From Carboxylicivirga sediminis (GTDB lineage: Bacteria > Bacteroidota > Bacteroidia > Bacteroidales > Marinilabiliaceae), in contig NZ_JAGTAR010000018.1 of the NCBI RefSeq assembly GCF_018156225.1, positions 1 through 64,000 on the forward strand: a DNA stretch of 64,000 nucleotides, written 5' to 3'. The notes under the pieces are model-generated. The model was given only the letters and a program-made list of their open reading frames with translations, made no database searches and had not been told where the DNA came from. The position numbers were made by a program, and so were the translations under genes. Positions 1 to 64,000 of this stretch are shown in pieces; position 1 is the first letter of the stretch; the number at the start of each line of letters is the position of its first letter.

Positions 1-82
1 ATACAAAGATGAGGATTAATATAGTGAAGAGGTGTCAATCATCGTTAAACCATGTTAAAGGTTAGAGTTGAGGGCAAAGAAA

Positions 83-108
83 AAGGACAGATTGAGAAAC
101 CTGTCCTT
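83..108 (+). promoter_or_regulatory. Leader-type hairpin, repeat copy 1
   Basis: The arms AAGGACAG (83-90) and CTGTCCTT (101-108) form an 8-bp stem with a 10-base loop; an A/C mismatch in the inner stem distinguishes it from copy 2. It lies 35 bases before the ATG at 144. Confidence 0.5.
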
Positions 109-243
109 ACCCTTAATCAGTTCGTTAACTAAATCCAAAATCTATGAAAAAAAATCTACAGTACAAAGATGAGGATTAATATAGTGAAGAGGTGTCAATC
201 ATCGTTAAACCATGTTAAAGGTTTAGAGTTGAGGGTAAAGAAA

Positions 244-269
244 AAGGACAGATTGAAAAATCTGTCCTT
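244..269 (+). promoter_or_regulatory. Leader-type hairpin, repeat copy 2
   Basis: The arms AAGGACAGATT (244-254) and AATCTGTCCTT (259-269) pair perfectly over 11 bp around a GAAA tetraloop. No T-tract follows, so it is more like an mRNA leader or processing structure than a simple terminator. Confidence 0.55.
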
Positions 270-495
270 ACCCTTAAATCAGCTAACTAAATCCAATTTT
301 ATGAAAAATCCTTGATGCAAAAGTCGCAATAATATTTGAGATATTACAAATTGATGCAGTTAAGAATTGTTAAATATCAAATTAAAAGAATTCTTGCCGT
401 AATAATTATAGTTGACTTCGTTTCTAAACAAATGCCCGTTGATAGTATCTGTTTAATTAAAACTTCAAAGTAATCAGGCTTTATGAATATTGTAT

Positions 496-503
496 TATTT
501 TTG
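496..503 (+). promoter_or_regulatory. Candidate -7 element of the HTCS promoter
   Basis: TATTTTTG matches the Bacteroidota TAnnTTTG -7 consensus and lies 67 bp before the start at 570. No convincing TTTG -33 element sits at the usual spacing, so this is only a partial match. Confidence 0.4.
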
Positions 504-569
504 TAACAACCTATCCACAATCAAGAAGTAAGCTCATTAACCTCAATTTGTATTAAAGCATTTATATCT

Positions 570-3500
570 ATGTACAGAAGTATTCGCTTTTTTTTGCTTT
601 TCACCCTCTTTTGTAGTCATATAATTACTACCGCTCAGTTATCGAATTATACCACTACCAACATCACCACAAATGATGGGCTGGCTGATAACAATATACA
701 CTGTATATTGCAAGATTCATATGGTTTTATGTGGTTTGGTTCTGAAGAGGGTTTGCACCGTTACGATGGATATAGTGTTGAAGTCTATAGAAATGAGCCG
801 AACAACAGCAATTCAATAGCTGCTAATATTGTAAGAGCTTTATATGAAGATGCTTATGGGCGTCTGTGGATTGGTACTGACGGAGGCGGTATCAGTATTT
901 TTGATTTGCAAAAAGAGATTTTTATTGATGTGCAGGATGATGAGAATTTTAGATTGACATCAAATGAGGTGTTTTGCTTTGCTCCATCGCGCGATAATCA
1001 TCTTTGGGTAGGCACAAAAAACGGACTGAATCATATTGCTATTGGTGCTGATAATGACAAGCCGATAGTGAGTGTTACTCACTATTTGCATGATCCGGAA
1101 GATGAAAAAAGTCTAATTTATCCACATGTGTATTCGGTATTGGAGGATGCCAATGGTACCCTTTGGGCCGGAACGACCGAAGGCGGATTGAGTCGCTTAG
1201 ACGCTGGTTCAACTCAGTTCATAAACTATTACGCCGAAGAAAAGACAGGGGCCATCAGTAGTCCGGCTATTATGAGTATTTATGAAGACAGGCGAGGCGA
1301 TTTATGGTTTGGAACCTGGGCACATGGGCTCAACTATTTTGACAGGGAAAATGATTCGTTTATAACGTTCCTCCATAATCCTAAGGATTCAACCTCTATC
1401 AGTCACAACAACGTTTATTCTTTGTGCGAAGATGAGGATGGTTATCTGTGGGTTGGTACCTACGATGGCGGTATCAATCAGTTGGTAAGAGGAGAATCTG
1501 TAAAGCAGAGCATTTTTATGCGCTTCAAGGAGCGTGAAGATGCACTAAAAAGCTTATTCAAGAATAAAGTGAAGGTGATCTATCCCGATAATCAAGGGAA
1601 CGTATGGGCTGGAACGCTCGGAGGTGGTGTTATTGAAATGTCAAAGAAGCGAGACAACTTCATTCAAATAAAGAATGAGCAATACACCTATCATCCCGAT
1701 GAGCTTAATCGCATTAATCAAATTGTTTTGAGTGATGCCGAGGAATTGATGCTGGCTACCAAAAGTGGCCTCTATGAAGTCAACAAATTACCCAATAACA
1801 GTTTTGAATTTGCTGAAGTTCTGGCCGATTCAACGAAATCGCCTAACCTGTTTAAGAAAAATATAACGGCTGTATATAAAAATGCCAATGGTCATTTATG
1901 GGTAGGAACCGAAGGAGAGGGCCTAATGCATATTGTATTGGAAGATGGAGTGCTGACATCATTCAAGCAATATACTTTGTACAAGCCGGCACCTCATAAA
2001 ATTAATGGTAATCACATACTTAATATTTTCGAATGGAATGGGCTCCTTTGGGTAATTACCAATAATGGCATTAATATTTTTGATAATAACCATCAGCAGT
2101 TTGTGTATGAAAAGCCAGATGGGGGAGCGCTATTTGATGTAGGCGAGCAGTTTATGGCGCATTATATTGATGAGCAAAACAGGCTGTGGGTAGGCACTGA
2201 GTTTGAAGGATTATACTGTTTCTCCATTGAAGGTAACCTTAAAGGAGGCAAGCTTCTGTATCACTTCAATGAAGACTCGAAGGATATTGCTTTGGCCGAT
2301 CGTCAGGTCCTGGTAATTGATGGCGCCGGCAATGGCGATATCTGGGTGGGGACAGCCAAAGGTTTGCACCGTATCAATCCTGATAAAGGAACGAATGTGG
2401 TGTATAAGGAAAAAGATGGATTACCATCATCGGCAGTAAGTCAGATATACCAGGGGGCTGATCAAACTTTGTGGCTGGGTACCTTGCAGGGACTGGCACG
2501 CTTCAGTACCGAACTGGGGGTTATTACACCATATTTTATGCCTGGTGGTTTCCTAAGTAACTATTTTACCCCTGGCAAAACAGTGATGCTGGGTGATGGT
2601 TTGGTGGCTATGCCAACTTATGATGGCATATGGGCTTTTTATCCCGATAGCGTGCATCGTAATCCATACGTGGCCAAACCGGTTATCAGAAAAATTAGTT
2701 TGTCGGGTAAGGAGATTAAGCCTAATGTAGAGGTTAACAACCGAATAATATTGAATCAGGCAATTGCTTTAACTCGCGAGATAGTGCTGAGGCACAATGA
2801 GAACGTGATTCAGATTGAGTTTGCTGCCCTTTCGTATTTTGAGCAGAATAAAAACAGCTACATGTACAAGCTGGATGGATTGGAGGAAGAGTGGAATGTA
2901 ACCAATGCCGACCATCGGTCTGTAATATACTCTAATTTGTCGCCTAATACCTATACTTTCAGGTTAAAAGCCGCCAACAATGACGGTGAGTGGAATCCGG
3001 AGGAAGCAGTATTAACCATTATTATCAGACCACCATTTTATAAAACATGGTATGCGTATCTGAGCTATTTTGTATTACTTATTGCAGGTTTTGTATTTAC
3101 CCAGCGTTTGATTGTTTTAAGGGTTAAAGAGCGTGAACGACTGAAGCGCGAGAAAATGGCACGGGAAAAGGAAACCCTGATGCATCAGATGAAAATTCGT
3201 TTCTTCACCAATATTTCTCATGAATTCAGAACACCCCTGACACTCATTAACGGTCCTTTGCAAGAGATGCTGGAACATGACAGCACCCTGTCTGCCGCTA
3301 CGCGCAGTCAGCTGAACCTGATGAAGAACAATACCGACAGGCTCTTACGTTTGATTAATCAGCTGATGGACTTCAGGAAGGTAACGCAGGGCAATATGCA
3401 TCTCAGCATCCGCCAGCGGAACATCACCAGTTTTATTAAGCGCATTGCCGAATCGTTCCAGGGCATTGCCGATCAGAAGCATATACACTTTGATTGCCAT

Positions 3501-4760
3501 ATCGATTCAAAACCATTAATGGTGTGGTTTGATTCAGAGAAGCTGGAGACCATAATATTCAATTTACTGAGTAATGCCTTTAAATACACTCCAACAGGCG
3601 GTCATATCAAAATAGAAATGTTGCAGATGAAGAATAAACAGCTGCAACTGAAGGTGAGTGATACAGGCAGTGGCGTACCTGATAAGGATAAGGAGCGGAT
3701 ATTTGAGCGTTTCTTCCAATCGGATCAAAATCAAAGCATTGGAGGAGCAGGTACCGGAGTTGGATTATCGTTGGTGAAAGAGCTGGTTGACATGCATAAA
3801 GGAGCCATATGGATTGAGGATAACGAACCGGTTGGTACAGTGTTCATCATTGATTTATGCGTAGATAAAACCATGTTTAATGCTGATGAAATCATTGAAG
3901 AATCGCAACAACAAGATACAACTGACTATAGAACTGAGGATGTAAAAACAGAGGTGGCTCAACCTATTGTAAACGAGACTGGTGATAAGCCTAAGGTGCT
4001 GGTGGTAGAAGATCAAAGTGACCTGCGTGCCCACTTGTGTAATGTGTTAAAAATGCACTACCGTGTGGATGAGGCAGCCAATGGGGTGGAAGGTCTTGAA
4101 AAAGCCTCATCATCCTTACCCGATATTATTATTACCGATGTGATGATGCCTGAAATGGATGGATTCACCTTCTGTGGCAAGTTGCGTAAGAATGTTATTA
4201 CCAGTCATATCCCGATTATCATGCTGACGGCACTGGATAATGTTGACTCGAAGCGTGAAGGGCTGGAGACCGGTGCCGATGCTTATGTGGTGAAGCCATT
4301 TGATAAGCAGTTGCTGGTATCGCAGATTCAGAACCTGCTAACTAATCGTCAATTGTTGAAAGCACGCTTTAAGGAGCAATGGGATTTTGTGGAGGAAATT
4401 GCCACCACGTCAACAGACCAGCAGTTTGTTAACCGGGCTATCCAAACAGTGGAAGAGAATATGGCCGATGCTAATTTTAACGTATCGGAGCTGGTGAAGA
4501 AGATGAATGTGAGCCGCACACTGCTGCATATGAAGCTGCGTGAGCTGACTGGCCAAAGTACCAGTGAGTTTATTCGCACCATTCGCCTGAAGCAAGCTGC
4601 CAAGCTGCTGAAACAAGGTGAACTGAATGTGTCGGAAGTCACCTATCAGGTGGGCTTTAACGATCCTAAATACTTCTCAAAAAGCTTCAAGAGCCTGTTT
4701 GGTGTAACTCCAACCCTCTTTCAGAAAGGGGACGCATCGGGTGGCGAATTAACAAAATAA
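570..4760 (+). CDS. Hybrid two-component system regulator (HTCS)
   Basis: This 1396-residue protein fuses sensor kinase and response regulator in one inner-membrane chain, the type that senses oligosaccharides in the periplasm and activates a polysaccharide utilisation locus. It shows a signal peptide, many Reg_prop beta-propeller repeats (about 35-690, recurring LWVGT-like strands), a Y_Y_Y domain (about 760-815), a membrane helix (about 828-850), HisKA with NISHEFRTP (phospho-acceptor His884), HATPase with NLLSNAFKYTP and GTGVGLSLVKEL, a receiver with phospho-acceptor Asp1190 in TDVMMPEMDG, and an AraC-type helix-turn-helix at the end (VTYQVGFNDPKYFSKSFK). All catalytic residues are intact. 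No PUL follows on the right, so its targets probably lie to the left. The ATG at 570 gives a good signal peptide. Confidence 0.97.
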   Translation: MYRSIRFFLLFTLFCSHIITTAQLSNYTTTNITTNDGLADNNIHCILQDSYGFMWFGSEEGLHRYDGYSVEVYRNEPNNSNSIAANIVRALYEDAYGRLWIGTDGGGISIFDLQKEIFIDVQDDENFRLTSNEVFCFAPSRDNHLWVGTKNGLNHIAIGADNDKPIVSVTHYLHDPEDEKSLIYPHVYSVLEDANGTLWAGTTEGGLSRLDAGSTQFINYYAEEKTGAISSPAIMSIYEDRRGDLWFGTWAHGLNYFDRENDSFITFLHNPKDSTSISHNNVYSLCEDEDGYLWVGTYDGGINQLVRGESVKQSIFMRFKEREDALKSLFKNKVKVIYPDNQGNVWAGTLGGGVIEMSKKRDNFIQIKNEQYTYHPDELNRINQIVLSDAEELMLATKSGLYEVNKLPNNSFEFAEVLADSTKSPNLFKKNITAVYKNANGHLWVGTEGEGLMHIVLEDGVLTSFKQYTLYKPAPHKINGNHILNIFEWNGLLWVITNNGINIFDNNHQQFVYEKPDGGALFDVGEQFMAHYIDEQNRLWVGTEFEGLYCFSIEGNLKGGKLLYHFNEDSKDIALADRQVLVIDGAGNGDIWVGTAKGLHRINPDKGTNVVYKEKDGLPSSAVSQIYQGADQTLWLGTLQGLARFSTELGVITPYFMPGGFLSNYFTPGKTVMLGDGLVAMPTYDGIWAFYPDSVHRNPYVAKPVIRKISLSGKEIKPNVEVNNRIILNQAIALTREIVLRHNENVIQIEFAALSYFEQNKNSYMYKLDGLEEEWNVTNADHRSVIYSNLSPNTYTFRLKAANNDGEWNPEEAVLTIIIRPPFYKTWYAYLSYFVLLIAGFVFTQRLIVLRVKERERLKREKMAREKETLMHQMKIRFFTNISHEFRTPLTLINGPLQEMLEHDSTLSAATRSQLNLMKNNTDRLLRLINQLMDFRKVTQGNMHLSIRQRNITSFIKRIAESFQGIADQKHIHFDCHIDSKPLMVWFDSEKLETIIFNLLSNAFKYTPTGGHIKIEMLQMKNKQLQLKVSDTGSGVPDKDKERIFERFFQSDQNQSIGGAGTGVGLSLVKELVDMHKGAIWIEDNEPVGTVFIIDLCVDKTMFNADEIIEESQQQDTTDYRTEDVKTEVAQPIVNETGDKPKVLVVEDQSDLRAHLCNVLKMHYRVDEAANGVEGLEKASSSLPDIIITDVMMPEMDGFTFCGKLRKNVITSHIPIIMLTALDNVDSKREGLETGADAYVVKPFDKQLLVSQIQNLLTNRQLLKARFKEQWDFVEEIATTSTDQQFVNRAIQTVEENMADANFNVSELVKKMNVSRTLLHMKLRELTGQSTSEFIRTIRLKQAAKLLKQGELNVSEVTYQVGFNDPKYFSKSFKSLFGVTPTLFQKGDASGGELTK

Positions 4761-4763
4761 GCT

Positions 4764-4810
4764 AAAAGGATCGCATCTTAGAGTCTAGTCTTTAAGGTGC
4801 GATCCTTTTT
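4764..4810 (+). terminator. Rho-independent terminator after the HTCS
   Basis: AAAAGGATCGCA (4764-4775) pairs with TGCGATCCTTTT (4798-4809) and the arm runs into a T-tract. It begins 4 bases after the HTCS stop codon. Confidence 0.85.
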
Positions 4811-4953
4811 GTAATACCGATTACGAATTAAAACGATTGATTAAAAACCAATCTGTGATGCTATTTCGGCATTAACCCATGATATAAGCAAAATGCTTTA
4901 TCAATCATTTTGTTATTCATTTGGTATAATACCATTAAGTCAATGGACTAATT

Positions 4954-5604
4954 CTATTTCTCGCTATACACTTCTTTCTCATAGTAGCGGCAAAAGGCCT
5001 TTAAACCACAGCGCGTACATTTAGGTTTGCGGGCAATGCAAACATAGCGACCGTGTAGTATCAGCCAGTGGTGGGCGATGGGTAATAATTCCTCGGGGAA
5101 ATACTTGACCAGCTGCTTCTCAGTATCCAATGGCGTTTTGGAGTTAGTGGTTAAGCCAATGCGGGCTGCCACCCTAAATACATGCGTATCTACGGCCATG
5201 GCAGGTTTTTCATATACCACCGAGGCTATTACATTGGCTGTTTTACGGCCAACGCCAGGCAGCTTCTGCAGTTCTTTTATATCATCGGGCACCACTCCCT
5301 TAAAATCTTCAATCAGCATTTGAGCCATGCCTACCAGGTGCTTACTTTTATTGTTGGGGTAGCTGCACGAGCGGATCAACTCAAATATTTCTTCGGGCGT
5401 GGCCAAGGCCATATCTTCTGGTTTAGGGTAGCGTTCAAAAATAGCCGGTGTTAGCAAGTTCACGCGTTTATCGGTGCACTGAGCTGACAGGATAACGGCC
5501 ACCAGGAGCTCATACGGATTGGTGTAATGTAATTCTGTTTCGGCAACCGGCATGTGTTCCTGAAAGTAATCAATGACTTTATTGTAGCGTTCTTTCTTTA
5601 GCAT
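4954..5604 (-). CDS. nth: Endonuclease III (DNA glycosylase/AP lyase)
   Basis: This base-excision-repair enzyme removes oxidised pyrimidines and nicks AP sites. From the ATG at 5604 it has 216 residues, the usual length of the family. It shows the helix-hairpin-helix LPGVGRKTANVI with the catalytic lysine, the catalytic aspartate in VDTHVFRVAARIGL, and the 4Fe-4S ligands C-x6-C-x2-C-x5-C near the C-terminus (CIARKPKCTRCGLKAFC). The reading frame stays open upstream to 5916, but that extension is translated minisatellite with a repetitive hydrophobic sequence and no family match. The MLKKERYNKV start at 5604 is therefore preferred. It may be co-transcribed with the TonB receptor upstream, although the repeat array separates them. 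Confidence 0.95.
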   Translation of the reverse strand: MLKKERYNKVIDYFQEHMPVAETELHYTNPYELLVAVILSAQCTDKRVNLLTPAIFERYPKPEDMALATPEEIFELIRSCSYPNNKSKHLVGMAQMLIEDFKGVVPDDIKELQKLPGVGRKTANVIASVVYEKPAMAVDTHVFRVAARIGLTTNSKTPLDTEKQLVKYFPEELLPIAHHWLILHGRYVCIARKPKCTRCGLKAFCRYYEKEVYSEK

Positions 5605-5721
5605 GTTCAGATTGATTTTGAATAGCAGTAAAGTTATCTTTTTCTGTTCATCCCCCCAAGGGCGCGGAGATATCCCTTTGGGGATATTGGCCGTTCTTAA
5701 GGATATCATATTCATCTCCAG

Positions 5722-5968
5722 GGTCAGCAACATTATCCCCACGGTCATAAAGATGATCCCTTGGGTCAGAAGCATCCTGACCAAGGTCATATGGATGATC
5801 CCATAGGTCAGAAGCATCCTGACCGAGGTCAGCAACATTATCCCCACGGTCATATGGATGATCCCATAGGTCAGAAGCATCCTGACCAAGGTCAGCAACA
5901 TTATCCCCACGGTCATAAAGATGATCCCTTAGGTCAGAAGCATTCTGACCAAGGTCAGCAAATTATCC
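5722..5968. repeat. 63-bp minisatellite (63, 42, 63, 63 bp and a partial copy)
   Basis: Units start at 5722, 5785 (42 bp, lacking an internal 21 bp), 5827, 5890 and 5953 (partial). Each contains CTGACC and GGTCAG arms forming the palindrome CTGACCAAGGTCAG at unit junctions. Unit lengths are multiples of three, so all six frames stay open. On the plus strand the frame open from 5701 to the TAA at 5971-5973 reads as His/Asp/Gly/Gln-rich repeats (HYPHGHKDD, GQKHPDQ), but it has no ATG upstream of the repeats. The array fills the space between the TonB receptor and nth. Whether it is a coding relic or purely intergenic is unresolved. Confidence 0.9.
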
Positions 5969-5969
5969 T

Positions 5970-8303
5970 CTAAAGATTCATCAGTTTAAGGCCAAAATAG
6001 ATGGTGCGTGGGCGAGCAGGGCCATACACATAGTTACTGTCGCGGTTTTTACCCTTGTCAAAATCATCCTGATAGGCATTAAACAGGTTCTGAACACCGC
6101 CAAACAACTCAAGGCCAACGCCTACATATCGCCAATCAAGTGCATAGCTCAGTTTGATGTTGGTCTCCATAAAGGGGTCTGATTTAACCAGTTCATCGTT
6201 AATAGGATTACCTGTTTCATCACCCTCACCAGCTCCAAAGTGGGGTACCAGCATTGAGCCGGTGTAAACGCCAGACAAAGCGGCTTTAATGCCCCACACC
6301 GGGTTGTAGGTGAGTGTGTAATAGCCATACTGCTCTGGTGTGCGCAGGTAATCTTTAGTGCCTTCAATGCTTTCCGACCATTCTACCACCTCGTCGTATT
6401 TGCTCGACTGGATGGTGTAGCCAGCTTCGAGTTGCCATAGTTTATTATAATTGGCGCGTCCTTCAAGAGTTATCCCTTTCACAGTTGAGTTGCTGCCATT
6501 GCGTTTCTCAAGTATCACATTGCCTTGGCTATCCGTCCCGTTTTCTTCCAGAATAAAGGCATCATAAAGGGTAGTGTGAAAGCCTTCAAGCGTAAATCCC
6601 CAGATGTATTTCTCGGTTGGTTTATCGTAGTTAATGGATGCCGTCCAGCTTTGTGAGCGCTCCTCTTCCAGGTCATCGGCCAGCTGTATGCGTTGGATAC
6701 CACCACCTGCAAAGGCAATGTGCATATCTGAGTCGAAGGCCTGTGGTGCTCTGAAGCCCGTTGACCAGCTACCTCGCAACTGCATGCCGTTTTGTTTATA
6801 CAACAGCGATACGCGCGGACTGAATATGAGTTTGTCCACCATGTTGTGCTTATCGGTTCTGACACCGGTTAGTAAGTTCCATTTTTTAGCCAACTCCCAG
6901 TCACTTTGGATATAGGCACCCACGTTACGTGTGGTTTGGTCTAGCAGATAGTCATATGCCTTTATCTCATCCACCACCATATCATAGTTGTATTCACTGC
7001 CAAAAGTGAGGTTGTTCTTGCCACCCAAAAAGTCGGGTAGCATATGATTGAGCTGTACACCTCCCATATAGGTTTCATTTTCTGTTAAGCCGTAGGGCGG
7101 GTTCTCCAGGTGTTCCTGATAACCCGGTTCATCAGCTTCCGGTTTAATGCCTGTATAGTGGTCGCGGTCGGTTTTTTGCCCGGCTACGTATATGTCCAGC
7201 GACGACAGGTTGTCGTTAAATGAGAAGCTGTAATCTAATCCACCCATCAACACATTATGCGTACGTTCCTCTGTTTGCTCAGCCAGAAAGGCAGGCAAAT
7301 CTTCGCGGTCGCCACCCCGGCGATACTCATACATGCTCGAGAAGCTGGCTTCCAGCTTATGGTTAGGGGCCGGCAACAGGAAAGATGTGAAACCAAAGGA
7401 ATTGTTCTTCAGCTTTGGTAGTTCGCTAAAGCCGTCGCCGTTATGATCGTATGATTCGCGGTTGCGATTGGTGGCAAAAAGGGTTAACCCGGCATTTTTA
7501 CGATCCGATAGAATTCCCGCATTGGCAAATACCTGGCTGTCGTTGGCATCGCCGTTGATGACCGATTGTGTAGTGGATGCCGAAAAACTGCTCGACTCAG
7601 GTACTTTGGTTATTACATTCACAGTGCCTCCAACAGCCCCGGCGCCATAAAGTGCTGAGCCGCCGCCACGCACTACTTCAATGCGCTCTATCATGTTGGT
7701 CGGTATTTGCTCCAAACCATACAAACCAGTGAGTGGACTGAATACCGGGCGGCTGTTGATCAGAATTTGAGAATAAGCACCACCCAGACCGTTCATGCGC
7801 AGTTGCGTGTAGTTACAAGTCTGACAATCTGTTTCCATGCGCAGACCCGGCTGAAAAGCTAAGCCTTCTGATAAGGTGCCTGCCTGCAGCATCTCCAGCT
7901 TCTTCCCTTCCATCACGTTCACCACTACGGCCGATTCGGTTTTGCGCTTAAAGGTTTTGGTGCCGGTAATAACAATGTCATCCAGCGACATGACCTGCTC
8001 TTCCAGTATAAAATTGATTTCCTGCGACTGGCCTTTGGTGATGTTCACCTTTTTTTCAACCGGCTTATAGCCCATGAGGCTGGCCACTAGTATATGTTCG
8101 CCTTCAGGCAGGTTAGTCAGCATGTAATGACCGGATAGGTCCGTCATAGTGCCGTATTGTGTATCTTTTAAGTAGACGCTGACAAAAGGGAGGTGTTCGC
8201 CTTCGGCTTGTACATCTCCAAATATATTGGCGTCTGTTTTTTGAGCCTGAATAATAATATTTGAAAGCAGAATTAAGAATAGTAGGTTTAAAAACTTTTT
8301 CAT
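5970..8303 (-). CDS. TonB-dependent outer-membrane receptor
   Basis: This 777-residue ligand-gated outer-membrane transporter is driven by TonB. It has a signal peptide (about 1-20), a CarboxypepD_reg-like beta domain (about 25-110; GHYMLTNLPEGEHILVASLM), a plug domain (about 115-235) with IERIEVVRGGGSALYGAGAV, and a beta-barrel ending in YFGLKLMNL. The plug contains a Cys pair (TDCQTCNYTQ) before the NGLGG motif. The barrel resembles FepA/BtuB/CirA-type importers rather than SusC: there is no STN domain and no SusD neighbour. The ZIP metal transporter gene lies 162 bp upstream on the same strand, suggesting metal or metallophore uptake. The substrate is an inference. Confidence 0.93.
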   Translation of the reverse strand: MKKFLNLLFLILLSNIIIQAQKTDANIFGDVQAEGEHLPFVSVYLKDTQYGTMTDLSGHYMLTNLPEGEHILVASLMGYKPVEKKVNITKGQSQEINFILEEQVMSLDDIVITGTKTFKRKTESAVVVNVMEGKKLEMLQAGTLSEGLAFQPGLRMETDCQTCNYTQLRMNGLGGAYSQILINSRPVFSPLTGLYGLEQIPTNMIERIEVVRGGGSALYGAGAVGGTVNVITKVPESSSFSASTTQSVINGDANDSQVFANAGILSDRKNAGLTLFATNRNRESYDHNGDGFSELPKLKNNSFGFTSFLLPAPNHKLEASFSSMYEYRRGGDREDLPAFLAEQTEERTHNVLMGGLDYSFSFNDNLSSLDIYVAGQKTDRDHYTGIKPEADEPGYQEHLENPPYGLTENETYMGGVQLNHMLPDFLGGKNNLTFGSEYNYDMVVDEIKAYDYLLDQTTRNVGAYIQSDWELAKKWNLLTGVRTDKHNMVDKLIFSPRVSLLYKQNGMQLRGSWSTGFRAPQAFDSDMHIAFAGGGIQRIQLADDLEEERSQSWTASINYDKPTEKYIWGFTLEGFHTTLYDAFILEENGTDSQGNVILEKRNGSNSTVKGITLEGRANYNKLWQLEAGYTIQSSKYDEVVEWSESIEGTKDYLRTPEQYGYYTLTYNPVWGIKAALSGVYTGSMLVPHFGAGEGDETGNPINDELVKSDPFMETNIKLSYALDWRYVGVGLELFGGVQNLFNAYQDDFDKGKNRDSNYVYGPARPRTIYFGLKLMNL

Positions 8304-8440
8304 TGATAAGATAATTGATAATTACGATTACCAATTATCAACGCTGTAGCCCATGAAAAGTTTAGTAGGTGACAAGAATCAGATTAACAATGATTGATTG
8401 TCAAAAAACCTTCTATGCGATTTCATCAAAGCATGAGCCA

Positions 8441-8458
8441 GCCTATTGTTGAATAGGC
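8441..8458 (-). promoter_or_regulatory. Hairpin between the ZIP transporter and the TonB receptor
   Basis: GCCTATT (8441-8447) and AATAGGC (8452-8458) form a 7-bp stem with a 4-base loop, just downstream of the ZIP stop. No T-tract follows on the minus strand, so it may be a processing or weak termination structure. Confidence 0.4.
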
Positions 8459-8465
8459 ACAGCCA

Positions 8466-9287
8466 TCATAAGAACATTAGTAAACTTACCGCCATCACAG
8501 CCATGCCGGCAAACAGTCCATAGATAGATAAATGATGCTCACCATATTCGCGTGCCGATGGCAGCAGCTCATCCAGACTAATAAATACCATGATGCCTGC
8601 TACTCCGGCAAATATTACTCCAAATGTGAGGGGAGTCATAAAAGGCATCAGTATGAGGTAGCCGATAAGCGCTCCAATGGGTTCTGACAGACCGGAGAGG
8701 AAGCTTAAACGGAATGCCTTACGGCGACTGCCGGTGGCATAGAAAACAGGTACCGACACAGCGATACCTTCAGGAATATTGTGAATGGCAATGGCCACAG
8801 CAATGGCAATACCCAGGTTGGGATCCTGCAAGGCGGCCGTGAAAGTGGCCAGACCCTCGGGAAAGTTGTGGATACCAATGGCCAGGGCCGTAAATAGTCC
8901 CATACGCATCAGTTTTTTATCCTTAATAGCTTTGGGCTGATCTCCCATTTCTTCAATGGAGTGCAGTTCGTGCGGGTTCTCTGCCGAAGGGATAAATTTA
9001 TCGATTAGGGCGATAAACAAAACGCCCCCAAAAAAGGCAATAACCGTGTACCAGGTACCGGGCATCTCACCATAGGCCTCTACCATGGTGTCTTTGGCCT
9101 TCATAAATATTTCAACAAATGAAACATAAATCATTACACCAGCCGAAAAACCAAGTGACAAGGCCAAAAAGCGTGTGTTGGTGCGCTTGGCAAAAAAAGC
9201 CATGGCACTGCCAATGCCCGTGCTGAGACCGGCAAACAAGGTTAAACCAAATGCGAAAAGTATAGTGTTAAAATCTAAATTATCCAT
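8466..9287 (-). CDS. zupT: ZIP-family divalent metal transporter (ZupT-like)
   Basis: This 273-residue inner-membrane protein imports zinc and possibly other divalent cations into the cytoplasm. About eight hydrophobic segments are visible. The metal-site motifs [10 protein letters not shown] (about residue 140) and [18 protein letters not shown] (about residue 169) are the hallmark pair of bacterial ZupT proteins. A short hydrophilic loop around 100-125 contains His and Glu residues. The length matches the family. It precedes the TonB receptor on the same strand, so the two could carry a metal across the outer and inner membranes. No Zur-like operator was recognised upstream. Confidence 0.94.
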
Positions 9288-9478
9288 AGTAAGTGAACGC
9301 TAATCGCAGCTGTGTTTACGGCTGCCTATTAAATTTGGCGAAAGTTAATAGTTATTTATGAATTGTATGAAAATAGCTGCGAATACAATGGAATATCGCA
9401 TTAAAATATTCGATAATTAAAGCAAGTCAGTATAATTTTTTATACATTGCATTTCGTAATTTTTTAACCTAAATCAAT

Positions 9479-9853
9479 ATGAAGGAATTAGTTCCATATG
9501 TAAACCTAGAAACCGTTAAGGGTACTAGCGGTAAAATAGAACAATTTATTGTGCGAACGGTATCTTACCTGCCTGATGACAGCACCATTACAAAAAGCGG
9601 CGAAGGCGAAGTAGCCGATAATGTATACTACCGGCCATTAACCATCACCTACACTGGTACATCTTCTACATTTAAAACTTTTGATGTTGATTTTACCATC
9701 AACCGCAAAGATGTTGGTTTGCTGGAGCGCGGAGTGAATGTAAAGCTTAAAAGTGCTGTTGTAGTTGCGCAATCTGCAGATGTGGCGATGTTGAGTGATG
9801 ATGATGATGGACAAGGGCAAGTAGTAGAATATGATGATCTGACAATGCCATAG
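9479..9853 (+). CDS. Small acidic hypothetical protein
   Basis: I do not recognise this 124-residue protein. It has no signal peptide or membrane segment. The first 100 residues look beta-rich, alternating polar and hydrophobic (FIVRTVSYLP, YYRPLTITYTG, FDVDFTINRKDVG). The tail is acidic (SDDDDGQGQ, VEYDDLTMP). The start codon is an ATG preceded by AT-rich leader sequence. It ends 23 bp before the first TPR histidine kinase and runs in the same direction, so it could be a signalling partner, but nothing in the sequence proves that. Confidence 0.7.
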   Translation: MKELVPYVNLETVKGTSGKIEQFIVRTVSYLPDDSTITKSGEGEVADNVYYRPLTITYTGTSSTFKTFDVDFTINRKDVGLLERGVNVKLKSAVVVAQSADVAMLSDDDDGQGQVVEYDDLTMP

Positions 9854-9876
9854 TTAAATTGAGAAAAAAATTATTT

Positions 9877-11901
9877 ATGAAAGCAGTCAAATTTATATTT
9901 ATAAATATATTATCAGGCTGCTTTTTTATTTTTTTAAGTGGCATAAGCAATATTAATAATACAGAGGCCATTCAGTCAGTTGAGTCACTAAAAGAAATAA
10001 TTAATGATTCTAATATTTCATGTGATTCAATAAGTAATTGGATATTAGTCTGTAATGGCGAATTGGATAGAGATGAACTGGCTACTTGTTTGGTTGAATA
10101 TGGGAAAAAATTGTATAATGACGCTTGTTTCTATAAGGCCGATTCTATCTTTAACATTGCATTGAACAACTTAATTGATGATGATTTACAGAAGTTAGCC
10201 TCCATTTATTTTTGGAAAGGAAAAGTAGCGTCAAAGATAGATAAAAGTGAGAGTGTTCTGGATTTTTTCAATTCTGCAGCAAATTATTATAAACGATTGG
10301 AGAATTGCAAAGGAATTGTTTTTTCGTATTTAGAGAGTGGAATTTTTTTTTCTAAACAAAAGAATTACACAGTTGCTTATATGCAATTCGATAATGCTCT
10401 TTCGTTTGCACTCGCTGAAAACAATCAATTATTTATAAATCTATGCTATCTAAATTATGGACATTGCAAATTAGAGCAATTCAAGTATAATGAAGCATTG
10501 AAATACTACAACAAGGTTGATGTAGAAAAAGCTATATCAAAGAAGAGTCTTGCTATCTTGTATAACAATTTATCGCATATCTATATAAAAAAGAATAATT
10601 ATAAGATTGCAGAACACTATCTAATACAAAGTATAAAAATTAAAGAATCTTTAGGTGATGTTTATGGAGTCTTTCATTCTAAGCTTAATTTGATTAATTT
10701 TTACATCAAGTCTGGCAAGATACAGAAGGCAGAACTTATTGGTAAAGAAATCGGTGAGCTTAAAGTTAAGTTGAGCAATGATCAAAAACTAGATTCGATT
10801 TATACTTTTGCTGAATTAAGACTCAAGACTGGTCATACAAATGATGGTATCAAGCTATTAAATAGGTTTTATCAGTTAAAAGATTCTCTTTCTAATATCA
10901 CTTTCTCAGACAAGCTTATAGATATGCAGAAAAGCTTTGAATTAAAAGAGAAAGATCAGGAAATTGCCTTGTTACATAAAGAAGATGCCTTAAATCAGGC
11001 TCGCCTCAAGACTAAAAACGTATTAATAGCCGTAATTGGTAGTTTTCTATTGATACTTATATTGGTTGGTTATTTAATCAATCGGCAGCGCAAGGAGTTG
11101 GCACAGTCGCGCCGCAGGCTGTTGCGTCAAAAGGAAGATATTACCGGCATGAACGAGCAGCTGCGTGTATCCAACCTGGCTAAGGATCGTATTTTATCGG
11201 TCATTGGTCACGACTTACGCGGGCCAGTAGGTGGTTTAAAAGAACTCATAGAGCTTTACATGGAGTTGCCGGAGTATGAGCCCAACGATATTAAGAACCT
11301 TTTGAAAGCAGCACGCGAATCATCTACCAGTACCTACCACCTGCTCGAAAACCTGCTGAGTTGGGCCAACTCACAGCGCGGAGACATTGTGTTTAACCCG
11401 GTAGCTACGCCATTGGCGCCACTTATTAAGCAAAGCGTACAGTTGTTAGATCGTTCGATTAACGTGCGCAATGTTCGCTTCGAATACGACATTCCTAAAG
11501 CATTGGTGATTCAGGTGGATATGAATATGCTGCGCACCATCATCCGCAATCTGGTATCCAACGCCCTTAAGTATTCGCCTGATAATGGTTTAATCAAAAT
11601 TATGGTGATTGAAGACGGTAAACAGGTTAAGTTCTGCATTTGCGACGAGGGCAAGGGTATGACAGCCGATGAAACCAAGAGCATCTTTAAAAAGAAAGAG
11701 ACTTACTTTATTGGCTCTGAATTAACGGCTAAGGGAACCGGGCTCGGACTGATTCTTTGCAAGGAATTTGTGGAGCGGCACGGAGGTGTCATCTGGATTA
11801 ATTCCAAAGAAGGTGTTGGTACCCAGGTATGGTTTAGTATTCCACAAAAAGGTGTTTCTACCACTAAGGTGAATGAGTTGCAATCTTCAGCTGCTCAATA
11901 A
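9877..11901 (+). CDS. TPR-containing sensor histidine kinase, copy 1
   Basis: This predicted 674-residue membrane kinase has an N-terminal signal or membrane segment, a helical TPR region (about 60-350), a membrane helix (about 382-402; LIAVIGSFLLILILVGYLI), a coiled coil, HisKA with RILSVIGHDLRGPVGG (His445), and HATPase with IIRNLVSNALKYSPDNG and GTGLGLILCKEFVERHGG. It has no receiver or DNA-binding domain, so it must signal to a separate regulator not seen nearby. The next gene is a paralogue with the same architecture and nearly identical kinase motifs. I chose the ATG at 9877 over the TTG at 9859 because it directly precedes the hydrophobic N-terminus. The N-terminal half is distinctly more AT-rich than the kinase half. 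Confidence 0.92.
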   Translation: MKAVKFIFINILSGCFFIFLSGISNINNTEAIQSVESLKEIINDSNISCDSISNWILVCNGELDRDELATCLVEYGKKLYNDACFYKADSIFNIALNNLIDDDLQKLASIYFWKGKVASKIDKSESVLDFFNSAANYYKRLENCKGIVFSYLESGIFFSKQKNYTVAYMQFDNALSFALAENNQLFINLCYLNYGHCKLEQFKYNEALKYYNKVDVEKAISKKSLAILYNNLSHIYIKKNNYKIAEHYLIQSIKIKESLGDVYGVFHSKLNLINFYIKSGKIQKAELIGKEIGELKVKLSNDQKLDSIYTFAELRLKTGHTNDGIKLLNRFYQLKDSLSNITFSDKLIDMQKSFELKEKDQEIALLHKEDALNQARLKTKNVLIAVIGSFLLILILVGYLINRQRKELAQSRRRLLRQKEDITGMNEQLRVSNLAKDRILSVIGHDLRGPVGGLKELIELYMELPEYEPNDIKNLLKAARESSTSTYHLLENLLSWANSQRGDIVFNPVATPLAPLIKQSVQLLDRSINVRNVRFEYDIPKALVIQVDMNMLRTIIRNLVSNALKYSPDNGLIKIMVIEDGKQVKFCICDEGKGMTADETKSIFKKKETYFIGSELTAKGTGLGLILCKEFVERHGGVIWINSKEGVGTQVWFSIPQKGVSTTKVNELQSSAAQ

Positions 11902-11985
11902 CACGTCTTCACATATTAAAATATTTTGTATTTTGATGCGACAAAAACAGGCTGATAGATCTTATTGGCTCAAACGGGTTTTCTT

Positions 11986-14031
11986 ATGGCATCAAAATAT
12001 GGTTACCTTCTACTGATTCTTACCTTTTGGTATATTGTTCCGGTATCGCATGCTACAGAGCAGGATTCGCTTAGCACCTTATACCTGCAAGCTAAACAGG
12101 AAGCCGAACTATTTGTGAAAAGCTTTGGAAAGAATGTAACGTTTAAGCATCAGTTGGACTCATTAGAAGCCAAAGTACAATCGGCAGATGGTACTAGAAA
12201 CGGGGCCTACTATATTCAATTCGCCAAGAAGTATATTAAGCACACAGAGGTTATTGATTCAATCCTATTGATGGCCGAAAAGCACTTAAGAGCAAGTAAC
12301 TGTCAAAGAGGTCTCGGTGAAGCTCTTTTTTACAAGGGAGTAAGGGCCCTTGATACGCAAAAGGTGGAAGAAGCACTTGGTATATTCAATGAAGCAGCCC
12401 ATATTTTTAAATTAGCCAACAGTCCGGAAGGAGAGGTGTATTGCATCACCCGCGTGGCTAATTACCACTCCAAATCACGTAACTATCAACTAGCCGAAAA
12501 ATATTATAAAGAACTTTTGAAGCGAACCGAAGAGCTGGGCGATGTGAATTTATCAGAGATGGCTTATTTAAATGTGGCCAACTTTTATAATCAGCAAGGC
12601 AAAACAGATGAAGCCATTAGCTATTACTCTTTATTGGAAAAGAGCCTGGAAAAAAGTAATAACAAAAAGCGATATAAGCCGCTCTATAATAATTTAGGCG
12701 TTATTTATATTTACAAGAAAGACTGGGCTAAGGCGAAGGAGTATCTGCATAAATCCATAGCCATTAAGCAAGAAGAGGGTGATTCGCTGGGGATTTTTTC
12801 AAGCTACCAGAACTTATTCAGAATTAGTGTGCAAACAAGACAGTTAGATGAGGCGACTCATTATTCTTCGTTGATGTTAGATTTGGCTCAAAAACTGAAT
12901 GTCCCACCTAACCAGATGCTTGCGTTTAATTATAACAATACGCAGTACCTTATATTGGCAGGTGAGCCTGAAAAGGCCCTCAATCAGTTTGACGAATATG
13001 TAGCGGTTAAAGATTCGATCAATAAAGCTGCCTTTTCTGATAAGTTGTTGCAAATTGAGCAGGGTTATGAGATAGAAAAGCGTGATCAGGCAATAGCCCT
13101 GTTGCAGCAAAAAGATGAATTGCAGCAGGAAAAGCTGGGCAACCTCAAGGTGGTAATTGCCATTGTTGCTTCGTTTGTAATTATCCTTCTTTTTAATGGT
13201 TTCTATATGAAGCGGCAATGGATGAAGCTGAATGAGGCTGATAAACGCCTTAAAGAGAAGCAGCAGCAGATATTGACGATTAATAAGCGGCTGGAATCAT
13301 TGAATAATTCTAAAGACCGAATATTATCAGTTATTGGGCACGATTTGAGGGGGCCGGTTGGCGGACTAAAGGAACTGGTTGAGTTATATATGGAGCTGCC
13401 TGAGTTGGAGCCGCAGGATATCACTAATTTGCTAAATACGGCACGAGAGTCATCCAGTAGTGCTTATTATTTATTGGAGAACCTCTTAACCTGGGCCAAT
13501 TCACAGCGTGGTGAAATAACTTATAAACCGCTGCTAACGCCTGTATTGCCGGTAATCACAAAAACCATTGAGCTGCTCGACCAATCTATTAATAGCAAGG
13601 GCATACGTTTTGACATCAATATTGAGTCTTCTTTATCGTTGAAGATTGATATTAATATGTTTAGAACAATAATCCGTAATCTGGTCTCAAACTCAATTAA
13701 ACATTCACCTACCAATAGCTTGATTGAGATAAACACGGAAGTTCTTAAAAATGGAGTGCAGTTCTCCATTATTGATCAGGGGCATGGCATGACAGCCAGC
13801 GAAGTACAGCAGTTGTTTACTAAGAAAGAAGCCTATTATATCAGTTCAGATGTGTCAGCCAAGGGCACTGGATTAGGGCTCATTTTGTGTAAGGAGTTTG
13901 TGGAGCGACATGGTGGTAGCATTTGGGTGCAATCAGAGGAGGGAATTGGTACACGAGTGCATTTTGTTATACCGGCAGGTCAGGTAACATATAATCCTAA
14001 AGTCTCAAAAGAAATATATTACTCAGACTGA
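11986..14031 (+). CDS. TPR-containing sensor histidine kinase, copy 2
   Basis: This paralogue of the preceding gene has 681 residues from the ATG at 11986, which starts a clear signal peptide (MASKYGYLLLILTFWYIVP). The frame is open from a TTG at 11965. TPR repeats span about 60-350 (YYKELLKRTEELGDVN, LYNNLGVIYIYKKDWAKAKE), followed by a membrane helix near 389-408, HisKA with RILSVIGHDLRGPVGG (His452), and HATPase with IIRNLVSNSIKHSPTNS and GTGLGLILCKEFVERHGG. No receiver domain is present. It lies 84 bp after copy 1. The kinase halves are far more alike than the sensor halves, as expected if duplication was followed by divergence of input. Confidence 0.92.
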   Translation: MASKYGYLLLILTFWYIVPVSHATEQDSLSTLYLQAKQEAELFVKSFGKNVTFKHQLDSLEAKVQSADGTRNGAYYIQFAKKYIKHTEVIDSILLMAEKHLRASNCQRGLGEALFYKGVRALDTQKVEEALGIFNEAAHIFKLANSPEGEVYCITRVANYHSKSRNYQLAEKYYKELLKRTEELGDVNLSEMAYLNVANFYNQQGKTDEAISYYSLLEKSLEKSNNKKRYKPLYNNLGVIYIYKKDWAKAKEYLHKSIAIKQEEGDSLGIFSSYQNLFRISVQTRQLDEATHYSSLMLDLAQKLNVPPNQMLAFNYNNTQYLILAGEPEKALNQFDEYVAVKDSINKAAFSDKLLQIEQGYEIEKRDQAIALLQQKDELQQEKLGNLKVVIAIVASFVIILLFNGFYMKRQWMKLNEADKRLKEKQQQILTINKRLESLNNSKDRILSVIGHDLRGPVGGLKELVELYMELPELEPQDITNLLNTARESSSSAYYLLENLLTWANSQRGEITYKPLLTPVLPVITKTIELLDQSINSKGIRFDINIESSLSLKIDINMFRTIIRNLVSNSIKHSPTNSLIEINTEVLKNGVQFSIIDQGHGMTASEVQQLFTKKEAYYISSDVSAKGTGLGLILCKEFVERHGGSIWVQSEEGIGTRVHFVIPAGQVTYNPKVSKEIYYSD

Positions 14032-14062
14032 TAGTTATTATTGGTTTGAAGCTATGAAGAAA

Positions 14063-14080
14063 GGCCTTTTTCTAAAGGCC
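14063..14080 (-). terminator. Terminator-like hairpin between convergent genes
   Basis: GGCCTTT (14063-14069) and AAAGGCC (14074-14080) form a 7-bp stem. On the minus strand it is followed by TTTCTTC, so it most plausibly ends the metallophosphatase transcript, and it may also serve the kinase on the other side. Confidence 0.6.
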
Positions 14081-14090
14081 CTTAATCATT

Positions 14091-15218
14091 TTACCACAAT
14101 AATTGCTTCTCTCCATCTAATCCGGCTCTATAATAATGATCGTCTTCTATCAGCAACAATTCACCATTCTCTCCCTTTTTTATTGAGGTGTCAGCTGCCA
14201 ATATGCGCTTGTCAAACAATACCTCAATCTGTTCCATGGAAGTGTGTCCCACCACGATGTGATTCGCCTCAAAATGATTTAAAATTGAGTCGATGTGGAT
14301 ATTAGTCAGAGTGGTGTCTTTAAAGTAGCCACGGTACCAGATGGGACCATTTGAACGTGCAAGGATCGATAGATGCTCATTGGCGCGAATGCTGTCGCGG
14401 TGATTGTCTATTATCTGTTCTGCAAAGGTGGTATTGATAGCTTTGATACTTAAATTATGCCTGACCATCTCCATTGATAAGCCTGCATGGTTAAATACAA
14501 TATCATTGATTTTAAGCACCACCGGGCAGGCTCTTAGCCATTCGCCCATCAGGGTTTGAGGGCCAAAAAGCTGGTCGTAGCTATGATGGCTTACTTGCTC
14601 TACTGCAGTATATTTCTCATTGATGTAGCGTAGGTCGGTATTTAAAACCATTACATCATGGTTGCCCAACAGGTAGTGTACCCTTCCGCCTGCTTGATGG
14701 GCTTGTTCGCTTAGCTTGATTATGTGCCACAAGGTTTCGGTTACTTTATCGCCCCGGTCAAAGGCATCGCCAATAATCACCAGGTGACCTTTAGCGAAAT
14801 TCCAATTGCCTGTTGCGTCGATGATGTGGTTGGCTTTAAGCAGTCTGATGAACAGATCGTACTGGCCATGAATATCACTAAGTACAGCTATGTTTTCAAC
14901 ATTGGAAAATTGGGCGGGTACATCTGTTAGCAAAGTAGTCAGCTCATCGATATTGAATGTGTAATCCACATCGGAATGAATGCGTATATCATCGGATGCC
15001 AGCAGAGTGTGGGTGTAAGCAGAGTCGTTAATGACCCATTTTACCTGAGCATCCTCCTTACTCAGGAAGATATAGGGGCCGTCGCTGATGCCGGTTGTGT
15101 TTTGTAAATTTACTTCTAATGCAGGCTTGGAAGCTTTTGGCCAGAACTTGACGGTAAGCACAATGGCTGATGCAACTATGGCTACGATGATAAGCCTAAT
15201 GCGTGTTGTTTTGCTCAT
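14091..15218 (-). CDS. Calcineurin-like metallophosphoesterase, membrane-anchored
   Basis: This 375-residue protein belongs to the two-metal phosphoesterase superfamily and resembles Shewanella-like protein phosphatases. An N-terminal membrane segment (about 7-24; IIVAIVASAIVLTVKFW) anchors it. The motifs are in order: SDIHGQYD, GDAFDRGD (a variant of GDxxDRG), LLGNHDVM, FNHAGLS and VVGHTSMEQ. Together they supply the metal and phosphate ligands. The substrate could be a phosphoprotein or a small phosphoester and cannot be read from sequence. It stands alone: a strong terminator of the SusCD operon lies upstream at 15320-15356, and its own terminator hairpin follows. Confidence 0.9.
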   Translation of the reverse strand: MSKTTRIRLIIVAIVASAIVLTVKFWPKASKPALEVNLQNTTGISDGPYIFLSKEDAQVKWVINDSAYTHTLLASDDIRIHSDVDYTFNIDELTTLLTDVPAQFSNVENIAVLSDIHGQYDLFIRLLKANHIIDATGNWNFAKGHLVIIGDAFDRGDKVTETLWHIIKLSEQAHQAGGRVHYLLGNHDVMVLNTDLRYINEKYTAVEQVSHHSYDQLFGPQTLMGEWLRACPVVLKINDIVFNHAGLSMEMVRHNLSIKAINTTFAEQIIDNHRDSIRANEHLSILARSNGPIWYRGYFKDTTLTNIHIDSILNHFEANHIVVGHTSMEQIEVLFDKRILAADTSIKKGENGELLLIEDDHYYRAGLDGEKQLLW

Positions 15219-15313
15219 GGATAAATAAATTTTTCAACTAAAATACAATCAATGTTTCAAATAGTTAAGCTTTAAAGGGCATAGAAAGCTGAAGGCAGAG
15301 TGTTTGAGCAACT

Positions 15314-15356
15314 AAAAAATGCCGAAGAAGCGCGTCACACTATTGCTTCTTCGGCA
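15314..15356 (-). terminator. Rho-independent terminator of the SusCD operon
   Basis: TGCCGAAGAAGC (15320-15331) pairs perfectly over 12 bp with GCTTCTTCGGCA (15345-15356). On the minus strand it is followed by six T residues (15319-15314). It lies 55 bp after the SusD stop codon. Confidence 0.9.
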
Positions 15357-15410
15357 CATAATCCTTGTTATGCAGGCATTAATTAACTAAACCTTTAGAA
15401 AAATATGACT

Positions 15411-16922
15411 CTACTGTCCACCTGTATACGGTGCATAACCCGGATTTTGCTGGTCTCTGATGTTTGGATTAGCCTCCATTTCGTTCATTGGAATGGGGTA
15501 AACCACCTGAGGCTGCGTATAATCGATATAGGCCACATCATTACTTACGTTACCTTCAGCTTCGCGTTGGAACGGAATGGCTCGGCGGAAATGATCCCAA
15601 AATGTATGTCCTTCCAACACCAGTTCTTTGCGGCGTTCTTTTAAAATATCAGCAATCAACAAATCAGTGGTTGCCGGTGCTGTGTACTCAATATTGGTGC
15701 GGGCTTCATACACGTGATTCATGTATTCAGCGGCCTTTGCCATATTTGTACCTTGCTCCGCATAGGCTTCGGCCAGCGTAAGATACACCTCGGGCAGGCG
15801 CACCATGTAGATGTTATGCACCGAGTGATTGCCGTCACCAATGTATTTGCGGATACCGGTATCGTCGCCCAGTTCATTATCACAAATCAGGTATTGACGC
15901 ACGTCGCCATCTACTTCGTTTAATACTTCTCTCAGGTACACATTACCTCCGTAACCGGCGTAACCAATTTTGTCATCGGCAATTTTCCCATCATTAGGAT
16001 CGCCCGGAATATCAATGGTTGGATTACGCGTCAGGTGATTGAGTGAATTAGACCCCAGATTATCGGCCAACGAATACTGAAGTTCCCAGATGCTTTCGCT
16101 GTTATAAGCACTATAGTACGAACTTGTATAGCTGTCGTAAGCTAACATAGAAGTTCCACCAAGTGCTTTTTCTCCGGTAGCAATGGCATTATCCCATTGG
16201 CCCATGTATAAGTAGGTACGGGCAAGTAGTGCATTAACAGCCTGATAAGAAATAGTTCCGTCACTGGCTGAGATGCCGTTTAGCAATTGAGCCGCTTCAT
16301 TCAGATCACTTAGTATTTGTACATAGCAATCGATTGCTTCCTCACGTGCAGGCGGATCAATAGATGCAGCACTATTATCTTCCTGAGATAGTAATAAAGG
16401 TACTCCCCATTTATACATATCGTGGTAGTTATCGCCACTTGCGATGGAGAAGGTGGGTGGATAAGCAAATAAACGCATTAAATCGAAGTAGGCTAAGCCT
16501 CTAAGGGCCAAGGCTTCTCCCTTTAATCGTTTAAGCTCGTTAGCTTCACCTTCTGCATTATCGATATTAGATAGCATTTTGTTACAAAGGAAGATGGAGC
16601 TGTAAATTTTTTCCCAGGCAGCATCGGCATAAGCATCTAATGTAGATGATTCGCGATAGCCATTTTCCTCCTGGAAGCGGTTACCCGTATCTTCCACATA
16701 AAAATCAGGTCCTTTGGAACCTTCAAAGGCATACATCAATCTACCATAATAGTCTTCATGAGAGATTTCATTGTAGATACCATTCAAAGCTTGCTGAGCC
16801 CCTTCTGTATCGGTAAACATGTCAAGGTCAGGTATCGATGTAAGAGGTTCCTTGTCAAGTACATCATCGCACCCGGCGAATAGGGCCATCACTAATGTGA
16901 ATATTAATATTTTATTTTTCAT
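15411..16922 (-). CDS. SusD/RagB-family nutrient-binding lipoprotein
   Basis: This 503-residue lipoprotein sits on the outer membrane and forms the lid of the SusC channel. Its signal ends in a lipobox (LFAGC, Cys about 18). The N-terminal SusD-like half (EPLTSIPDLDMFTDTEGAQ, ALNGIYNEIS) is followed by the TPR-like SusD core, with EALALRGLAYFDLMRLFAYP and the C-terminal ILKERRKELVLEGHTFWDHFR typical of the family. It starts 11 bp after the SusC stop, so the two are co-transcribed. No glycoside hydrolase or protease follows, so the nutrient cannot be inferred. Confidence 0.96.
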   Translation of the reverse strand: MKNKILIFTLVMALFAGCDDVLDKEPLTSIPDLDMFTDTEGAQQALNGIYNEISHEDYYGRLMYAFEGSKGPDFYVEDTGNRFQEENGYRESSTLDAYADAAWEKIYSSIFLCNKMLSNIDNAEGEANELKRLKGEALALRGLAYFDLMRLFAYPPTFSIASGDNYHDMYKWGVPLLLSQEDNSAASIDPPAREEAIDCYVQILSDLNEAAQLLNGISASDGTISYQAVNALLARTYLYMGQWDNAIATGEKALGGTSMLAYDSYTSSYYSAYNSESIWELQYSLADNLGSNSLNHLTRNPTIDIPGDPNDGKIADDKIGYAGYGGNVYLREVLNEVDGDVRQYLICDNELGDDTGIRKYIGDGNHSVHNIYMVRLPEVYLTLAEAYAEQGTNMAKAAEYMNHVYEARTNIEYTAPATTDLLIADILKERRKELVLEGHTFWDHFRRAIPFQREAEGNVSNDVAYIDYTQPQVVYPIPMNEMEANPNIRDQQNPGYAPYTGGQ

Positions 16923-16933
16923 GTTGTTGCGTA

Positions 16934-19900
16934 TTAAAAGTTAAGCTTTACACCAAACGTATAGGTTGTAGCGGTTGGATACTGGTCGGCGTCTCTGAAT
17001 CCACTTAAGGAAATTTCAGGATCAAAACCATCTAATTCAGTGGCTACCCATAAGTTTTCTGCTTGGGCAAATACACTTGCGCTGCGTAACTTCAGCTTTT
17101 GAGTGATTGACACAGGAATGGTGTATTGTAGTTTTATATTTTTAAGCTTCAGGTAGTCACCTTTGTATACATACCTTGATGAACGGTAGCGGTTCCAGGT
17201 GCCTGATGAGTTAACACGGATAGGGTTTGTTCCACTCGTATTGTCGGGTGTCCATCGGTCCAGCTGGCTACGTTCGATGCCTCTGTAGTCGCGGTAACCA
17301 TCGTTTTTAGTGGCGGTTCTTCCGGTATAATCCATCACATGGTGGCCCATGCCATAGGTAAACAGGAAGCTCAGATCAAGACCTTTCCAGCTGAATGAAG
17401 ACGAAATACCTCCGGTTACTTTAGGCAATGCTGTACCAAGGATGCGGCGTTCTGCGTCATCGTAGTCTTTTACAATTATTTCATTGCCGTCTTCATCACG
17501 GCCATACCATTGCTGTTCGCCTGTTTCATGGTCGATGCCAGCCCACTCGGGCATGTACCAGCTGTAGTAGCTTTCGCCGTTGCGCTGAATTTGCGTAGAG
17601 CCAATAATATCGTTATCCAGTCCTGAGAATCTGTTTTTAAGTGTGGCTGCGTTTACATTAATATTCCAATTGAAATCAGAATTGCGAATAATATCAGCAT
17701 TCACATCCACCTCGATTCCCTGGTTAGTTAAACTGGCGTTAGAATTGATTAGCATAGATGAGAAACCAGCTGTTCCTGAAATAGGCAGGTCTTGCAACAG
17801 GTTCTTGGTTTCGCGGTTGTAATATTCCAGGTTGAAATTGATACGGTTAAACCAACGCGATTCAAAACCAATGTTATACACCTGGTTTTCCTCCCAAGTC
17901 AAGTCGTTGTTGGCAATGCTGGGCGGAGTAGCTCCCGGGGTTTCTTTGTAGTCATAACCAAATGAATAAACCGATTGCCAGGCATACAATTCAGAAGGAA
18001 GCGTACCGTTGGTACCGATACTGGCTTTCAGCTTCAGATTATCGAGGAACGAAACATCGCTTAAGAATGCTTCATCTGAAATGCGCCATGCCCCGGATAA
18101 TGACCAGAAGCTGCCACGGCGGTTTTCTGGAGAAAAACGCGATGACTCATCAGTTCTGAATGATGCTGATGCATAATATTTACCATTGTACACATAGTTA
18201 ACTTGCGACAGGATGGAAAACATGCCATATTCATGGCCTGAACCAAAAACACTCTCAGGCGTTGCCGCAGCACTTAAATAAGGTGTTTTGTTGGTCGGGA
18301 AATTAATACCCGTTGCGCCTGTATATTGGTAGCGTAAATCTTCCACTTCGGTACCAGCATAAGCTGTTATACTATGCACATCGTTAAACGTTTTGTTGAA
18401 ATTAAGTAAGGTGGTGTTACTAATTTTCCTGCTACGGGCATCGCGCTCATAAAGCGAACCGTTGTCCGACTTACCATCTCCGAAATCTTTGTTATACCAA
18501 TTACGACGACGGGCATGCGTGTAATCAAGGTTCGTCCGGCTGTTAACATTTAACCAATCTGTAAAATTCAGCTGAATCCAGCCTGAAGTAATGATCTTTG
18601 TTTGAGGGCGCAGGTAATAGTTTTCATTAGCTACTGCCACCGGGTTTTGGTTATTGTTAACCCCTTTTGGCAGGCTCAGGTTGTAAGAGCCATCTTCGAG
18701 ATAAACCGGTGCAACGGGTGCAATGGCCAGTGCAGTATATTGTGGCATGGCATAACCATAGGCATTGGCACGTGGTCCGCTCTGGTCGCTGTATGACACC
18801 ATACTGTTAATGCCCCAATGGAATAAGGCGCCTTTAGGTTTGGATGATAGGTTAGTTCTTAGTGAGTAACGCTCCAGTCCACTGCCAATGATAATACCTT
18901 CCTGATTGAAGTACTCCAGTGATGCATAGTAGTTAAAATGGTTATTACCGCCATTGGTTGATACATTGTATTTCTGGAATGGGGCCACACGGGTTACTTC
19001 ATCATACCAGTTGGTATTGGCCAGTTTATTGTAGTCAGCACCCGGATTACCATCCTCATCAAAGAATTCATCGTAATAATCATCGTTGTTTGGACTGTAT
19101 ATTGCAAAGTGACTGTTAAACTGTTCTTTGGCATAGTTCTGCCATTCGTAGAAATTGCGTCCACTCACTTGGTAACCTTCCTTATCAGCATACAGATTCT
19201 TTATCTCACTAAAGAAATCATCGTAACCGGTTTTGCGTCTTACCTGATAGTGCATTTCGCCTTCCAGCCATAATTCCATGTACTCATCTTTATTTACCAA
19301 ATCTGGTTTGCTGGCATTAAATAGTTGCGATACACCCATTTGTACATCTACACTGTATTGTGGTTTGTCGGTATTTCGGCCCTGCTTGGTGGTGATAACA
19401 ATCACACCGTTGGCTCCCCTTGAACCATATAATGATGCTGATGCCGCATCTTTTAAGATGGTCATCGATTTAATGTCGGACGGGTTAATGGAGTTAAGGG
19501 GGTTGGTTGCATAGTCAGAGCTTCCGGACATGTTTGATACATCCATAATAACGCCATCAATCACATACAACGGTGCATTGGAGGCATTCATTGAACTGAT
19601 ACCTCTTAAACGAACGGTATTCATAGCACCGGGCTGACCAGTTCCTGTAACAATAGTACCGGGCGAGTTACCTCTTAATACATCCTGGAATGAGGCCACC
19701 GGGCGTTCCTCAATTTTTTTGGCGCTTACAACAGCTGCCGAGCCGGTATAAGCTTCTTTGGTAATGGTGCCGTAACCTGTTACAACTACTTCTTCTAGTC
19801 CTATCTGTTCTTCTAGTAGTGTTATGTTGACTTGCGCACGACCGGCTATTTGTACTTCCTGATCTTCAAAACCTATGAAGGAGAACATCAGCGAGGCATC

Positions 19901-20431
19901 AGCATTATCAACGGTGATGGTGTAGCTGCCGTCAATACCTGTTATCACCCCGTTTTGCGGATTCGATTTGTCATAAACATTGACACCAGGTAAAGGTTCG
20001 CCATTGGCATCTACTACCTGACCTGTAACAGTCATTCGCTGTTGCACTACAGTTGTTTTGGCTGTATTGGTTACTTTGGTAATAACTACGTTGTTTTCAA
20101 TGATGGTAAAGGTGTAATCAGCCTCGTTAAGTACTTGAGTCAATACCTCATGAATATCCTGGTTAGTAGCATTTACCGAATAGGTTTTGTTCTGATCAAT
20201 TTGATCGTCTTTATACAAAAATCCCAAGTCGGTATTGGCTTCAATTTCTTTGAATATCTCGAGAAGCGTGGCGTTTTTTAAGCGTAATGTCAGCTTTTTG
20301 TTTTGACTTAATCCAGTTGCTGATACCGATAAGCCAAATGCGACCATCAGAACGAACATGATTTTCATGATGCGTAGAATTTTTCCAATGCCAAGGTGAT
20401 CCCACCTGGGCTCTGTTTGCTTTTTTTTCAT
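16934..20431 (-). CDS. SusC/RagA-family TonB-linked outer-membrane protein with STN domain
   Basis: This 1165-residue importer forms the barrel partner of SusD. It has an uncleaved basic N-terminus and signal helix (about 20-42), an STN domain (about 45-120; LKNATLLEIFKEIEANTDL), a CarboxypepD_reg domain (about 132-205; GEPLPGVNVYD), a plug with VVVTGYGTITKEAYTGSA and SMTILKDAASASLYGSRGAN, and a barrel ending in TFGVKLNF. The STN domain marks it as a signal transducer to the FecR protein encoded just upstream. The gene lies 93 bp downstream of fecR, and that interval carries two hairpins. The ATG at 20431 is followed by the typical Lys-rich start. Confidence 0.96.
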   Translation of the reverse strand: MKKKQTEPRWDHLGIGKILRIMKIMFVLMVAFGLSVSATGLSQNKKLTLRLKNATLLEIFKEIEANTDLGFLYKDDQIDQNKTYSVNATNQDIHEVLTQVLNEADYTFTIIENNVVITKVTNTAKTTVVQQRMTVTGQVVDANGEPLPGVNVYDKSNPQNGVITGIDGSYTITVDNADASLMFSFIGFEDQEVQIAGRAQVNITLLEEQIGLEEVVVTGYGTITKEAYTGSAAVVSAKKIEERPVASFQDVLRGNSPGTIVTGTGQPGAMNTVRLRGISSMNASNAPLYVIDGVIMDVSNMSGSSDYATNPLNSINPSDIKSMTILKDAASASLYGSRGANGVIVITTKQGRNTDKPQYSVDVQMGVSQLFNASKPDLVNKDEYMELWLEGEMHYQVRRKTGYDDFFSEIKNLYADKEGYQVSGRNFYEWQNYAKEQFNSHFAIYSPNNDDYYDEFFDEDGNPGADYNKLANTNWYDEVTRVAPFQKYNVSTNGGNNHFNYYASLEYFNQEGIIIGSGLERYSLRTNLSSKPKGALFHWGINSMVSYSDQSGPRANAYGYAMPQYTALAIAPVAPVYLEDGSYNLSLPKGVNNNQNPVAVANENYYLRPQTKIITSGWIQLNFTDWLNVNSRTNLDYTHARRRNWYNKDFGDGKSDNGSLYERDARSRKISNTTLLNFNKTFNDVHSITAYAGTEVEDLRYQYTGATGINFPTNKTPYLSAAATPESVFGSGHEYGMFSILSQVNYVYNGKYYASASFRTDESSRFSPENRRGSFWSLSGAWRISDEAFLSDVSFLDNLKLKASIGTNGTLPSELYAWQSVYSFGYDYKETPGATPPSIANNDLTWEENQVYNIGFESRWFNRINFNLEYYNRETKNLLQDLPISGTAGFSSMLINSNASLTNQGIEVDVNADIIRNSDFNWNINVNAATLKNRFSGLDNDIIGSTQIQRNGESYYSWYMPEWAGIDHETGEQQWYGRDEDGNEIIVKDYDDAERRILGTALPKVTGGISSSFSWKGLDLSFLFTYGMGHHVMDYTGRTATKNDGYRDYRGIERSQLDRWTPDNTSGTNPIRVNSSGTWNRYRSSRYVYKGDYLKLKNIKLQYTIPVSITQKLKLRSASVFAQAENLWVATELDGFDPEISLSGFRDADQYPTATTYTFGVKLNF

Positions 20432-20460
20432 AAATTTGTGATGTTATTATTAAACATTAT

Positions 20461-20521
20461 GAAACTGTTGGAGCAGTTTCGTAAAATCTTAAGCAGTAGC
20501 CGCTTCCACCTGGCTGCTGCT
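20461..20521 (-). promoter_or_regulatory. Two hairpins in the SusC leader
   Basis: Immediately after the FecR stop, on the minus strand, a 10-bp stem with one wobble pair forms (20512-20521 with 20492-20501), then a second stem CAGTTTC/GAAACTG (20474-20480 with 20461-20467) 29 bases before the SusC ATG. A similar hairpin-plus-spacer layout precedes the SusC gene at 29655. A role in differential expression of susCD versus the regulators is inferred. Confidence 0.55.
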
Positions 20522-20524
20522 TTT

Positions 20525-21505
20525 TTAGTGGATCATTATTTCTTTCTTGTTTTTAGATGCGTTAATACTGTATTTAATACCTGCCGGATAGGTAATGATA
20601 TCCAGCACGTGCTCAATCGAGGTGCTTTTCTGTATAACTCCCGTAAAGCGTTCCTGCTTTAGCTTATCTTCTTTAAAAGTGATGGTAACACCATACCAAT
20701 TTTCCAAATCCCTGGCAATATCACTTAATGTTTTATTAACAAACTCAAACTTTTCTTCGGTCCATTTGCCTGTATAAGTAGTGTCAATAGTGTTAATCGT
20801 ATAAGTGCCATCATTGATGGAATAACTCAGTTTTTGACCAGGTGCTAACACCTGGCTCAGTAGATGCGCACTATCTTTTACAGCTATTTCTCCATCAATC
20901 AGGGTCGCAGTTATTTCATTATCGTTGTTATAGTTACGTACGGTAAAACGGGTGCCCAGATCTTCGATAATTAAGTTGCGGACATTCACTATAAAGCGGC
21001 GCTTATCGTCGTGGATTATATCAAATAATGCTTCTCCAGTCAGGTTTACTTCCACTGAATTATCAGCAATGCTTACTATATCAATAGAACTATTGGAGTT
21101 GAGCCAGATGATGGAACCATCAGCTAATACAAAACTGTTTATACTGCCTTGTCCGGCTTCGAAATGCATAACCTGATTAGTAATGGGCTTACTTTTATCG
21201 GAAATATGCCACAAGGCATATGAAGCAGCAAAAGCAATTATAATGGCTGCAGCATAACCTGCAATTTGCTTAATAAATTTAGAACCAATACTTGGTTTCT
21301 GATACCTGTTTTTGAATTGTGAATAACGTTGTTCAAGCTGCTCATCAGAGAGTTGCGGCTGGCTACCAGAAAGGGACCATGTTCTTTTCAGGTCTTTATA
21401 AGTTGCCAACAGTTCAGGCGATTGTACGATTTCGTCCCAAACCTGCTTTTCTTTGTCGGTCGGCAGTTGTTTGGTTATTAGCTGCCAAATGGTGTTTTTA
21501 TCCAT
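20525..21505 (-). CDS. FecR-family anti-sigma factor
   Basis: This 326-residue inner-membrane regulator holds the ECF sigma factor until the STN domain of SusC signals across the periplasm. The N-terminal cytoplasmic part (about 1-80) has the short helical sigma-binding region (WDEIVQSPELLATYKDLKR), followed by a membrane helix (about 83-105; AGYAAAIIIAFAASYALWHI), the FecR domain (about 120-215; ADGSIIWLNSNSSIDI, LTGEALFDIIHDDKR, EDLGTRFTVRNY) and a C-terminal DUF4974-like domain (about 250-320). Its sigma factor is encoded 1 kb upstream, separated from it by a Crp/Fnr gene, which is an unusual order. Confidence 0.95.
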   Translation of the reverse strand: MDKNTIWQLITKQLPTDKEKQVWDEIVQSPELLATYKDLKRTWSLSGSQPQLSDEQLEQRYSQFKNRYQKPSIGSKFIKQIAGYAAAIIIAFAASYALWHISDKSKPITNQVMHFEAGQGSINSFVLADGSIIWLNSNSSIDIVSIADNSVEVNLTGEALFDIIHDDKRRFIVNVRNLIIEDLGTRFTVRNYNNDNEITATLIDGEIAVKDSAHLLSQVLAPGQKLSYSINDGTYTINTIDTTYTGKWTEEKFEFVNKTLSDIARDLENWYGVTITFKEDKLKQERFTGVIQKSTSIEHVLDIITYPAGIKYSINASKNKKEIMIH

Positions 21506-21646
21506 TGTGTTTCTCTTCTTCGTTAACTAAGACAGGTAGCGGATTAAATACCCTACATTCAATTACAAATTTAACTGATGATTTCTTCAAATGAGCATCT
21601 ATATGACTGTAGTCGTTTGTTGTTCAAGTATACACTGTTACTTTAA

Positions 21647-22339
21647 TTAGCAAATTCTACTGTATTTTAGTAAAGTTTCCATCTTATTTATGCGAATTTT
21701 TTTGCCTATAAAGTCAATAATCTGAATGTCTTTGAATTCAGCTAACATACGAACAGCAGACTCTGGTGCCGCACTAATCAGACCTGCAAAGTCTTTTCGT
21801 GAGATAGATATATTAAGAAGGCGGTCTTCGTCTAATCCAAATGTGTTTTTAAGGTATAGCAAACCAGTGGCTACCCTGCCTCTAATCTGTTTTTGAGTAA
21901 GGTTAACAATAGAATGTTGGGTTTGATCTAATTCGCCGCATGCATGCCTAATCAGCTTTAGCGAAACTTGCGAATTGGAGTACAAAATATTTAGTAAGCA
22001 GTCTTTATTAATAAGTCCAATCTTGGCTTTAGTGATGGTTTTTGTAGTAGTGCAGGCTAGTTCGTTGGTCATAATTGAGCGGAAACCTAAAATTTCGCCT
22101 GCTTTGGCATAGCGGATAATTACATTTCTTCCCCTGGGACCCATTTTTGATTGTTGTATAATGCCATCTAATAACAATGTTAAACTGCTTATGTGGCAAT
22201 ATTCTTCATATAAAGTTGTATTTACATTTACTTCTCTGCAAATAATATTCTCGGTCAGGTAATCTAATTCTTCCGTTGTTAATGAATTAAAGATATTAAA
22301 TGACTGAAGCGCAGTTGCTGATAAATCCATGTGTTTCAT
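21647..22339 (-). CDS. Crp/Fnr-family transcriptional regulator
   Basis: This 230-residue protein has an N-terminal cyclic-nucleotide-binding-like beta-roll (about 10-125; LYEEYCHISSLTLLLDGII, IIRYAKAGEILGF) and a C-terminal winged helix (about 150-225) with recognition region ISRKDFAGLISAAPESAVRM. The arginine and glutamate of a canonical cAMP pocket are not obvious, and no Fnr-type cysteine cluster is present, so the ligand is unknown. The gene sits between the ECF sigma gene (106 bp upstream) and fecR (141 bp downstream), all on the minus strand. It could feed metabolic or stress state into the same susCD locus, or regulate itself; both are inferences. Confidence 0.92.
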   Translation of the reverse strand: MKHMDLSATALQSFNIFNSLTTEELDYLTENIICREVNVNTTLYEEYCHISSLTLLLDGIIQQSKMGPRGRNVIIRYAKAGEILGFRSIMTNELACTTTKTITKAKIGLINKDCLLNILYSNSQVSLKLIRHACGELDQTQHSIVNLTQKQIRGRVATGLLYLKNTFGLDEDRLLNISISRKDFAGLISAAPESAVRMLAEFKDIQIIDFIGKKIRINKMETLLKYSRIC

Positions 22340-22444
22340 AGCATTTACAATTCATTGAATAACAAGTTAAGGAATGACTTCATCTGAATATAAAGACAGG
22401 TAAACGAGATAACACCCTACATTAAGGCATTAGATATTAATTGA

Positions 22445-23032
22445 CTAGAGTAAACCCAGTAGAATACACAAGGGAAGATAGTCTTTCAGATGGATACGCA
22501 GATGTTTAAGTGCACGGGTTATATTTGCTTCCACGGCCTTGATTGAGATATGCAGGCTATCGGCTATTTCTTTATTTTTTAGGTTTTTGAACCGGCTCAG
22601 TTCAAATACGCGCCGGCACTGTTCAGGCATTTGTTCAAGTGCTTGGTATAGCAGCCGTTCAATTTCATCGAATGTGACTTCAGAAATTTCCATGTGCCCC
22701 AGTATATCTATATCTATTTTATACTGATGTAGCTGGTGGTTGTTGTAGTTTAATTTATGAGATTCTTTTTCCAGGTGATTCAGGCACTTATTTTTAAGGG
22801 TGGTGTATAGCCATGCTTTAATAGAACCGGGGGTGTTGCCTGAAAGGTTTTCTTTGTACATCCATAAAGCCAGAAAGGTTTCCTGTACCAGGTTCTCTGC
22901 GTCGGCATTTTTGTCAATGTATTGGTTGGCAAAAAAATTGAGCGAGCTATAATATGCATTATACACTTGTTCGAAAGTTGCTTCGTGCCCCGATTTTAAG
23001 AGGCCCATATCTATATCAAGCGAATACTGCAT
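22445..23032 (-). CDS. ECF RNA polymerase sigma factor, locus 1
   Basis: This 195-residue extracytoplasmic-function sigma-70 factor belongs to the type expanded in Bacteroidota. The sigma-2 region (about 20-90) holds YYSSLNFFANQYIDKNADAE and LVQETFLALWMYK; the sigma-4 region (about 130-185) holds LEQMPEQCRRVFELSRFKN and the helix-turn-helix NKEIADSLHISIKAVEANIT. It is the first gene of the minus-strand cluster that contains the FecR anti-sigma factor and SusCD, so it is expected to direct transcription of susCD when released. The ATG at 23032 gives the common length; a second Met eight codons in is possible. Confidence 0.95.
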   Translation of the reverse strand: MQYSLDIDMGLLKSGHEATFEQVYNAYYSSLNFFANQYIDKNADAENLVQETFLALWMYKENLSGNTPGSIKAWLYTTLKNKCLNHLEKESHKLNYNNHQLHQYKIDIDILGHMEISEVTFDEIERLLYQALEQMPEQCRRVFELSRFKNLKNKEIADSLHISIKAVEANITRALKHLRIHLKDYLPLCILLGLL

Positions 23033-23245
23033 TTCAGATACTTTCCTTTTTGGATTCTATGTAGATGGATGAAATATTTTGAAAGACGTAAAAATAAACA
23101 GCGCAATTGAAAATGCAAATTATGAGATATGTCAATTTTAATAACTTCTGTTGATTTTTCTTTTTCTTTTGGTCAATTGAACCTGAAATATTAGCAGATT
23201 ATCATTAATTTTAGGTGCAACACACGTACCTTAAATATTACAGTG

Positions 23246-23701
23246 ATGAAAAATAAATCAGAACTGATCGATAGTATCATTAAGCTATTAAATGATAACC
23301 TAAGTGTTTATATTCAGCGAGGTAGTAACCGAATAGTCGCTTTCCCCGAAACTGAGGAGAAAATAGACTTTATGGATTTTGATGATCAGGATTATGAGTT
23401 ACTGTATGCTGAAATAGAAGAAAATCCGGATAGCTACTTTAAAATAGAACCTCTTACATCCCGCGAATTATTTAACCTGATGATGGATTTTGCGACTGAG
23501 CAGGAAAGGGTTGACAGTGTTAGGTTGGTGAAGGCCTTGCGTACCCGCACGCCTATTGAGCAGTTTCAGGTTGAAATACGGAAAATAGGAAGTGACATGG
23601 AAGCCGCATGGCAAACCTATTACAATGATCAGTTGCGGACCATCTTACGAGGAAGGTTTTGCAAAGCTCGCATACATATGATATCCGAAAATTGCAATTA
23701 G
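23246..23701 (+). CDS. UPF0158-family protein
   Basis: This 151-residue cytoplasmic protein matches the uncharacterised UPF0158 family. The N-terminal half contains the conserved acidic run (FPETEEKIDFMDFDDQDYE), the middle has ELFNLMMDFATEQ, and the C-terminal region is helical with FQVEIRKIGSDMEAAWQTYY. There is no signal peptide or membrane segment. The frame opens at a GTG at 23243 directly before the ATG at 23246, and I chose the ATG. It is divergent from the sigma factor and separated from it by 213 bp with no clear promoter match. No function is assigned. Confidence 0.85.
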   Translation: MKNKSELIDSIIKLLNDNLSVYIQRGSNRIVAFPETEEKIDFMDFDDQDYELLYAEIEENPDSYFKIEPLTSRELFNLMMDFATEQERVDSVRLVKALRTRTPIEQFQVEIRKIGSDMEAAWQTYYNDQLRTILRGRFCKARIHMISENCN

Positions 23702-23784
23702 ACTTATATTAGCTTTCGAAATAAAATAATACGAAAGAAATCAATTTTAAATAATAAGAATACGACAGCTTTCTGTTTAAAGTG

Positions 23785-23792
23785 TATATTTG
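23785..23792 (+). promoter_or_regulatory. Candidate -7 element of the sugar-transporter promoter
   Basis: TATATTTG fits TAnnTTTG and lies 33 bp before the ATG at 23826. An inverted repeat CTTTCG (23713-23718) / CGAAAG (23732-23737) lies about 50 bp upstream and could be an operator. No -33 TTG is found at the ideal spacing. Confidence 0.45.
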
Positions 23793-23825
23793 CCACATCA
23801 ATAAACTAAAACAAAACTATTGAAT

Positions 23826-25040
23826 ATGGCAAGTACTAATACTCATAACCAGAAAAGCTTTCTGGTGCCTATAACGATTATTGGGCTAATGTTCTTTGCA
23901 ATCGGGTTTGCATTGGGCATTAACAGTTATTTAATTCCTTTATTAAACTCGGCTCTTGAGATCAGCTCCACAGAATCTTACCTGGTTCTGGCTGCCACTT
24001 TCTCGGCCTTCCTATTGTTTGGCTATCCGGCCTCTTTGGTAATTGGTAAGATTGGGTATAAAAATACCATGGCATTATCTTTCTTAATGTTTGCAGTGGG
24101 TTTCTATCTGTTTATTCCATCTGCTAACAACGAGAGCTTAGCCTTATTCCTTGTGGCTTCTTTTATCAGTGGTATGGGAAATACTTTTCTACAAGCTTCC
24201 GTAAATCCTTATATTACTATACTTGGCCCCATCGAGAGTGCTGCTAAACGAATGAGTATAATGGGTATAGCCAATAAGCTGGCTTGGCCAATCGCTCCTT
24301 TGTTTTTGGCGCTTGTCATTGGAAAAGAAGTAGATATGGTGCAATTGACGGATATCAACCTGCCTTTTATGATCATCATTGGTGTATTCTTGCTTTTAGG
24401 CCTATTAGCACTATTAGCTCCACTGCCGGAGGTAAAGGCAGCTGGCGAAGATGATGAAAATGGTGAAGATTGTCCGTATGCAGCCAGCAAAACTTCTGTT
24501 TGGCAGTTTCCACACCTTCTATTGGGCGTTCTGGCTCTGTTTTTATATGTTGGGGTAGAAACCATATCACTGGGTACACTGGTCGATTACGCTACTACAC
24601 TTGGCCTGGCAAATGCCGAATATTATGCCTGGATTGCACCAATTGGAATGGTCATTGGATATATTTGTGGAGCTCTGTTAATTCCAAAGTATATTAGTCA
24701 GGATAAGGCTTTGCGCATTTGTGCCTACCTGGCCTTGTTTGGGTCTGTGATGACCGTAGTGGTGCCCGAACAATATTCCATTTATTTTATTGCTTTTATG
24801 GCATTAGGATGCTCGTTAATGTGGCCGGCATTATGGCCCCTGGCGATGACTGAGTTGGGTAAATTTACCAAGGCGGGATCTTCATTGATGGTTATTGCCA
24901 TTGTTGGTGGAGCTTTGATACCAACAGCTTTTGCCTCATTGAAAGATGTATTTGGCGCTCAAAATGCTTATATGATTTGCATTCCTTGCTTTTTGTTCAT
25001 TTTGTACTATGGCATAAAAGGACATAAAATCAGAACATAG
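23826..25040 (+). CDS. MFS sugar transporter of the GluP/FucP type
   Basis: This 404-residue inner-membrane proton symporter has about twelve hydrophobic helices. Family features include GFALGINSYLIPLLNSAL in helix 1, GKIGYKNTM in the first cytoplasmic loop, GMGNTFLQASVNPYITILGP in helices 4-5, and the late helix segment ALGCSLMWPALWPLAMTELG. This group carries glucose, galactose, fucose or N-acetylglucosamine; the exact sugar cannot be told from sequence. The frame opens at TTG 23820, but the ATG at 23826 is the better start. A terminator shared with the convergent gene follows at 25064. Confidence 0.93.
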   Translation: MASTNTHNQKSFLVPITIIGLMFFAIGFALGINSYLIPLLNSALEISSTESYLVLAATFSAFLLFGYPASLVIGKIGYKNTMALSFLMFAVGFYLFIPSANNESLALFLVASFISGMGNTFLQASVNPYITILGPIESAAKRMSIMGIANKLAWPIAPLFLALVIGKEVDMVQLTDINLPFMIIIGVFLLLGLLALLAPLPEVKAAGEDDENGEDCPYAASKTSVWQFPHLLLGVLALFLYVGVETISLGTLVDYATTLGLANAEYYAWIAPIGMVIGYICGALLIPKYISQDKALRICAYLALFGSVMTVVVPEQYSIYFIAFMALGCSLMWPALWPLAMTELGKFTKAGSSLMVIAIVGGALIPTAFASLKDVFGAQNAYMICIPCFLFILYYGIKGHKIRT

Positions 25041-25063
25041 ATTAATACAAGCTAATGTATATG

Positions 25064-25090
25064 GAAGGGTGTTCGTAAGAGCACCCTTTT
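25064..25090. terminator. Bidirectional terminator
   Basis: AAGGGTG (25065-25071) pairs with CACCCTT (25082-25088), with a T-tract on the plus side and an AAGG/TTCC side on the minus. It lies between the convergent transporter and kinase genes. Confidence 0.75.
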
Positions 25091-25093
25091 CTG

Positions 25094-25942
25094 TTACCGA
25101 TAACTGTTCATTAGTTGAATGGCCTGACTTCTGTAGGATGTTCCAAACAAATTCAGATGGTTGAGTACATGATACAGGAGGTAGATATTTTCACGGTACT
25201 GATAGCCTTCTTTTAGTGGATAAGTATTGAAATAGCTGCTATAGAACTCAGCACTAAAACCTCCGAAGAGCTTTGTCATGGCCAGGTCCGCTTCCCGGTG
25301 TCCGTAATAGACGGCCGGATCAATTAATACTGGTTCACCATTGGGGTCAACCATGTAATTGCCTCCCCATAAATCACCGTGTAAAAGACAAGGCTTTTCC
25401 TCGCTGCCATCAAGTATTGCAGGCAGCCTTTTTTCGATGATATGGAACCCATCTCTCATATGTTCATCTGCATAGCCCTTTTGTTCGGCCAATTGATATT
25501 GATAGAGCAAGCGGTGATTAAAATAAAACTCCATCCAGCTTGTAGATACCGTGTTTATTTGAGGCGTTGAACCAATGTAGTTATCTTCAAAAAAACCAAA
25601 TTGAACATTGGTGTATTGGTGGAGGTGGGCAAATGCCGCACCAAATGCAGTAAAGAAGCTATTTTCTTTATTACCTGGTTCTATGGCTTCAAGTAAAAGA
25701 AAGTTATTAGTAACCATAATAACCTCCGGTACAACAAAAGCCTTCGCTTTGCGGAGCTCAATCAGGCCATTGGCTTCTTTTTGAAATAGGTCGCCTTCAA
25801 AGCCTTGTTTTAAAAAGTACTTGCGACCGTCATTGGTTGTAATGATCGAGGTTTGGGCAATGCAACCACCACCAGTAGTTTCTTGACTGGTGATGCTGCA
25901 CTGCAATTGATCTTCTATTTGCTGAATAATTGAATTATTCAT
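25094..25942 (-). CDS. Fructosamine/ketosamine-3-kinase family protein
   Basis: This 282-residue member of the fructosamine kinase family phosphorylates the 3-hydroxyl of sugar adducts on amines, which destabilises them and repairs glycated proteins. It has the N-terminal ATP-binding lobe (GGGCIAQTSIITTNDGRKYFLKQG), the catalytic segment LLHGDLWGGNYMVDPNGEPVLIDPAVYYGHREADLAM with the HGDLW and DPA signatures, and a helical C-terminus. The ATG at 25942 overlaps the end of the upstream phosphatase gene by 8 bp, so I take it over the more distal start at 26005. The overlap suggests translational coupling and a shared repair pathway. Confidence 0.93.
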   Translation of the reverse strand: MNNSIIQQIEDQLQCSITSQETTGGGCIAQTSIITTNDGRKYFLKQGFEGDLFQKEANGLIELRKAKAFVVPEVIMVTNNFLLLEAIEPGNKENSFFTAFGAAFAHLHQYTNVQFGFFEDNYIGSTPQINTVSTSWMEFYFNHRLLYQYQLAEQKGYADEHMRDGFHIIEKRLPAILDGSEEKPCLLHGDLWGGNYMVDPNGEPVLIDPAVYYGHREADLAMTKLFGGFSAEFYSSYFNTYPLKEGYQYRENIYLLYHVLNHLNLFGTSYRSQAIQLMNSYR

Positions 25943-26414
25943 GGCTTTGAATATGTTCCAATAAACCTTCGCAAGCATCTTCAAGCAAGTCAAGCACCAG
26001 CTCAAAACCAGCTGCTCCGCCGTAATACGGATCAGGTACAGAATCGTGTTGATGTCGTGTGCAGTAATCGGTCATTTTACTAATCTTCTTTGCCAGTTGC
26101 TCGTTGGGCGCTAACTGGTACAGATCATCAATATTTTGGTTGTCCATACCAATTATATAGTCAAAGTGCTCGAAATCAGCAGGACTCTTAACCTGCCGGC
26201 TAATGCTTGTCAGATGAATATCTCTGTTGAGTGCATGCCTTTGCATCCGTTGATCAGCGGGCTCGCCAGCATGGTATCCAGTGATGCCAGCCGAATCAAT
26301 CTCGAAAAGTTCTTCTATTCCTTTGGCTTTAATCAAGCTGTTCATTACCGCCTCAGCACTCGGGCTCCTGCATATGTTACCCAGACAAACAAAGAGTATC
26401 TTGGTCCTATCCAT
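25935..26414 (-). CDS. Low-molecular-weight protein phosphatase
   Basis: This 159-residue cytoplasmic phosphatase carries the P-loop C-x5-R at the N-terminus (FVCLGNICRSPSAEA; Cys10, Arg16) and the general-acid aspartate in VPDPYYGG near the C-terminus. The family dephosphorylates phosphotyrosine, and some members act on ribulosamine- or erythrulosamine-5-phosphates on proteins. Its stop lies inside the start of the downstream fructosamine-kinase-like gene, an arrangement that favours the deglycation role over tyrosine dephosphorylation of capsule kinases, none of which are nearby. That functional reading is an inference. Confidence 0.95.
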   Translation of the reverse strand: MDRTKILFVCLGNICRSPSAEAVMNSLIKAKGIEELFEIDSAGITGYHAGEPADQRMQRHALNRDIHLTSISRQVKSPADFEHFDYIIGMDNQNIDDLYQLAPNEQLAKKISKMTDYCTRHQHDSVPDPYYGGAAGFELVLDLLEDACEGLLEHIQSHE

Positions 26415-26591
26415 TAGAAAGTTAATTTGAATTAAAAAAGTGAATTTGCAACAAACAATATAAACAAACCAATAAACTTGTTGTTTTTCTTAGTGAAAAG
26501 TGATTTTTTTACGCTTCCTTTTGAATTAATAGGAAACGACTATTAAAATAGAATTGCCTGGACAATTAATATAAAGTAATGAACTTTCAAT

Positions 26592-27761
26592 ATGAGAAAT
26601 TTTAGAACAGCCTTCGTAGCCCTATTGGTATTGGCTTGTTTCACAGCTAATGCTCAGGAAGATTATAAAGATCTTCATGCTAAATATGAGTATACCATTG
26701 AGAATACTCATGAAGTTTTAACCATTAACTACGATGATATTCGCTTTAAAAAGCGTCCTAAAAATATTATTCTTTTTATTGGCGATGGCATGGGTGTATC
26801 TCAGGTTTTTGCCGGAATTACAGCTAACAACGGTTTAAATATGGAATTGATGCCATATATTGGATTCAGTAAAACACAAAGTGCAGATAACTATGTAACT
26901 GATTCAGCTGCCGGGGGAACAGCCTTATCGACTGGTACAAGAACCTATAATGGCGCCATTGGAGTGGATGTTAATGGTGAAAATCTCACTACAATTCTGG
27001 AGTATTCAGAAAGGAATGGTAAAGCAACCGGGTTAGTTTCTACATCGGCAATAACACACGCTACCCCTGCTTCTTTTATAGCACATCAGCCAAAAAGAAG
27101 CATGTATGAGGAGATTGCGGCAGACTTTCTTAATACGGATATTGACGTGTTTATTGGTGGCGGTGGTGATTTCTTTACCAAGCGCACCGACGGAAGAAAC
27201 TTAGTGCTTGAACTCAACCAAAAAGGCTATAGGGTAGGTTACAATGTTGAAGAGGTGGACAACTTCACAAGTGGTAAACTGGCTGTATTAACTGCCGTTG
27301 GTCATAATGCGGGGTATCGCGACAGAGGCGAAATGCTTACAAAATCAACAGCTAAGGCTATTGAAGTTCTTGATAATGCTGATAGCAAAGGCTTTTTTCT
27401 GATGGTGGAAGGTAGCCAGATTGACTGGGGAGGTCACCAAAATGATGCTTCATATGTGACCGGAGAAGTGCTGGATATGGATAAGGCACTGGCTGAAGCG
27501 CTTAAGTTTGCAATGGAAGATCGTCGAACTTTAGTGATTGTAACCGCTGACCATGAAACAGGTGGAATGTCGGTATTAAATGGTGATCCTAACAAGGGAC
27601 ATGTTAAAACAGGTTTTACTACCGGTGATCATAGTCCTGTGATGGTACCAGTTTTTGCTTTTGGTGCCGGGGCTGAGCAGTTTTCAGGAGTTTATAATAA
27701 CACGGAGATTTTTGAGAAAATGTATAAGCTCTTTAAGTTTAAAGAAGCCGATAAAGACTAG
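26592..27761 (+). CDS. Secreted alkaline phosphatase
   Basis: This 389-residue periplasmic metalloenzyme releases phosphate from monoesters. A signal peptide (about 1-21, ending in TANAQ) is followed by the metal-binding FIGDGMGVSQV, the nucleophile Ser105 in TDSAAGGTALSTG, VEGSQIDWGGHQND with a metal-binding triad, VTADHETGGMSVL and the late GDHSPVMVPVFAFG. The order and spacing are those of the alkaline phosphatase superfamily, in the short Bacteroidota form. It stands alone with its own terminator at 27784. No PhoB box was identified. It is divergent from the phosphatase/kinase pair. Confidence 0.95.
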   Translation: MRNFRTAFVALLVLACFTANAQEDYKDLHAKYEYTIENTHEVLTINYDDIRFKKRPKNIILFIGDGMGVSQVFAGITANNGLNMELMPYIGFSKTQSADNYVTDSAAGGTALSTGTRTYNGAIGVDVNGENLTTILEYSERNGKATGLVSTSAITHATPASFIAHQPKRSMYEEIAADFLNTDIDVFIGGGGDFFTKRTDGRNLVLELNQKGYRVGYNVEEVDNFTSGKLAVLTAVGHNAGYRDRGEMLTKSTAKAIEVLDNADSKGFFLMVEGSQIDWGGHQNDASYVTGEVLDMDKALAEALKFAMEDRRTLVIVTADHETGGMSVLNGDPNKGHVKTGFTTGDHSPVMVPVFAFGAGAEQFSGVYNNTEIFEKMYKLFKFKEADKD

Positions 27762-27783
27762 TTCTTACTAGCTAATAAAATAG

Positions 27784-27812
27784 AAAGGTGCCCAATTAGG
27801 CACCTTTTTTTA
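27784..27812 (+). terminator. Rho-independent terminator after alkaline phosphatase
   Basis: AAAGGTGCC (27784-27792) pairs with GGCACCTTT (27799-27807) around the CAATTA loop, followed by more T residues. It lies 22 bp after the stop codon. Confidence 0.9.
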
Positions 27813-27889
27813 TATGTTCATCTTAATTGTTAAAAAATGTTGCCTCTTAGAATAAATTTCTATTTTTACACAGGCAATAAAGTTTAAAA

Positions 27890-28489
27890 GTGAATCAAAC
27901 CATAGGACCTCAGATCAATAGCGGCAATATTGAGAGGCATAAGGACGTATATGAGTATTTGTTTAATACCTATTACTCGTGCCTGTGCGCATATGCCTTG
28001 CGCTATGTTGAACGAAAAGAGTATGCTGAAGACGTTGTGTCGGATACGTTTTATAAGATGTGGCAGAAAGGTGATATTTCTATAAAAACGTCACTGCAGG
28101 GTTACCTTTTTCAGGCAGTTTATAACAACTGCATGTATTTCATTCGCCAGCAAAATAGCGAACAGCAGAAACATCTGGAAATTCAAAAGGAATTTGAGAA
28201 TACTGCTTCAGGTAAGTTATTAGGTGAATTTACAGACGAGGATAGTTTGATACTAAAAGAGATTGAGGAGGCCATTGAAAAGGCTATCAATGACTTGCCT
28301 CAGCAGGCTAGAACTGTTTTTATTCTCAAGCGTCACCAGGGATTGAAAAACAAGGAAATTGCCAAACAGCTGGATATTTCGGTTAAAACAGTGGAGATGC
28401 ATATGACCCGGGCACTTGCTTTCCTGCGTGATGAGTTGAAGGGGTATTGTCCTGTTATTGTGGCTTTTTATCTTTCAGTTATTCAGTAG
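27890..28489 (+). CDS. ECF RNA polymerase sigma factor, locus 2
   Basis: This 199-residue ECF sigma factor has a sigma-2 region (about 20-85; EYLFNTYYSCLCAYALRYVE, EDVVSDTFYKMWQKG) and a sigma-4 region (about 125-185; INDLPQQARTVFILKRHQ, NKEIAKQLDISVKTVEMHMT). No ATG lies near the N-terminus, so the GTG at 27890 is the start. It is followed 82 bp later by fecR and then SusC, SusD and a secreted protease, giving a complete trans-envelope signalling locus in the standard order, in contrast to locus 1. Confidence 0.94.
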   Translation: MNQTIGPQINSGNIERHKDVYEYLFNTYYSCLCAYALRYVERKEYAEDVVSDTFYKMWQKGDISIKTSLQGYLFQAVYNNCMYFIRQQNSEQQKHLEIQKEFENTASGKLLGEFTDEDSLILKEIEEAIEKAINDLPQQARTVFILKRHQGLKNKEIAKQLDISVKTVEMHMTRALAFLRDELKGYCPVIVAFYLSVIQ

Positions 28490-28571
28490 TTTATTGTTTT
28501 ATTTCAAAAAATTAAAAAAAACATACAGGGTTTTTGTGTGCTGGTGCATTATATAGTAAAAGGCACACTCA

Positions 28572-29549
28572 ATGGACCATCATTATAAAGAATCATTAGC
28601 CATAAAGTACTTATCTGGTGAGGCAAGCATCACTGAGCTTGAAGAGCTTAAAGCATTGCTGAAGAGTGATGCTGCTTTTAAAAAGCAGTTTGTGGAGTTG
28701 CGCGATATATGGAATGTGGCTCATCCAAATGAATATAATAGTCATAAGGCCTTTTTAAGATTTAAGGACCGCATTAAGCAGTCCGAAATCAGGGAGAAAA
28801 AGTCAACATCATTCCAATGGCTGAAATATGCCGCAGTTGCTGCTCTTATAGCTATTTCATTATTAGTGGGTAAAATGTTTTTGCCAAGCCCTCAAGAGGA
28901 GCTAAAATACTACACCTTTCAAACTATAGCCGGAGAGCGTCAAAAAGTTCAATTGCCAGATGGTACTATCGTCTGGTTAAGTGGTCAGACGGAGCTTACC
29001 TATACTTCTGCATTTAACGACATGAACAGAATCGTCAATTTAAATGGTGAGGCGTTTTTTGATGTGAAGCATAACGCTCATAAACCTTTTGAAGTGTATT
29101 CGGGCAATCATGTGGTAAAGGTATTGGGAACGCGTTTTAAGTTGGAAGCGCGTGCCGATGCGTCCATAGTAACAACAGTGCTGGAAGAAGGTAAAGTACA
29201 AATAACCATACCCGAGCGACAGCTAAGATGCGTTCTATTGCCAGGGCAAAAATCGGTTTATGACAAAAGGCTTAAAGAATTGCGAAAAAGGATTGAGCCG
29301 GATATGGAGAAATATACGGCCATTACCCGGGGGCAGTTGGTATTTAAAGATGAACCGTTGCACGTACTGTCAGAACGTCTCGAAGATTGGTTCGGTGTTA
29401 CCATAACAGTTGATTCTGCTATTCAAGACTTGCGATTCACCGGCACATTCGAAAATGAAAGTATTGAGGATGTTCTGAATATTCTTTCAATGTCCAATGG
29501 GATAAAGTTTACACGAACTAATGAAGCTATTAATATAACCCTTAATTAG
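28572..29549 (+). CDS. FecR-family anti-sigma factor
   Basis: This 325-residue inner-membrane anti-sigma factor has a cytoplasmic sigma-binding N-terminus (about 1-80; ELEELKALLKSDAAFKKQFV), a membrane helix (about 86-104; YAAVAALIAISLLVGKMF), a FecR domain (about 120-215; LPDGTIVWLSGQTELTY, LNGEAFFDVKHNAHKPFEV, KVLGTRFKLEAR) and a C-terminal DUF4974 domain (about 255-325; EPLHVLSERLEDWFGV). It is expected to transmit the signal from the SusC STN domain to the adjacent sigma factor. Confidence 0.95.
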   Translation: MDHHYKESLAIKYLSGEASITELEELKALLKSDAAFKKQFVELRDIWNVAHPNEYNSHKAFLRFKDRIKQSEIREKKSTSFQWLKYAAVAALIAISLLVGKMFLPSPQEELKYYTFQTIAGERQKVQLPDGTIVWLSGQTELTYTSAFNDMNRIVNLNGEAFFDVKHNAHKPFEVYSGNHVVKVLGTRFKLEARADASIVTTVLEEGKVQITIPERQLRCVLLPGQKSVYDKRLKELRKRIEPDMEKYTAITRGQLVFKDEPLHVLSERLEDWFGVTITVDSAIQDLRFTGTFENESIEDVLNILSMSNGIKFTRTNEAINITLN

Positions 29550-29576
29550 ATAAGGCCTATGTAATAAAAACTAAAA

Positions 29577-29604
29577 ACCGGAAAGTGCTGCCACACCATC
29601 CGGT
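29577..29604 (+). promoter_or_regulatory. Leader hairpin between fecR and susC
   Basis: ACCGGA (29577-29582) and TCCGGT (29599-29604) form a 6-bp stem in the 105-bp gap before the SusC ATG. After it comes AT-rich sequence ending AAATCTATG, the same end as the duplicated elements at 1-311. No strong T-tract follows. Confidence 0.5.
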
Positions 29605-29654
29605 CTTATTAAAAGTTAAATCCTGTTTAAGTTTAACCTAAACATTACAAATCT

Positions 29655-32600
29655 ATGAAATTAAAATTGGATCGTCATGCCATTTTCGAAAAGAGTGGGG
29701 TGATAAAACTGTACCGAATTATGAGACTTACATGCCTACTGCTTGTCATTGGTTTACTGCAAGTTTCGGCTAATGGTTTTTCACAAAAGAAAACCATTAC
29801 CATTTCTTCAGCAAAAATTGAATTAGCTCAGCTTTTCAAAGAGGTTGAAAACAAGACTGAGTATAAATTCTTTTTTAATAATGATGATGTAGATGCCAGC
29901 CTGACCACCAAAGTCAATGCTGCAGATGCCGATGTTTATCATGTGCTCGATGAGGCCTTTAAAGACTTGCCATACGCCTATAAAGTGTTGGATAATAATC
30001 TGATATTTGTACATAGTCTTAATAGAAATCAAGAATCTTTACAGCAGACAATACGTGTGACAGGTAAAGTGACTGACGAATTAGGAGAGCCTTTGCCAGG
30101 TGTAAATGTGTTTGAAAAAACCTCACCCACAAATGGTGTGATCACTGGTTTTGATGGCACTTATAGTATTGAATTATCTAATCCTGATGCTGTAATCGTC
30201 TTCTCTTACATTGGCTTCGAAAAGCAGGAAGTGAATGCAGCAGGGCGAACTAGCCTGAATGTGACGCTGGTGACTGAAAGTGAGCAGCTGGATGATGTAG
30301 TTGTCGTTGGTTACGGCGTACAACGCCGCGAAGCTCTAACAAGTTCTGTTTCCACAGTTAAGGGCGATGAGCTTCAGCGTGTTTCTACCTCGAGCTTCGA
30401 TAAAGCGCTTCAAGGTAACACAGCTGGTGTAGTGGTGAGCAGTGCTGTTGGTAACCCGGGTAGTTATGCCGAAGTTGTAATCAGGGGAAGTGGTAGTATT
30501 AATGCTTCAAATTCACCTTTGTACATTGTTGACGGAGTGCCTGTATTGACTGGGCGTGTTGGCGACTGGGCTGATGATAGCCGCTCTAACTTTTTGAGCT
30601 CGTTGAACAGTAACGATATCGAAAATGTGACGATTATGAAAGATGCTGCCGCTACAGCTATCTATGGTTCCCGTGCAAGTAATGGAGTTATCATCATTAC
30701 CACAAAAAGTGGTAAAAGTGGTAAAACAAAAGTGAATGTTAATGTCGAGAAAGGTGTATCAACATTGACTAACGCCAAAAATAAGAATGCCAACAGCGAG
30801 GATTTGGTTCAGTATTTTCAGGATGCTGCCAGAAATGCCGGAGAGCGCTTTGACCCGGATGGCAATTACGCCGATTGGTATGATCCAATGGTAGAGGAGG
30901 GACTCTATTTCCCCAATTCACTGGCCGATACCAATTTTGATTGGTGGGATGCCTATACACAAGCAGGTTCGTATGATAACTACAATGTGAGCTTAAGCGG
31001 TGGAAATGAGAAAACAGACTTCTTTGTAAGTGCTGGTTACCTGAATCAGGAAGGTACTGTGGTGGGCACTAATTTCGACCGTTTTAGTGGGCGCATTAAC
31101 CTAAATCATCAGTTAAATAAATTCCTCAAGTTTGGGAATAATATTCAGGTGAGCCGAAGTAAACAAAACTTTGTAATGGATGGCTGGGCCTGGGCCAACC
31201 CGGTGGCAGCGTCATTCTGGACTTTACCATTTTATTCGTCGCACAACGAAGATGGCGAGTATAATCACGATCTTGGCGGTTCTAACGGTAATTACAATAC
31301 CCTGCATATTATTGATGTTAATTCAATGCAGAACCGCACCGTAAGTATTGTTAACTCAACCTATGTAGAACTTGACATTACTGATAATATTAAGGCTAAA
31401 AGTGTATTTGGTCTGGATTGGAAAGATGTTGATGATGACCAATATTTTGATCCATCCGCCGCCAATGCTATCGATTGGGGAGGTGGTTACTATGCTGTTA
31501 ATAATAAGTATTATAAGTGGAATATTAGTAATACCCTCACCTATAGCAAGGTGTTTAATGGTGCACATAGCCTGAATGTGATGCTTGGGCAGGAAGCTCG
31601 CGAATATAACAACTGGTGGGTATATGCCGGCGGAACTAAAATAGATCCGGATATCCCAAATCTTGACGGCACTTCTGATGAGCAGGAAGTTGGAGGCTCA
31701 CGCATTGAGAATTCAGGTATCTCTTATTTCTCAAATGCATCCTATAGCTTCGACAGTAAGTACTACTTAAGTGCCAGTATTCGCCGTGATGCCAGCAGTA
31801 AGTTTGGTGCCGATAATAAATGGGCTACCTTCTCCTCGTTCTCTTTAGGTTACACCTTATCCAATGAAGATTTCTTTAATGTTTCATGGATTAATAACCT
31901 GAAATTAAGAGCATCATATGGTGAAACAGGTAATAGTGGTATTAGCAGTTATGCCAGTAAAGGTTTATATCAGGCCGATAAATATAACTCGGGCTTAGCA
32001 CTTTACCCAAAACAAATAGAAAACACCAATTTGCGATGGGAGAGTGCCAAAACCACCAACATAGGTGTTGACCTGGGTTTGTTTAATAGAATTTCAGGTA
32101 CTATTGAATACTACTGGAGAAATACCAACGATCTGTTGTTGAATGAAGAAATATCGCAAACATCAGGTCAGTCATCTATCCTGGTCAATAGCGGTGAAAT
32201 TTTGAATAAAGGTTTAGAGGTCGCGCTTAGTTCAGTTAATTTCAATGGCAATTTTAAATGGACAACTGACCTTAATTTCACATTGCCATCCAGTGAGATT
32301 ATCAGCCTTGGCGAAGGAATGGAAGAAATGAATAATGGTTCGTTTCAGAAGCGACGCGTGGGAGGTAAGTACACCGAATGGAACCTGTTTCAGTATGCCG
32401 GGGTGAATCCAGATAACGGAATGGCCTGGTGGTACGATGAAAACGGTGACAAGACCGAGAACTACGGGGAGGCAGCGCGCGATTATTGCGGAAGCCCTGA
32501 GCCAGATATTTATGGTAGTTTGACCAATACATTAAGCTTTAAAGGCATTGAATTGAGCTTTATGTTTTATGGCGTAACGGGTAATGAGGTGATGTTCTCA

Positions 32601-33005
32601 GAAAGGGTTTACCGCGAGCACGATGGTTCGGATGTGGGGACACGCAGCTCAGGACCTGTGACGGCTTATGTGGCCAATAACTACTGGAAAACACCAGGAC
32701 AGGTGACCGATGTACCAAAACCAATCGCATACAACGATACGCAAAGTAATGAGTGGGTAAGCTCAAGGTGGCTGGAAGATGGCTCATATCTGAGACTGAA
32801 AACGTTACGATTAGGGTATGCTATCCCTAAAAACTGGATACAGAAAGCGCATATCCAGAATGCCAATATCTACTTTCAGGCCACCAACCTGATGACATGG
32901 TCCAATGTAAGCGGTCTCGATCCGGAAGTGGGTATCAATGGCTACTCGTATAACGCAGTGCCAAACCCGCGTACATTTATTTTTGGAGTTAACTTAGATT
33001 TTTAA
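29655..33005 (+). CDS. SusC/RagA-family TonB-linked outer-membrane protein with STN domain
   Basis: This 1116-residue importer contains a signal helix (about 20-43), STN (about 48-120; AKIELAQLFKEVENKTEY), CarboxypepD_reg (about 132-205; GEPLPGVNVFEKTSPTNG), a plug (about 210-360) with VVVVGYGVQRREALTSSV, and the characteristic NVTIMKDAAATAIYGSRASN. The barrel ends in FIFGVNLDF. The STN domain ties it to the FecR/sigma pair upstream. It is followed 17 bp later by SusD and then by a secreted metalloprotease, so peptides or a protein-derived nutrient are a plausible cargo, as in RagAB. That cargo is inferred from context. Confidence 0.96.
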   Translation: MKLKLDRHAIFEKSGVIKLYRIMRLTCLLLVIGLLQVSANGFSQKKTITISSAKIELAQLFKEVENKTEYKFFFNNDDVDASLTTKVNAADADVYHVLDEAFKDLPYAYKVLDNNLIFVHSLNRNQESLQQTIRVTGKVTDELGEPLPGVNVFEKTSPTNGVITGFDGTYSIELSNPDAVIVFSYIGFEKQEVNAAGRTSLNVTLVTESEQLDDVVVVGYGVQRREALTSSVSTVKGDELQRVSTSSFDKALQGNTAGVVVSSAVGNPGSYAEVVIRGSGSINASNSPLYIVDGVPVLTGRVGDWADDSRSNFLSSLNSNDIENVTIMKDAAATAIYGSRASNGVIIITTKSGKSGKTKVNVNVEKGVSTLTNAKNKNANSEDLVQYFQDAARNAGERFDPDGNYADWYDPMVEEGLYFPNSLADTNFDWWDAYTQAGSYDNYNVSLSGGNEKTDFFVSAGYLNQEGTVVGTNFDRFSGRINLNHQLNKFLKFGNNIQVSRSKQNFVMDGWAWANPVAASFWTLPFYSSHNEDGEYNHDLGGSNGNYNTLHIIDVNSMQNRTVSIVNSTYVELDITDNIKAKSVFGLDWKDVDDDQYFDPSAANAIDWGGGYYAVNNKYYKWNISNTLTYSKVFNGAHSLNVMLGQEAREYNNWWVYAGGTKIDPDIPNLDGTSDEQEVGGSRIENSGISYFSNASYSFDSKYYLSASIRRDASSKFGADNKWATFSSFSLGYTLSNEDFFNVSWINNLKLRASYGETGNSGISSYASKGLYQADKYNSGLALYPKQIENTNLRWESAKTTNIGVDLGLFNRISGTIEYYWRNTNDLLLNEEISQTSGQSSILVNSGEILNKGLEVALSSVNFNGNFKWTTDLNFTLPSSEIISLGEGMEEMNNGSFQKRRVGGKYTEWNLFQYAGVNPDNGMAWWYDENGDKTENYGEAARDYCGSPEPDIYGSLTNTLSFKGIELSFMFYGVTGNEVMFSERVYREHDGSDVGTRSSGPVTAYVANNYWKTPGQVTDVPKPIAYNDTQSNEWVSSRWLEDGSYLRLKTLRLGYAIPKNWIQKAHIQNANIYFQATNLMTWSNVSGLDPEVGINGYSYNAVPNPRTFIFGVNLDF

Positions 33006-33022
33006 TCTAACATAAAAATACA

Positions 33023-34435
33023 ATGAAAAAACTACTATATATTATTTCATTCATCTTTTTACTTGGATGTTCAGAGGACTTTATTGATAGAAATCCATTT
33101 GGGGATATCGATAAAGATCAGGCCTTGTCAACCTTTTCTAAATTGGAAAGCAGCACCAATGGCCTGTATGTTTACTTAATGCGTACCGACCTGTATGGCG
33201 GATTTATTCCTATTTCGGGTTCGTGCAAAGCCGATGATTTGATTCGTAACACAGCCGCCGAAACAGATCGATATTCTGATGAGTTGAATATGATTTTCTT
33301 TCCAACTTCAACGGCATCGGGTTTGTGGAGCAATGCGTATATGGCTATTACTTCGGCCAATAATGTGATTGATGCGATTGATGCCGATAACTTTGATAAA
33401 GAAAATGCACCACAATCATCCATCGATAATTTAAAAGGTGAGGCTCTGGTCATCAGGGCATTGATGCACTTTAACCTGGTCAATTTTTTTAGCCAGCATT
33501 ATACATTTAATGATGCCAGCCTTGAGGAAGGTGCCAACGGCAACGGTGGCCATGTGGGTGTACCTTACAAATTCAATAGTGCCGTTGAAGAACCAGCCCG
33601 TAATACAGTAAAAGAAGTATATGACTATATCATTGCCGATTTGCAGGCGGCCATCTCTTTACTGGAAAACACTAAAGGATGCGTATATATTTCGCAGACT
33701 ACCGCTAAAGCTCTGCTGGCGCGTGTAGCACTCTACAAAGAAGATTGGGCTTTGGCAGCTAAAATGGCTGATGAGGTTATTAAGTCAAACAGGTATCAAT
33801 TATTAGATGTTGATAACTACACCGAATACTGGTCGCTGAAACGAGTTGATGGTTTCGAAAGTGTATTTGAAATTAACATGGATCCTAGTGACAGTAACTT
33901 TCCTGGAAGAAGCGAGTCGATAGGAGGTATTTATCTTAGTTATCAGGATCTTGGTGTACCGGTTAGTCTCTTGTCGATGTATGAAGATGACGATGTGCGC
34001 CGAAGCGTGATTCAGGATAACGGAGCTGATGGATATAGCATATACAAATATCCGGGAGAAGGCAATAATACCAATGTGAATAATACCAAGGTAATCCGTT
34101 ATTCGGAGATGTACCTGATTAGAGCTGAAGCTAACCTGAGAGCGTCTACTTCAGTTGGTGATACGCCGCTAAATGATCTGAATGTTATCAGAAGTAAACG
34201 TGGTGCTTCTACACTGATATCAGTTGATGCAGAAGTGATTTTGAAAGAGCGACAACTTGAATTTGCATTTGAAGGATTGAGGTTATTTGATTTGGCCAGG
34301 TATCAAAAGGATATTGTTCGTTCCGAAATACCACAGAAACCATTGGTGTCGTATCCAGATAAATCATTCGCTTACCCCATTAGTGAATACGAGATGCGCA
34401 ACAATACCAACATGAAGCAGACCGGAGGGTATTAA
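33023..34435 (+). CDS. SusD/RagB-family nutrient-binding lipoprotein
   Basis: This 470-residue surface lipoprotein pairs with the preceding SusC. The signal peptide ends in a lipobox (FLLGCSED, Cys about 16). The N-terminal region holds ALSTFSKLESSTNGLYVYL; the core contains GEALVIRALMHFNLVNFFSQ, and the C-terminus contains VIRYSEMYLIRAEANLRAST and ILKERQLEFAFEGLRLFDLA, all typical of SusD proteins. It starts 17 bp after the SusC stop and is 81 bp before the metalloprotease, with a modest hairpin between them. Confidence 0.96.
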   Translation: MKKLLYIISFIFLLGCSEDFIDRNPFGDIDKDQALSTFSKLESSTNGLYVYLMRTDLYGGFIPISGSCKADDLIRNTAAETDRYSDELNMIFFPTSTASGLWSNAYMAITSANNVIDAIDADNFDKENAPQSSIDNLKGEALVIRALMHFNLVNFFSQHYTFNDASLEEGANGNGGHVGVPYKFNSAVEEPARNTVKEVYDYIIADLQAAISLLENTKGCVYISQTTAKALLARVALYKEDWALAAKMADEVIKSNRYQLLDVDNYTEYWSLKRVDGFESVFEINMDPSDSNFPGRSESIGGIYLSYQDLGVPVSLLSMYEDDDVRRSVIQDNGADGYSIYKYPGEGNNTNVNNTKVIRYSEMYLIRAEANLRASTSVGDTPLNDLNVIRSKRGASTLISVDAEVILKERQLEFAFEGLRLFDLARYQKDIVRSEIPQKPLVSYPDKSFAYPISEYEMRNNTNMKQTGGY

Positions 34436-34478
34436 TTCACGAAGCATCTCAACCCATAAAAATTGAATGAACATATAT

Positions 34479-34502
34479 GAGGGCGGTAATGATACTGCCC
34501 TC
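34479..34502 (+). terminator. Hairpin between SusD and the metalloprotease
   Basis: GAGGGCGGTA (34479-34488) pairs with TACTGCCCTC (34493-34502) with one wobble pair around a 4-base loop. The following bases are AAATAT and not a T-run, so it may attenuate or process the transcript and not stop it, and the protease may remain in the operon. Confidence 0.45.
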
Positions 34503-34516
34503 AAATATCTACAATA

Positions 34517-35677
34517 ATGAGAAAGATACTTTTGTTAGCTTTATTTTTTAGTGCGCTGGCTGGCTATGCGCAGGATGTTAAACCAGAACATGTTTGCAGT
34601 ACAACCGATGTGCACGTTTTACCAGTTCATGCCTTAAGTATGTTGAAAGCAACTGGCCGGGAATATCATATACCGGTTGTGTTTCATGTTTTTGATCCTT
34701 ATAATCCACAGAGTAAGTTAAGCCTTGATAAAGCACAAAAGGTTATCAAACTGCTTAATGAGAATTTCGCTGCAAAAAATCCATTGATAAGCCAGGTGCA
34801 GGATGTTTTCAAGCCGCTTATTCAGGATAGTAAAATTGTATTTCACCTGGCGCAGAAAGATCCTTATGGCAATGCAACCAATGGCATCACCTATCACACA
34901 AGGGATATAAAAGGTGATAATCCCGGATGCAATGCCACCTTAAAAAGACAGGCCAACTGGAATATGGGAGGGGATTATTCGGGTATACAACGTTATCTGC
35001 AGATTTGGGTAACCTACAATGTTAATAGTTCCAATAATGGAACAGGCTGGTCATATTTGCCTGATACAGACGGAGGCGGTAAGATGGCCGGCATTGTTTA
35101 TAACCATAAGTACCTGTATGGAACATCTAGCGACAATGTATTAGCTCATGAGGTGGGACACTACCTGGGGCTCTCGCATACCTTCGGCAGTAGTTACGAT
35201 TATTGTGGTGACGACGGTATAGACGATACACCTGAAACACGCTGTTACACCTGGGAATGCCGAAAAGGAAATTTGTGTAATGACGGGTTGGTCAATACCG
35301 AAAACTTCATGGATTATTCGGGCTGTACGTCCATGTTCACCAAAGGACAGATTCAGTATATGCATTACTGGCTCGAGCATGAATACCGCTCAAATTTGTG
35401 GTCTGAAGACAATCAAAAGTTTACCGGTATTTATGAAGAGGTGACTGTTGGTATCAATGATGAACTTAACACCCGTATTAGGGTTTATCCCAACCCTTCA
35501 AAAGGAGTTATAAATATTACCGGCCTGCCTGGATTTAAAGCTGAACTTTACGATGTGCTCGGTAAGCGCGTAGCACATTCTCATAATCAGCCCGTTTATT
35601 TTCATGTGCCGGGAATGTACTTTCTGAAAATTATTGTCGGCGAAAAGTCTGTAACAAAAAAAGTAATGATTCAATAG
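34517..35677 (+). CDS. Secreted M43-family zinc metalloprotease with T9SS sorting domain
   Basis: This 386-residue protease is exported by a signal peptide (about 1-19, ending AGYAQ) and carries the extended zinc site HEVGHYLGLSH (His211, Glu212, His215, His221), followed by the Met-turn region ENFMDYSGCTSMF. This combination is that of the cytophagalysin/pappalysin family (M43). Several cysteines around 235-290 could form disulfides. The C-terminal about 75 residues form a type A T9SS domain (VYPNPSKGVINITGLPG, MYFLKIIVGEKSVTKKVMIQ), so it should be secreted or surface-anchored by type IX secretion. It closes the ECF/SusCD locus 2 and may supply the peptides imported by that pair. Confidence 0.93.
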   Translation: MRKILLLALFFSALAGYAQDVKPEHVCSTTDVHVLPVHALSMLKATGREYHIPVVFHVFDPYNPQSKLSLDKAQKVIKLLNENFAAKNPLISQVQDVFKPLIQDSKIVFHLAQKDPYGNATNGITYHTRDIKGDNPGCNATLKRQANWNMGGDYSGIQRYLQIWVTYNVNSSNNGTGWSYLPDTDGGGKMAGIVYNHKYLYGTSSDNVLAHEVGHYLGLSHTFGSSYDYCGDDGIDDTPETRCYTWECRKGNLCNDGLVNTENFMDYSGCTSMFTKGQIQYMHYWLEHEYRSNLWSEDNQKFTGIYEEVTVGINDELNTRIRVYPNPSKGVINITGLPGFKAELYDVLGKRVAHSHNQPVYFHVPGMYFLKIIVGEKSVTKKVMIQ

Positions 35678-35719
35678 GTATCTGTATTGAAATATTAGTG
35701 TGTGATTTGGATTTATACT

Positions 35720-35753
35720 GAGATGAGAGCCTGCAAAGGTGGGTTCTCATCTC
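35720..35753 (+). promoter_or_regulatory. Long hairpin downstream of the metalloprotease
   Basis: GAGATGAGA (35720-35728) pairs with TCTCATCTC (35745-35753), extended by a wobble and two more pairs. It lies 42 bp after the protease stop and is followed by AAAAATCTATG and not by a T-tract. Confidence 0.5.
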
Positions 35754-35897
35754 AAAAATCTATGACAACAAAAAAGACATTTACAATAATCCCAAAATCA
35801 TCTGTCTGAAGATAGTTAAGCCTCGCAAACGTGCGCCGGCACTATCAACATTAATCATAGAGACTAAAGGTTTAGAATATTCTGAGATGATTAATGG

Positions 35898-35930
35898 AAG
35901 GTGGCTTTCGGGCCACCTTTTTTATTTTTA
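35898..35930 (+). terminator. Rho-independent terminator before the thioesterase
   Basis: AAGGTGGC (35898-35905) pairs with GCCACCTT (35912-35919), followed by TTTTTATTTTT. It is the strongest terminator after the protease, 220 bp downstream of its stop, and implies a transcript running through the gene-free interval. Confidence 0.85.
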
Positions 35931-35954
35931 CATTCGCAGCTAAACTTTTTGATT

Positions 35955-36362
35955 ATGGCTAATACCTACGATTACGAGCTGGAGTTTAAAGTGCGTGATT
36001 ACGAATGTGATCTGCAGGGGATTGTTAATAACTCGGTCTACCAGAATTATCTGGAACATACGCGTCACGAGTTCCTCGACTCGCTGGGAGTTAACTTTAA
36101 AGACCTGTATGATAGAAATATTGTAGCAGTAGTCGCACGTATCGACTTGTCTTATAAAACACCCTTGAAAAGCAATGATCGTTTTGTGGTGCGCACAAGA
36201 GTGGAACATAAGGGGATCAAATACATGTTTTACCAGGATATCTATCGCCTGCCAGATGAAAAGTTGTGTTTGAAGGGCATCGTCACCACTACCACATTAA
36301 TTGAAGGCAAACTGGCTGTTTGTAACGAGTTGGCTGAGGCTTTGACGAAGGGCGGACAGTAA
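35955..36362 (+). CDS. Acyl-CoA thioesterase, hotdog fold (YbgC-like)
   Basis: This 135-residue cytoplasmic protein belongs to the 4-hydroxybenzoyl-CoA thioesterase type. The N-terminal region has the characteristic segment YECDLQGIVNNSVYQNYLEH, with the aspartate that acts in catalysis, followed by VVARIDLSYKTPLKSNDRF and KYMFYQDIYR strands of the hotdog sheet. The frame is open from 35901, within the terminator stem, but the ATG at 35955 gives the standard length and a natural N-terminus. Substrate length is not predictable from sequence. Confidence 0.92.
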   Translation: MANTYDYELEFKVRDYECDLQGIVNNSVYQNYLEHTRHEFLDSLGVNFKDLYDRNIVAVVARIDLSYKTPLKSNDRFVVRTRVEHKGIKYMFYQDIYRLPDEKLCLKGIVTTTTLIEGKLAVCNELAEALTKGGQ

Positions 36363-36378
36363 GAAGAAATTAGTTGAG

Positions 36379-36414
36379 GATGCTACTTTGCTGTCAGCAA
36401 TAATGTAGCATCCA
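36379..36414. terminator. Hairpin between convergent thioesterase and exonuclease genes
   Basis: GGATGCTAC (36379-36387) pairs perfectly with GTAGCATCC (36406-36414), with an internal TTGCTGTCAGCAA small stem. It probably terminates both convergent transcripts. Confidence 0.65.
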
Positions 36415-36455
36415 TTAAGACTTCTGCCTTCTGACTAAATATCTTCTGCCAGAGC

Positions 36456-37217
36456 TTACAGCTCAATGCCAACAGGGCAATGGTCAGAGCCCATAATGTC
36501 ATTGAGAATAAAGGCATCCTTTAACTGAGGAAGGAAACCCTCGCTTGCCAGAAAATAATCAATTCTCCAGCCTACATTTTTGCCACGTGCACCGGCCCGG
36601 TAGCTCCACCATGAGTACTTATCAGTTACATCAGGGTAAAAATGACGGAAGGTATCCTTAAAGCCGCCTTGTGTAAAGCGATCCATCCCATCAATCTCCT
36701 CTTGCATATAGCCGGCCGACTTATTGTAGTTGGGTTTTGGGCGTGCCAAATCAATTTCCGTGTGAGCAACATTAAAATCTCCGCAAACCAGAACCGGCTT
36801 GGTGGCTTCAAGGTTCTTCAGGTAGTTGAAGAAATCCTCGTCCCAGGTCTGGCGGTAATCCAATCGCTTTAATTCACTTCCCGAATTAGGAACATATACC
36901 GTTACCAGATAAAAATCCTCATATTCGGCACACAGTACACGTCCTTCCTGGTCGTGCTCTTCAATGCCCATATCTTTTGTGATGCTCAATGGTGCCTGCT
37001 TACTGATGATAGCTGTACCTGAGTAACCCTTTTTAACTGCTGAATTGGAATAAATATGATAGTCTTTAAATTCAGCCAGAGCTTCTCTTACCTGGTCATC
37101 CTGCGCTTTTGTTTCCTGCAGGCATAGGATATCGGCCTCCATGGATGCGAACGATTCTGCGAAGTCTTTTTTTAGAACCGCCCTGATACCATTGACGTTC
37201 CACGATACAATCTTCAT
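36456..37217 (-). CDS. xth: Exodeoxyribonuclease III
   Basis: This 253-residue DNA repair enzyme is an AP endonuclease and 3'-to-5' exonuclease of the EEP superfamily. It starts at the ATG at 37217 with [13 protein letters not shown], the conserved beginning. It then shows [11 protein letters not shown] with the metal-binding glutamate, [27 protein letters not shown] with the catalytic Asp/Asn, and WRIDYFLAS and [11 protein letters not shown] at the end. Longer frames upstream to 37271 do not match the family. It lies 65 bp downstream of the TrhO gene on the same strand. Confidence 0.96.
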
Positions 37218-37282
37218 AAAGTCATTAATTTTGGTTGAGTTGCAAAATAGTGAATCTGCCTTAGGCTGCAAAATGCTATTCT

Positions 37283-38317
37283 TTATGCCGTTTGATTTGG
37301 TCGATGAAAGCGTTTCCCTCTTTTAAATACCAGTCGTTGTCCCAAAGCTTCTTTCTCATCCTGCGGCGCCAGAAAGTACGTTTGACAATCATCGCCACAG
37401 CAGCCATCATATTTGGTTTTGCAGCTTTCACATTGAATAAATAACAGGTTGCAGCGTTTGTTGGCACAGTTAGTATGCGTATCGCAGGGTTCACCACATT
37501 GGTGGCAATGGCTGATAACATCATCACTTATTCGTTCACCTAAACGATTGTCAAATACAAAGTTCTTACCAATGAATTTATTCTCTATCTGCTCAGTTTC
37601 AACCTGACGGGTGTAATCAATAATACCACCCAGTAGCTGGTTAACATCCGAAAAACCGTGGTGCTTAAGGTAGGCGCTGGTTTTTTCACAACGTACGCCA
37701 CCAGTACAATAAAGCAGAATCTTCTGGTCTTTATTGTTTTGTAGTTTGCCAACAACCTCAGGTAATTCCTCCTTAAATGTTTCTGCATCGGGAAGTATGG
37801 CACCTTCAAAACGGCCGATTTCACTTTCGTAATGATTGCGCATATCTACCACAATGGCACCTTCTTCAATGGCAGTGTTCCATTCTTTGGCTGTCAGGTG
37901 TTTACCTACGTTGGTTACGTCATATTCATCGGGTGTTAAACCATCGGCAACAATTTGTTCACGTACTTTAATCTGTAGTTTCAGAAACGACTGGCCGTCA
38001 TCTTCAACGGCAATTTTGAATGGTATGTCTTTAAACTGTGGAATGGCATGTAGTTGCTCTTTAAATTCCTGCCAGAAATGGTCAGGAACACTCATCTGTG
38101 CATTTATTCCTTCTTTGGCGATGTATATACGTCCATAACACTGCAGCTTGTTCCAGGCTGAAAAGAGCTGGTCGCGCATTTCAGCCGGATCATCAATAAT
38201 CACATAACGGTAAAACGAAACAGTAGTGCGTTTAAAGGTTTCGTTGGCCAAACGTTCTTTTAATTCTTCCGGGCTGAGACGGTTAATCAGGTGCTTTTTG
38301 CTGCTATTCGGATCCAT
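37283..38317 (-). CDS. trhO: tRNA uridine-34 5-hydroxylase TrhO (rhodanese-like)
   Basis: This 344-residue protein matches the TrhO/YceA family, which hydroxylates wobble uridines in tRNA using oxygen. The N-terminal acylphosphatase-like domain (about 20-120; [17 protein letters not shown]) precedes a rhodanese domain (about 135-235) with the active-site loop [12 protein letters not shown] (Cys about 204). The C-terminus is rich in cysteine ([32 protein letters not shown]), likely a zinc or cluster-binding region. I chose the ATG at 38317 over a TTG at 38338. The length is typical of the family with the C-terminal extension. Confidence 0.93.
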
Positions 38318-38385
38318 AATTTTCAAATTAGAGCACAAAAATATAAAAATACCTTAAAGTCTGAAAATGGAGCATCCAACAAAAG

Positions 38386-38408
38386 AAGAGGCTGCTTTAT
38401 CGGCAGCC
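38386..38408 (-). terminator. Terminator-like hairpin after PmbA
   Basis: On the minus strand GGCTGC and GCAGCC pair (38403-38408 with 38390-38395), followed by a pyrimidine-rich stretch (CTCTTCTTTTG). It lies about 50 bp after the PmbA stop codon. Confidence 0.55.
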
Positions 38409-38456
38409 CCTTGCTCTAATCATGTGTTAGATATTTTTAAATACAAATTATTAGCA

Positions 38457-39776
38457 TTATAGCCCGCTAAAATCAATATCCTTAAATACAAGGGTAGGAC
38501 TAAGAATGCTTGAGTACTGGTATGGATCATTGCCCAATTCAGCCAGCTGCTTCCAGAATTCTTTCGCATTACCGGATATATTCATTTCATTGACAGGCTT
38601 AATAATTTTACCGCCTTCAACGAGGAAGCCTGAAACTCCGAACGAGAAGTCGCCGGTAGTTGAGTTAGAGTTACCTCCGTTAAATGAAGTAACAAAAATA
38701 CCCTTGTTAATGTCTTTAACAATGGCATCAAAACCGCGCGTACCCAAGTCGAAGCGTATATTGGAGGTTGAGCCGCCATTAGGGGTCATGCCCAGCTTTT
38801 TACCATAGTAGTTATCAACATAGTACTCTTTCAATACGCCATTTTCAATCATGGTGCGCTGTCGGGCAGCAATGCCTTGTCCATCGTAAAGCCTTGAAGC
38901 AAAACCACCTTCCATCAAAGGATCGTCAATTACGGTCAATACAGGAGATGCAATTTCCTGTCCCAGCATACCATCTAGGTATGAGCTCTTCTGCTGAAGG
39001 GCACGTGCTGACATGGGCCTTACAAACATATACAATAAACGACCGGCTGTGCGATTTTCAATCAGCATATCGTATTTGCCAGATGCAATTTTGGTTTGAC
39101 CCATTTTACGGATGGCATTTTCTGCTGCTTTACCACCCAGTTCCTCAGGAGTGGGCATGGTTTTAAAGTGACGACTGCCACCCCAGTGCCAGCCCTCAGG
39201 TCGGGCATCACCATCTCTGACGGTTACTTCACCACCTGCCCAGAATGAGGTAGAGGCACGTTCGGCAATCAAACCATTGCTATGTACCAATACGCTTTCA
39301 GAGTAATCATCACTAAAACCTCCGGTTGCCGAAATGATTTTATCACTCTTTGAGCGGGCGACCTGCTCTATTTCTTTGGCAATTTGAACACGTTGTTCAG
39401 GTGCAACACTATTGTAGTTTTTATCCTCAATTTTTAAATCACGATTTAAATCAGTAGGATAGAGTGTAGGATCTGGCAATTCGCGGAATTCATCTGCAGT
39501 CAGGTATTTTGTGGCCTCAACCGCCTCAGTGATAAATTTCTCCAGGTCTTTTTTATTCAAATTGTTGGTTGAATGTCCTGAGTACTTATGATCGCGATAA
39601 ATATTCAACGACAACCCATTTGTGGTTGATTCTTTGATCTTTTCAATTTTCTGCTCACGTACCTCAATTTCTACCGAGCGCGAGTTGTTGATAGATGCAG
39701 CTACTTCGCTGGCACCTTTTTGTTTGGCGAATTCAACGGCCCACATGGCCAGTTCTTTTCGTTCTTTATTGTTCAT
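38457..39776 (-). CDS. pmbA: TldE/PmbA-family protein, partner of TldD
   Basis: This 439-residue protein matches the TldE/PmbA half of the TldD/TldE heterodimeric metalloprotease, which digests unfolded peptides and matures small peptides in other bacteria. It has the N-terminal helix-sheet domain (AMWAVEFAKQKGASEVAASI, SVEIEVREQKIEKIKEST, GLSLNIYRDHKYSGHSTNNL) and a C-terminal barrel with NGGSTSNIRFDLGTRGFDA and FSFGVSGFLVEGGKI. As in known TldE proteins, the zinc-site HExxxH of TldD is absent. No signal peptide is visible. It follows the TldD gene by 27 bp and is surely co-transcribed with it. Confidence 0.93.
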   Translation of the reverse strand: MNNKERKELAMWAVEFAKQKGASEVAASINNSRSVEIEVREQKIEKIKESTTNGLSLNIYRDHKYSGHSTNNLNKKDLEKFITEAVEATKYLTADEFRELPDPTLYPTDLNRDLKIEDKNYNSVAPEQRVQIAKEIEQVARSKSDKIISATGGFSDDYSESVLVHSNGLIAERASTSFWAGGEVTVRDGDARPEGWHWGGSRHFKTMPTPEELGGKAAENAIRKMGQTKIASGKYDMLIENRTAGRLLYMFVRPMSARALQQKSSYLDGMLGQEIASPVLTVIDDPLMEGGFASRLYDGQGIAARQRTMIENGVLKEYYVDNYYGKKLGMTPNGGSTSNIRFDLGTRGFDAIVKDINKGIFVTSFNGGNSNSTTGDFSFGVSGFLVEGGKIIKPVNEMNISGNAKEFWKQLAELGNDPYQYSSILSPTLVFKDIDFSGL

Positions 39777-39803
39777 TGTTGTTCGTTTTTCGGGTTAGAT
39801 AGA

Positions 39804-41348
39804 TTAAGCATTTACACCACCAACTGTTATCTTCGATACTTTTACAGTTGGTAAACCTTGCGATACCGGCACACCTTGTCCGTTTTTACCACAGGTCCAG
39901 CCGCCTTCAGCCATCTTCAGGTCATCAGCCACCATTTCGATATCAGCCAATACTTTTGGTCCGTTACCAATGATGTTGATGTCCTTAATAGGACGCGTTA
40001 GCTTACCATCTTCGATGAGGTAACCCGATTTAACGTAGAAAGTGAAATCACCGGCGCCAATCATCACCTGACCATTGGAGAATGATTCAGCATAGACACC
40101 ATATTTCACGCTCTCAATGATTTCATCTTTCTTATGCGGACCATTTTCCATGTAGGTGTTACGCATACGAGGCATTGGCATGTGACGGAATGATTCGCGT
40201 CGACCATTACCGGTTGGTTTCACGCCATAATGCTGGGCACTGATGCGGTCGTGCAGGTACGACTCCATGGTACCACCAGCTACCAGGTAAGTTTTTTCGG
40301 TGTTATTGCCTTCATCATCTACATTAATAGTGCCTCGAATATTTGGATTCGTTCCATCGTCAACAATTGTTACAAAGTCCTTGGCCACTTTCTTACCAAT
40401 CTTATCACTAAAAATCGAAGTCTCCTTTCGGTTAAAGTCCGCTTCCATACCGTGCCCTATGGCTTCGTGTAACAAAATGCCTGAGCTACCTGCTGCCAGA
40501 ACAACTGGTAATTCGCCTGCTTTGGGTTTAACGGCATCAAACAATGACACAGTACGTTTAACAGCTTCGGTTGCCAAGGTATTTATGGCTTCAGGCGTAA
40601 AAAACTCAATACCACGTCGGCCTGAGTAATCAAAATAGTTTTGTTCTTTCTGACCATTTTGCTCAGCCGTTACACTAACCGATAACTGTGCCATAGGCTG
40701 GTAATCGCAAGTCATGCGGCCTTCGGAATTGGCAAACAGCACGTAAGAAGTTTCATCGTTAAACCACACATTAGATTTAATCACACGGCTGTCCATGGCA
40801 AAAACTTTGTCATTCACCTGTTGCAGGTATGGTATTTTTTCGTTGATAGATATTTCTTCCCATGGCGTTTTTATCATGTAGTAGCTGGGTAGCTTTGGTG
40901 ATTCGAATGCTACTGGCTCAACGGTGGCACTGCTGTTGGCAATGTTAGCTGCTGTGCGGGCAGCTGACTTCATAGCGATTAAACTAACCTCCTCGCTGAA
41001 TGAATAACCTGTTTGGTCGCCTTTTAATACACGGATACCAACACCAAAGCTGATGTCGGAGTAGGCTCTGTTAACAGCATTGTCTTCTAAACCAATGTAA
41101 TTGCCAATGCTGTGCTGGAAGAATAAGTCGCAATAATCGCCGCCTTTTGACAGGCCTTCTGCAATGATTTGCTGAATCATCTGCTCGGTTACACCAAAGT
41201 GCTCCAGATAGTCGTGAATAGTCATGTTACCTCCGATTTTTGCCGGCCCGGTTGTGCAACCGGAAAGAACGTGGGGAAGAACAGCTGCACCAACAGCTGT
41301 TACCGCTCCGGCCTTTAAGAAATCTCTTCGATTAATAATTGCTTTCAT
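39804..41348 (-). CDS. tldD: TldD-family metalloprotease with Tat/lipoprotein-like signal
   Basis: This 514-residue catalytic subunit has the TldD zinc site HEAIGHGMEADFNRKE (His294, Glu295, His299). The domain order is that of TldD: N-terminal helix-sheet domain (about 60-220), then the catalytic barrel, ending with EMVADDLKMAEGGWTCGKNG. What differs is the start: MKAIINRRDFLKAGAVTAVG has a twin-arginine motif, followed by a hydrophobic stretch and a lipobox-like VLSGCTTG. This predicts export of a folded metalloenzyme across the inner membrane, possibly as a lipoprotein. I chose the ATG at 41348 because it places RR near the N-terminus; the frame is open to an ATG at 41399. The partner gene lacks such a signal. 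Confidence 0.93.
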   Translation of the reverse strand: MKAIINRRDFLKAGAVTAVGAAVLPHVLSGCTTGPAKIGGNMTIHDYLEHFGVTEQMIQQIIAEGLSKGGDYCDLFFQHSIGNYIGLEDNAVNRAYSDISFGVGIRVLKGDQTGYSFSEEVSLIAMKSAARTAANIANSSATVEPVAFESPKLPSYYMIKTPWEEISINEKIPYLQQVNDKVFAMDSRVIKSNVWFNDETSYVLFANSEGRMTCDYQPMAQLSVSVTAEQNGQKEQNYFDYSGRRGIEFFTPEAINTLATEAVKRTVSLFDAVKPKAGELPVVLAAGSSGILLHEAIGHGMEADFNRKETSIFSDKIGKKVAKDFVTIVDDGTNPNIRGTINVDDEGNNTEKTYLVAGGTMESYLHDRISAQHYGVKPTGNGRRESFRHMPMPRMRNTYMENGPHKKDEIIESVKYGVYAESFSNGQVMIGAGDFTFYVKSGYLIEDGKLTRPIKDINIIGNGPKVLADIEMVADDLKMAEGGWTCGKNGQGVPVSQGLPTVKVSKITVGGVNA

Positions 41349-41569
41349 TTTCAAAGATTTTAGGGCAAAGCAACAGAAAAGCAAGGCTGCTTCGCTCATG
41401 GGTTTGTAGATAATAAGGCTATAAAAATTCTGACTGCAAATGCAGATTCACATTTGCAGCAGAATAAAATAAGCTAATAAATGGGACAGATTAGCTTTAT
41501 GTTGTTTAAAGATATTTTTTATTGATGTGAAAAACAAGCAACTATGTTGGTGAAATTTAATGCTATCAA

Positions 41570-42448
41570 CTATAAGCGATGAAAAGTATCGCCCACAAAC
41601 TTAAGACCATGGATGATATTTGTGCGCCAATAGGTCCAGTTATGTGCCCCTTCGCGAATACGAAATTCATGCTTAATTTTTAAGTCGCGCATTAATACAT
41701 GCAGGGCTGCATTACCTTTATACAGAAAGTCATCATCGCCACAATCAATATAAAACCTAACGCGTTTAACCTGGTCAATAGAGTTGTTTTGAAGTGCATT
41801 AAGGATGTTATAGTCCATCCAGTGTTGTGGTAGTTCACCATTCTTATTCAAAGGGCCATAGATGGGTTCAAACCATGCTTTGTAGCCTTCCTGCAGATTA
41901 TGCTTCATTTCTTCATTGGTATAAACGGCTGCACTAAATGCTGCACAGGCACCAAACATTTCAGGATGCCTGATGGCGTATAGCAATGAACCATTTCCGC
42001 CCATTGACAAACCACTAATGGCTCTGAATTCTTTTTGTGAACGAATGCGGTATTGCTGCTCCACCTGAGGAATGAACTCTTCAAAGAACATGTCCTCGTA
42101 GCGATCGCTGCCATCAAATTTATTAACATACCAGGTTACTTTGGCATTGGGCATAATAATGATCATAGGCGGAATAAGCCCTTCTTCGATGGCTTTGTCG
42201 GCTGAGCGATTGACTTCTCCAAATTGCACCCAGGCAGTTTCGTTATCACTGTAGCCATGCAAAAGGTATAATACGGGGTAGGAGCGTTCCGAAGAGTCAT
42301 AGCAAGGTGGCAGGTAGACTGAATAGTTAACATCGTAGCCGGTTATCTTACTTGAGATGGATTGGCCTTCGATTACTTTGCCTTTATGTATTTGGGCGCT
42401 GGCGCTGATCGTAACTAATACAATAGCCAGAAGAAAAAGTTTTTTCAT
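41570..42448 (-). CDS. Secreted esterase of the alpha/beta-hydrolase fold
   Basis: This 292-residue hydrolase belongs to the esterase-D/feruloyl-esterase type. A signal peptide (about 1-18, ending ISASAQ) is followed by the strand YPVLYLLHGYSDNETAWVQ with the oxyanion-hole loop and by the nucleophile in ISGLSMGGNGSLLYA. The catalytic histidine lies near the C-terminus in EGAHNWTYWR. The protein should act in the periplasm or beyond on an acyl ester, such as acetyl or feruloyl groups on polysaccharides; the substrate is not defined. It is preceded by the terminator of the nucleotidyltransferase gene, so it has its own promoter. Confidence 0.93.
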   Translation of the reverse strand: MKKLFLLAIVLVTISASAQIHKGKVIEGQSISSKITGYDVNYSVYLPPCYDSSERSYPVLYLLHGYSDNETAWVQFGEVNRSADKAIEEGLIPPMIIIMPNAKVTWYVNKFDGSDRYEDMFFEEFIPQVEQQYRIRSQKEFRAISGLSMGGNGSLLYAIRHPEMFGACAAFSAAVYTNEEMKHNLQEGYKAWFEPIYGPLNKNGELPQHWMDYNILNALQNNSIDQVKRVRFYIDCGDDDFLYKGNAALHVLMRDLKIKHEFRIREGAHNWTYWRTNIIHGLKFVGDTFHRL

Positions 42449-42478
42449 CGTATTAAATATTTTAGAAAACCTAAGATA

Positions 42479-42513
42479 AAAAAAAGGCGCTTACCTGTTT
42501 AAGGAAGCGCCTT
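42479..42513 (-). terminator. Rho-independent terminator of the nucleotidyltransferase gene
   Basis: AAGGCGCTT (42484-42492) and AAGCGCCTT (42505-42513) pair over 9 bp. On the minus strand the stem is followed by T residues (plus-strand A-run just left of 42484). It lies 23 bp after the stop. Confidence 0.85.
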
Positions 42514-42535
42514 GTATATTTAGTGATAATTTATT

Positions 42536-43432
42536 TTACCACAGCTTTTCAGGGTAAATGCCATTAGCAATTAGCTGATTCAACTGCTCTTGCACCATTG
42601 GTTTGTCTTCTTTGTAAGTAACTCCAAACCATTTAGCATCGGTGCGTATAACTTTAGTGCTGGCTTCACCTTTTTTGATTAAGCCATCAACCACCGCATT
42701 AAAGTAAAATTCAGATTTCATCTCAGTTCCCTTCTCTTTCAGGAATTCAACAAAGGCTGTTTCCAGATGCTGGAAGTACTCTGGTTTGAAAGCCCAAAAG
42801 TTCATTGACACGGCTTCACGGCCTGTAAGTTCAGTTTTGCTATCTTCTTCATAAAAGAAGATTTTATCGCCTTCGTAACCGATTTTGGTACGCTCGGTAA
42901 TGTTAACCAGGTTGCCGTTGGCATCAGTCTCACAAACACCTCTCGATACAGTTCCATGCTCTGATAATGTGTTGTTCAAAGCATAACCGACCATGGCATA
43001 TTCGTTGGCATCTGTACTCTGAGCTACAAAATCGAACACTTGCTTATAGGCTTCTCTACCATAAAAATCATCTGCATTAACAATTGCAAAAGGTTCGTTG
43101 ATAACATCTTTGGCCATCAGTATGGCATGGCCTGTTCCCCATGGCTTTTCACGACCTTCAGGTAAAGAGAAACCATCAGGCAGGTCGGTTAATTCCTGAA
43201 ACACATATTCCGTTTTTATTTTTCCGGACAAACGGGGTTCAAAGCGCTCTTTAAAAGCCTCGGCAAAGGACTCGCGAATTACAAATACTACTTTTTCAAA
43301 ACCCGACTGAATGGCATCATATACTGAATAATCAATAATTGATTCGCCATGTGGCCCCAGTTCATCCATTTGTTTCAAGCCTCCATAGCGGCTTCCCATT
43401 CCTGCTGCTAAAATCAAAAGTGTTGGTTTCAT
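42536..43432 (-). CDS. Sugar nucleotidyltransferase
   Basis: This 298-residue cytoplasmic protein has the glycosyltransferase-A fold of NTP-dependent nucleotidyltransferases. The N-terminal phosphate-binding loop is LILAAGMGSRYGGLKQM, followed by DELGPHGESIIDYSVYDAI, an unusual extended loop seen in a Bacteroidota subgroup. Further on come GTGHAILMAKD and AIVNADDFYGREAY with the metal-binding aspartates, and later EAVSMNFWAFKPEYF. It should activate a sugar-1-phosphate, but which one cannot be decided. No partner kinase or pathway gene is adjacent. A strong terminator follows. Confidence 0.92.
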   Translation of the reverse strand: MKPTLLILAAGMGSRYGGLKQMDELGPHGESIIDYSVYDAIQSGFEKVVFVIRESFAEAFKERFEPRLSGKIKTEYVFQELTDLPDGFSLPEGREKPWGTGHAILMAKDVINEPFAIVNADDFYGREAYKQVFDFVAQSTDANEYAMVGYALNNTLSEHGTVSRGVCETDANGNLVNITERTKIGYEGDKIFFYEEDSKTELTGREAVSMNFWAFKPEYFQHLETAFVEFLKEKGTEMKSEFYFNAVVDGLIKKGEASTKVIRTDAKWFGVTYKEDKPMVQEQLNQLIANGIYPEKLW

Positions 43433-43528
43433 TTTGTTTTCGTATTTGCGTGTGTTAGTATTCTATTAATTGTGTTGCAATAATCACTTAGTGCATGATT
43501 AAAATTTTACGAAAGACAAAAATAAGGA

Positions 43529-44524
43529 TTATTTCTTATTATTTCTTTCAAAATCTTTCTTTATTCCCTCGTATAACCAATTGGCAAGTGCTTGTCGGTT
43601 GTCTGCTATCACAAAGCGCTGCTGATCACGATAATTTTGAATATTACCCAATTCAATGAAAACCGATGATGGTGTTGTGTGGCGTAGTAAATAAAGATTG
43701 CGAGTGCTGACAGTACCTGAAAATCCCCTTGAAGGCTGGTGTTGCTTGTATTTTTCGTCAAAGGTATCGCGGAGCTGGTAAGCCAGATTTTTCCCGCCCG
43801 AGCTGTTTTTGTGGTGGTAAAAGAAAACATCAATCTGTCGCCGTTTACTTCTGCTGTCCAAATGAATGATGATGCAGCGTCGGTAGGCTTCGCTATCTTT
43901 TTTATAGAGCTTGTTAACCTCCCGGGTGCGCTGTTTTAATCGTTGGTTCTGATCCAAAGGTATGGTTTCGCTACCGCAGGTTTCATGGTTATCATACTTC
44001 AGAATCTGCTCGTCGCGGATACCGTCATCTTCATCCTGTATAATTAAATGAACTTTAGACCCATTCTCCATTAATTTTTTGGCTAAGCGCAAGGTGATGT
44101 CATAGGCATACTCATCTTCGTGCAGTTCATGGTTGCCATACTGACCAATGGCACCAGGATCGGGTCCTCCATGACCGGCAACAAGGTAGAATGCTGTTCC
44201 TTTTAGCTCATTTGATTCGAGGGGAAAAAACGCTCTTTCTTTGCCAAACAAAGGTTCGTGCAATTCAATAGTTGCTGAAGGTATCAAATAGGCATGATGT
44301 GCAAGCAAGGAATTGTTTTTGCCAAATTTTCCTTTGTTGAGATCAATAAAGGCCTGCTGATGTTCTTGCGGCGATAGCTTGTGGCGGATCAGGAAACTGT
44401 AAAGTCCTTCACCTGGTTTGGGTTTGTCTGTTGCTAATTCGCTTGTGCTTTGAGCTGAAACGGCCAAGCTGTATAGCAATGCGCCAATAAGTATGATGTA
44501 TTTTCTTATAACTGCCTTATTCAT
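43529..44524 (-). CDS. N-acetylmuramoyl-L-alanine amidase (Amidase_3 type)
   Basis: This 331-residue exported cell-wall hydrolase should cleave between muramic acid and the stem peptide. A signal peptide (about 1-24) is followed by a short LysM-like region (about 35-85; GEGLYSFLIRHKLSPQEHQ). The catalytic domain has the zinc ligands in YLVAGHGGPDPGAIG, HEDEYAYDITLRLAKKLM and CIIIHLDSRS, and a C-terminal FIELGNIQNYRDQQRFVI with the catalytic glutamate. The insert QYGNHELHEDEY is longer than in canonical AmiC. It is on its own strand block 96 bp upstream of the nucleotidyltransferase. Confidence 0.92.
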   Translation of the reverse strand: MNKAVIRKYIILIGALLYSLAVSAQSTSELATDKPKPGEGLYSFLIRHKLSPQEHQQAFIDLNKGKFGKNNSLLAHHAYLIPSATIELHEPLFGKERAFFPLESNELKGTAFYLVAGHGGPDPGAIGQYGNHELHEDEYAYDITLRLAKKLMENGSKVHLIIQDEDDGIRDEQILKYDNHETCGSETIPLDQNQRLKQRTREVNKLYKKDSEAYRRCIIIHLDSRSKRRQIDVFFYHHKNSSGGKNLAYQLRDTFDEKYKQHQPSRGFSGTVSTRNLYLLRHTTPSSVFIELGNIQNYRDQQRFVIADNRQALANWLYEGIKKDFERNNKK

Positions 44525-44661
44525 GGGCTACAAAAATAAGTTTTTTCATTTTTCGGCCATAAATAAAAGAAAGGCATGTCTGATTTATTTACAGATAGCC
44601 TTATTTACGCGATGAATTTTACATCTTTGATGATTATTATTAGACCACTAACAAGATTATC

Positions 44662-45297
44662 ATGCATAAAGAATCATTTTTGAAGCAGAAAAAAGATGTA
44701 GCCAAATGGATGCGTCGTCTGTATAAGAAAGGGCTGACTACCTCTTTGGGCGGAAATATAAGTATGCGACTGGATGATAATCATATTGCCATTACGGCAT
44801 CGGGAACCGATAAAGGCAGGATAAAAAGTAGTGGTATAGCCATTGTATCGATGGATGGTGAACAAATTGATGGTGATCATGTAATAAGTATGGAAACAGG
44901 GATGCATCTGGCTATCTATTCGGCAAGAAATGATGTGAACGCCATTGTTCATGCGCATGCTCCAATGGGGAGTTTGTTTGCTGTTGTTCCGCGTGGTATT
45001 AATACATCGTTACTGGCGGAAGCATATACTATTTTAGGTAGGCCCATGCTTGCAGCATATGCAGCGCCCGGTTCTGAAGAGCTGGCAATGAATGTTGCCA
45101 AAGTGGCCATGGATACTAATGTTGTTTTAATGGCCAATCATGGTGTTTTAGCCGTAGGAAATAGCTTACTCGAAGCATTCGATAGAATTGAGGTGCTTGA
45201 GAATGCCGCTAAAATGACTTTTCTTACTTCTTTGATAAACGAAAAAACAGAACTGACAACTGAGCATTTAGCAGAGCTGAAGTGCCTGTTTGGATAA
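44662..45297 (+). CDS. Class II aldolase/adducin-family protein
   Basis: This 211-residue enzyme belongs to the zinc-dependent family of L-fuculose-1-phosphate and L-ribulose-5-phosphate enzymes. It shows MRRLYKKGLTTSLGGNISM with the substrate glycine-asparagine loop, ITASGTDKGRI, EMGMH-like METGMHLAIYSARNDVNAIVH, the metal ligands in HAHAPMG, and the third His in MANHGVLAVG. Aldol cleavage of a phosphorylated ketose to DHAP and lactaldehyde or a similar aldehyde is the usual role. No kinase or isomerase is adjacent, so the sugar is unknown. Confidence 0.93.
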   Translation: MHKESFLKQKKDVAKWMRRLYKKGLTTSLGGNISMRLDDNHIAITASGTDKGRIKSSGIAIVSMDGEQIDGDHVISMETGMHLAIYSARNDVNAIVHAHAPMGSLFAVVPRGINTSLLAEAYTILGRPMLAAYAAPGSEELAMNVAKVAMDTNVVLMANHGVLAVGNSLLEAFDRIEVLENAAKMTFLTSLINEKTELTTEHLAELKCLFG

Positions 45298-45354
45298 TAT
45301 TAATTGCCAGTTATTCTAAGATAAAGCCGTTGTTTGACGTTTTGTAACTAAAAA

Positions 45355-45372
45355 TTTCGTTTGTAAACGAAA
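45355..45372 (+). promoter_or_regulatory. Candidate BlaI-type operator palindrome
   Basis: TTTCGTTTGTAAACGAAA is a perfect 8-bp inverted repeat around GT. It lies 7 bp upstream of the -33 element of the promoter, and a further half-site-like AAACGAAA occurs between the two promoter boxes. Assignment to the BlaI-type repressor encoded just downstream is an inference. Confidence 0.6.
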
Positions 45373-45379
45373 AAAATAG

Positions 45380-45409
45380 TTGGTAAAACGAAATAGTTAG
45401 TTATATTTG
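45380..45409 (+). promoter_or_regulatory. Promoter of the BlaI/M56 operon
   Basis: TTG at 45380-45382 and TATATTTG at 45402-45409 are separated by exactly 19 bp, matching the Bacteroidota TTTG/TAnnTTTG promoter pattern. The start codon of the repressor is 42 bp downstream. Confidence 0.7.
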
Positions 45410-45451
45410 TTTTGTCAATACAATCATGGTACAAAATTTTAATGCAGAATA

Positions 45452-45823
45452 ATGATTTCGAAACGATTAACAAAACGCGAGGAAGATGTGATGAAGATAT
45501 TATGGGAAGCAGGCAAGGGATTTGTAAAGGATTTGCTAAAGCAGCATCCGGAGCCTAAACCGCACTATAATACCTTTAGTACTATTATTCGCGGTCTCGA
45601 AGAGAAAGGGTATGTGGCGCATAATTCATATGGCAACTCCCATGAATACTATCCTGCGGTTAGCAAGGAGGCATATCGTAAGTTGTTTATTAAGAATGTG
45701 GTGTCGGATTACTTTGAGTCATCTTACAAAAATGTGGTATCCTTTTTTGTGAATGAGGATAAACTGAATGTAGATGACCTGAAAGAGTTAATTGAATTAA
45801 TTGAAAAGAAAAAACAAGACTGA
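45452..45823 (+). CDS. BlaI/MecI/CopY-family transcriptional repressor
   Basis: This 123-residue winged-helix repressor has the N-terminal recognition region LTKREEDVMKILWEAGKGFV, FSTIIRGLEEKGYVAHNSYG in the wing, and a helical dimerisation tail (SFFVNEDKLNVDDLKELIEL). In known systems BlaI-type repressors are cleaved when the partner M56 membrane protease is activated. Here the partner is the next gene, whose start codon overlaps the repressor stop by one base (TGATG), so translation is coupled. Upstream is a palindrome over the predicted promoter that it could bind. No beta-lactamase gene is nearby. Confidence 0.94.
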   Translation: MISKRLTKREEDVMKILWEAGKGFVKDLLKQHPEPKPHYNTFSTIIRGLEEKGYVAHNSYGNSHEYYPAVSKEAYRKLFIKNVVSDYFESSYKNVVSFFVNEDKLNVDDLKELIELIEKKKQD

Positions 45824-48408
45824 TGAATGCTTTTCTCGAACTGCAATTAAAGTCCGCTATTATTATTGCGATATCTGTACTGGTGTATTTGGTGTTTTTG
45901 GCGCGCGATAGTTTTTTTCAACGTAACAGAATTTGGTTATTAACCACCTTGTTTGTACCATGGTTGATGCCATTATTGGCCATGCCCCTGTGGTTGAAAG
46001 AATTGTTGTTTAAGCCTGAAATTAATACTGAGCCGTTGGCATTAACATTTGATGTGCCTGTGACAGAAATAGTGGCAGCGCCCGCTCCAACTCCTATTAA
46101 CTGGACAAACTGGGGACTGGGATTTTATGCAGTGGTGAGTTTATTTTTTCTGATGCGCTTGTTATGGGGATATTACAGTATCAGTCGCTTAAAGCAAGGT
46201 GCGCGTGTTAGCTCTTACAAAGGTTACCAGCTAGTATTGCTTAATGATGGTGATGTTAATCCCTTTTCATTTTTCAAAACCATTTTTATGCCCGCTCATT
46301 TGGAGAGAAACAAGCATGGGCGTATGATTTTGGAACATGAACGCACACATTGTGCACAGTTGCACTCAATTGATATATCCCTGGCCGAATGGTTATTGGT
46401 AGTGCAATGGTGGAATCCGTTTGTTTGGTGGCTGCGTAAGCTGATAGCTCAAAACCATGAATATTGTGTTGACAACGCGATGGTGCAAAAAACAAAGGAA
46501 CCACAGGCTTATCAGTATTCGTTGCTGAATTTATTGCAAAGCAACAGAGGGGTGCAATTGGTGAATAACTTTAATCAAAGTTTAACGAAAAAACGAATTG
46601 TCATGATGAATAAAAAACATACCAGCCTGATAATTGGATGGACAAAGAACCTGCTGCTGATTCCGCTTTTGGGCTTGGCTCTGCTGGCTTTCACCAATCC
46701 AGATAAGACAGAGAAAAAGGCTAAAGAGGTAGTTAAGATAGAGAATACAACTGATTTAAGAAATGCGATTGCACGCAGCATCAAATACCCGCTGGTGGCA
46801 AGAGATAGAGGCGTTGAAGCTACAGTGACGGCCAATTTTAGTGTCAATAAAAAAGGCAAGATTACTGATGTAGCTATTGGTAGCAAACCAGGGGCTGTTA
46901 AACTTGAAAATGTGGTGGTGGTTGCCTATGCCGGTGAAACAGAGAATGCCAAGCAAATGGAGGTTTCACCGGATGATGGCAATAGAGCCTTGGAGGATGA
47001 GGTGGTAAGGGTTGTGCAAAAGCTCCCCCAAATTCATGATCCTGCACTTCTTGGCAAGCAATTGCAAATGGATTTTGAATTCAAGCTGCAAAGTAAAGTA
47101 AGCAAAAACGATAGTAGCCGCGCAGATGAGTGGGAAGGACGAACAACTAAACTGACCAATTCTAAAGGAGAGGAGTTTGCCCTTGTAGCTACAAATGGAC
47201 GTATAAAACTGGATGGACCAGCCAGCAATCAACCTGCTTTAATACTTGATGGCAAGGAAGTATCCATGAAGGAAATATCAGCTTTGGATTTGAATGAGGT
47301 AAAAGCCATTGGTCATTCGCCTGCTGGCAATCCACTTAAGTTTCTTCCATCAACACCCGAAAATGGGGCCTTTATTATACATACAGAAGCTTTTCTGGCT
47401 GAAAAAATAAAGGCTGGCAAGGCTTATGCATCAAGTGAACCTTCAATGTATATTGTTGATGGCAAGGAGGTAGATAAGGAAGTGTTTGGTAAGATTGCTC
47501 CGGATCAGATTGCAAGTGTGAATGTACTTAAAAATAGCGCTGCAACCGATAAGTATGGCGACAAGGCTAAAGATGGTGTTGTTGAGGTCACAACTAAAGG
47601 CAATGCAGAGTCAATGCCATTCTTTAAATCAACGGATAAGGTGAAGATTAGCTCCATGAAATTAAGTGTGACTGCCGATAATGGTGAAACTCCACTATTT
47701 GTGGTTGATGGAAAAAAGCAGGAAAAGAGCGAGGTGGATGAGAAAGATATTGAGTCAATAACCGTGCTTAAGGAGCAGTCAGCTATTGATTTGTATGGAG
47801 AAGAAGGCAAGAATGGGGTGGTTAATATCAATACGAAAAAGGGAAAGTCACTTGATATGCTCAAGGATGGTGGAGTAAAGATCAACACCACCAAAGACGA
47901 TCCGCTTTATATTGTAGATGGTAAAAAATACTCGGGAGGTGGAGCTGTCAACGCTAAGGATATTGAATCAGTTAATGTTCTTAAAGGTGATGCAGCGATT
48001 GATTCGTATGGCGAAGAAGGTAGAAATGGGGTTATTCTTATCAATACTAAAAAAGGAACGGTTGAGCATGATGATGTTGTAGTATCTGCTGAAACGGTTG
48101 ATATAAAGCCTAACGATGCTGATGAGGTAGTAGTGGTTGGTTACGGTTCGATGAGAAAGGGAAATTCATCTACGATGGATAATATTCTGGTTCGTCGAGG
48201 AGAAAAGGCAGAGACTGTTCGAATTAAAGGAATGTCGGGTGATCAGCAGCCCTATGTTATTTTAGATGGTGAGGAATACACAGGTTCTATGGAAGATTTA
48301 GATTCTGAAAAGATTCAATCCATCTCAGTCTTAAAAGATCAGGCAGCTGAATCGCTTTATGGAGATAAGGGCAAAAACGGCGTTATCATCATCGAATCGA
48401 AAAAATAA
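45823..48408 (+). CDS. M56 (BlaR1/MecR1-type) membrane metalloprotease with TonB-plug-like repeats
   Basis: This 861-residue protein has N-terminal membrane helices (about 8-27, 32-52, 90-112), the zinc site LEHERTHCAQLHS (His172, Glu173, His176) with downstream EYCVDNAM, and a further membrane helix near 275-292. The periplasmic part begins with a TonB_C-like domain (about 305-425; VTANFSVNKKGKITDVAIGS). The C-terminal half (about 471-861) holds about five plug-like repeats with YIVDGK, SVxVLK and YGxxxxxGVVxxxTKKG strings at about 471, 540, 623, 693 and 809, and a SusC-like VVVVGYG box at about 768. It forms a transcriptional unit with the BlaI-type repressor. What it senses is unknown. Confidence 0.93.
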   Translation: MNAFLELQLKSAIIIAISVLVYLVFLARDSFFQRNRIWLLTTLFVPWLMPLLAMPLWLKELLFKPEINTEPLALTFDVPVTEIVAAPAPTPINWTNWGLGFYAVVSLFFLMRLLWGYYSISRLKQGARVSSYKGYQLVLLNDGDVNPFSFFKTIFMPAHLERNKHGRMILEHERTHCAQLHSIDISLAEWLLVVQWWNPFVWWLRKLIAQNHEYCVDNAMVQKTKEPQAYQYSLLNLLQSNRGVQLVNNFNQSLTKKRIVMMNKKHTSLIIGWTKNLLLIPLLGLALLAFTNPDKTEKKAKEVVKIENTTDLRNAIARSIKYPLVARDRGVEATVTANFSVNKKGKITDVAIGSKPGAVKLENVVVVAYAGETENAKQMEVSPDDGNRALEDEVVRVVQKLPQIHDPALLGKQLQMDFEFKLQSKVSKNDSSRADEWEGRTTKLTNSKGEEFALVATNGRIKLDGPASNQPALILDGKEVSMKEISALDLNEVKAIGHSPAGNPLKFLPSTPENGAFIIHTEAFLAEKIKAGKAYASSEPSMYIVDGKEVDKEVFGKIAPDQIASVNVLKNSAATDKYGDKAKDGVVEVTTKGNAESMPFFKSTDKVKISSMKLSVTADNGETPLFVVDGKKQEKSEVDEKDIESITVLKEQSAIDLYGEEGKNGVVNINTKKGKSLDMLKDGGVKINTTKDDPLYIVDGKKYSGGGAVNAKDIESVNVLKGDAAIDSYGEEGRNGVILINTKKGTVEHDDVVVSAETVDIKPNDADEVVVVGYGSMRKGNSSTMDNILVRRGEKAETVRIKGMSGDQQPYVILDGEEYTGSMEDLDSEKIQSISVLKDQAAESLYGDKGKNGVIIIESKK

Positions 48409-48419
48409 GAAAGTAAGGC

Positions 48420-48453
48420 GCTGGAAGCTACTCTTGAATAGCTAGCTTCCAGC
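48420..48453 (-). terminator. Terminator hairpin between convergent genes
   Basis: GCTGGAAGCTA (48420-48430) and TAGCTTCCAGC (48443-48453) form a perfect 11-bp stem. On the minus strand it is followed by T-rich sequence (CCTTACTTTCTTATTTTTTC), so it should end the DUF4249 transcript, and it may also block read-through from the M56 gene. Confidence 0.7.
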
Positions 48454-48460
48454 AGCTTGA

Positions 48461-49282
48461 TTAGTTATCTTCAACCTGAATGCTTTTTTCATCGAAGGAC
48501 CAGGCTCTGAAATAACCCAGAATATCTTTCCCCAGGTTGGATGTCGGATTAAAAGGCGTTGAACTGCCTCCTCCACGTTGGTCAATTATTTCATCGAGTT
48601 GAGAGTAATAGTCATAGGTACCCTCATCAATTGAATAAGCCTTTACGGTAACAAAATCGTCTTTAGTGAATGAAAATCTGAGTGGTGAGAACTCAATTAA
48701 TTCATCATTAGGAAAAAACTCATGTGACCACAAGCTATAGGTTTCCTCCTTGTCAGAGCCGTTCAGGTAATATTTAACCAAGTAATAGTTGTCTTCCTGT
48801 GGGTTGTTTTTAAGTACTATCTCTAAGTTGTATTCGTCTTCGTCGTTAGAAGACCCAAAGCCATCGAATTTTGTATAGCTGAGGTCAACAATTTGAGTGG
48901 GTGTCATAAGTCTGCTATTGCCAGCGTGGATCTTTCCATCAACTACAACAGATAGCTCATATTCAATGCCTACTTCGCCCAACAAGCTCTGTCCGATGTA
49001 ATATCCATTGCCAACATGAGAAAGTATCTCGCTTATGCCCCTTTTATTCGTTATCTTAATTGTAGCATTGGTTTCGTAGATTGGCGGTTCATCAGCAAAA
49101 TAGCTGGTAGTATAACTTAGTTTTACTGTTGCCGCACTGTTGAGGTTAATGACTCCGTCCATCGTTAGTTTAGGTTCTGCATCATTGAGTGTTATATCAA
49201 TCACTTCTTCGCACGATGCGAATACCAGGCTGATAATTAACAGGTAGCTTAGGCCGAATATATATTTCTTTGTTGTTTTCAT
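48461..49282 (-). CDS. DUF4249 lipoprotein, partner of the TonB receptor
   Basis: This 273-residue protein is an outer-membrane lipoprotein of the uncharacterised DUF4249 family. The signal ends in a lipobox (LVFASCEEV, Cys about 23). The mature part is beta-rich (LTMDGVINLNSAATVKLSY, YYLVKYYLNGSDKEE) with the family's typical early INDA/PKL region (ITLNDAEPKL). DUF4249 proteins are usually encoded next to a TonB receptor, as here: it starts 11 bp after the receptor's stop. It may play a SusD-like accessory role, but no function is established from the sequence. Confidence 0.9.
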   Translation of the reverse strand: MKTTKKYIFGLSYLLIISLVFASCEEVIDITLNDAEPKLTMDGVINLNSAATVKLSYTTSYFADEPPIYETNATIKITNKRGISEILSHVGNGYYIGQSLLGEVGIEYELSVVVDGKIHAGNSRLMTPTQIVDLSYTKFDGFGSSNDEDEYNLEIVLKNNPQEDNYYLVKYYLNGSDKEETYSLWSHEFFPNDELIEFSPLRFSFTKDDFVTVKAYSIDEGTYDYYSQLDEIIDQRGGGSSTPFNPTSNLGKDILGYFRAWSFDEKSIQVEDN

Positions 49283-49293
49283 AGTTAGTCATA

Positions 49294-51606
49294 TTAGAAT
49301 TTAAAATTCCAGGTTACGGAAGGGACAATGCCGAACAAGCTTAATTTAACAGCCTCTGTGATATTTGGATTTGTTTCATTCTCGCGAAAATTAATAGTGT
49401 AGGCATTCATCCGGTTATACAGGTTGTAAAGCGAAAAGTCCCAACTTGAATTTATGCGTCGTTTGCCTTTGCCTTCCAGGTGTATGTTTAAATCCAATCG
49501 ATGGTAGTCAGGCATTCGATAGCCATTTCGTTCGGTATAATAGGGCACCTGGTTGCCATCAAATTCGTACTTGCCACTTGGGAAAGTTACAGCATTTCCG
49601 GTATAAAAAATCCAGTTTGCAGAAACCGACAGACGTGTGGACAGCTGATAGCTTGACACAATGGACACATCATGGGTTTTGTCATACGACGAGCTGTACC
49701 ATTGACCATTGTTAATACCATCAATCTTATTTTCGGTATTCGATAGGGTGTAGCTTATCCAGCCGGTGAAGTTGCCGTACTTTTTTTTCAGGTATAGCTC
49801 CAATCCAAAACTCCGGCCTTCGCCCTGAAGCACATACGACTCGATATCTTCGTTAAGCATTACCTGGGTACCATCCTTATAATCACTGATGTTATTCATT
49901 GTTTTGTAGTATGATTCGGCAGAAAACTCGAAGGTATTATCGAAGAAGTTTCGGAACCAACCGACTGAATATTGGTTAACTGTTGTTGGTTTAATATTAT
50001 AAGTACTGGGAGTCCATGTGTCAGTTGGTTGCCCCGAGGTGCTGTTTGATAGCAGGTGCAGGTATTGAACCATTCTGTTGTAAGATGCCTTAAAGGAACT
50101 TTGAGGCGTCAGCCGATAATTGATACCCAAGCGAGGCTCCAGGCCATAATAGCTTTGCATAACCTGACCATTGCTGAAATACTCTTTGTCGATGATGTTA
50201 TTGTCATCATCGTAAGTGATATTTTCGCCTTTACCTACCTGGTTAAACATAGAGGCTCTCAGTCCGTAATCCAGCACCAGTTGTTGACCTAGCTTTTGCT
50301 CGTTACTAATGTATAGTGACGATTCAAAGGCTTGTTTTTCGGCTACTTTAATGTCAGATATGGATTGATCTTCAAATAAAAATTCGCCTGGATAGAATGT
50401 GTGATAGGTGCAGTTAAGTCCATATCTAAGCGTGTTTTCGGGACTGGCGTACCAGGTAAAATCCTGTTTCAAGCTCACATCTTTAATACCTGACTGCATG
50501 CTCCCATTATCGCCAAAATTAAAGCCATAATCGTATTCGCTGTATAGGGCTGTAGTATTCGAAAAAAGTTTGGCACTAAACAGATGGTTCCAGCGTAGAG
50601 TGGCTGTTGTATTACCCCAATCCATCCCTAGATCGTCAAAGCCAAAATCATCTTTACCAAAGTATCCGGAAAGAAACAGACGGTTGTTATCATTTATTTT
50701 ATAATTGAGTTTGGCATTCAGATCGTAGAAATACATTTTTGTATCCCCATCAATCTGGTTGGCACCCTTCGCCATCAGGTCGGCATAGCTGCGGCGCCCC
50801 GAAACTATAAAGGACATTTTATCGGCTACCACAGGCCCTTCAAGGGTAATGCGTGATGCCAATAGGCCGATGCCTCCTGAGCCTTGTAGTTTTTTCATGT
50901 TCCCGTCTTTCATAGTAATATCGAGCACCGATGCTGCCCTGCCACCATAATTGGCCGGAATCCCGCTTTTGTAAACCGTCATGCCTTTAATGGCATCAGC
51001 ATTAAAAACCGAGAAAAACCCCATCAGGTGTGAGGCGCTGTAAACAGGCGCTTCATCCAATAAAATCAGGTTTTGGTCGATAGAGCCACCTCGCACGCTA
51101 AAGCCATTACCGCCTTCAGATACTGTGCTAATGCCTGGTAATAACTGGATGGTTTTTAACACATCGCGCTCACCAAAAAGGACAGGGAGCTTATCAATGG
51201 TTTTCATATCCAGCTTTTCGCCAGCCATTTGTGTTGAAGTAATGTTCTTGTCTTTCTTTTCGGCTTTAACTACCACTTCATTTAGAGCCGTTTCATTGGT
51301 TTGTAAAGCTATTTTAATACTTTGGTTAGAGTTGAGAAGTAATTGTTTTTGCTGGGTTTCATAACCTACAAAACTAAAATAAATGGTTTGCTGACCGGCA
51401 GGCAAAGTGAGCGAATAAAAGCCATAGGTATTGGTCATGGTGCCGATCATTTTATCAGCCGTGTATATGGTGACACCAATCAAAACTTCGCCTGTTTCAG
51501 CATCGGTTACCTCACCGCTTATGGTGTATTTATCCTGTGCTGTGACAAGTAGAACAGATAGCCAATAAAGTGCGATTATTAGCCATAGGTATTTTTTTAA
51601 ATTCAT
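49294..51606 (-). CDS. TonB-dependent receptor with CarboxypepD_reg domain
   Basis: This 770-residue outer-membrane receptor has a signal peptide (about 1-23), a CarboxypepD_reg domain (about 28-105; ETGEVLIGVTIYTADKMIG), a plug domain (about 120-240; FGERDVLKTIQLLPGIST, GFSVRGGSIDQNLILLDEAP) and a barrel ending in IVPSVTWNFKF. The RGGxxDQNxxLLDxAPVYxxxHLxGFFSVFN pattern is the signature of the DUF4249-linked group. The cargo is not known. The start at 51606 gives the signal peptide directly. Confidence 0.94.
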   Translation of the reverse strand: MNLKKYLWLIIALYWLSVLLVTAQDKYTISGEVTDAETGEVLIGVTIYTADKMIGTMTNTYGFYSLTLPAGQQTIYFSFVGYETQQKQLLLNSNQSIKIALQTNETALNEVVVKAEKKDKNITSTQMAGEKLDMKTIDKLPVLFGERDVLKTIQLLPGISTVSEGGNGFSVRGGSIDQNLILLDEAPVYSASHLMGFFSVFNADAIKGMTVYKSGIPANYGGRAASVLDITMKDGNMKKLQGSGGIGLLASRITLEGPVVADKMSFIVSGRRSYADLMAKGANQIDGDTKMYFYDLNAKLNYKINDNNRLFLSGYFGKDDFGFDDLGMDWGNTTATLRWNHLFSAKLFSNTTALYSEYDYGFNFGDNGSMQSGIKDVSLKQDFTWYASPENTLRYGLNCTYHTFYPGEFLFEDQSISDIKVAEKQAFESSLYISNEQKLGQQLVLDYGLRASMFNQVGKGENITYDDDNNIIDKEYFSNGQVMQSYYGLEPRLGINYRLTPQSSFKASYNRMVQYLHLLSNSTSGQPTDTWTPSTYNIKPTTVNQYSVGWFRNFFDNTFEFSAESYYKTMNNISDYKDGTQVMLNEDIESYVLQGEGRSFGLELYLKKKYGNFTGWISYTLSNTENKIDGINNGQWYSSSYDKTHDVSIVSSYQLSTRLSVSANWIFYTGNAVTFPSGKYEFDGNQVPYYTERNGYRMPDYHRLDLNIHLEGKGKRRINSSWDFSLYNLYNRMNAYTINFRENETNPNITEAVKLSLFGIVPSVTWNFKF

Positions 51607-51815
51607 TGATAAGATTTAGGTTGTATAATCTTAGATTATTTTGTTGTTACAATGCTTTGGCAATGTATTAAAAATTACATAGTGTATTTACACTACATCT
51701 CTCCACTGTCAAATGTATGTCTTTTATATGCTATCAAAGTTTAAAGACTAATCAATCAGGAAAAATCAAGGATGAAGTTGTTTGCTCATTTAATGGTATG
51801 ATCCAATAAATGTGA

Positions 51816-52229
51816 TTAAAGGTCGGCCCATATTCTGGCAAGTGAGAAGCCCGGAGCATCTATTTTTAGATCCAGAAAATAGCCAAAAGGTGTTTGAGCC
51901 ACCTTGTAGTCCGCATTTTCTAATCTCATTTGGGCATCATCAAATAGTTGCTTCGTAAAATCAACCGAAGCTTTTGAATCAGAAAGGTGTGCAAAAGAAT
52001 GGAGTACAATGTTATTGGTGTTGTTTTTACGGGCGGCCCATTTCAGGTGGTTGGCCAGCTTTTTCTCTCGGCTTCTGACACCTTTGGCTTCATCATTTTG
52101 TTCTACCTGAATACATGCCAGAAGACAATCGGCGAATGCTTTAGGAGCGCCTGGTTCCGGGGCATTCTCCAGATTTTTTTCTGATGGCGTGTAGGCAAAC
52201 TCTTTGGTATAGAAGATAAGTACTTTCAT
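51816..52229 (-). CDS. Free-standing threonyl-tRNA synthetase editing domain protein
   Basis: This 137-residue protein resembles the archaeal-type editing domain of threonyl-tRNA synthetase, which removes mischarged serine from tRNA-Thr and is related to D-aminoacyl-tRNA deacylases. It starts MKVLIFYTKEFAYTPSEK, with the family's early strand; the middle has NNIVLHSFAHLSDSKASVDF, with the conserved His/Ser/Asp-rich loop, and the end is YKVAQTPFGYFLDLKIDAPG. No synthetase is fused or adjacent. It may act in trans as a proofreading factor. Archaeal-type domains in Bacteroidota are unusual; transfer is possible but untested. Confidence 0.82.
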   Translation of the reverse strand: MKVLIFYTKEFAYTPSEKNLENAPEPGAPKAFADCLLACIQVEQNDEAKGVRSREKKLANHLKWAARKNNTNNIVLHSFAHLSDSKASVDFTKQLFDDAQMRLENADYKVAQTPFGYFLDLKIDAPGFSLARIWADL

Positions 52230-52563
52230 AGGGGCTTAATTATTGTTCTTTGCTAAATTAACAAAAAGATTAGTGATGAATAGAAAACCAAGCAGATAAG
52301 CGTTGTGAGTGATGTCTGTAAAAGAATGTAATGCCTTCTTTGCTTTTGGACTCTTTGCCATAGATGTAATAAATAACATAAAGAAACTTGGTGGTGTATT
52401 AATGATCTTAGAATTTTCTTAAAATCTGTTTTTGTTGTTTCTTTATAAATCATTAGCACTCCAACATCATTTAACAAATGTTATTGGGAATTATTAGTTG
52501 AAAATTGTCTTATAACCCAGCAAAAGCGTAATTTTGGCCATACTTGATAATAACTTACACACC
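52230..52563. other. Gene-free interval upstream of the RND operon
   Basis: I see no credible gene in these 334 bases. A minus-strand open frame at 52253-52477 has neither a family match nor a good start region. The right end holds the promoter of the efflux operon and a short palindrome TAACAAATGTTA (52472-52483), a possible regulator site. Confidence 0.6.
52505..52536 (+). promoter_or_regulatory. Promoter of the RND efflux operon
   Basis: TTG (52505-52507) and TAATTTTG (52529-52536) have a 21-bp spacer, slightly long for the Bacteroidota pattern. The operon starts 27 bp after the -7 element. A palindrome 21 bp upstream of the TTG could be an operator. Confidence 0.5.
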
Positions 52564-53706
52564 ATGAGCAATAGAAAATTACTTCTGTTCCTATTTACTA
52601 TATTTAGCATATTAGCTTGTAAAAAAGAAAAAGACCCCGACCATCCTGCAGTTGTTGTGGCATCAGTCGAAAGAGAAGATGTAAAATTGTTTGGCGAATA
52701 CGTTGGACGCATACGAGCCTATCGTTATGTAGAAGTGCGTGCAAGGGTTGAAGGTTACCTTAATCAGATGATGTTTGAGGAAGGAAAACGTGTAGAGCAA
52801 GGTGAAGTCTTGTTCTTAATTGATCCGTCTCAGTATAAGGCACGTATGGATAAGGCCGAAGCACAGTTAAAGCGCGATATAGCATCTTTTAATAAGGCCA
52901 AACGTGATTTGGAACGCCTCAGGCCGCTTTATGAGCAAAATGCTGCGAGCCGCCTTGATTTGGATAATGCTATCGCAGCTTATGAAAGTGCCGAGGCCAA
53001 TGTTGCTATGAGTAAAGCTGATCTGGCTCAATATAAACTCGAATATGACTTTACTACTGTACGCTCACCGTTGCATGGTTACATAAGTGAGCGATACGTG
53101 GATATAGGTGCCCTTGTTGGTCCGGGTAATAATTCACTTTTAGCAACAGTGGTGCAGAGTGATACGGTTTTAGTTGATTTCAAAATGACCGCATTAGACT
53201 ACCTGCGAAGCCGTGAGCGTAATGTTAACATCGGACAAACGGACAGTACCCGCTCGTGGCAGCCAACAGTAAGAGTGACTTTAGCCGATAACAGTGAATA
53301 TCCGCTGGAGGGTGTTGTTGATTTTGCCGATCCTCAGGTAGATCCCAAAACCGGTACTTTTGGCGTAAGAGCCGAATTGGCCAACCCTAACCAGGTGCTA
53401 TTGCCGGGGCAGTTTACCAAGGTTAATTTCCTGCTGGATGTGCTCGAAGGCGCAGTAGTAGTGCCGCGCAAATCGCTTATCATCGAAAAAGGAGGTAGTT
53501 TTGTATATGTGATGAGGCGCGATAGTGTAGCTGAGAAGCGTTTTGTTGAAACAGGCCCCGAGATTGATAATAATGTGGTTATTGAACGAGGTTTGGGCTA
53601 CAATGAAAAGATAATTATTGAAGGTCAGCAGAAAATAAATCCGGGTATTAAAGTGAACCCGGTAGCTCCTTCTAGCAATGACAGTATTAATCAGGATAAA
53701 AAGTAA
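52564..53706 (+). CDS. RND efflux periplasmic adaptor (MFP) lipoprotein
   Basis: This 380-residue adaptor bridges the inner-membrane pump and outer-membrane channel of a tripartite efflux system. A lipobox (FSILACKKEKD, Cys about 18) predicts a lipid anchor. It has the biotinyl-lipoyl-like halves (YVEVRARVEGYLNQMMFEEG, FTTVRSPLHGYISERYVDIG), a helical hairpin (about 95-155), and the beta-barrel and membrane-proximal parts (VDFADPQVDPKTGTFGVRAE, VLLPGQFTKVNF). I chose the ATG at 52564 over an open frame beginning at 52534. The permease gene starts 6 bp later. No regulator gene is adjacent. Confidence 0.95.
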   Translation: MSNRKLLLFLFTIFSILACKKEKDPDHPAVVVASVEREDVKLFGEYVGRIRAYRYVEVRARVEGYLNQMMFEEGKRVEQGEVLFLIDPSQYKARMDKAEAQLKRDIASFNKAKRDLERLRPLYEQNAASRLDLDNAIAAYESAEANVAMSKADLAQYKLEYDFTTVRSPLHGYISERYVDIGALVGPGNNSLLATVVQSDTVLVDFKMTALDYLRSRERNVNIGQTDSTRSWQPTVRVTLADNSEYPLEGVVDFADPQVDPKTGTFGVRAELANPNQVLLPGQFTKVNFLLDVLEGAVVVPRKSLIIEKGGSFVYVMRRDSVAEKRFVETGPEIDNNVVIERGLGYNEKIIIEGQQKINPGIKVNPVAPSSNDSINQDKK

Positions 53707-53712
53707 GGCAAG

Positions 53713-56700
53713 ATGAAACCAGGATTTTTTATTGAGAGGCCGGTCTTTTCATCCGTTATCTCCATTCTGATTGTATTATTGGGACTCATTGGCCTGATGT
53801 TTCTGCCCATCGATCAGTATCCTAAAATTACACCGCCTGTTGTAAAAATAAGTGGTTCATATCCGGGAGCCAGTGCAATAACGGTATCTCAGGCTGTTTC
53901 AACGCCTATTGAGCAGGAGCTGAACGGTACGCCGGGAATGATTTATATGGAGTCAAGTAGTTCGAATTCGGGTAGTGTTTCCATCAATGTAACTTTTGAT
54001 GTGGGTGTTGATCCTGATTTGGCAGCCGTTGAAATTCAGAACCGTGTAAAACTGGCTGAGTCAAGGTTACCTGCCGAGGTGGTGCAGAACGGTTTGAAAG
54101 TAGAAAAACAGTCGGCCAGCCAGCTGATGACGCTCTGCTTAGTATCTGAAGATCCCAAGTTTGATGAGATATACCTCAGTAACTTTGCTACCATAAATGT
54201 ATTGGATGTATTGCGACGAATACCTGGGGTAGGGCGCGTATCTAACCGTGGTAGCCGTTACTATGGTATGCGCATTTGGGTGATGCCCGACAGGCTGGCG
54301 AGTTTTGGATTGACCGTGAAGGATCTGCAGGATGCCCTGAAGGATCAGAACCGCGAATCGGCCGCTGGTGAGCTGGGACTGCAGCCAATGGATGGCATTG
54401 ATGTAACCATGCCTATCTCTACCAAAGGACGTCTGGAGACCGCCGCAGAGTTTGAGCAAATTGTAGTTAGAGCCAACAGTGATGGAACCATCATCCGTAT
54501 GCGTGATGTGGCAAGGGTGTCACTCGAGTCATCGTCCTATACACAAGAGAGTGCCATTAATGGAGGTAATGCCGCTATGCTGGCCATTTATCTTTTGCCA
54601 GGTGCCAATGCAGTTGAGGTGGCTGAAAATGTGCGTGCCGCCATGGAGGACATCAGCCGGAACTTCCCTGAGGGGTTAGAGTACCTGATTCCGTTTGATA
54701 TGACCGATTATATAACGCAGTCCATTAAAGAAGTGTATGTTACCCTATTTCAGGCATTATTGCTGGTAGTAATAGTTGTATTTCTTTCACTTCAAAATTG
54801 GCGAGCAACGGTTATTCCGGTTATAGCTGTACCAATTTCCCTGATCGGTACCTTTGGTTTTATGCTGGCCATGGGCTTTTCGCTTAATATGCTTACCCTG
54901 CTAGGGCTGATTCTAGCCATAGGTATTGTAGTGGATGATGCCATTGTTGTGGTGGAGAACGTGGAACGCATCATGGAAGAAGAAAAGATAGGTGCTCGTG
55001 AGGCCACTCATAAAGCGATGAAAGATTTGTCGGGAGCACTTATTGCAACATCATTAGTGTTGGCTGCGGTGTTTATTCCGGTAAGCTTTTTAAGTGGTAT
55101 TACAGGAGAATTGTATCGCCAGTTTTCGGTGACGATTGTTGTCTCAGTGCTTATTTCAACGGTGGTGGCTTTAACATTAAGTCCGGCCATGTGTGCCATT
55201 ATTTTAAAGCCAGGTGATTCCCAAAAGAATATCGTTTTCAGAACAATTAATCGCTGGCTCGATACAACAAATAGTAAGTACCAGGGAATACTAGGTAAGG
55301 CAATTGGGAATCCTAAACGCATGTTGGGTGGTTTCGGAATGGCCATGGTTTTCATTTTTGTGTTGGCAAAAGTCATCCCGACCTCATTTATACCAGAGGA
55401 AGACCAGGGGTTCTTTACAGTTGAGATTGAGCTGAATGAAGGAGCTACGCTTGAACGCACGCGTGTGATAACCGATTTGGTTGTTGATTATTTTCAAAAA
55501 CAGGAGGCTGTTGAATTTGTGCAGAGCATAGCTGGCACCAGTCCACGTGTGGGCACCAACCAGTCAAGGGCTGAACTGACAGTAACGCTAAAACCATGGG
55601 ACGAACGTGAAGATGATGAGCTAAGTCTTCAGAGTGTTATTGATAAGGCCCGAAAAGACTTACACGATATACCAGAGGCTCGTTTCTTCTTTAATAAACC
55701 GCCTGTTATTCCAGGTCTTGGAACTTCTGGTGGGTTTGAGTTGCAGTTACAGGCTAAATCAGGTGCAACCTGGGAAAACCTGGTGGATGCCACTGACACC
55801 TTATTGTATTATGCCGAACAAAGAAAAGAACTAAATAATATCTCATCGGCATTGCAGGCCGATATTCCTCAGCTTTATTTTGATGTTAACCGCGACAGGG
55901 TGAAACTGTTAGGTATACCGCTTTCTGATGTGTTTTCAACCATGAAAGCATTTTTGGGTTCAGTATATGTGAACGATTTTAATATGTTCAACCGTATATA
56001 TAAGGTTTATATACAGGCCGAAGCGCCTTATCGTGCCAATAAAAATACGCTTGGATTATTCTTTGTAAAGGGAGAGAATGGCGCCATGGTGCCACTTACG
56101 GCATTAGGCAATGCTTCTTATACCACAGGTCCGGGTAATATAAAGCGTTTTAATATGTTTTCATCTGCTGTTGTTAGAGGCACGCCGGCAAGTGGCTATA
56201 GCTCTGGTCAGGCGATGGAAGTGATGGAGGAAATTGTACGAGAGAAATTACCGGATAATATTGGTTTAGACTGGAGTGGTTTATCCTATCAGGAGAAGCA
56301 AGCCGGTGGCCAAACAGGCATTATAATGGCATTGGTGTTCTTATTTGTTTTCTTGTTTCTGGCTGCACAGTACGAAAGCTGGCTGGTGCCAGTTGCTGTC
56401 ATATTATCATTGCCAATTGCGGCTTTGGGTGCCTTTGCAGGTATCTGGGTAACCGGACTTGAGAATGATATCTATTTTCAGATAGGATTGGTGACTTTGA
56501 TAGGACTTGCTGCGAAAAACGCCATCTTGATCGTTGAATTTGCCAAGGTTGAGGTAGATAAGGGTATGGATGTAGTGCAGGCCGCGCTTTTAGCTGGTAA
56601 GTTGCGATTCAGACCAATTGTGATGACCTCGCTGGCCTTTGTTTTAGGGATGCTGCCGATGGTGCTGGCTACTGGTCCTGGTTCAGCAGGACGTCACTCA

Positions 56701-56841
56701 ATTGGAACAGGCGTGTTTTTTGGTATGCTGATAGCCATCACGGTTGGTATTGTTTTAGTCCCATTCTTTTTTGTGGTAACATATAAGGTAAAAGAGTTAT
56801 TTGCTCAAAAATTAAATAAAGCAGGGGGTAATGAAGAATAA
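53713..56841 (+). CDS. RND multidrug efflux permease (HAE1/AcrB type)
   Basis: This 1042-residue proton-driven inner-membrane pump exports hydrophobic or amphiphilic drugs. It starts with the typical FFIERPVFSSVISILIVL and has the conserved FLPIDQYPKITPP early loop. The transmembrane proton relay is intact: Asp408 and Asp409 in GIVVDDAIVVVENVERIM and Lys935 in LAAKNAILIVEFAK. The two large periplasmic loops (about 40-335 and 565-870) and twelve helices match AcrB in order and length. The outer-membrane factor gene overlaps its 3' end by 11 bp. Confidence 0.97.
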   Translation: MKPGFFIERPVFSSVISILIVLLGLIGLMFLPIDQYPKITPPVVKISGSYPGASAITVSQAVSTPIEQELNGTPGMIYMESSSSNSGSVSINVTFDVGVDPDLAAVEIQNRVKLAESRLPAEVVQNGLKVEKQSASQLMTLCLVSEDPKFDEIYLSNFATINVLDVLRRIPGVGRVSNRGSRYYGMRIWVMPDRLASFGLTVKDLQDALKDQNRESAAGELGLQPMDGIDVTMPISTKGRLETAAEFEQIVVRANSDGTIIRMRDVARVSLESSSYTQESAINGGNAAMLAIYLLPGANAVEVAENVRAAMEDISRNFPEGLEYLIPFDMTDYITQSIKEVYVTLFQALLLVVIVVFLSLQNWRATVIPVIAVPISLIGTFGFMLAMGFSLNMLTLLGLILAIGIVVDDAIVVVENVERIMEEEKIGAREATHKAMKDLSGALIATSLVLAAVFIPVSFLSGITGELYRQFSVTIVVSVLISTVVALTLSPAMCAIILKPGDSQKNIVFRTINRWLDTTNSKYQGILGKAIGNPKRMLGGFGMAMVFIFVLAKVIPTSFIPEEDQGFFTVEIELNEGATLERTRVITDLVVDYFQKQEAVEFVQSIAGTSPRVGTNQSRAELTVTLKPWDEREDDELSLQSVIDKARKDLHDIPEARFFFNKPPVIPGLGTSGGFELQLQAKSGATWENLVDATDTLLYYAEQRKELNNISSALQADIPQLYFDVNRDRVKLLGIPLSDVFSTMKAFLGSVYVNDFNMFNRIYKVYIQAEAPYRANKNTLGLFFVKGENGAMVPLTALGNASYTTGPGNIKRFNMFSSAVVRGTPASGYSSGQAMEVMEEIVREKLPDNIGLDWSGLSYQEKQAGGQTGIIMALVFLFVFLFLAAQYESWLVPVAVILSLPIAALGAFAGIWVTGLENDIYFQIGLVTLIGLAAKNAILIVEFAKVEVDKGMDVVQAALLAGKLRFRPIVMTSLAFVLGMLPMVLATGPGSAGRHSIGTGVFFGMLIAITVGIVLVPFFFVVTYKVKELFAQKLNKAGGNEE

Positions 56842-58234
56842 TAAGCTGTTTTACATAGTGCAGCAAAAAGCAGTTGTTTTGTTGCTCATTGGTTTAATCG
56901 CATTGGCTTCGTCGTGTAAAGTGGGTAAAAAGTATGTGAAGCCTGAATTGGATTTACCGGATAAGCTCGAGGTGATGAGTATTGACTCAACTACCATTGA
57001 TGATTTGCAGTGGTGGGAATTATATACCGACACTGTGCTGCAGCAATTGGTGTATGAAGCACTAGAAAGTAACAAAGATGTATTGATAGCCAGTGCAAGG
57101 CTAAAGCAATATATGGCGGCCAAGCGCATTGCTTCTGCCGATTTGTTTCCGCACTTGGGAGCTGATTTTCATGCTGAACGTGAAATGGAGAATTATGGAG
57201 GGGATAATGAAAGTGCATCAACAGAGTTGGAGGTAAGGGCATCTCTAACCTGGGAGATAGATTTGTGGGGTAATATACGTTGGGGGCGAGAAGCAGCAAT
57301 TGCTGACTATCTGGCTACGCAAGAAGCTCAACGAGCTTTACAGATGTCTATCGTGGCCGAAGTGGCCGAAACCTATTTTGTGCTTACCGCACTCTATGAT
57401 GAGTTGAACATTGTTCAACAAACACTAGAGGCCCGGCAAGAAGGGGTGCGTTTGGCAGATCTGCGCTTTCGTGGAGGTTTAACTTCTGAAACTTCTGTTC
57501 AGCAGGCCGAAGTGGAACTGGCCAAAACAATGACATTGGTGCCTGTATTGGAACGAAAGATACGTATCTCCAAAAACAATCTGGCGCTATTACTGGGAAC
57601 TTATAAAAGTGAATGGGTAAGAGGTAAAGGACTGGATGAACAATATATACCTGATGCCCTGCCTGCCGGATTACCTTCTGAATTGCTGGAAAGAAGACCA
57701 GACATAAGAGCGGCCGAACAAAGCGTAGTTGCGGCCAATGCTATGGTCGGTGTAGCTACCACCAATCGATTTCCAAGTCTGTCATTGACCGGACGCTTCG
57801 GCCGTGAAAATGATGAGCTGGGTGAGTTTCTTAAGTCACCCTACTGGTTTATAGCGGGCGATGTGCTGGCACCAATATTTCAGGCTGGTAAGCTCAAGGC
57901 TCGTCAAAAAGAATCGGAAGCACGACTCGAACAAGAAGTATATGCCTATCAGCGATCTGTACTACAGGCATTTCAAGAGGCTAATACGGCTATTATGACC
58001 TTCAGAAAAGCGAAGGAGGTATACGATGCTCAAGCCAATCTTGAGGATGCTACCCGTAAATACCAGAAGCTGGCTGAATTGCAATACCTCAATGGTGTTA
58101 TTAACTATCTGGATTTATTAGATGCTCAGCGTAATTTATTCGATGCGGAAATAAAACGCAATAATGCCCGGCGCGATGAACTGCTTTCAATGGTTTATCT
58201 TTATAAAGCACTAGGTGGTGGGTGGAACCTATAA
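56831..58234 (+). CDS. RND efflux outer-membrane factor (NodT/OprM type) lipoprotein
   Basis: This 467-residue channel protein completes the tripartite pump. A lipobox (IALASSCKVGKKYVKPEL, Cys about 29) gives an acylated N-terminus, as in OprM. Two repeated halves of long helices follow, each with the family's conserved runs: WWELYTDTVLQQLVYEAL and SLTWEIDLWGNIRWGREAAI in the first, and ELLERRPDIRAAEQSVVAAN and LNGVINYLDLLDAQRNLFDA in the second. The start lies inside the permease gene, implying coupled translation. Confidence 0.96.
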   Translation: MKNNKLFYIVQQKAVVLLLIGLIALASSCKVGKKYVKPELDLPDKLEVMSIDSTTIDDLQWWELYTDTVLQQLVYEALESNKDVLIASARLKQYMAAKRIASADLFPHLGADFHAEREMENYGGDNESASTELEVRASLTWEIDLWGNIRWGREAAIADYLATQEAQRALQMSIVAEVAETYFVLTALYDELNIVQQTLEARQEGVRLADLRFRGGLTSETSVQQAEVELAKTMTLVPVLERKIRISKNNLALLLGTYKSEWVRGKGLDEQYIPDALPAGLPSELLERRPDIRAAEQSVVAANAMVGVATTNRFPSLSLTGRFGRENDELGEFLKSPYWFIAGDVLAPIFQAGKLKARQKESEARLEQEVYAYQRSVLQAFQEANTAIMTFRKAKEVYDAQANLEDATRKYQKLAELQYLNGVINYLDLLDAQRNLFDAEIKRNNARRDELLSMVYLYKALGGGWNL

Positions 58235-58422
58235 GCAATAATTTGCCAGTGTTTCATAAAGCTATTACGAGTACTATAGGGTGTGAGAAATATTTCATAA
58301 TACTATATGTTAAATAGCATTGGCGCACTCGCTCTATTGCGCTATATATTTTTCTTAGTTATTTTGATGATATTAAATAGATAGCCACTTTGGTAATGTT
58401 ATTGATAATAGATTTGCTGTAT

Positions 58423-59592
58423 ATGAGACGTGTTTCGAGAATTAAAGCAATAATGTTGGTGGTTTTATATGTCTGCACTTTACAGGTGCAGGCAACTGAA
58501 AAAGATAGTATTCAGCAGAAAAAAAATCTGAGGTTTAGTATCCTTGGCGGTCCTGGCTATACACCTGATTATGGATTGGTCATTGGAGGAAGCTGCCTTT
58601 TCACCTTTTCTACCAATGTGGCAGATACCACCATGAAACGATCAGTTTTGCCTGTTGCTTTTGCCTATATGACCAATGGGGGTGGCAGTATGATTGTCAG
58701 ACCACAATTGTTTTTTAATGAGGATCGCTTCCGGATTTTCGGGCAGTTCAGCATGAATAGTACCCTTGATAACTACTATGGAGTGGGCTATGAAACCAAT
58801 TCCAGTACCGATAGGGGGGAGAAAACCACCCAATACAGAAGTGTCGGGTTTAAGATGAATCCTATTTTCTTATTCCGATATAGTGACACAAACTTGTTTT
58901 TAGGCGCGTCAATTGATGCCGGCAAACGTTCAATGGAGGAACCCAGCGAGGGAGTGATAAACGATCCGCATTTTATTGCACAGGGAGGAACTACTGAAGG
59001 ACTTAGCTTTACTAATGTTGGTATTGGTGCCAATATCAGTTACGACACCCGTGATATACCGGCTAATGCTTATTCTGGTATGTTTGTCGAAGTTTCGGCG
59101 ACGTATTATCCGAAGGCAATAGGAAGCACAATGGAATATGGTGTTTACAAGCTGGATTATCGCCAATTTAGAGAATTAAAGATGCTGGGAGAAAGGCGTG
59201 TATTAGCCTGGATGCTAAACGGACGATTTACTTCAGGTGATGTGCCCATCACTGAAATGTCGCTGGTTGGTTCGCCTTTTGACTTACGTGGGTATTATTT
59301 GGGGCATTATCGCGATCGGAATGCCTTGATGTCAGTCGTGGAGTATCGTCACATGTTTAATGCTGGTGATGAAACTAGGTTTAGAAGACTCCTTTCCAAA
59401 TGTGGCTTTGTGACATGGGGTGGAGTTGGTTCTGTTAGTGATAAGTTTATGGATTCAAAGCATCTGCTGCCAAACTATGGCGCTGGTTTACGTATTGAAG
59501 TGCAGCCACGCATGAACTTCAGACTGGATGTAGGTCGGGATCCGACAAATAAGCAAAACCTCATCTATTTTAACATGACGGAGGCCTTCTAA
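58423..59592 (+). CDS. BamA/TamA-family outer-membrane beta-barrel protein
   Basis: This 389-residue protein matches the bacterial surface antigen (Omp85 barrel) domain. It has a signal peptide (about 1-24; MRRVSRIKAIMLVVLYVCTL) and then barrel strands (LRFSILGGPGYTPDYGLVIG, SYDTRDIPANAYSGMFVEVS, LVGSPFDLRGYYLGHYRD). It ends with the C-terminal phenylalanine needed for assembly (YFNMTEAF). No POTRA domains precede the barrel, so it is a short form and is unlikely to replace BamA. I chose the ATG at 58423 because it gives a basic signal start; an ATG at 58396 is also possible. It follows the efflux operon by 188 bp. Confidence 0.9.
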   Translation: MRRVSRIKAIMLVVLYVCTLQVQATEKDSIQQKKNLRFSILGGPGYTPDYGLVIGGSCLFTFSTNVADTTMKRSVLPVAFAYMTNGGGSMIVRPQLFFNEDRFRIFGQFSMNSTLDNYYGVGYETNSSTDRGEKTTQYRSVGFKMNPIFLFRYSDTNLFLGASIDAGKRSMEEPSEGVINDPHFIAQGGTTEGLSFTNVGIGANISYDTRDIPANAYSGMFVEVSATYYPKAIGSTMEYGVYKLDYRQFRELKMLGERRVLAWMLNGRFTSGDVPITEMSLVGSPFDLRGYYLGHYRDRNALMSVVEYRHMFNAGDETRFRRLLSKCGFVTWGGVGSVSDKFMDSKHLLPNYGAGLRIEVQPRMNFRLDVGRDPTNKQNLIYFNMTEAF

Positions 59593-59614
59593 TAATATGC
59601 CGATGAGAATAACT

Positions 59615-59638
59615 AAAAAAGGCCACCTGTTGGCAGCC
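59615..59638 (-). terminator. Terminator of the small ORF transcript
   Basis: On the minus strand GGCTGCC (59638-59632) pairs with GGTGGCC (59627-59621), with two wobble pairs, and is followed by six T residues (59620-59615). It lies 27 bp after the stop of the 32-residue ORF. Confidence 0.7.
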
Positions 59639-59665
59639 TCCATATGATTATACATTAACTGTTAT

Positions 59666-59764
59666 CTATTGTCTGAATTGAAAAACGGTTTCAACAACTG
59701 CTAAAACGATTGCTCCACTTACAATGGCCAGTACGCCAATCAAGAAAAACTTTGCTAGTATCAT
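59666..59764 (-). CDS. Small 32-residue membrane protein
   Basis: An ATG at 59764 opens a 32-codon frame ending in TAG at 59666. The peptide begins MILAKFFLIGVLAIVSGAIV and ends ETVFQFRQ, giving one membrane helix and a short basic tail. It is followed by its own terminator (59615-59638), and the upstream susCD operon has another terminator (59917-59948), so a separate short transcript fits. It is too short to be called by most annotation. No homologue was recognised; small size leaves some doubt that it is translated. Confidence 0.6.
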   Translation of the reverse strand: MILAKFFLIGVLAIVSGAIVLAVVETVFQFRQ

Positions 59765-59916
59765 ATCATTTAGTTTTTAATTGTTTGTTACTGATATTGC
59801 AAGTGCCATACCAAAAAACACACATAGGCAGCTGGCTTAACATTCTTTATCAAATCACTTGCGTTTTTAAACTTTTCTAACGAATGATGAGCAATAGCTT
59901 TAGTATATCCTCATAT

Positions 59917-59948
59917 AAAAAAGTCCCCAAGGATACCCTTGAGGACTT
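59917..59948 (-). terminator. Rho-independent terminator of the right SusCD operon
   Basis: On the minus strand AAGTCCTCAAGG pairs with CCTTGGGGACTT with one wobble pair around a GTAT loop, followed by T residues. It lies 35 bp after the SusD stop. Confidence 0.9.
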
Positions 59949-59982
59949 CATTATATAGTAATAAGTTTTGGTTATTAGTGAC

Positions 59983-61860
59983 TTATTGTTTGGAGATCCA
60001 CATTCTGGTAGTGATGAAATGACTACCATTTCCTACCTGGCCATACTCACTAATTTGGCGCTGTATGGCAGCCTCGATGTTTTCTGTGTTATTGGTTCTT
60101 TCCGCATTTGGATAGTTAATACGGCGAGGACGGTGTCCTTCTGTATCACCTCCATTGTGGAAAGGTTGACTAGTAAATTCACTGGTTGGAATCTCCATAG
60201 CAAATGCAGGATCTTCTACTTGCTCAGCAGTATACACAGGTATTTCGGTGAACTCAGTACCCGGGTAAGGAATCCCTTGAGGGATGATTGACAGGTTGGT
60301 GCGGTTCCAAAGAGTAAACGCATCGTAGGCAAAAGTGGTCATTAGCGATTTCCAACGCTCTCTCCAGATTAACTCCAGATCAATGGTTTCATCCATAACC
60401 TTGTCCATGTACTCAGCCTGCAAACCTTCGTAGCTCAAATCAGTACCTTCAGTAGCCGATTGCATAGCCAGGTATGTTTGAGGTGAATTAGATCCTTTCT
60501 GGAAGAGAACTGGATACTTTTCGAAGGTAAGCTCCATTGCCTTTTCCAGGTTAGATGCTACATCACCAGGTACGTTCCAGCCTCTTTCTTTGGCCTCAGC
60601 CAAAATGTAGTATGACTCGTCGCCACCAAATACTACAATAGGAGCTTCTCTGTGACCAACAGTTTCCGGGTTAATACCAGTTAAAGTATGGTATTGGGCA
60701 TAATCGGCCGTGTGTGTATTTAAGTCAACGAACCAGTCGCCACCCACTTTAGTTTGATTACCATCTTCACCCTTTACGGCATACATAGCACGGATGGATA
60801 ATGACTCGGTTCCTCCTGCCTTAACAGGCATAAAGGTGACTGGCTTCCATGGTTCACCGTATTGGGGTGCTTCCTCAAAAGCATCAAAGTTGCTCATACC
60901 TGTCCATGCCGACCAGTCGCTGTTATTAATAACCTGAGATGCCACATAAAAGATACGCGGATCGCGGTTGCGTTGCGCCAGACGCAGCCATTTCTCACCA
61001 ACATAGGTATGTCCCCACTTGGTTGCGTTAGCTCCATTAATGTGGTTACCCCAATCACCACCGTTTACGCTGGTTTGAAGTATAAATGCATCTCCTATTT
61101 TAATGGAAGTGATGAATCCGGCTTTGTTATTGGCTGCCTCTTCAACTGTTGAGCGGGCCCATGATTCATCGGCAGCAGACGCATTCATGCCTAATCGCAT
61201 GATTAAAGAGTTAGCGGTTCTGGCCCATGCCTTGTTTCTTTCCATCTCATCCAGATTACCAAAGAAAATATCATTCTTCGGCAGGAATGGTTCAGCATCG
61301 GTTTCCATTAATATATCACGGTGCTTCTTCAGGCTGTCTACCATCGACTTATAGATATCTTCCTGGCTGTCAAATTCAGGATAGAAAGAGCCTGTATTAT
61401 AAGCATTACCGGCGTCGTGGTATGGTATATCGCCATACATATCGGTTAAGCGCTGAAATACAAACTGCAAGGAGATGTTAGCAATGGATGTCTTTGCCGT
61501 ATTGTCATTTTCTTTATCAGTGTCGAGGTTTTTAAGTAACTGCACCCCGTTTTTCACTGCATCCTTATACATCTCTACATATTTGGCTTCATTATATTGA
61601 TCATTGTTGCCATCGAAAGCTTGTCCGGTTCTATATGCCGATTGCACAATGCCTGATAATGGACCAGCCATAATCATGTTACCTCTCAGTTCTTCATGGG
61701 GCGTTCCGTTGTAACGCATCCAAACACGGGTTAGCAATAATCCCGGATCAATTTTCTCGCCCTGGTTAGGGTCGTTGTTGATTCTTTCAAAATCATCGGT
61801 ACAGGCTGCCGAGAATAGCATTACGGCAGCGAGTAGCATATATGTTATTTTATTTCTCAT
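59983..61860 (-). CDS. SusD_2-type nutrient-binding outer-membrane lipoprotein
   Basis: This 625-residue lipoprotein belongs to the SusD-like group 2 branch, longer and different from the classical SusD proteins in this window. The lipobox is LFSAACTDDFERIN (Cys about 20). Family strings are NNDPNQGEKIDPGLLLTR, LQFVFQRLTDMYGDIPY, RTANSLIMRLGMNASAAD and the C-terminal IDLELIWRERWKSLMTTF. It follows its SusC partner by 5 bp, so they are co-transcribed. No enzyme follows before the terminator, and the cargo cannot be inferred. Confidence 0.95.
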   Translation of the reverse strand: MRNKITYMLLAAVMLFSAACTDDFERINNDPNQGEKIDPGLLLTRVWMRYNGTPHEELRGNMIMAGPLSGIVQSAYRTGQAFDGNNDQYNEAKYVEMYKDAVKNGVQLLKNLDTDKENDNTAKTSIANISLQFVFQRLTDMYGDIPYHDAGNAYNTGSFYPEFDSQEDIYKSMVDSLKKHRDILMETDAEPFLPKNDIFFGNLDEMERNKAWARTANSLIMRLGMNASAADESWARSTVEEAANNKAGFITSIKIGDAFILQTSVNGGDWGNHINGANATKWGHTYVGEKWLRLAQRNRDPRIFYVASQVINNSDWSAWTGMSNFDAFEEAPQYGEPWKPVTFMPVKAGGTESLSIRAMYAVKGEDGNQTKVGGDWFVDLNTHTADYAQYHTLTGINPETVGHREAPIVVFGGDESYYILAEAKERGWNVPGDVASNLEKAMELTFEKYPVLFQKGSNSPQTYLAMQSATEGTDLSYEGLQAEYMDKVMDETIDLELIWRERWKSLMTTFAYDAFTLWNRTNLSIIPQGIPYPGTEFTEIPVYTAEQVEDPAFAMEIPTSEFTSQPFHNGGDTEGHRPRRINYPNAERTNNTENIEAAIQRQISEYGQVGNGSHFITTRMWISKQ

Positions 61861-61865
61861 TGTTC

Positions 61866-64000
61866 TTAGAATTTAATGTTCAAGTTGAATCCGTAAGTTG
61901 TTGGCAGGGCCATGTTACCCATTTCAACACCTGCACCACCATTAGCAATAGAGAAAGTAGCTTGTGGATCGATGTTATCAGTAGCACGCCATACATAACC
62001 CAGGTTTCGTACAAATAAACCTGCTGAAGCGCCTCTCATGAAGTTAACATTGTCGAACAGCTTCGATGGTAAGTGATACGTTATGTTGATTTCCTGGATA
62101 GCCACATAGGATGCGTCATACACAAATTGCTCATCTATATTGGCTACTGATTGGTAAAACTCCTGTGGCGTTGAGCTGGTGCCCTGTCCGTCAAGGATAG
62201 AAGGATACCAAACACCGCCATCGTAGCCATCACGATCTAATGTGCCTTGATGGCGACCGGTTGAGTAGGCCTGTGCTTCTGTTTGAGAATATACTTCTCC
62301 ACCAAATTTTGCATCCATCACAAATGTAGCTGACCAGTTTTTGTACTGAAACTGGTTGACCCAGCCAAGCATTACTTTATGGTAGGCGTTGCCAATAACA
62401 CTTAATCCATCATTGACCATTGGTCGGCCGTTCTCATCCAACAGGATGTTTCCGGCATCATCACGACGATAAGTAGTACCCATAATCTGACCGTACTCCT
62501 CACCAGGACGAGCTACCACACTAACGCTTCCGTTTGTTTCAAATAAGGTTAGCTGGTTAACCCCTTCTGTTAAGCTAAGCACTTTGTTTTCGTTGTAAGC
62601 GTAGTTAAGTGCTGTGTTCCAGTTGAAATTCTTGGTTTTAACAGGATCGGCATACAGGCTCATCTCAACACCGGCATTCTGAATAGCCCCAGCATTGATG
62701 ATGGCATTGTCGTAACCCGCTGATGGCGCTGTTGCAACGCGCACAATCTGGTTGGTTGCTTTTGAGTTGTAATACGCTACATCAAGTCCCAGACGGTTGT
62801 TGAAGAACTTAAGATCAACGCCGAATTCATACGATTCGTTCATCGATGGTTTCAGGTTACGGTTGGGTACCGTACCACTGCCGATACCTCCACTTGGTGA
62901 ATCACCTCCGGCTCCCGGGTGTAAAACGCCATCAATATTATAGTATAAGCGTGTGCGGTAAGGATCGGTATCGGAACCTACTTTGGCCCAAGAAGCACGC
63001 AGTTTACCAAACGATAACCAGTCTGGTGTATCCATAATCTCAGTAAACACAAAAGATGAACTAAGAGATGGATAGAAATAAGATGGTTGAGCGTCGATTA
63101 GTGTGGACGACCAGTCATTTCGGGCTGACACATCTAAGTACAAGAAGTTCTTGTAACGCAATTGTGCAGTTGAGAAAACTGAGTTGATACGTTTTCGGTT
63201 GTAATTCACAAAGCTGGTGGTTACCTCACCAAAACCAGGCTTTTGCATAGATGGATCCGAGAAGCGTTCGTCAAAGATTTGACGCTCATCAAATTCCTGA
63301 TCCATACGTGCTGCACCCACATTTACAGTGAATCCCCAATCGGTAAAGTCTTTGTTGTACGACAGCATACCGTCGATGTTGGTTTCTGAGTTGATGGCAC
63401 GTACTTCTGATGCTCTACCTTGTTGGTAGTGAGGTGTACCAATTGGCCAAATAGACTGTTGGTTGAAGAACGTTTTGTCATCTCCGTAACGAACCATCAC
63501 ACTTAAGTCGTTGGTGAAGTTATACTTCGCCTGAGCCATTGACATCACCCGGTCTTTATTATACAAGTGGCTTACTTCATACAGGTTCCAGTATACATTT
63601 GAGTTAAGGTTGCCAAAACCAACAGGTAATCCTGTTACCGGATCTTTGTAGTTTCTTAAGTCTGACAATGGCACGTTGTTGGGTGTACCCATCAGGTTGG
63701 CCGAAAACGGTGTGTTACCAATCATTGAATTGGTTGAACTCTCATTCACATATGAAATTTTTCCGGTTAACTCCAGCTTATTGTTCAATGCTTTTGTTGA
63801 ACCGTTCATGGTCAATGTATTTCGGTTGTATTCCGTATTTGGCATCATGCCATTATTCTGCAGGTTGCTATACGACATACGCAGTGTCGATGACTCGGTG
63901 TTGTGGTTAATGGCCACGTTGTTGCTGGTAGTTACACCTGTTTCGTAGAAGTTATTTTCGTTGTCGTAAAAACGATACTCCGAGCTTTGACCTCTGTAAT
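61866..64000 (-). CDS. SusC/RagA-family outer-membrane protein, partial (5' end outside window)
   Basis: The frame is open from the stop at 61866 to the window edge at 64000, so about 711 C-terminal residues are seen and the start is missing. The visible part is the barrel: NNFYETGVTTSNNVAINHN, typical of the SusC barrel start, then FGKLRASWAKVGSDTDPYRT, NESYEFGVDLKFFNNRLGLD and the end GVEMGNMALPTTYGFNLNIK followed by Phe. A GTG at 63917 is only an internal codon. STN, plug and any signal peptide lie to the right, so regulation cannot be judged. Confidence 0.93.
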   Translation of the reverse strand, partial: YRGQSSEYRFYDNENNFYETGVTTSNNVAINHNTESSTLRMSYSNLQNNGMMPNTEYNRNTLTMNGSTKALNNKLELTGKISYVNESSTNSMIGNTPFSANLMGTPNNVPLSDLRNYKDPVTGLPVGFGNLNSNVYWNLYEVSHLYNKDRVMSMAQAKYNFTNDLSVMVRYGDDKTFFNQQSIWPIGTPHYQQGRASEVRAINSETNIDGMLSYNKDFTDWGFTVNVGAARMDQEFDERQIFDERFSDPSMQKPGFGEVTTSFVNYNRKRINSVFSTAQLRYKNFLYLDVSARNDWSSTLIDAQPSYFYPSLSSSFVFTEIMDTPDWLSFGKLRASWAKVGSDTDPYRTRLYYNIDGVLHPGAGGDSPSGGIGSGTVPNRNLKPSMNESYEFGVDLKFFNNRLGLDVAYYNSKATNQIVRVATAPSAGYDNAIINAGAIQNAGVEMSLYADPVKTKNFNWNTALNYAYNENKVLSLTEGVNQLTLFETNGSVSVVARPGEEYGQIMGTTYRRDDAGNILLDENGRPMVNDGLSVIGNAYHKVMLGWVNQFQYKNWSATFVMDAKFGGEVYSQTEAQAYSTGRHQGTLDRDGYDGGVWYPSILDGQGTSSTPQEFYQSVANIDEQFVYDASYVAIQEINITYHLPSKLFDNVNFMRGASAGLFVRNLGYVWRATDNIDPQATFSIANGGAGVEMGNMALPTTYGFNLNIKF

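Follow-up and report, generated by a model that had tools for sequence, protein, structure and literature searches.

Among the described systems that most resemble the present locus are the BlaR1-BlaI and MecR1-MecI pairs, in which a membrane zinc protease domain and four hydrophobic helices are followed, after the last helix, by a C-terminal receptor part, with the repressor encoded adjacently. These features, including the Pfam family of the repressor, recur in a locus of the genus Carboxylicivirga identified in the window, a stretch of 64,000 nucleotides of the Carboxylicivirga sediminis genome. The receptor part of the window protein is composed of Ton parts, however, and not of the penicillin-binding domain of BlaR1 and MecR1. 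It resembles the M56-TonB_C proteins of Bacteroidota in combining the protease with TonB_C, and the SusC/RagA TonB-dependent receptors in the sequence of a TonB box and of the second half of the plug, the latter also in fold. In STN-domain receptor and anti-sigma (FecR-type) systems a receptor part likewise signals to an inner-membrane regulator, as described in excerpted text of PMC7782687; there the receptor holds the signalling domain, whereas here the membrane regulator holds receptor-like pieces together with a protease. The genes concerned and the catalytic domain are as follows.

45452..45823, + strand: BlaI/MecI/CopY-type repressor gene, 123 amino acids (Penicillinase_R 103 bits, cut-off 22.6)
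45823..48408, + strand: M56 sensor protease with plug-unit array, 861 amino acids (Pfam domains)
46282..46605, + strand: M56 catalytic domain, residues 154-261, with the HERTH zinc motif at 172-176 and E213/D217 (Pfam)

The protease ATG shares one base with the stop codon of blaI. The repressor that an earlier note on this DNA had named as partner of the protease is borne out by the Penicillinase_R score. The repressor scores under the cut-offs of the narrower NCBIfam models CopY, BlaI and MecI and is 77-99% identical across the orthologue loci. The convergent neighbour genes, labelled DUF4249-like and TonB-dependent receptor by reading the sequence rather than by a family search, were considered as partners and set aside, being present in part of the genus only. 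The Peptidase_M56 profile (PF05569) scores 41.5 bits, over the curated cut-off of 31, which with the zinc-site motif confirms an M56 zinc protease. H172, E173, H176, E213 and D217 are invariant in an alignment of 17 sequences, the window protein included, and all 51 proteins of a survey across the phylum likewise share an H, E, H, E, D set without variation. Hydropathy peaks at residues 9-27, 37-55, 98-116 and 269-287 mark the four hydrophobic helices, with the tail following the last of them in a predicted orientation.

Having both the protease family and the repressor family in common with BlaR1, the pair could be taken for a classical beta-lactam receptor system. This identity is contradicted by the domain content and is hardly credible: no penicillin-binding sensor domain is found among the Pfam and NCBIfam matches at E-values up to 1, and the blaR1_generic model reaches 19.1 bits, its cut-off being 400. 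The tail instead carries a TonB_C-like domain and two TonB-box-like segments.

46735..47091, + strand: TonB_C-like domain, about residues 305-423 (Pfam at 320-358, AlphaFold model, fold search)
46906..46929, + strand: TonB-box-like ENVVVVAY inserted in the TonB_C domain, residues 362-369 (alignment)
48121..48147, + strand: SusC-type TonB box DEVVVVGYG, residues 767-775, modelled as disordered

The TonB_C-like domain claimed in the earlier note is confirmed by the Pfam profile, which scores 28.3 bits against a cut-off of 24.6 over profile positions 3-41 of 79 only; scored alone, the region reaches 36 bits. In a fold search of the tail TonB C-terminal domains come first, with E-values that are weak (from 7.1e-3). 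Residues 364-369 of the ENVVVVAY segment are modelled as a strand by AlphaFold. A comparable segment at the TonB_C place, an observation new to this analysis, is found in 18 of 29 orthologue ORFs, as counted with a loose motif over residues 341-400 and without a shuffle control. The strict TonB-box-like motif over the whole tail occurs in 19 of the 29 orthologues against 0.07 expected from shuffles. Distant M56 tails seldom have it: 1 of the 51 phylum proteins and 5 of 55 in a further set. The SusC-like VVVVGYG box of the earlier note also stands, since DEVVVVGYG can be aligned with the TonB-box region of a solved SusC; the piece alone is weak at 2.1 bits, and any binding to TonB is putative. 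In a second structure model, comprising the last unit and the box, the pLDDT is 61 and the box disordered. The TonB box of SusC Bt1763, DEVVVTG, has been probed by mutation (excerpted text of PMC7782687).

The tail further carries repeated copies of a 51-residue unit.

47233..47385, + strand: degenerate plug unit, residues 471-521 (unit profile E 1.7e-3 over 471-496)
47443..47598, + strand: plug unit 1, residues 541-592 (unit profile E 2.0e-24)
47692..47838, + strand: plug unit 2, residues 624-672 (unit profile E 7.8e-23)
47902..48051, + strand: plug unit 3, residues 694-743 (unit profile E 7.5e-24)
48250..48402, + strand: plug unit 4, at the C terminus, residues 810-860 (unit profile E 2.9e-24)

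The unit profile was built in this analysis with the window protein's own units in the seed, and gave no match in the 51 reversed survey proteins. Its four strong copies and one degenerate copy agree with the count of about five plug-like repeats given in the earlier note. The Pfam Plug profile totals 63.6 bits over three stretches (cut-off 23.9), the NCBIfam SusC_RagA signature TIGR04057 scores 130 bits over four stretches (cut-off 46.2), and DUF7713 scores 44.6 bits (cut-off 24.1) at 458-486, overlapping the degenerate unit. Both profiles with which the earlier note had proposed to check its reading, Plug and TonB_C, thus match over cut-off. The description of the repeats as plug-like holds as to their derivation, by Pfam, NCBIfam and fold, and has to be narrowed as to extent: each strong unit corresponds to the second half of the SusC plug and to no more of it, as found with Pfam, NCBIfam, phmmer and fold search, and covers Pfam Plug positions from 40, 56 or 60 to 107. 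The strong units are mutually 37-63% identical; the last one alone passes the Plug cut-off and the other single units fall below it. Two relatives, L043 and L051, have longer best Plug stretches, which start at positions 9 and 24 respectively.

The fold of unit 4 matches the plugs of SusC, RagA and Cir, with a best E-value of 2.6e-3. The degenerate unit is modelled at pLDDT mostly above 80, and the AlphaFold model of the array is of low confidence overall (pLDDT 67, pTM 0.29). Unlike SusC/RagA receptors, the window units are without the first plug half, stand in tandem and follow inner-membrane-type helices. No outer-membrane beta-barrel family is present among the Pfam matches at E-values up to 1, and TIGR04056, for which the cut-off is 368 bits, scores 173, its best stretch being profile positions 138-205 of 981. 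The genome itself contains some sixty plug-unit matches in open frames of SusC size.

Among solved proteins the unit is matched first, in sequence and in fold, by TonB-dependent receptors of the SusC type and others, and such matches also suit a sensor of envelope traffic that would work without TonB. The units would then mimic SusC-type receptors that are unfolded or unassembled, and as decoys would be held by periplasmic chaperones or assembly factors, which would leave the array when clients pile up and so let the protease fire. The relative L113/L051, which has plug units and no TonB_C match, agrees with such a sensor. It would need neither TonB-box-like segments nor TonB_C, yet both are frequent in the family, and we regard it as unlikely.

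In the orthologous family 18 of the 29 ORFs have 1-5 strong units and ten ORFs of Marinifilaceae, M56-TonB_C proteins of 426-427 amino acids, have none. The window family, with up to five, thus differs from other Bacteroidota M56-TonB_C proteins, the Marinifilaceae being unit-free and the phylum survey having 0-3 strong units per protein; at least four strong units are seen only in the orthologue family. The ten unit-free orthologues retain both repressor and protease, their repressors being 84-88% identical, and L114 and L106, as read by eye, have units without TonB_C as does L113/L051. No single module of the tail is therefore essential. A tree of array gain and loss requires 3 changes, with open forks and a direction without polarity.

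The array is under purifying selection, as its dN/dS, obtained by simple counting in one species pair, is about 0.13. This value contradicts a decaying array. The best match of 49 out of 57 units lies in another protein, which argues that distinct units are kept; concerted evolution was rejected, as for only 8 of the 57 the best match is in the same protein (a count that excludes the locus L054 and L037, a near-identical orthologue). These observations bear on another view, in which the array, made from a module that was at hand, would serve as a spacer or as a stalk across the peptidoglycan; the TonB_C-like domain would then sense and unit number would be near-neutral. The variation from 1 to 5 units in relatives, and to 0 in the Marinifilaceae beside so similar a repressor, is what a stalk would allow. 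The selection on the array and the keeping of distinct units speak against it, as does the order of a TonB box followed by a plug unit at ten places in nine of the scanned proteins, and a stalk seems quite unlikely.

Upstream of blaI the following elements were located by direct reading.

45346..45361, no strand assigned: operator site 1, AACKA-N6-TMGTT
45366..45381, no strand assigned: operator site 2
45387..45402, no strand assigned: operator site 3, between the promoter elements
45380..45409, + strand: candidate Bacteroidota-type promoter, TTG at 45380-45382, 19 nt, then TATATTTG at 45402-45409

The promoter is assigned on what we take to be the Bacteroidota consensus. The three operators lie on it at 20-21-bp spacing, and sites of this kind upstream of blaI are kept in 16 relatives. 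This arrangement, which the earlier note did not have, is new to this analysis. In all 14 genomes of the genus that were searched the exact tandem motif is confined to the blaI promoter, and the reversed control gave 0. Outside the genus, tandem operators occur in 6 of 8 genomes searched, at the blaI promoter only, the other 2 being without an exact pair. Searched with the exact consensus, the 14 genus and 8 outside genomes gave no second locus with tandem operators. The own genome shows no surplus of single sites (32, with 78 in the reversed control), and the genus shows none of an A/T-spacer version (2-7 per genome against 3-24 in the control). A distant regulon was accordingly set aside as a candidate. 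A recurrent extra operator-like site lies near a paralogous M56 gene. Since the exact tandem motif stands only at the own promoter in the genus, self-regulation is the only output of the repressor visible from sequence; in this confinement the system differs from those of BlaR1 and MecR1.

A tandem operator exclusive to the own promoter and the want of excess single sites would also fit an array that is itself the effector, with BlaI proteolysis tuning merely the number of displayed arrays that buffer TonB or receptors and no distant regulon. The search was of the exact consensus, however, which leaves room for weaker sites or for other substrates of the protease, and one similar site does occur at the paralogous M56 locus; we consider such an effector improbable.

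The wider occurrence of such tails was surveyed in 61 genomes of the phylum, of which 32, the own one included, have an M56 match over cut-off. The survey comprises all 51 proteins from the 31 other genomes that match over the Pfam cut-off and is thereby biased to well-scoring M56 proteins; one of them, L218, has a stop inside the match and was read up to it. Every non-protease Pfam family in the 51 proteins, at E-values up to 0.001, is a part of the Ton machine or of TonB receptors, a pattern also new here. TonB_C is found in 19 of them, Pfam Plug in 5, and at least one strong plug unit in 7. In the own genome four of five examined M56 tails hold Ton or receptor parts, an ExbD-like one just under cut-off, and one tail is an M23 peptidase. 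The array, which had been called unusual, is so in its number of strong units; single units recur on M56 proteins (7 of 51), and it therefore appears to be an elaboration of a recurring M56 theme and not a singularity. The earlier note had also allowed that such arrays might already be functionally assigned; our literature searches, judged by titles, the opening of abstracts and term counts, found no paper assigning a function to such an M56-plug protein.

The reading we favour, tentatively and at somewhat less than even confidence, is that of a self-regulated two-gene proteolytic signalling system whose periplasmic receptor, built of Ton-machine parts, reads the state of the Ton system. The earlier note had proposed that the protein could sense TonB-dependent transporters or compete for TonB, and either role is here likewise a hypothesis. 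The membrane protease probably cuts its partner repressor, and the composition of the tail suggests that it monitors the importer machinery of the cell. The boxes and plug units would imitate TonB-dependent receptors and the TonB_C domain would imitate TonB, and because of this double imitation the tail is proposed to report the level of free TonB, or of engaged or unassembled receptor, in the periplasm. Binding or its loss would reach the protease by way of the last transmembrane helix, and the protease would cut the repressor and raise synthesis of the repressor-protease pair, and the variable unit number may set avidity or reach. Counted in favour of Ton sensing are the domains over curated cut-offs, the repressor family, the exclusive operators, the matches of box and plug half to solved SusC, the fold matches of the tail to TonB, the excess of box motifs, the Ton-parts pattern of the phylum and the purifying selection; counted against it are the low confidence of the array model, the unit-free orthologues, the relatives with units and no TonB_C, the rarity of strict boxes in distant tails and the M23 tail. 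For a sensor it is odd that no target is found beyond the own operon. The phylum is rich in Ton parts, so that they may have been fused by chance, being at hand. Outside receptors, too, CarboxypepD_reg domains occur.

A loose lead towards the Ton-sensing reading comes from P. gingivalis, where a table entry in PMC10470040 gives a coordinated methylation and expression change of a BlaI/MecI/CopY regulator gene on hemin availability, an M56 gene being next to it in number.

It is conceivable, if somewhat doubtful, that the Bacteroidota M56 proteases as a whole are one class of proteins that keep watch over the Ton machine, with tails that copy TonB, ExbD, the receptor N-terminal domain and the plug and compete as decoys, the window protein regulating only its own supply. 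The window protein would be among the most elaborate examples seen, with both sides of the TonB-receptor handshake apparently in one chain. A protease-repressor pair with Ton parts is a concrete candidate for the control by which such bacteria would match Ton capacity to demand. The short operator and promoter are directly usable as a reporter, and the Ton-parts pattern of the phylum makes of one odd protein a testable rule for a class of receptors.

The M56 sensor protease is encoded directly downstream of a BlaI/MecI/CopY-type repressor gene, and its ORF starts within the stop codon of that gene. The features considered are:

45346 (start), candidate operator site 1, 16 bp, AACKA-N6-TMGTT, upstream of blaI
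45366 (start), candidate operator site 2, same length and pattern, upstream of blaI
45387 (start), candidate operator site 3, same length and pattern, upstream of blaI
45452-45823, + strand, BlaI/MecI/CopY-type repressor gene (blaI), 123 residues, Penicillinase_R 103 bits
45823-48408, + strand, ORF of the M56 sensor protease, 861 residues

The protease has four hydrophobic helices and a zinc site (HERTH 172-176, E213, D217) whose residues do not vary when 17 sequences, the window's among them, are aligned. Together with the Penicillinase_R match, this supports the M56 protease and the partner repressor of the earlier note; narrower NCBIfam models all score below their own cut-offs on the repressor. 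Past the last helix, the tail carries a TonB_C-like domain, followed by one degenerate and three strong plug units; a TonB box then precedes the fourth strong unit, which runs to the C terminus. The plug unit is a 51-residue repeat, and strong and degenerate copies are distinguished by a unit profile built here.

The whole protein matches Pfam Plug (63.6 bits, cut-off 23.9) and, in four stretches, the NCBIfam SusC/RagA signature (130, cut-off 46.2). Scanned singly, the strong units all align to the latter half of the Plug profile only, with the last alone passing the cut-off; the best Plug stretch begins earlier in two relatives, at profile positions 9 (L043) and 24 (L051). The "about five" plug-like repeats noticed earlier thus stand as four strong units and one degenerate, each strong unit being half a plug rather than a full one. 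A family of unknown function, DUF7713, is also assigned to residues 458-486 (44.6, cut-off 24.1). This match is taken as a partial match to the plug-unit module, since it overlaps the degenerate unit, which scores 19.4 (below cut-off) when scanned alone, and since DUF7713 touches plug units elsewhere.

The solved SusC u89154 (5t3r and others) is matched by the last 96 residues in two parts, a shorter stretch lying between them. One is the latter half of the plug (37.3 bits); the other, weak, is the TonB box (2.1 bits), in agreement with the SusC-like box proposed earlier. When a model of these 96 residues is searched by fold, the leading matches are SusC, RagA and other TonB-dependent receptors (best E 2.6e-3, none at or below 0.001). 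For the tail model, TonB C-terminal domains rank near the top together with SusC (best E 7.1e-3); its confidence is low overall (pLDDT 67, pTM 0.29), despite which pLDDT exceeds 80 over most of the TonB_C part and of the degenerate unit. According to PMC7782687, removing the TonB box of SusC Bt1763 (residues 81-86, VDEVVV) or replacing it with alanines causes growth defects like those of SusD deletion, and the N-terminal extension of this SusC is a carboxypeptidase-regulatory-like domain (PF13715).

Searches with the whole protein give matches in 58 of 60 genomes, a count that takes in SusC plugs and other M56 proteins. The orthologue set comprises 29 ORFs with more than 42% identity to the window's M56 domain. 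At least one strong unit (range 1-5) is present in 18, one of which (L153) is a fragment; ten Marinifilaceae ORFs have none, and the remaining one (L116) runs off the end of its contig. The unit-bearing ORFs are labelled Marinilabiliaceae except L096 and L106, whose records give no family, and L153, which lies outside the tree. L051 has five units and no Pfam TonB_C match; by eye, L114 reads likewise, and L106 has a stretch resembling a carboxypeptidase-regulatory domain in place of TonB_C.

A second TonB-box-like segment, ENVVVVAY, is inserted within the TonB_C domain, separate from the terminal box, and is partly a strand in the predicted structure. A comparable motif occupies this position in 18 of the 29 ORFs, with the form DEVVITAY in several Marinifilum. 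Under a stricter pattern, 19/29 have the motif somewhere in the tail (0.07 expected from shuffles), and it is much rarer in other M56 sets (5/55, expected 0.22; 1/51, expected 0.09) and in other ORFs (2/165, expected 0.31).

Repressor identity is 77-99% across the orthologue loci and the tails diverge. For the ten Marinifilaceae orthologues (L101, L103, L107-L112, L115, L117), identity to the window's repressor is 84-88%, so that a highly alike repressor (45452-45823) accompanies receptor tails that gain or lose the entire array. Against the nearest relative, dN/dS is 0.131 for the array and 0.085 for the M56 domain, indicating purifying selection on the array. In the same comparison the TonB_C stretch (46699-47115) has a dS of 0.74, against 0.16-0.25 in other large regions, and is possibly a recombined or swapped domain. 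Two relatives carry a second, shorter M56 copy immediately downstream of the first (L047:10136-11650, L049:8146-9165), the match being interrupted by a stop in the latter genome. Another locus (L054, G058:C11:8000-22000) has one BlaI-type gene followed by three consecutive M56 genes, one with two strong unit matches of different make.

Ton parts are also found on other M56 tails. In 51 M56 proteins above the Pfam cut-off, drawn from 61 genomes over the phylum Bacteroidota, the tail families are TonB_C (19), TonB_2 (5), Plug (5), CarbopepD_reg_2 (2), CarboxypepD_reg (2) and ExbD (1), the remaining families at E <=0.001 being M56 and M48 peptidases only; our unit profile matches 7 of the 51. Of the six M56 matches in the window's own genome, the sixth below cut-off, four further tails were scanned. 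One has TonB_C alone. Another (L057:7326-8969, C45) has CarbopepD_reg_2, a SusC-type N-terminal domain, followed by TonB_C. The tail of L056:5437-7143 (C57), whose gene adjoins a BlaI-type gene of its own, is ExbD/TolR-like at 24.2 bits, slightly below the cut-off of 25.4. The M23 peptidase tail of L058:6920-8314 (C77; 104 bits) is the sole one of the five without a Ton part. The same genome encodes a 209-residue protein (L244:909-1538, C62) with a signal peptide, TonB_C and one plug unit, by eye, and no protease, apparently a module pair free in the periplasm.

In BlaR1/MecR1 a signal at the outside domain activates the cytoplasmic protease domain and the BlaI or MecI repressor is degraded (review PMC7593790), whereas the outside domain of the window protein consists of Ton parts. 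The economical reading is therefore that partners of these parts would read it: TonB would read the boxes and plug units, and TonB boxes the TonB_C domain. We infer for this system partner binding, the direction of the signal and repressor cleavage. A less likely possibility is that the array is a decoy for chaperones, and it is somewhat less likely again that it forms a passive stalk. A loose lead for the reading by Ton partners comes from Porphyromonas gingivalis, for which PMC10470040 tabulates genes whose methylation and expression change in a coordinated way with hemin availability; among them is one for a BlaI/MecI/CopY regulator, and the next-numbered gene encodes an M56 protein.

Upstream of 16 orthologous loci, three or four operator sites are found in 15 and two in one (L046). 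Exact tandem pairs occur in all 14 genomes of the genus Carboxylicivirga, the own included, solely at the blaI promoter; a control search of these genomes with the reversed tandem pattern gave none. Outside the genus they occur in 6 of 8 genomes searched, again at this promoter alone. Site 2 touches, and site 3 falls between, elements which read as a Bacteroidota promoter by its consensus. Since tandem pairs lie only at its own promoter and single sites are no more frequent than in the control, the visible output of the repressor would be self-regulation. A paralogous M56 locus carries one similar site, and a link of the repressor to it is possible.

In the open-licence literature, including the available parts of PMC7593790, PMC10470040 and PMC5613140, we found no description of M56 or BlaR1 proteins with plug or TonB parts, and the function does not appear to be assigned already. 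The single parts are already known; what is new is their combination, a tandem plug-unit receptor with a tandem operator exclusive to its own promoter.
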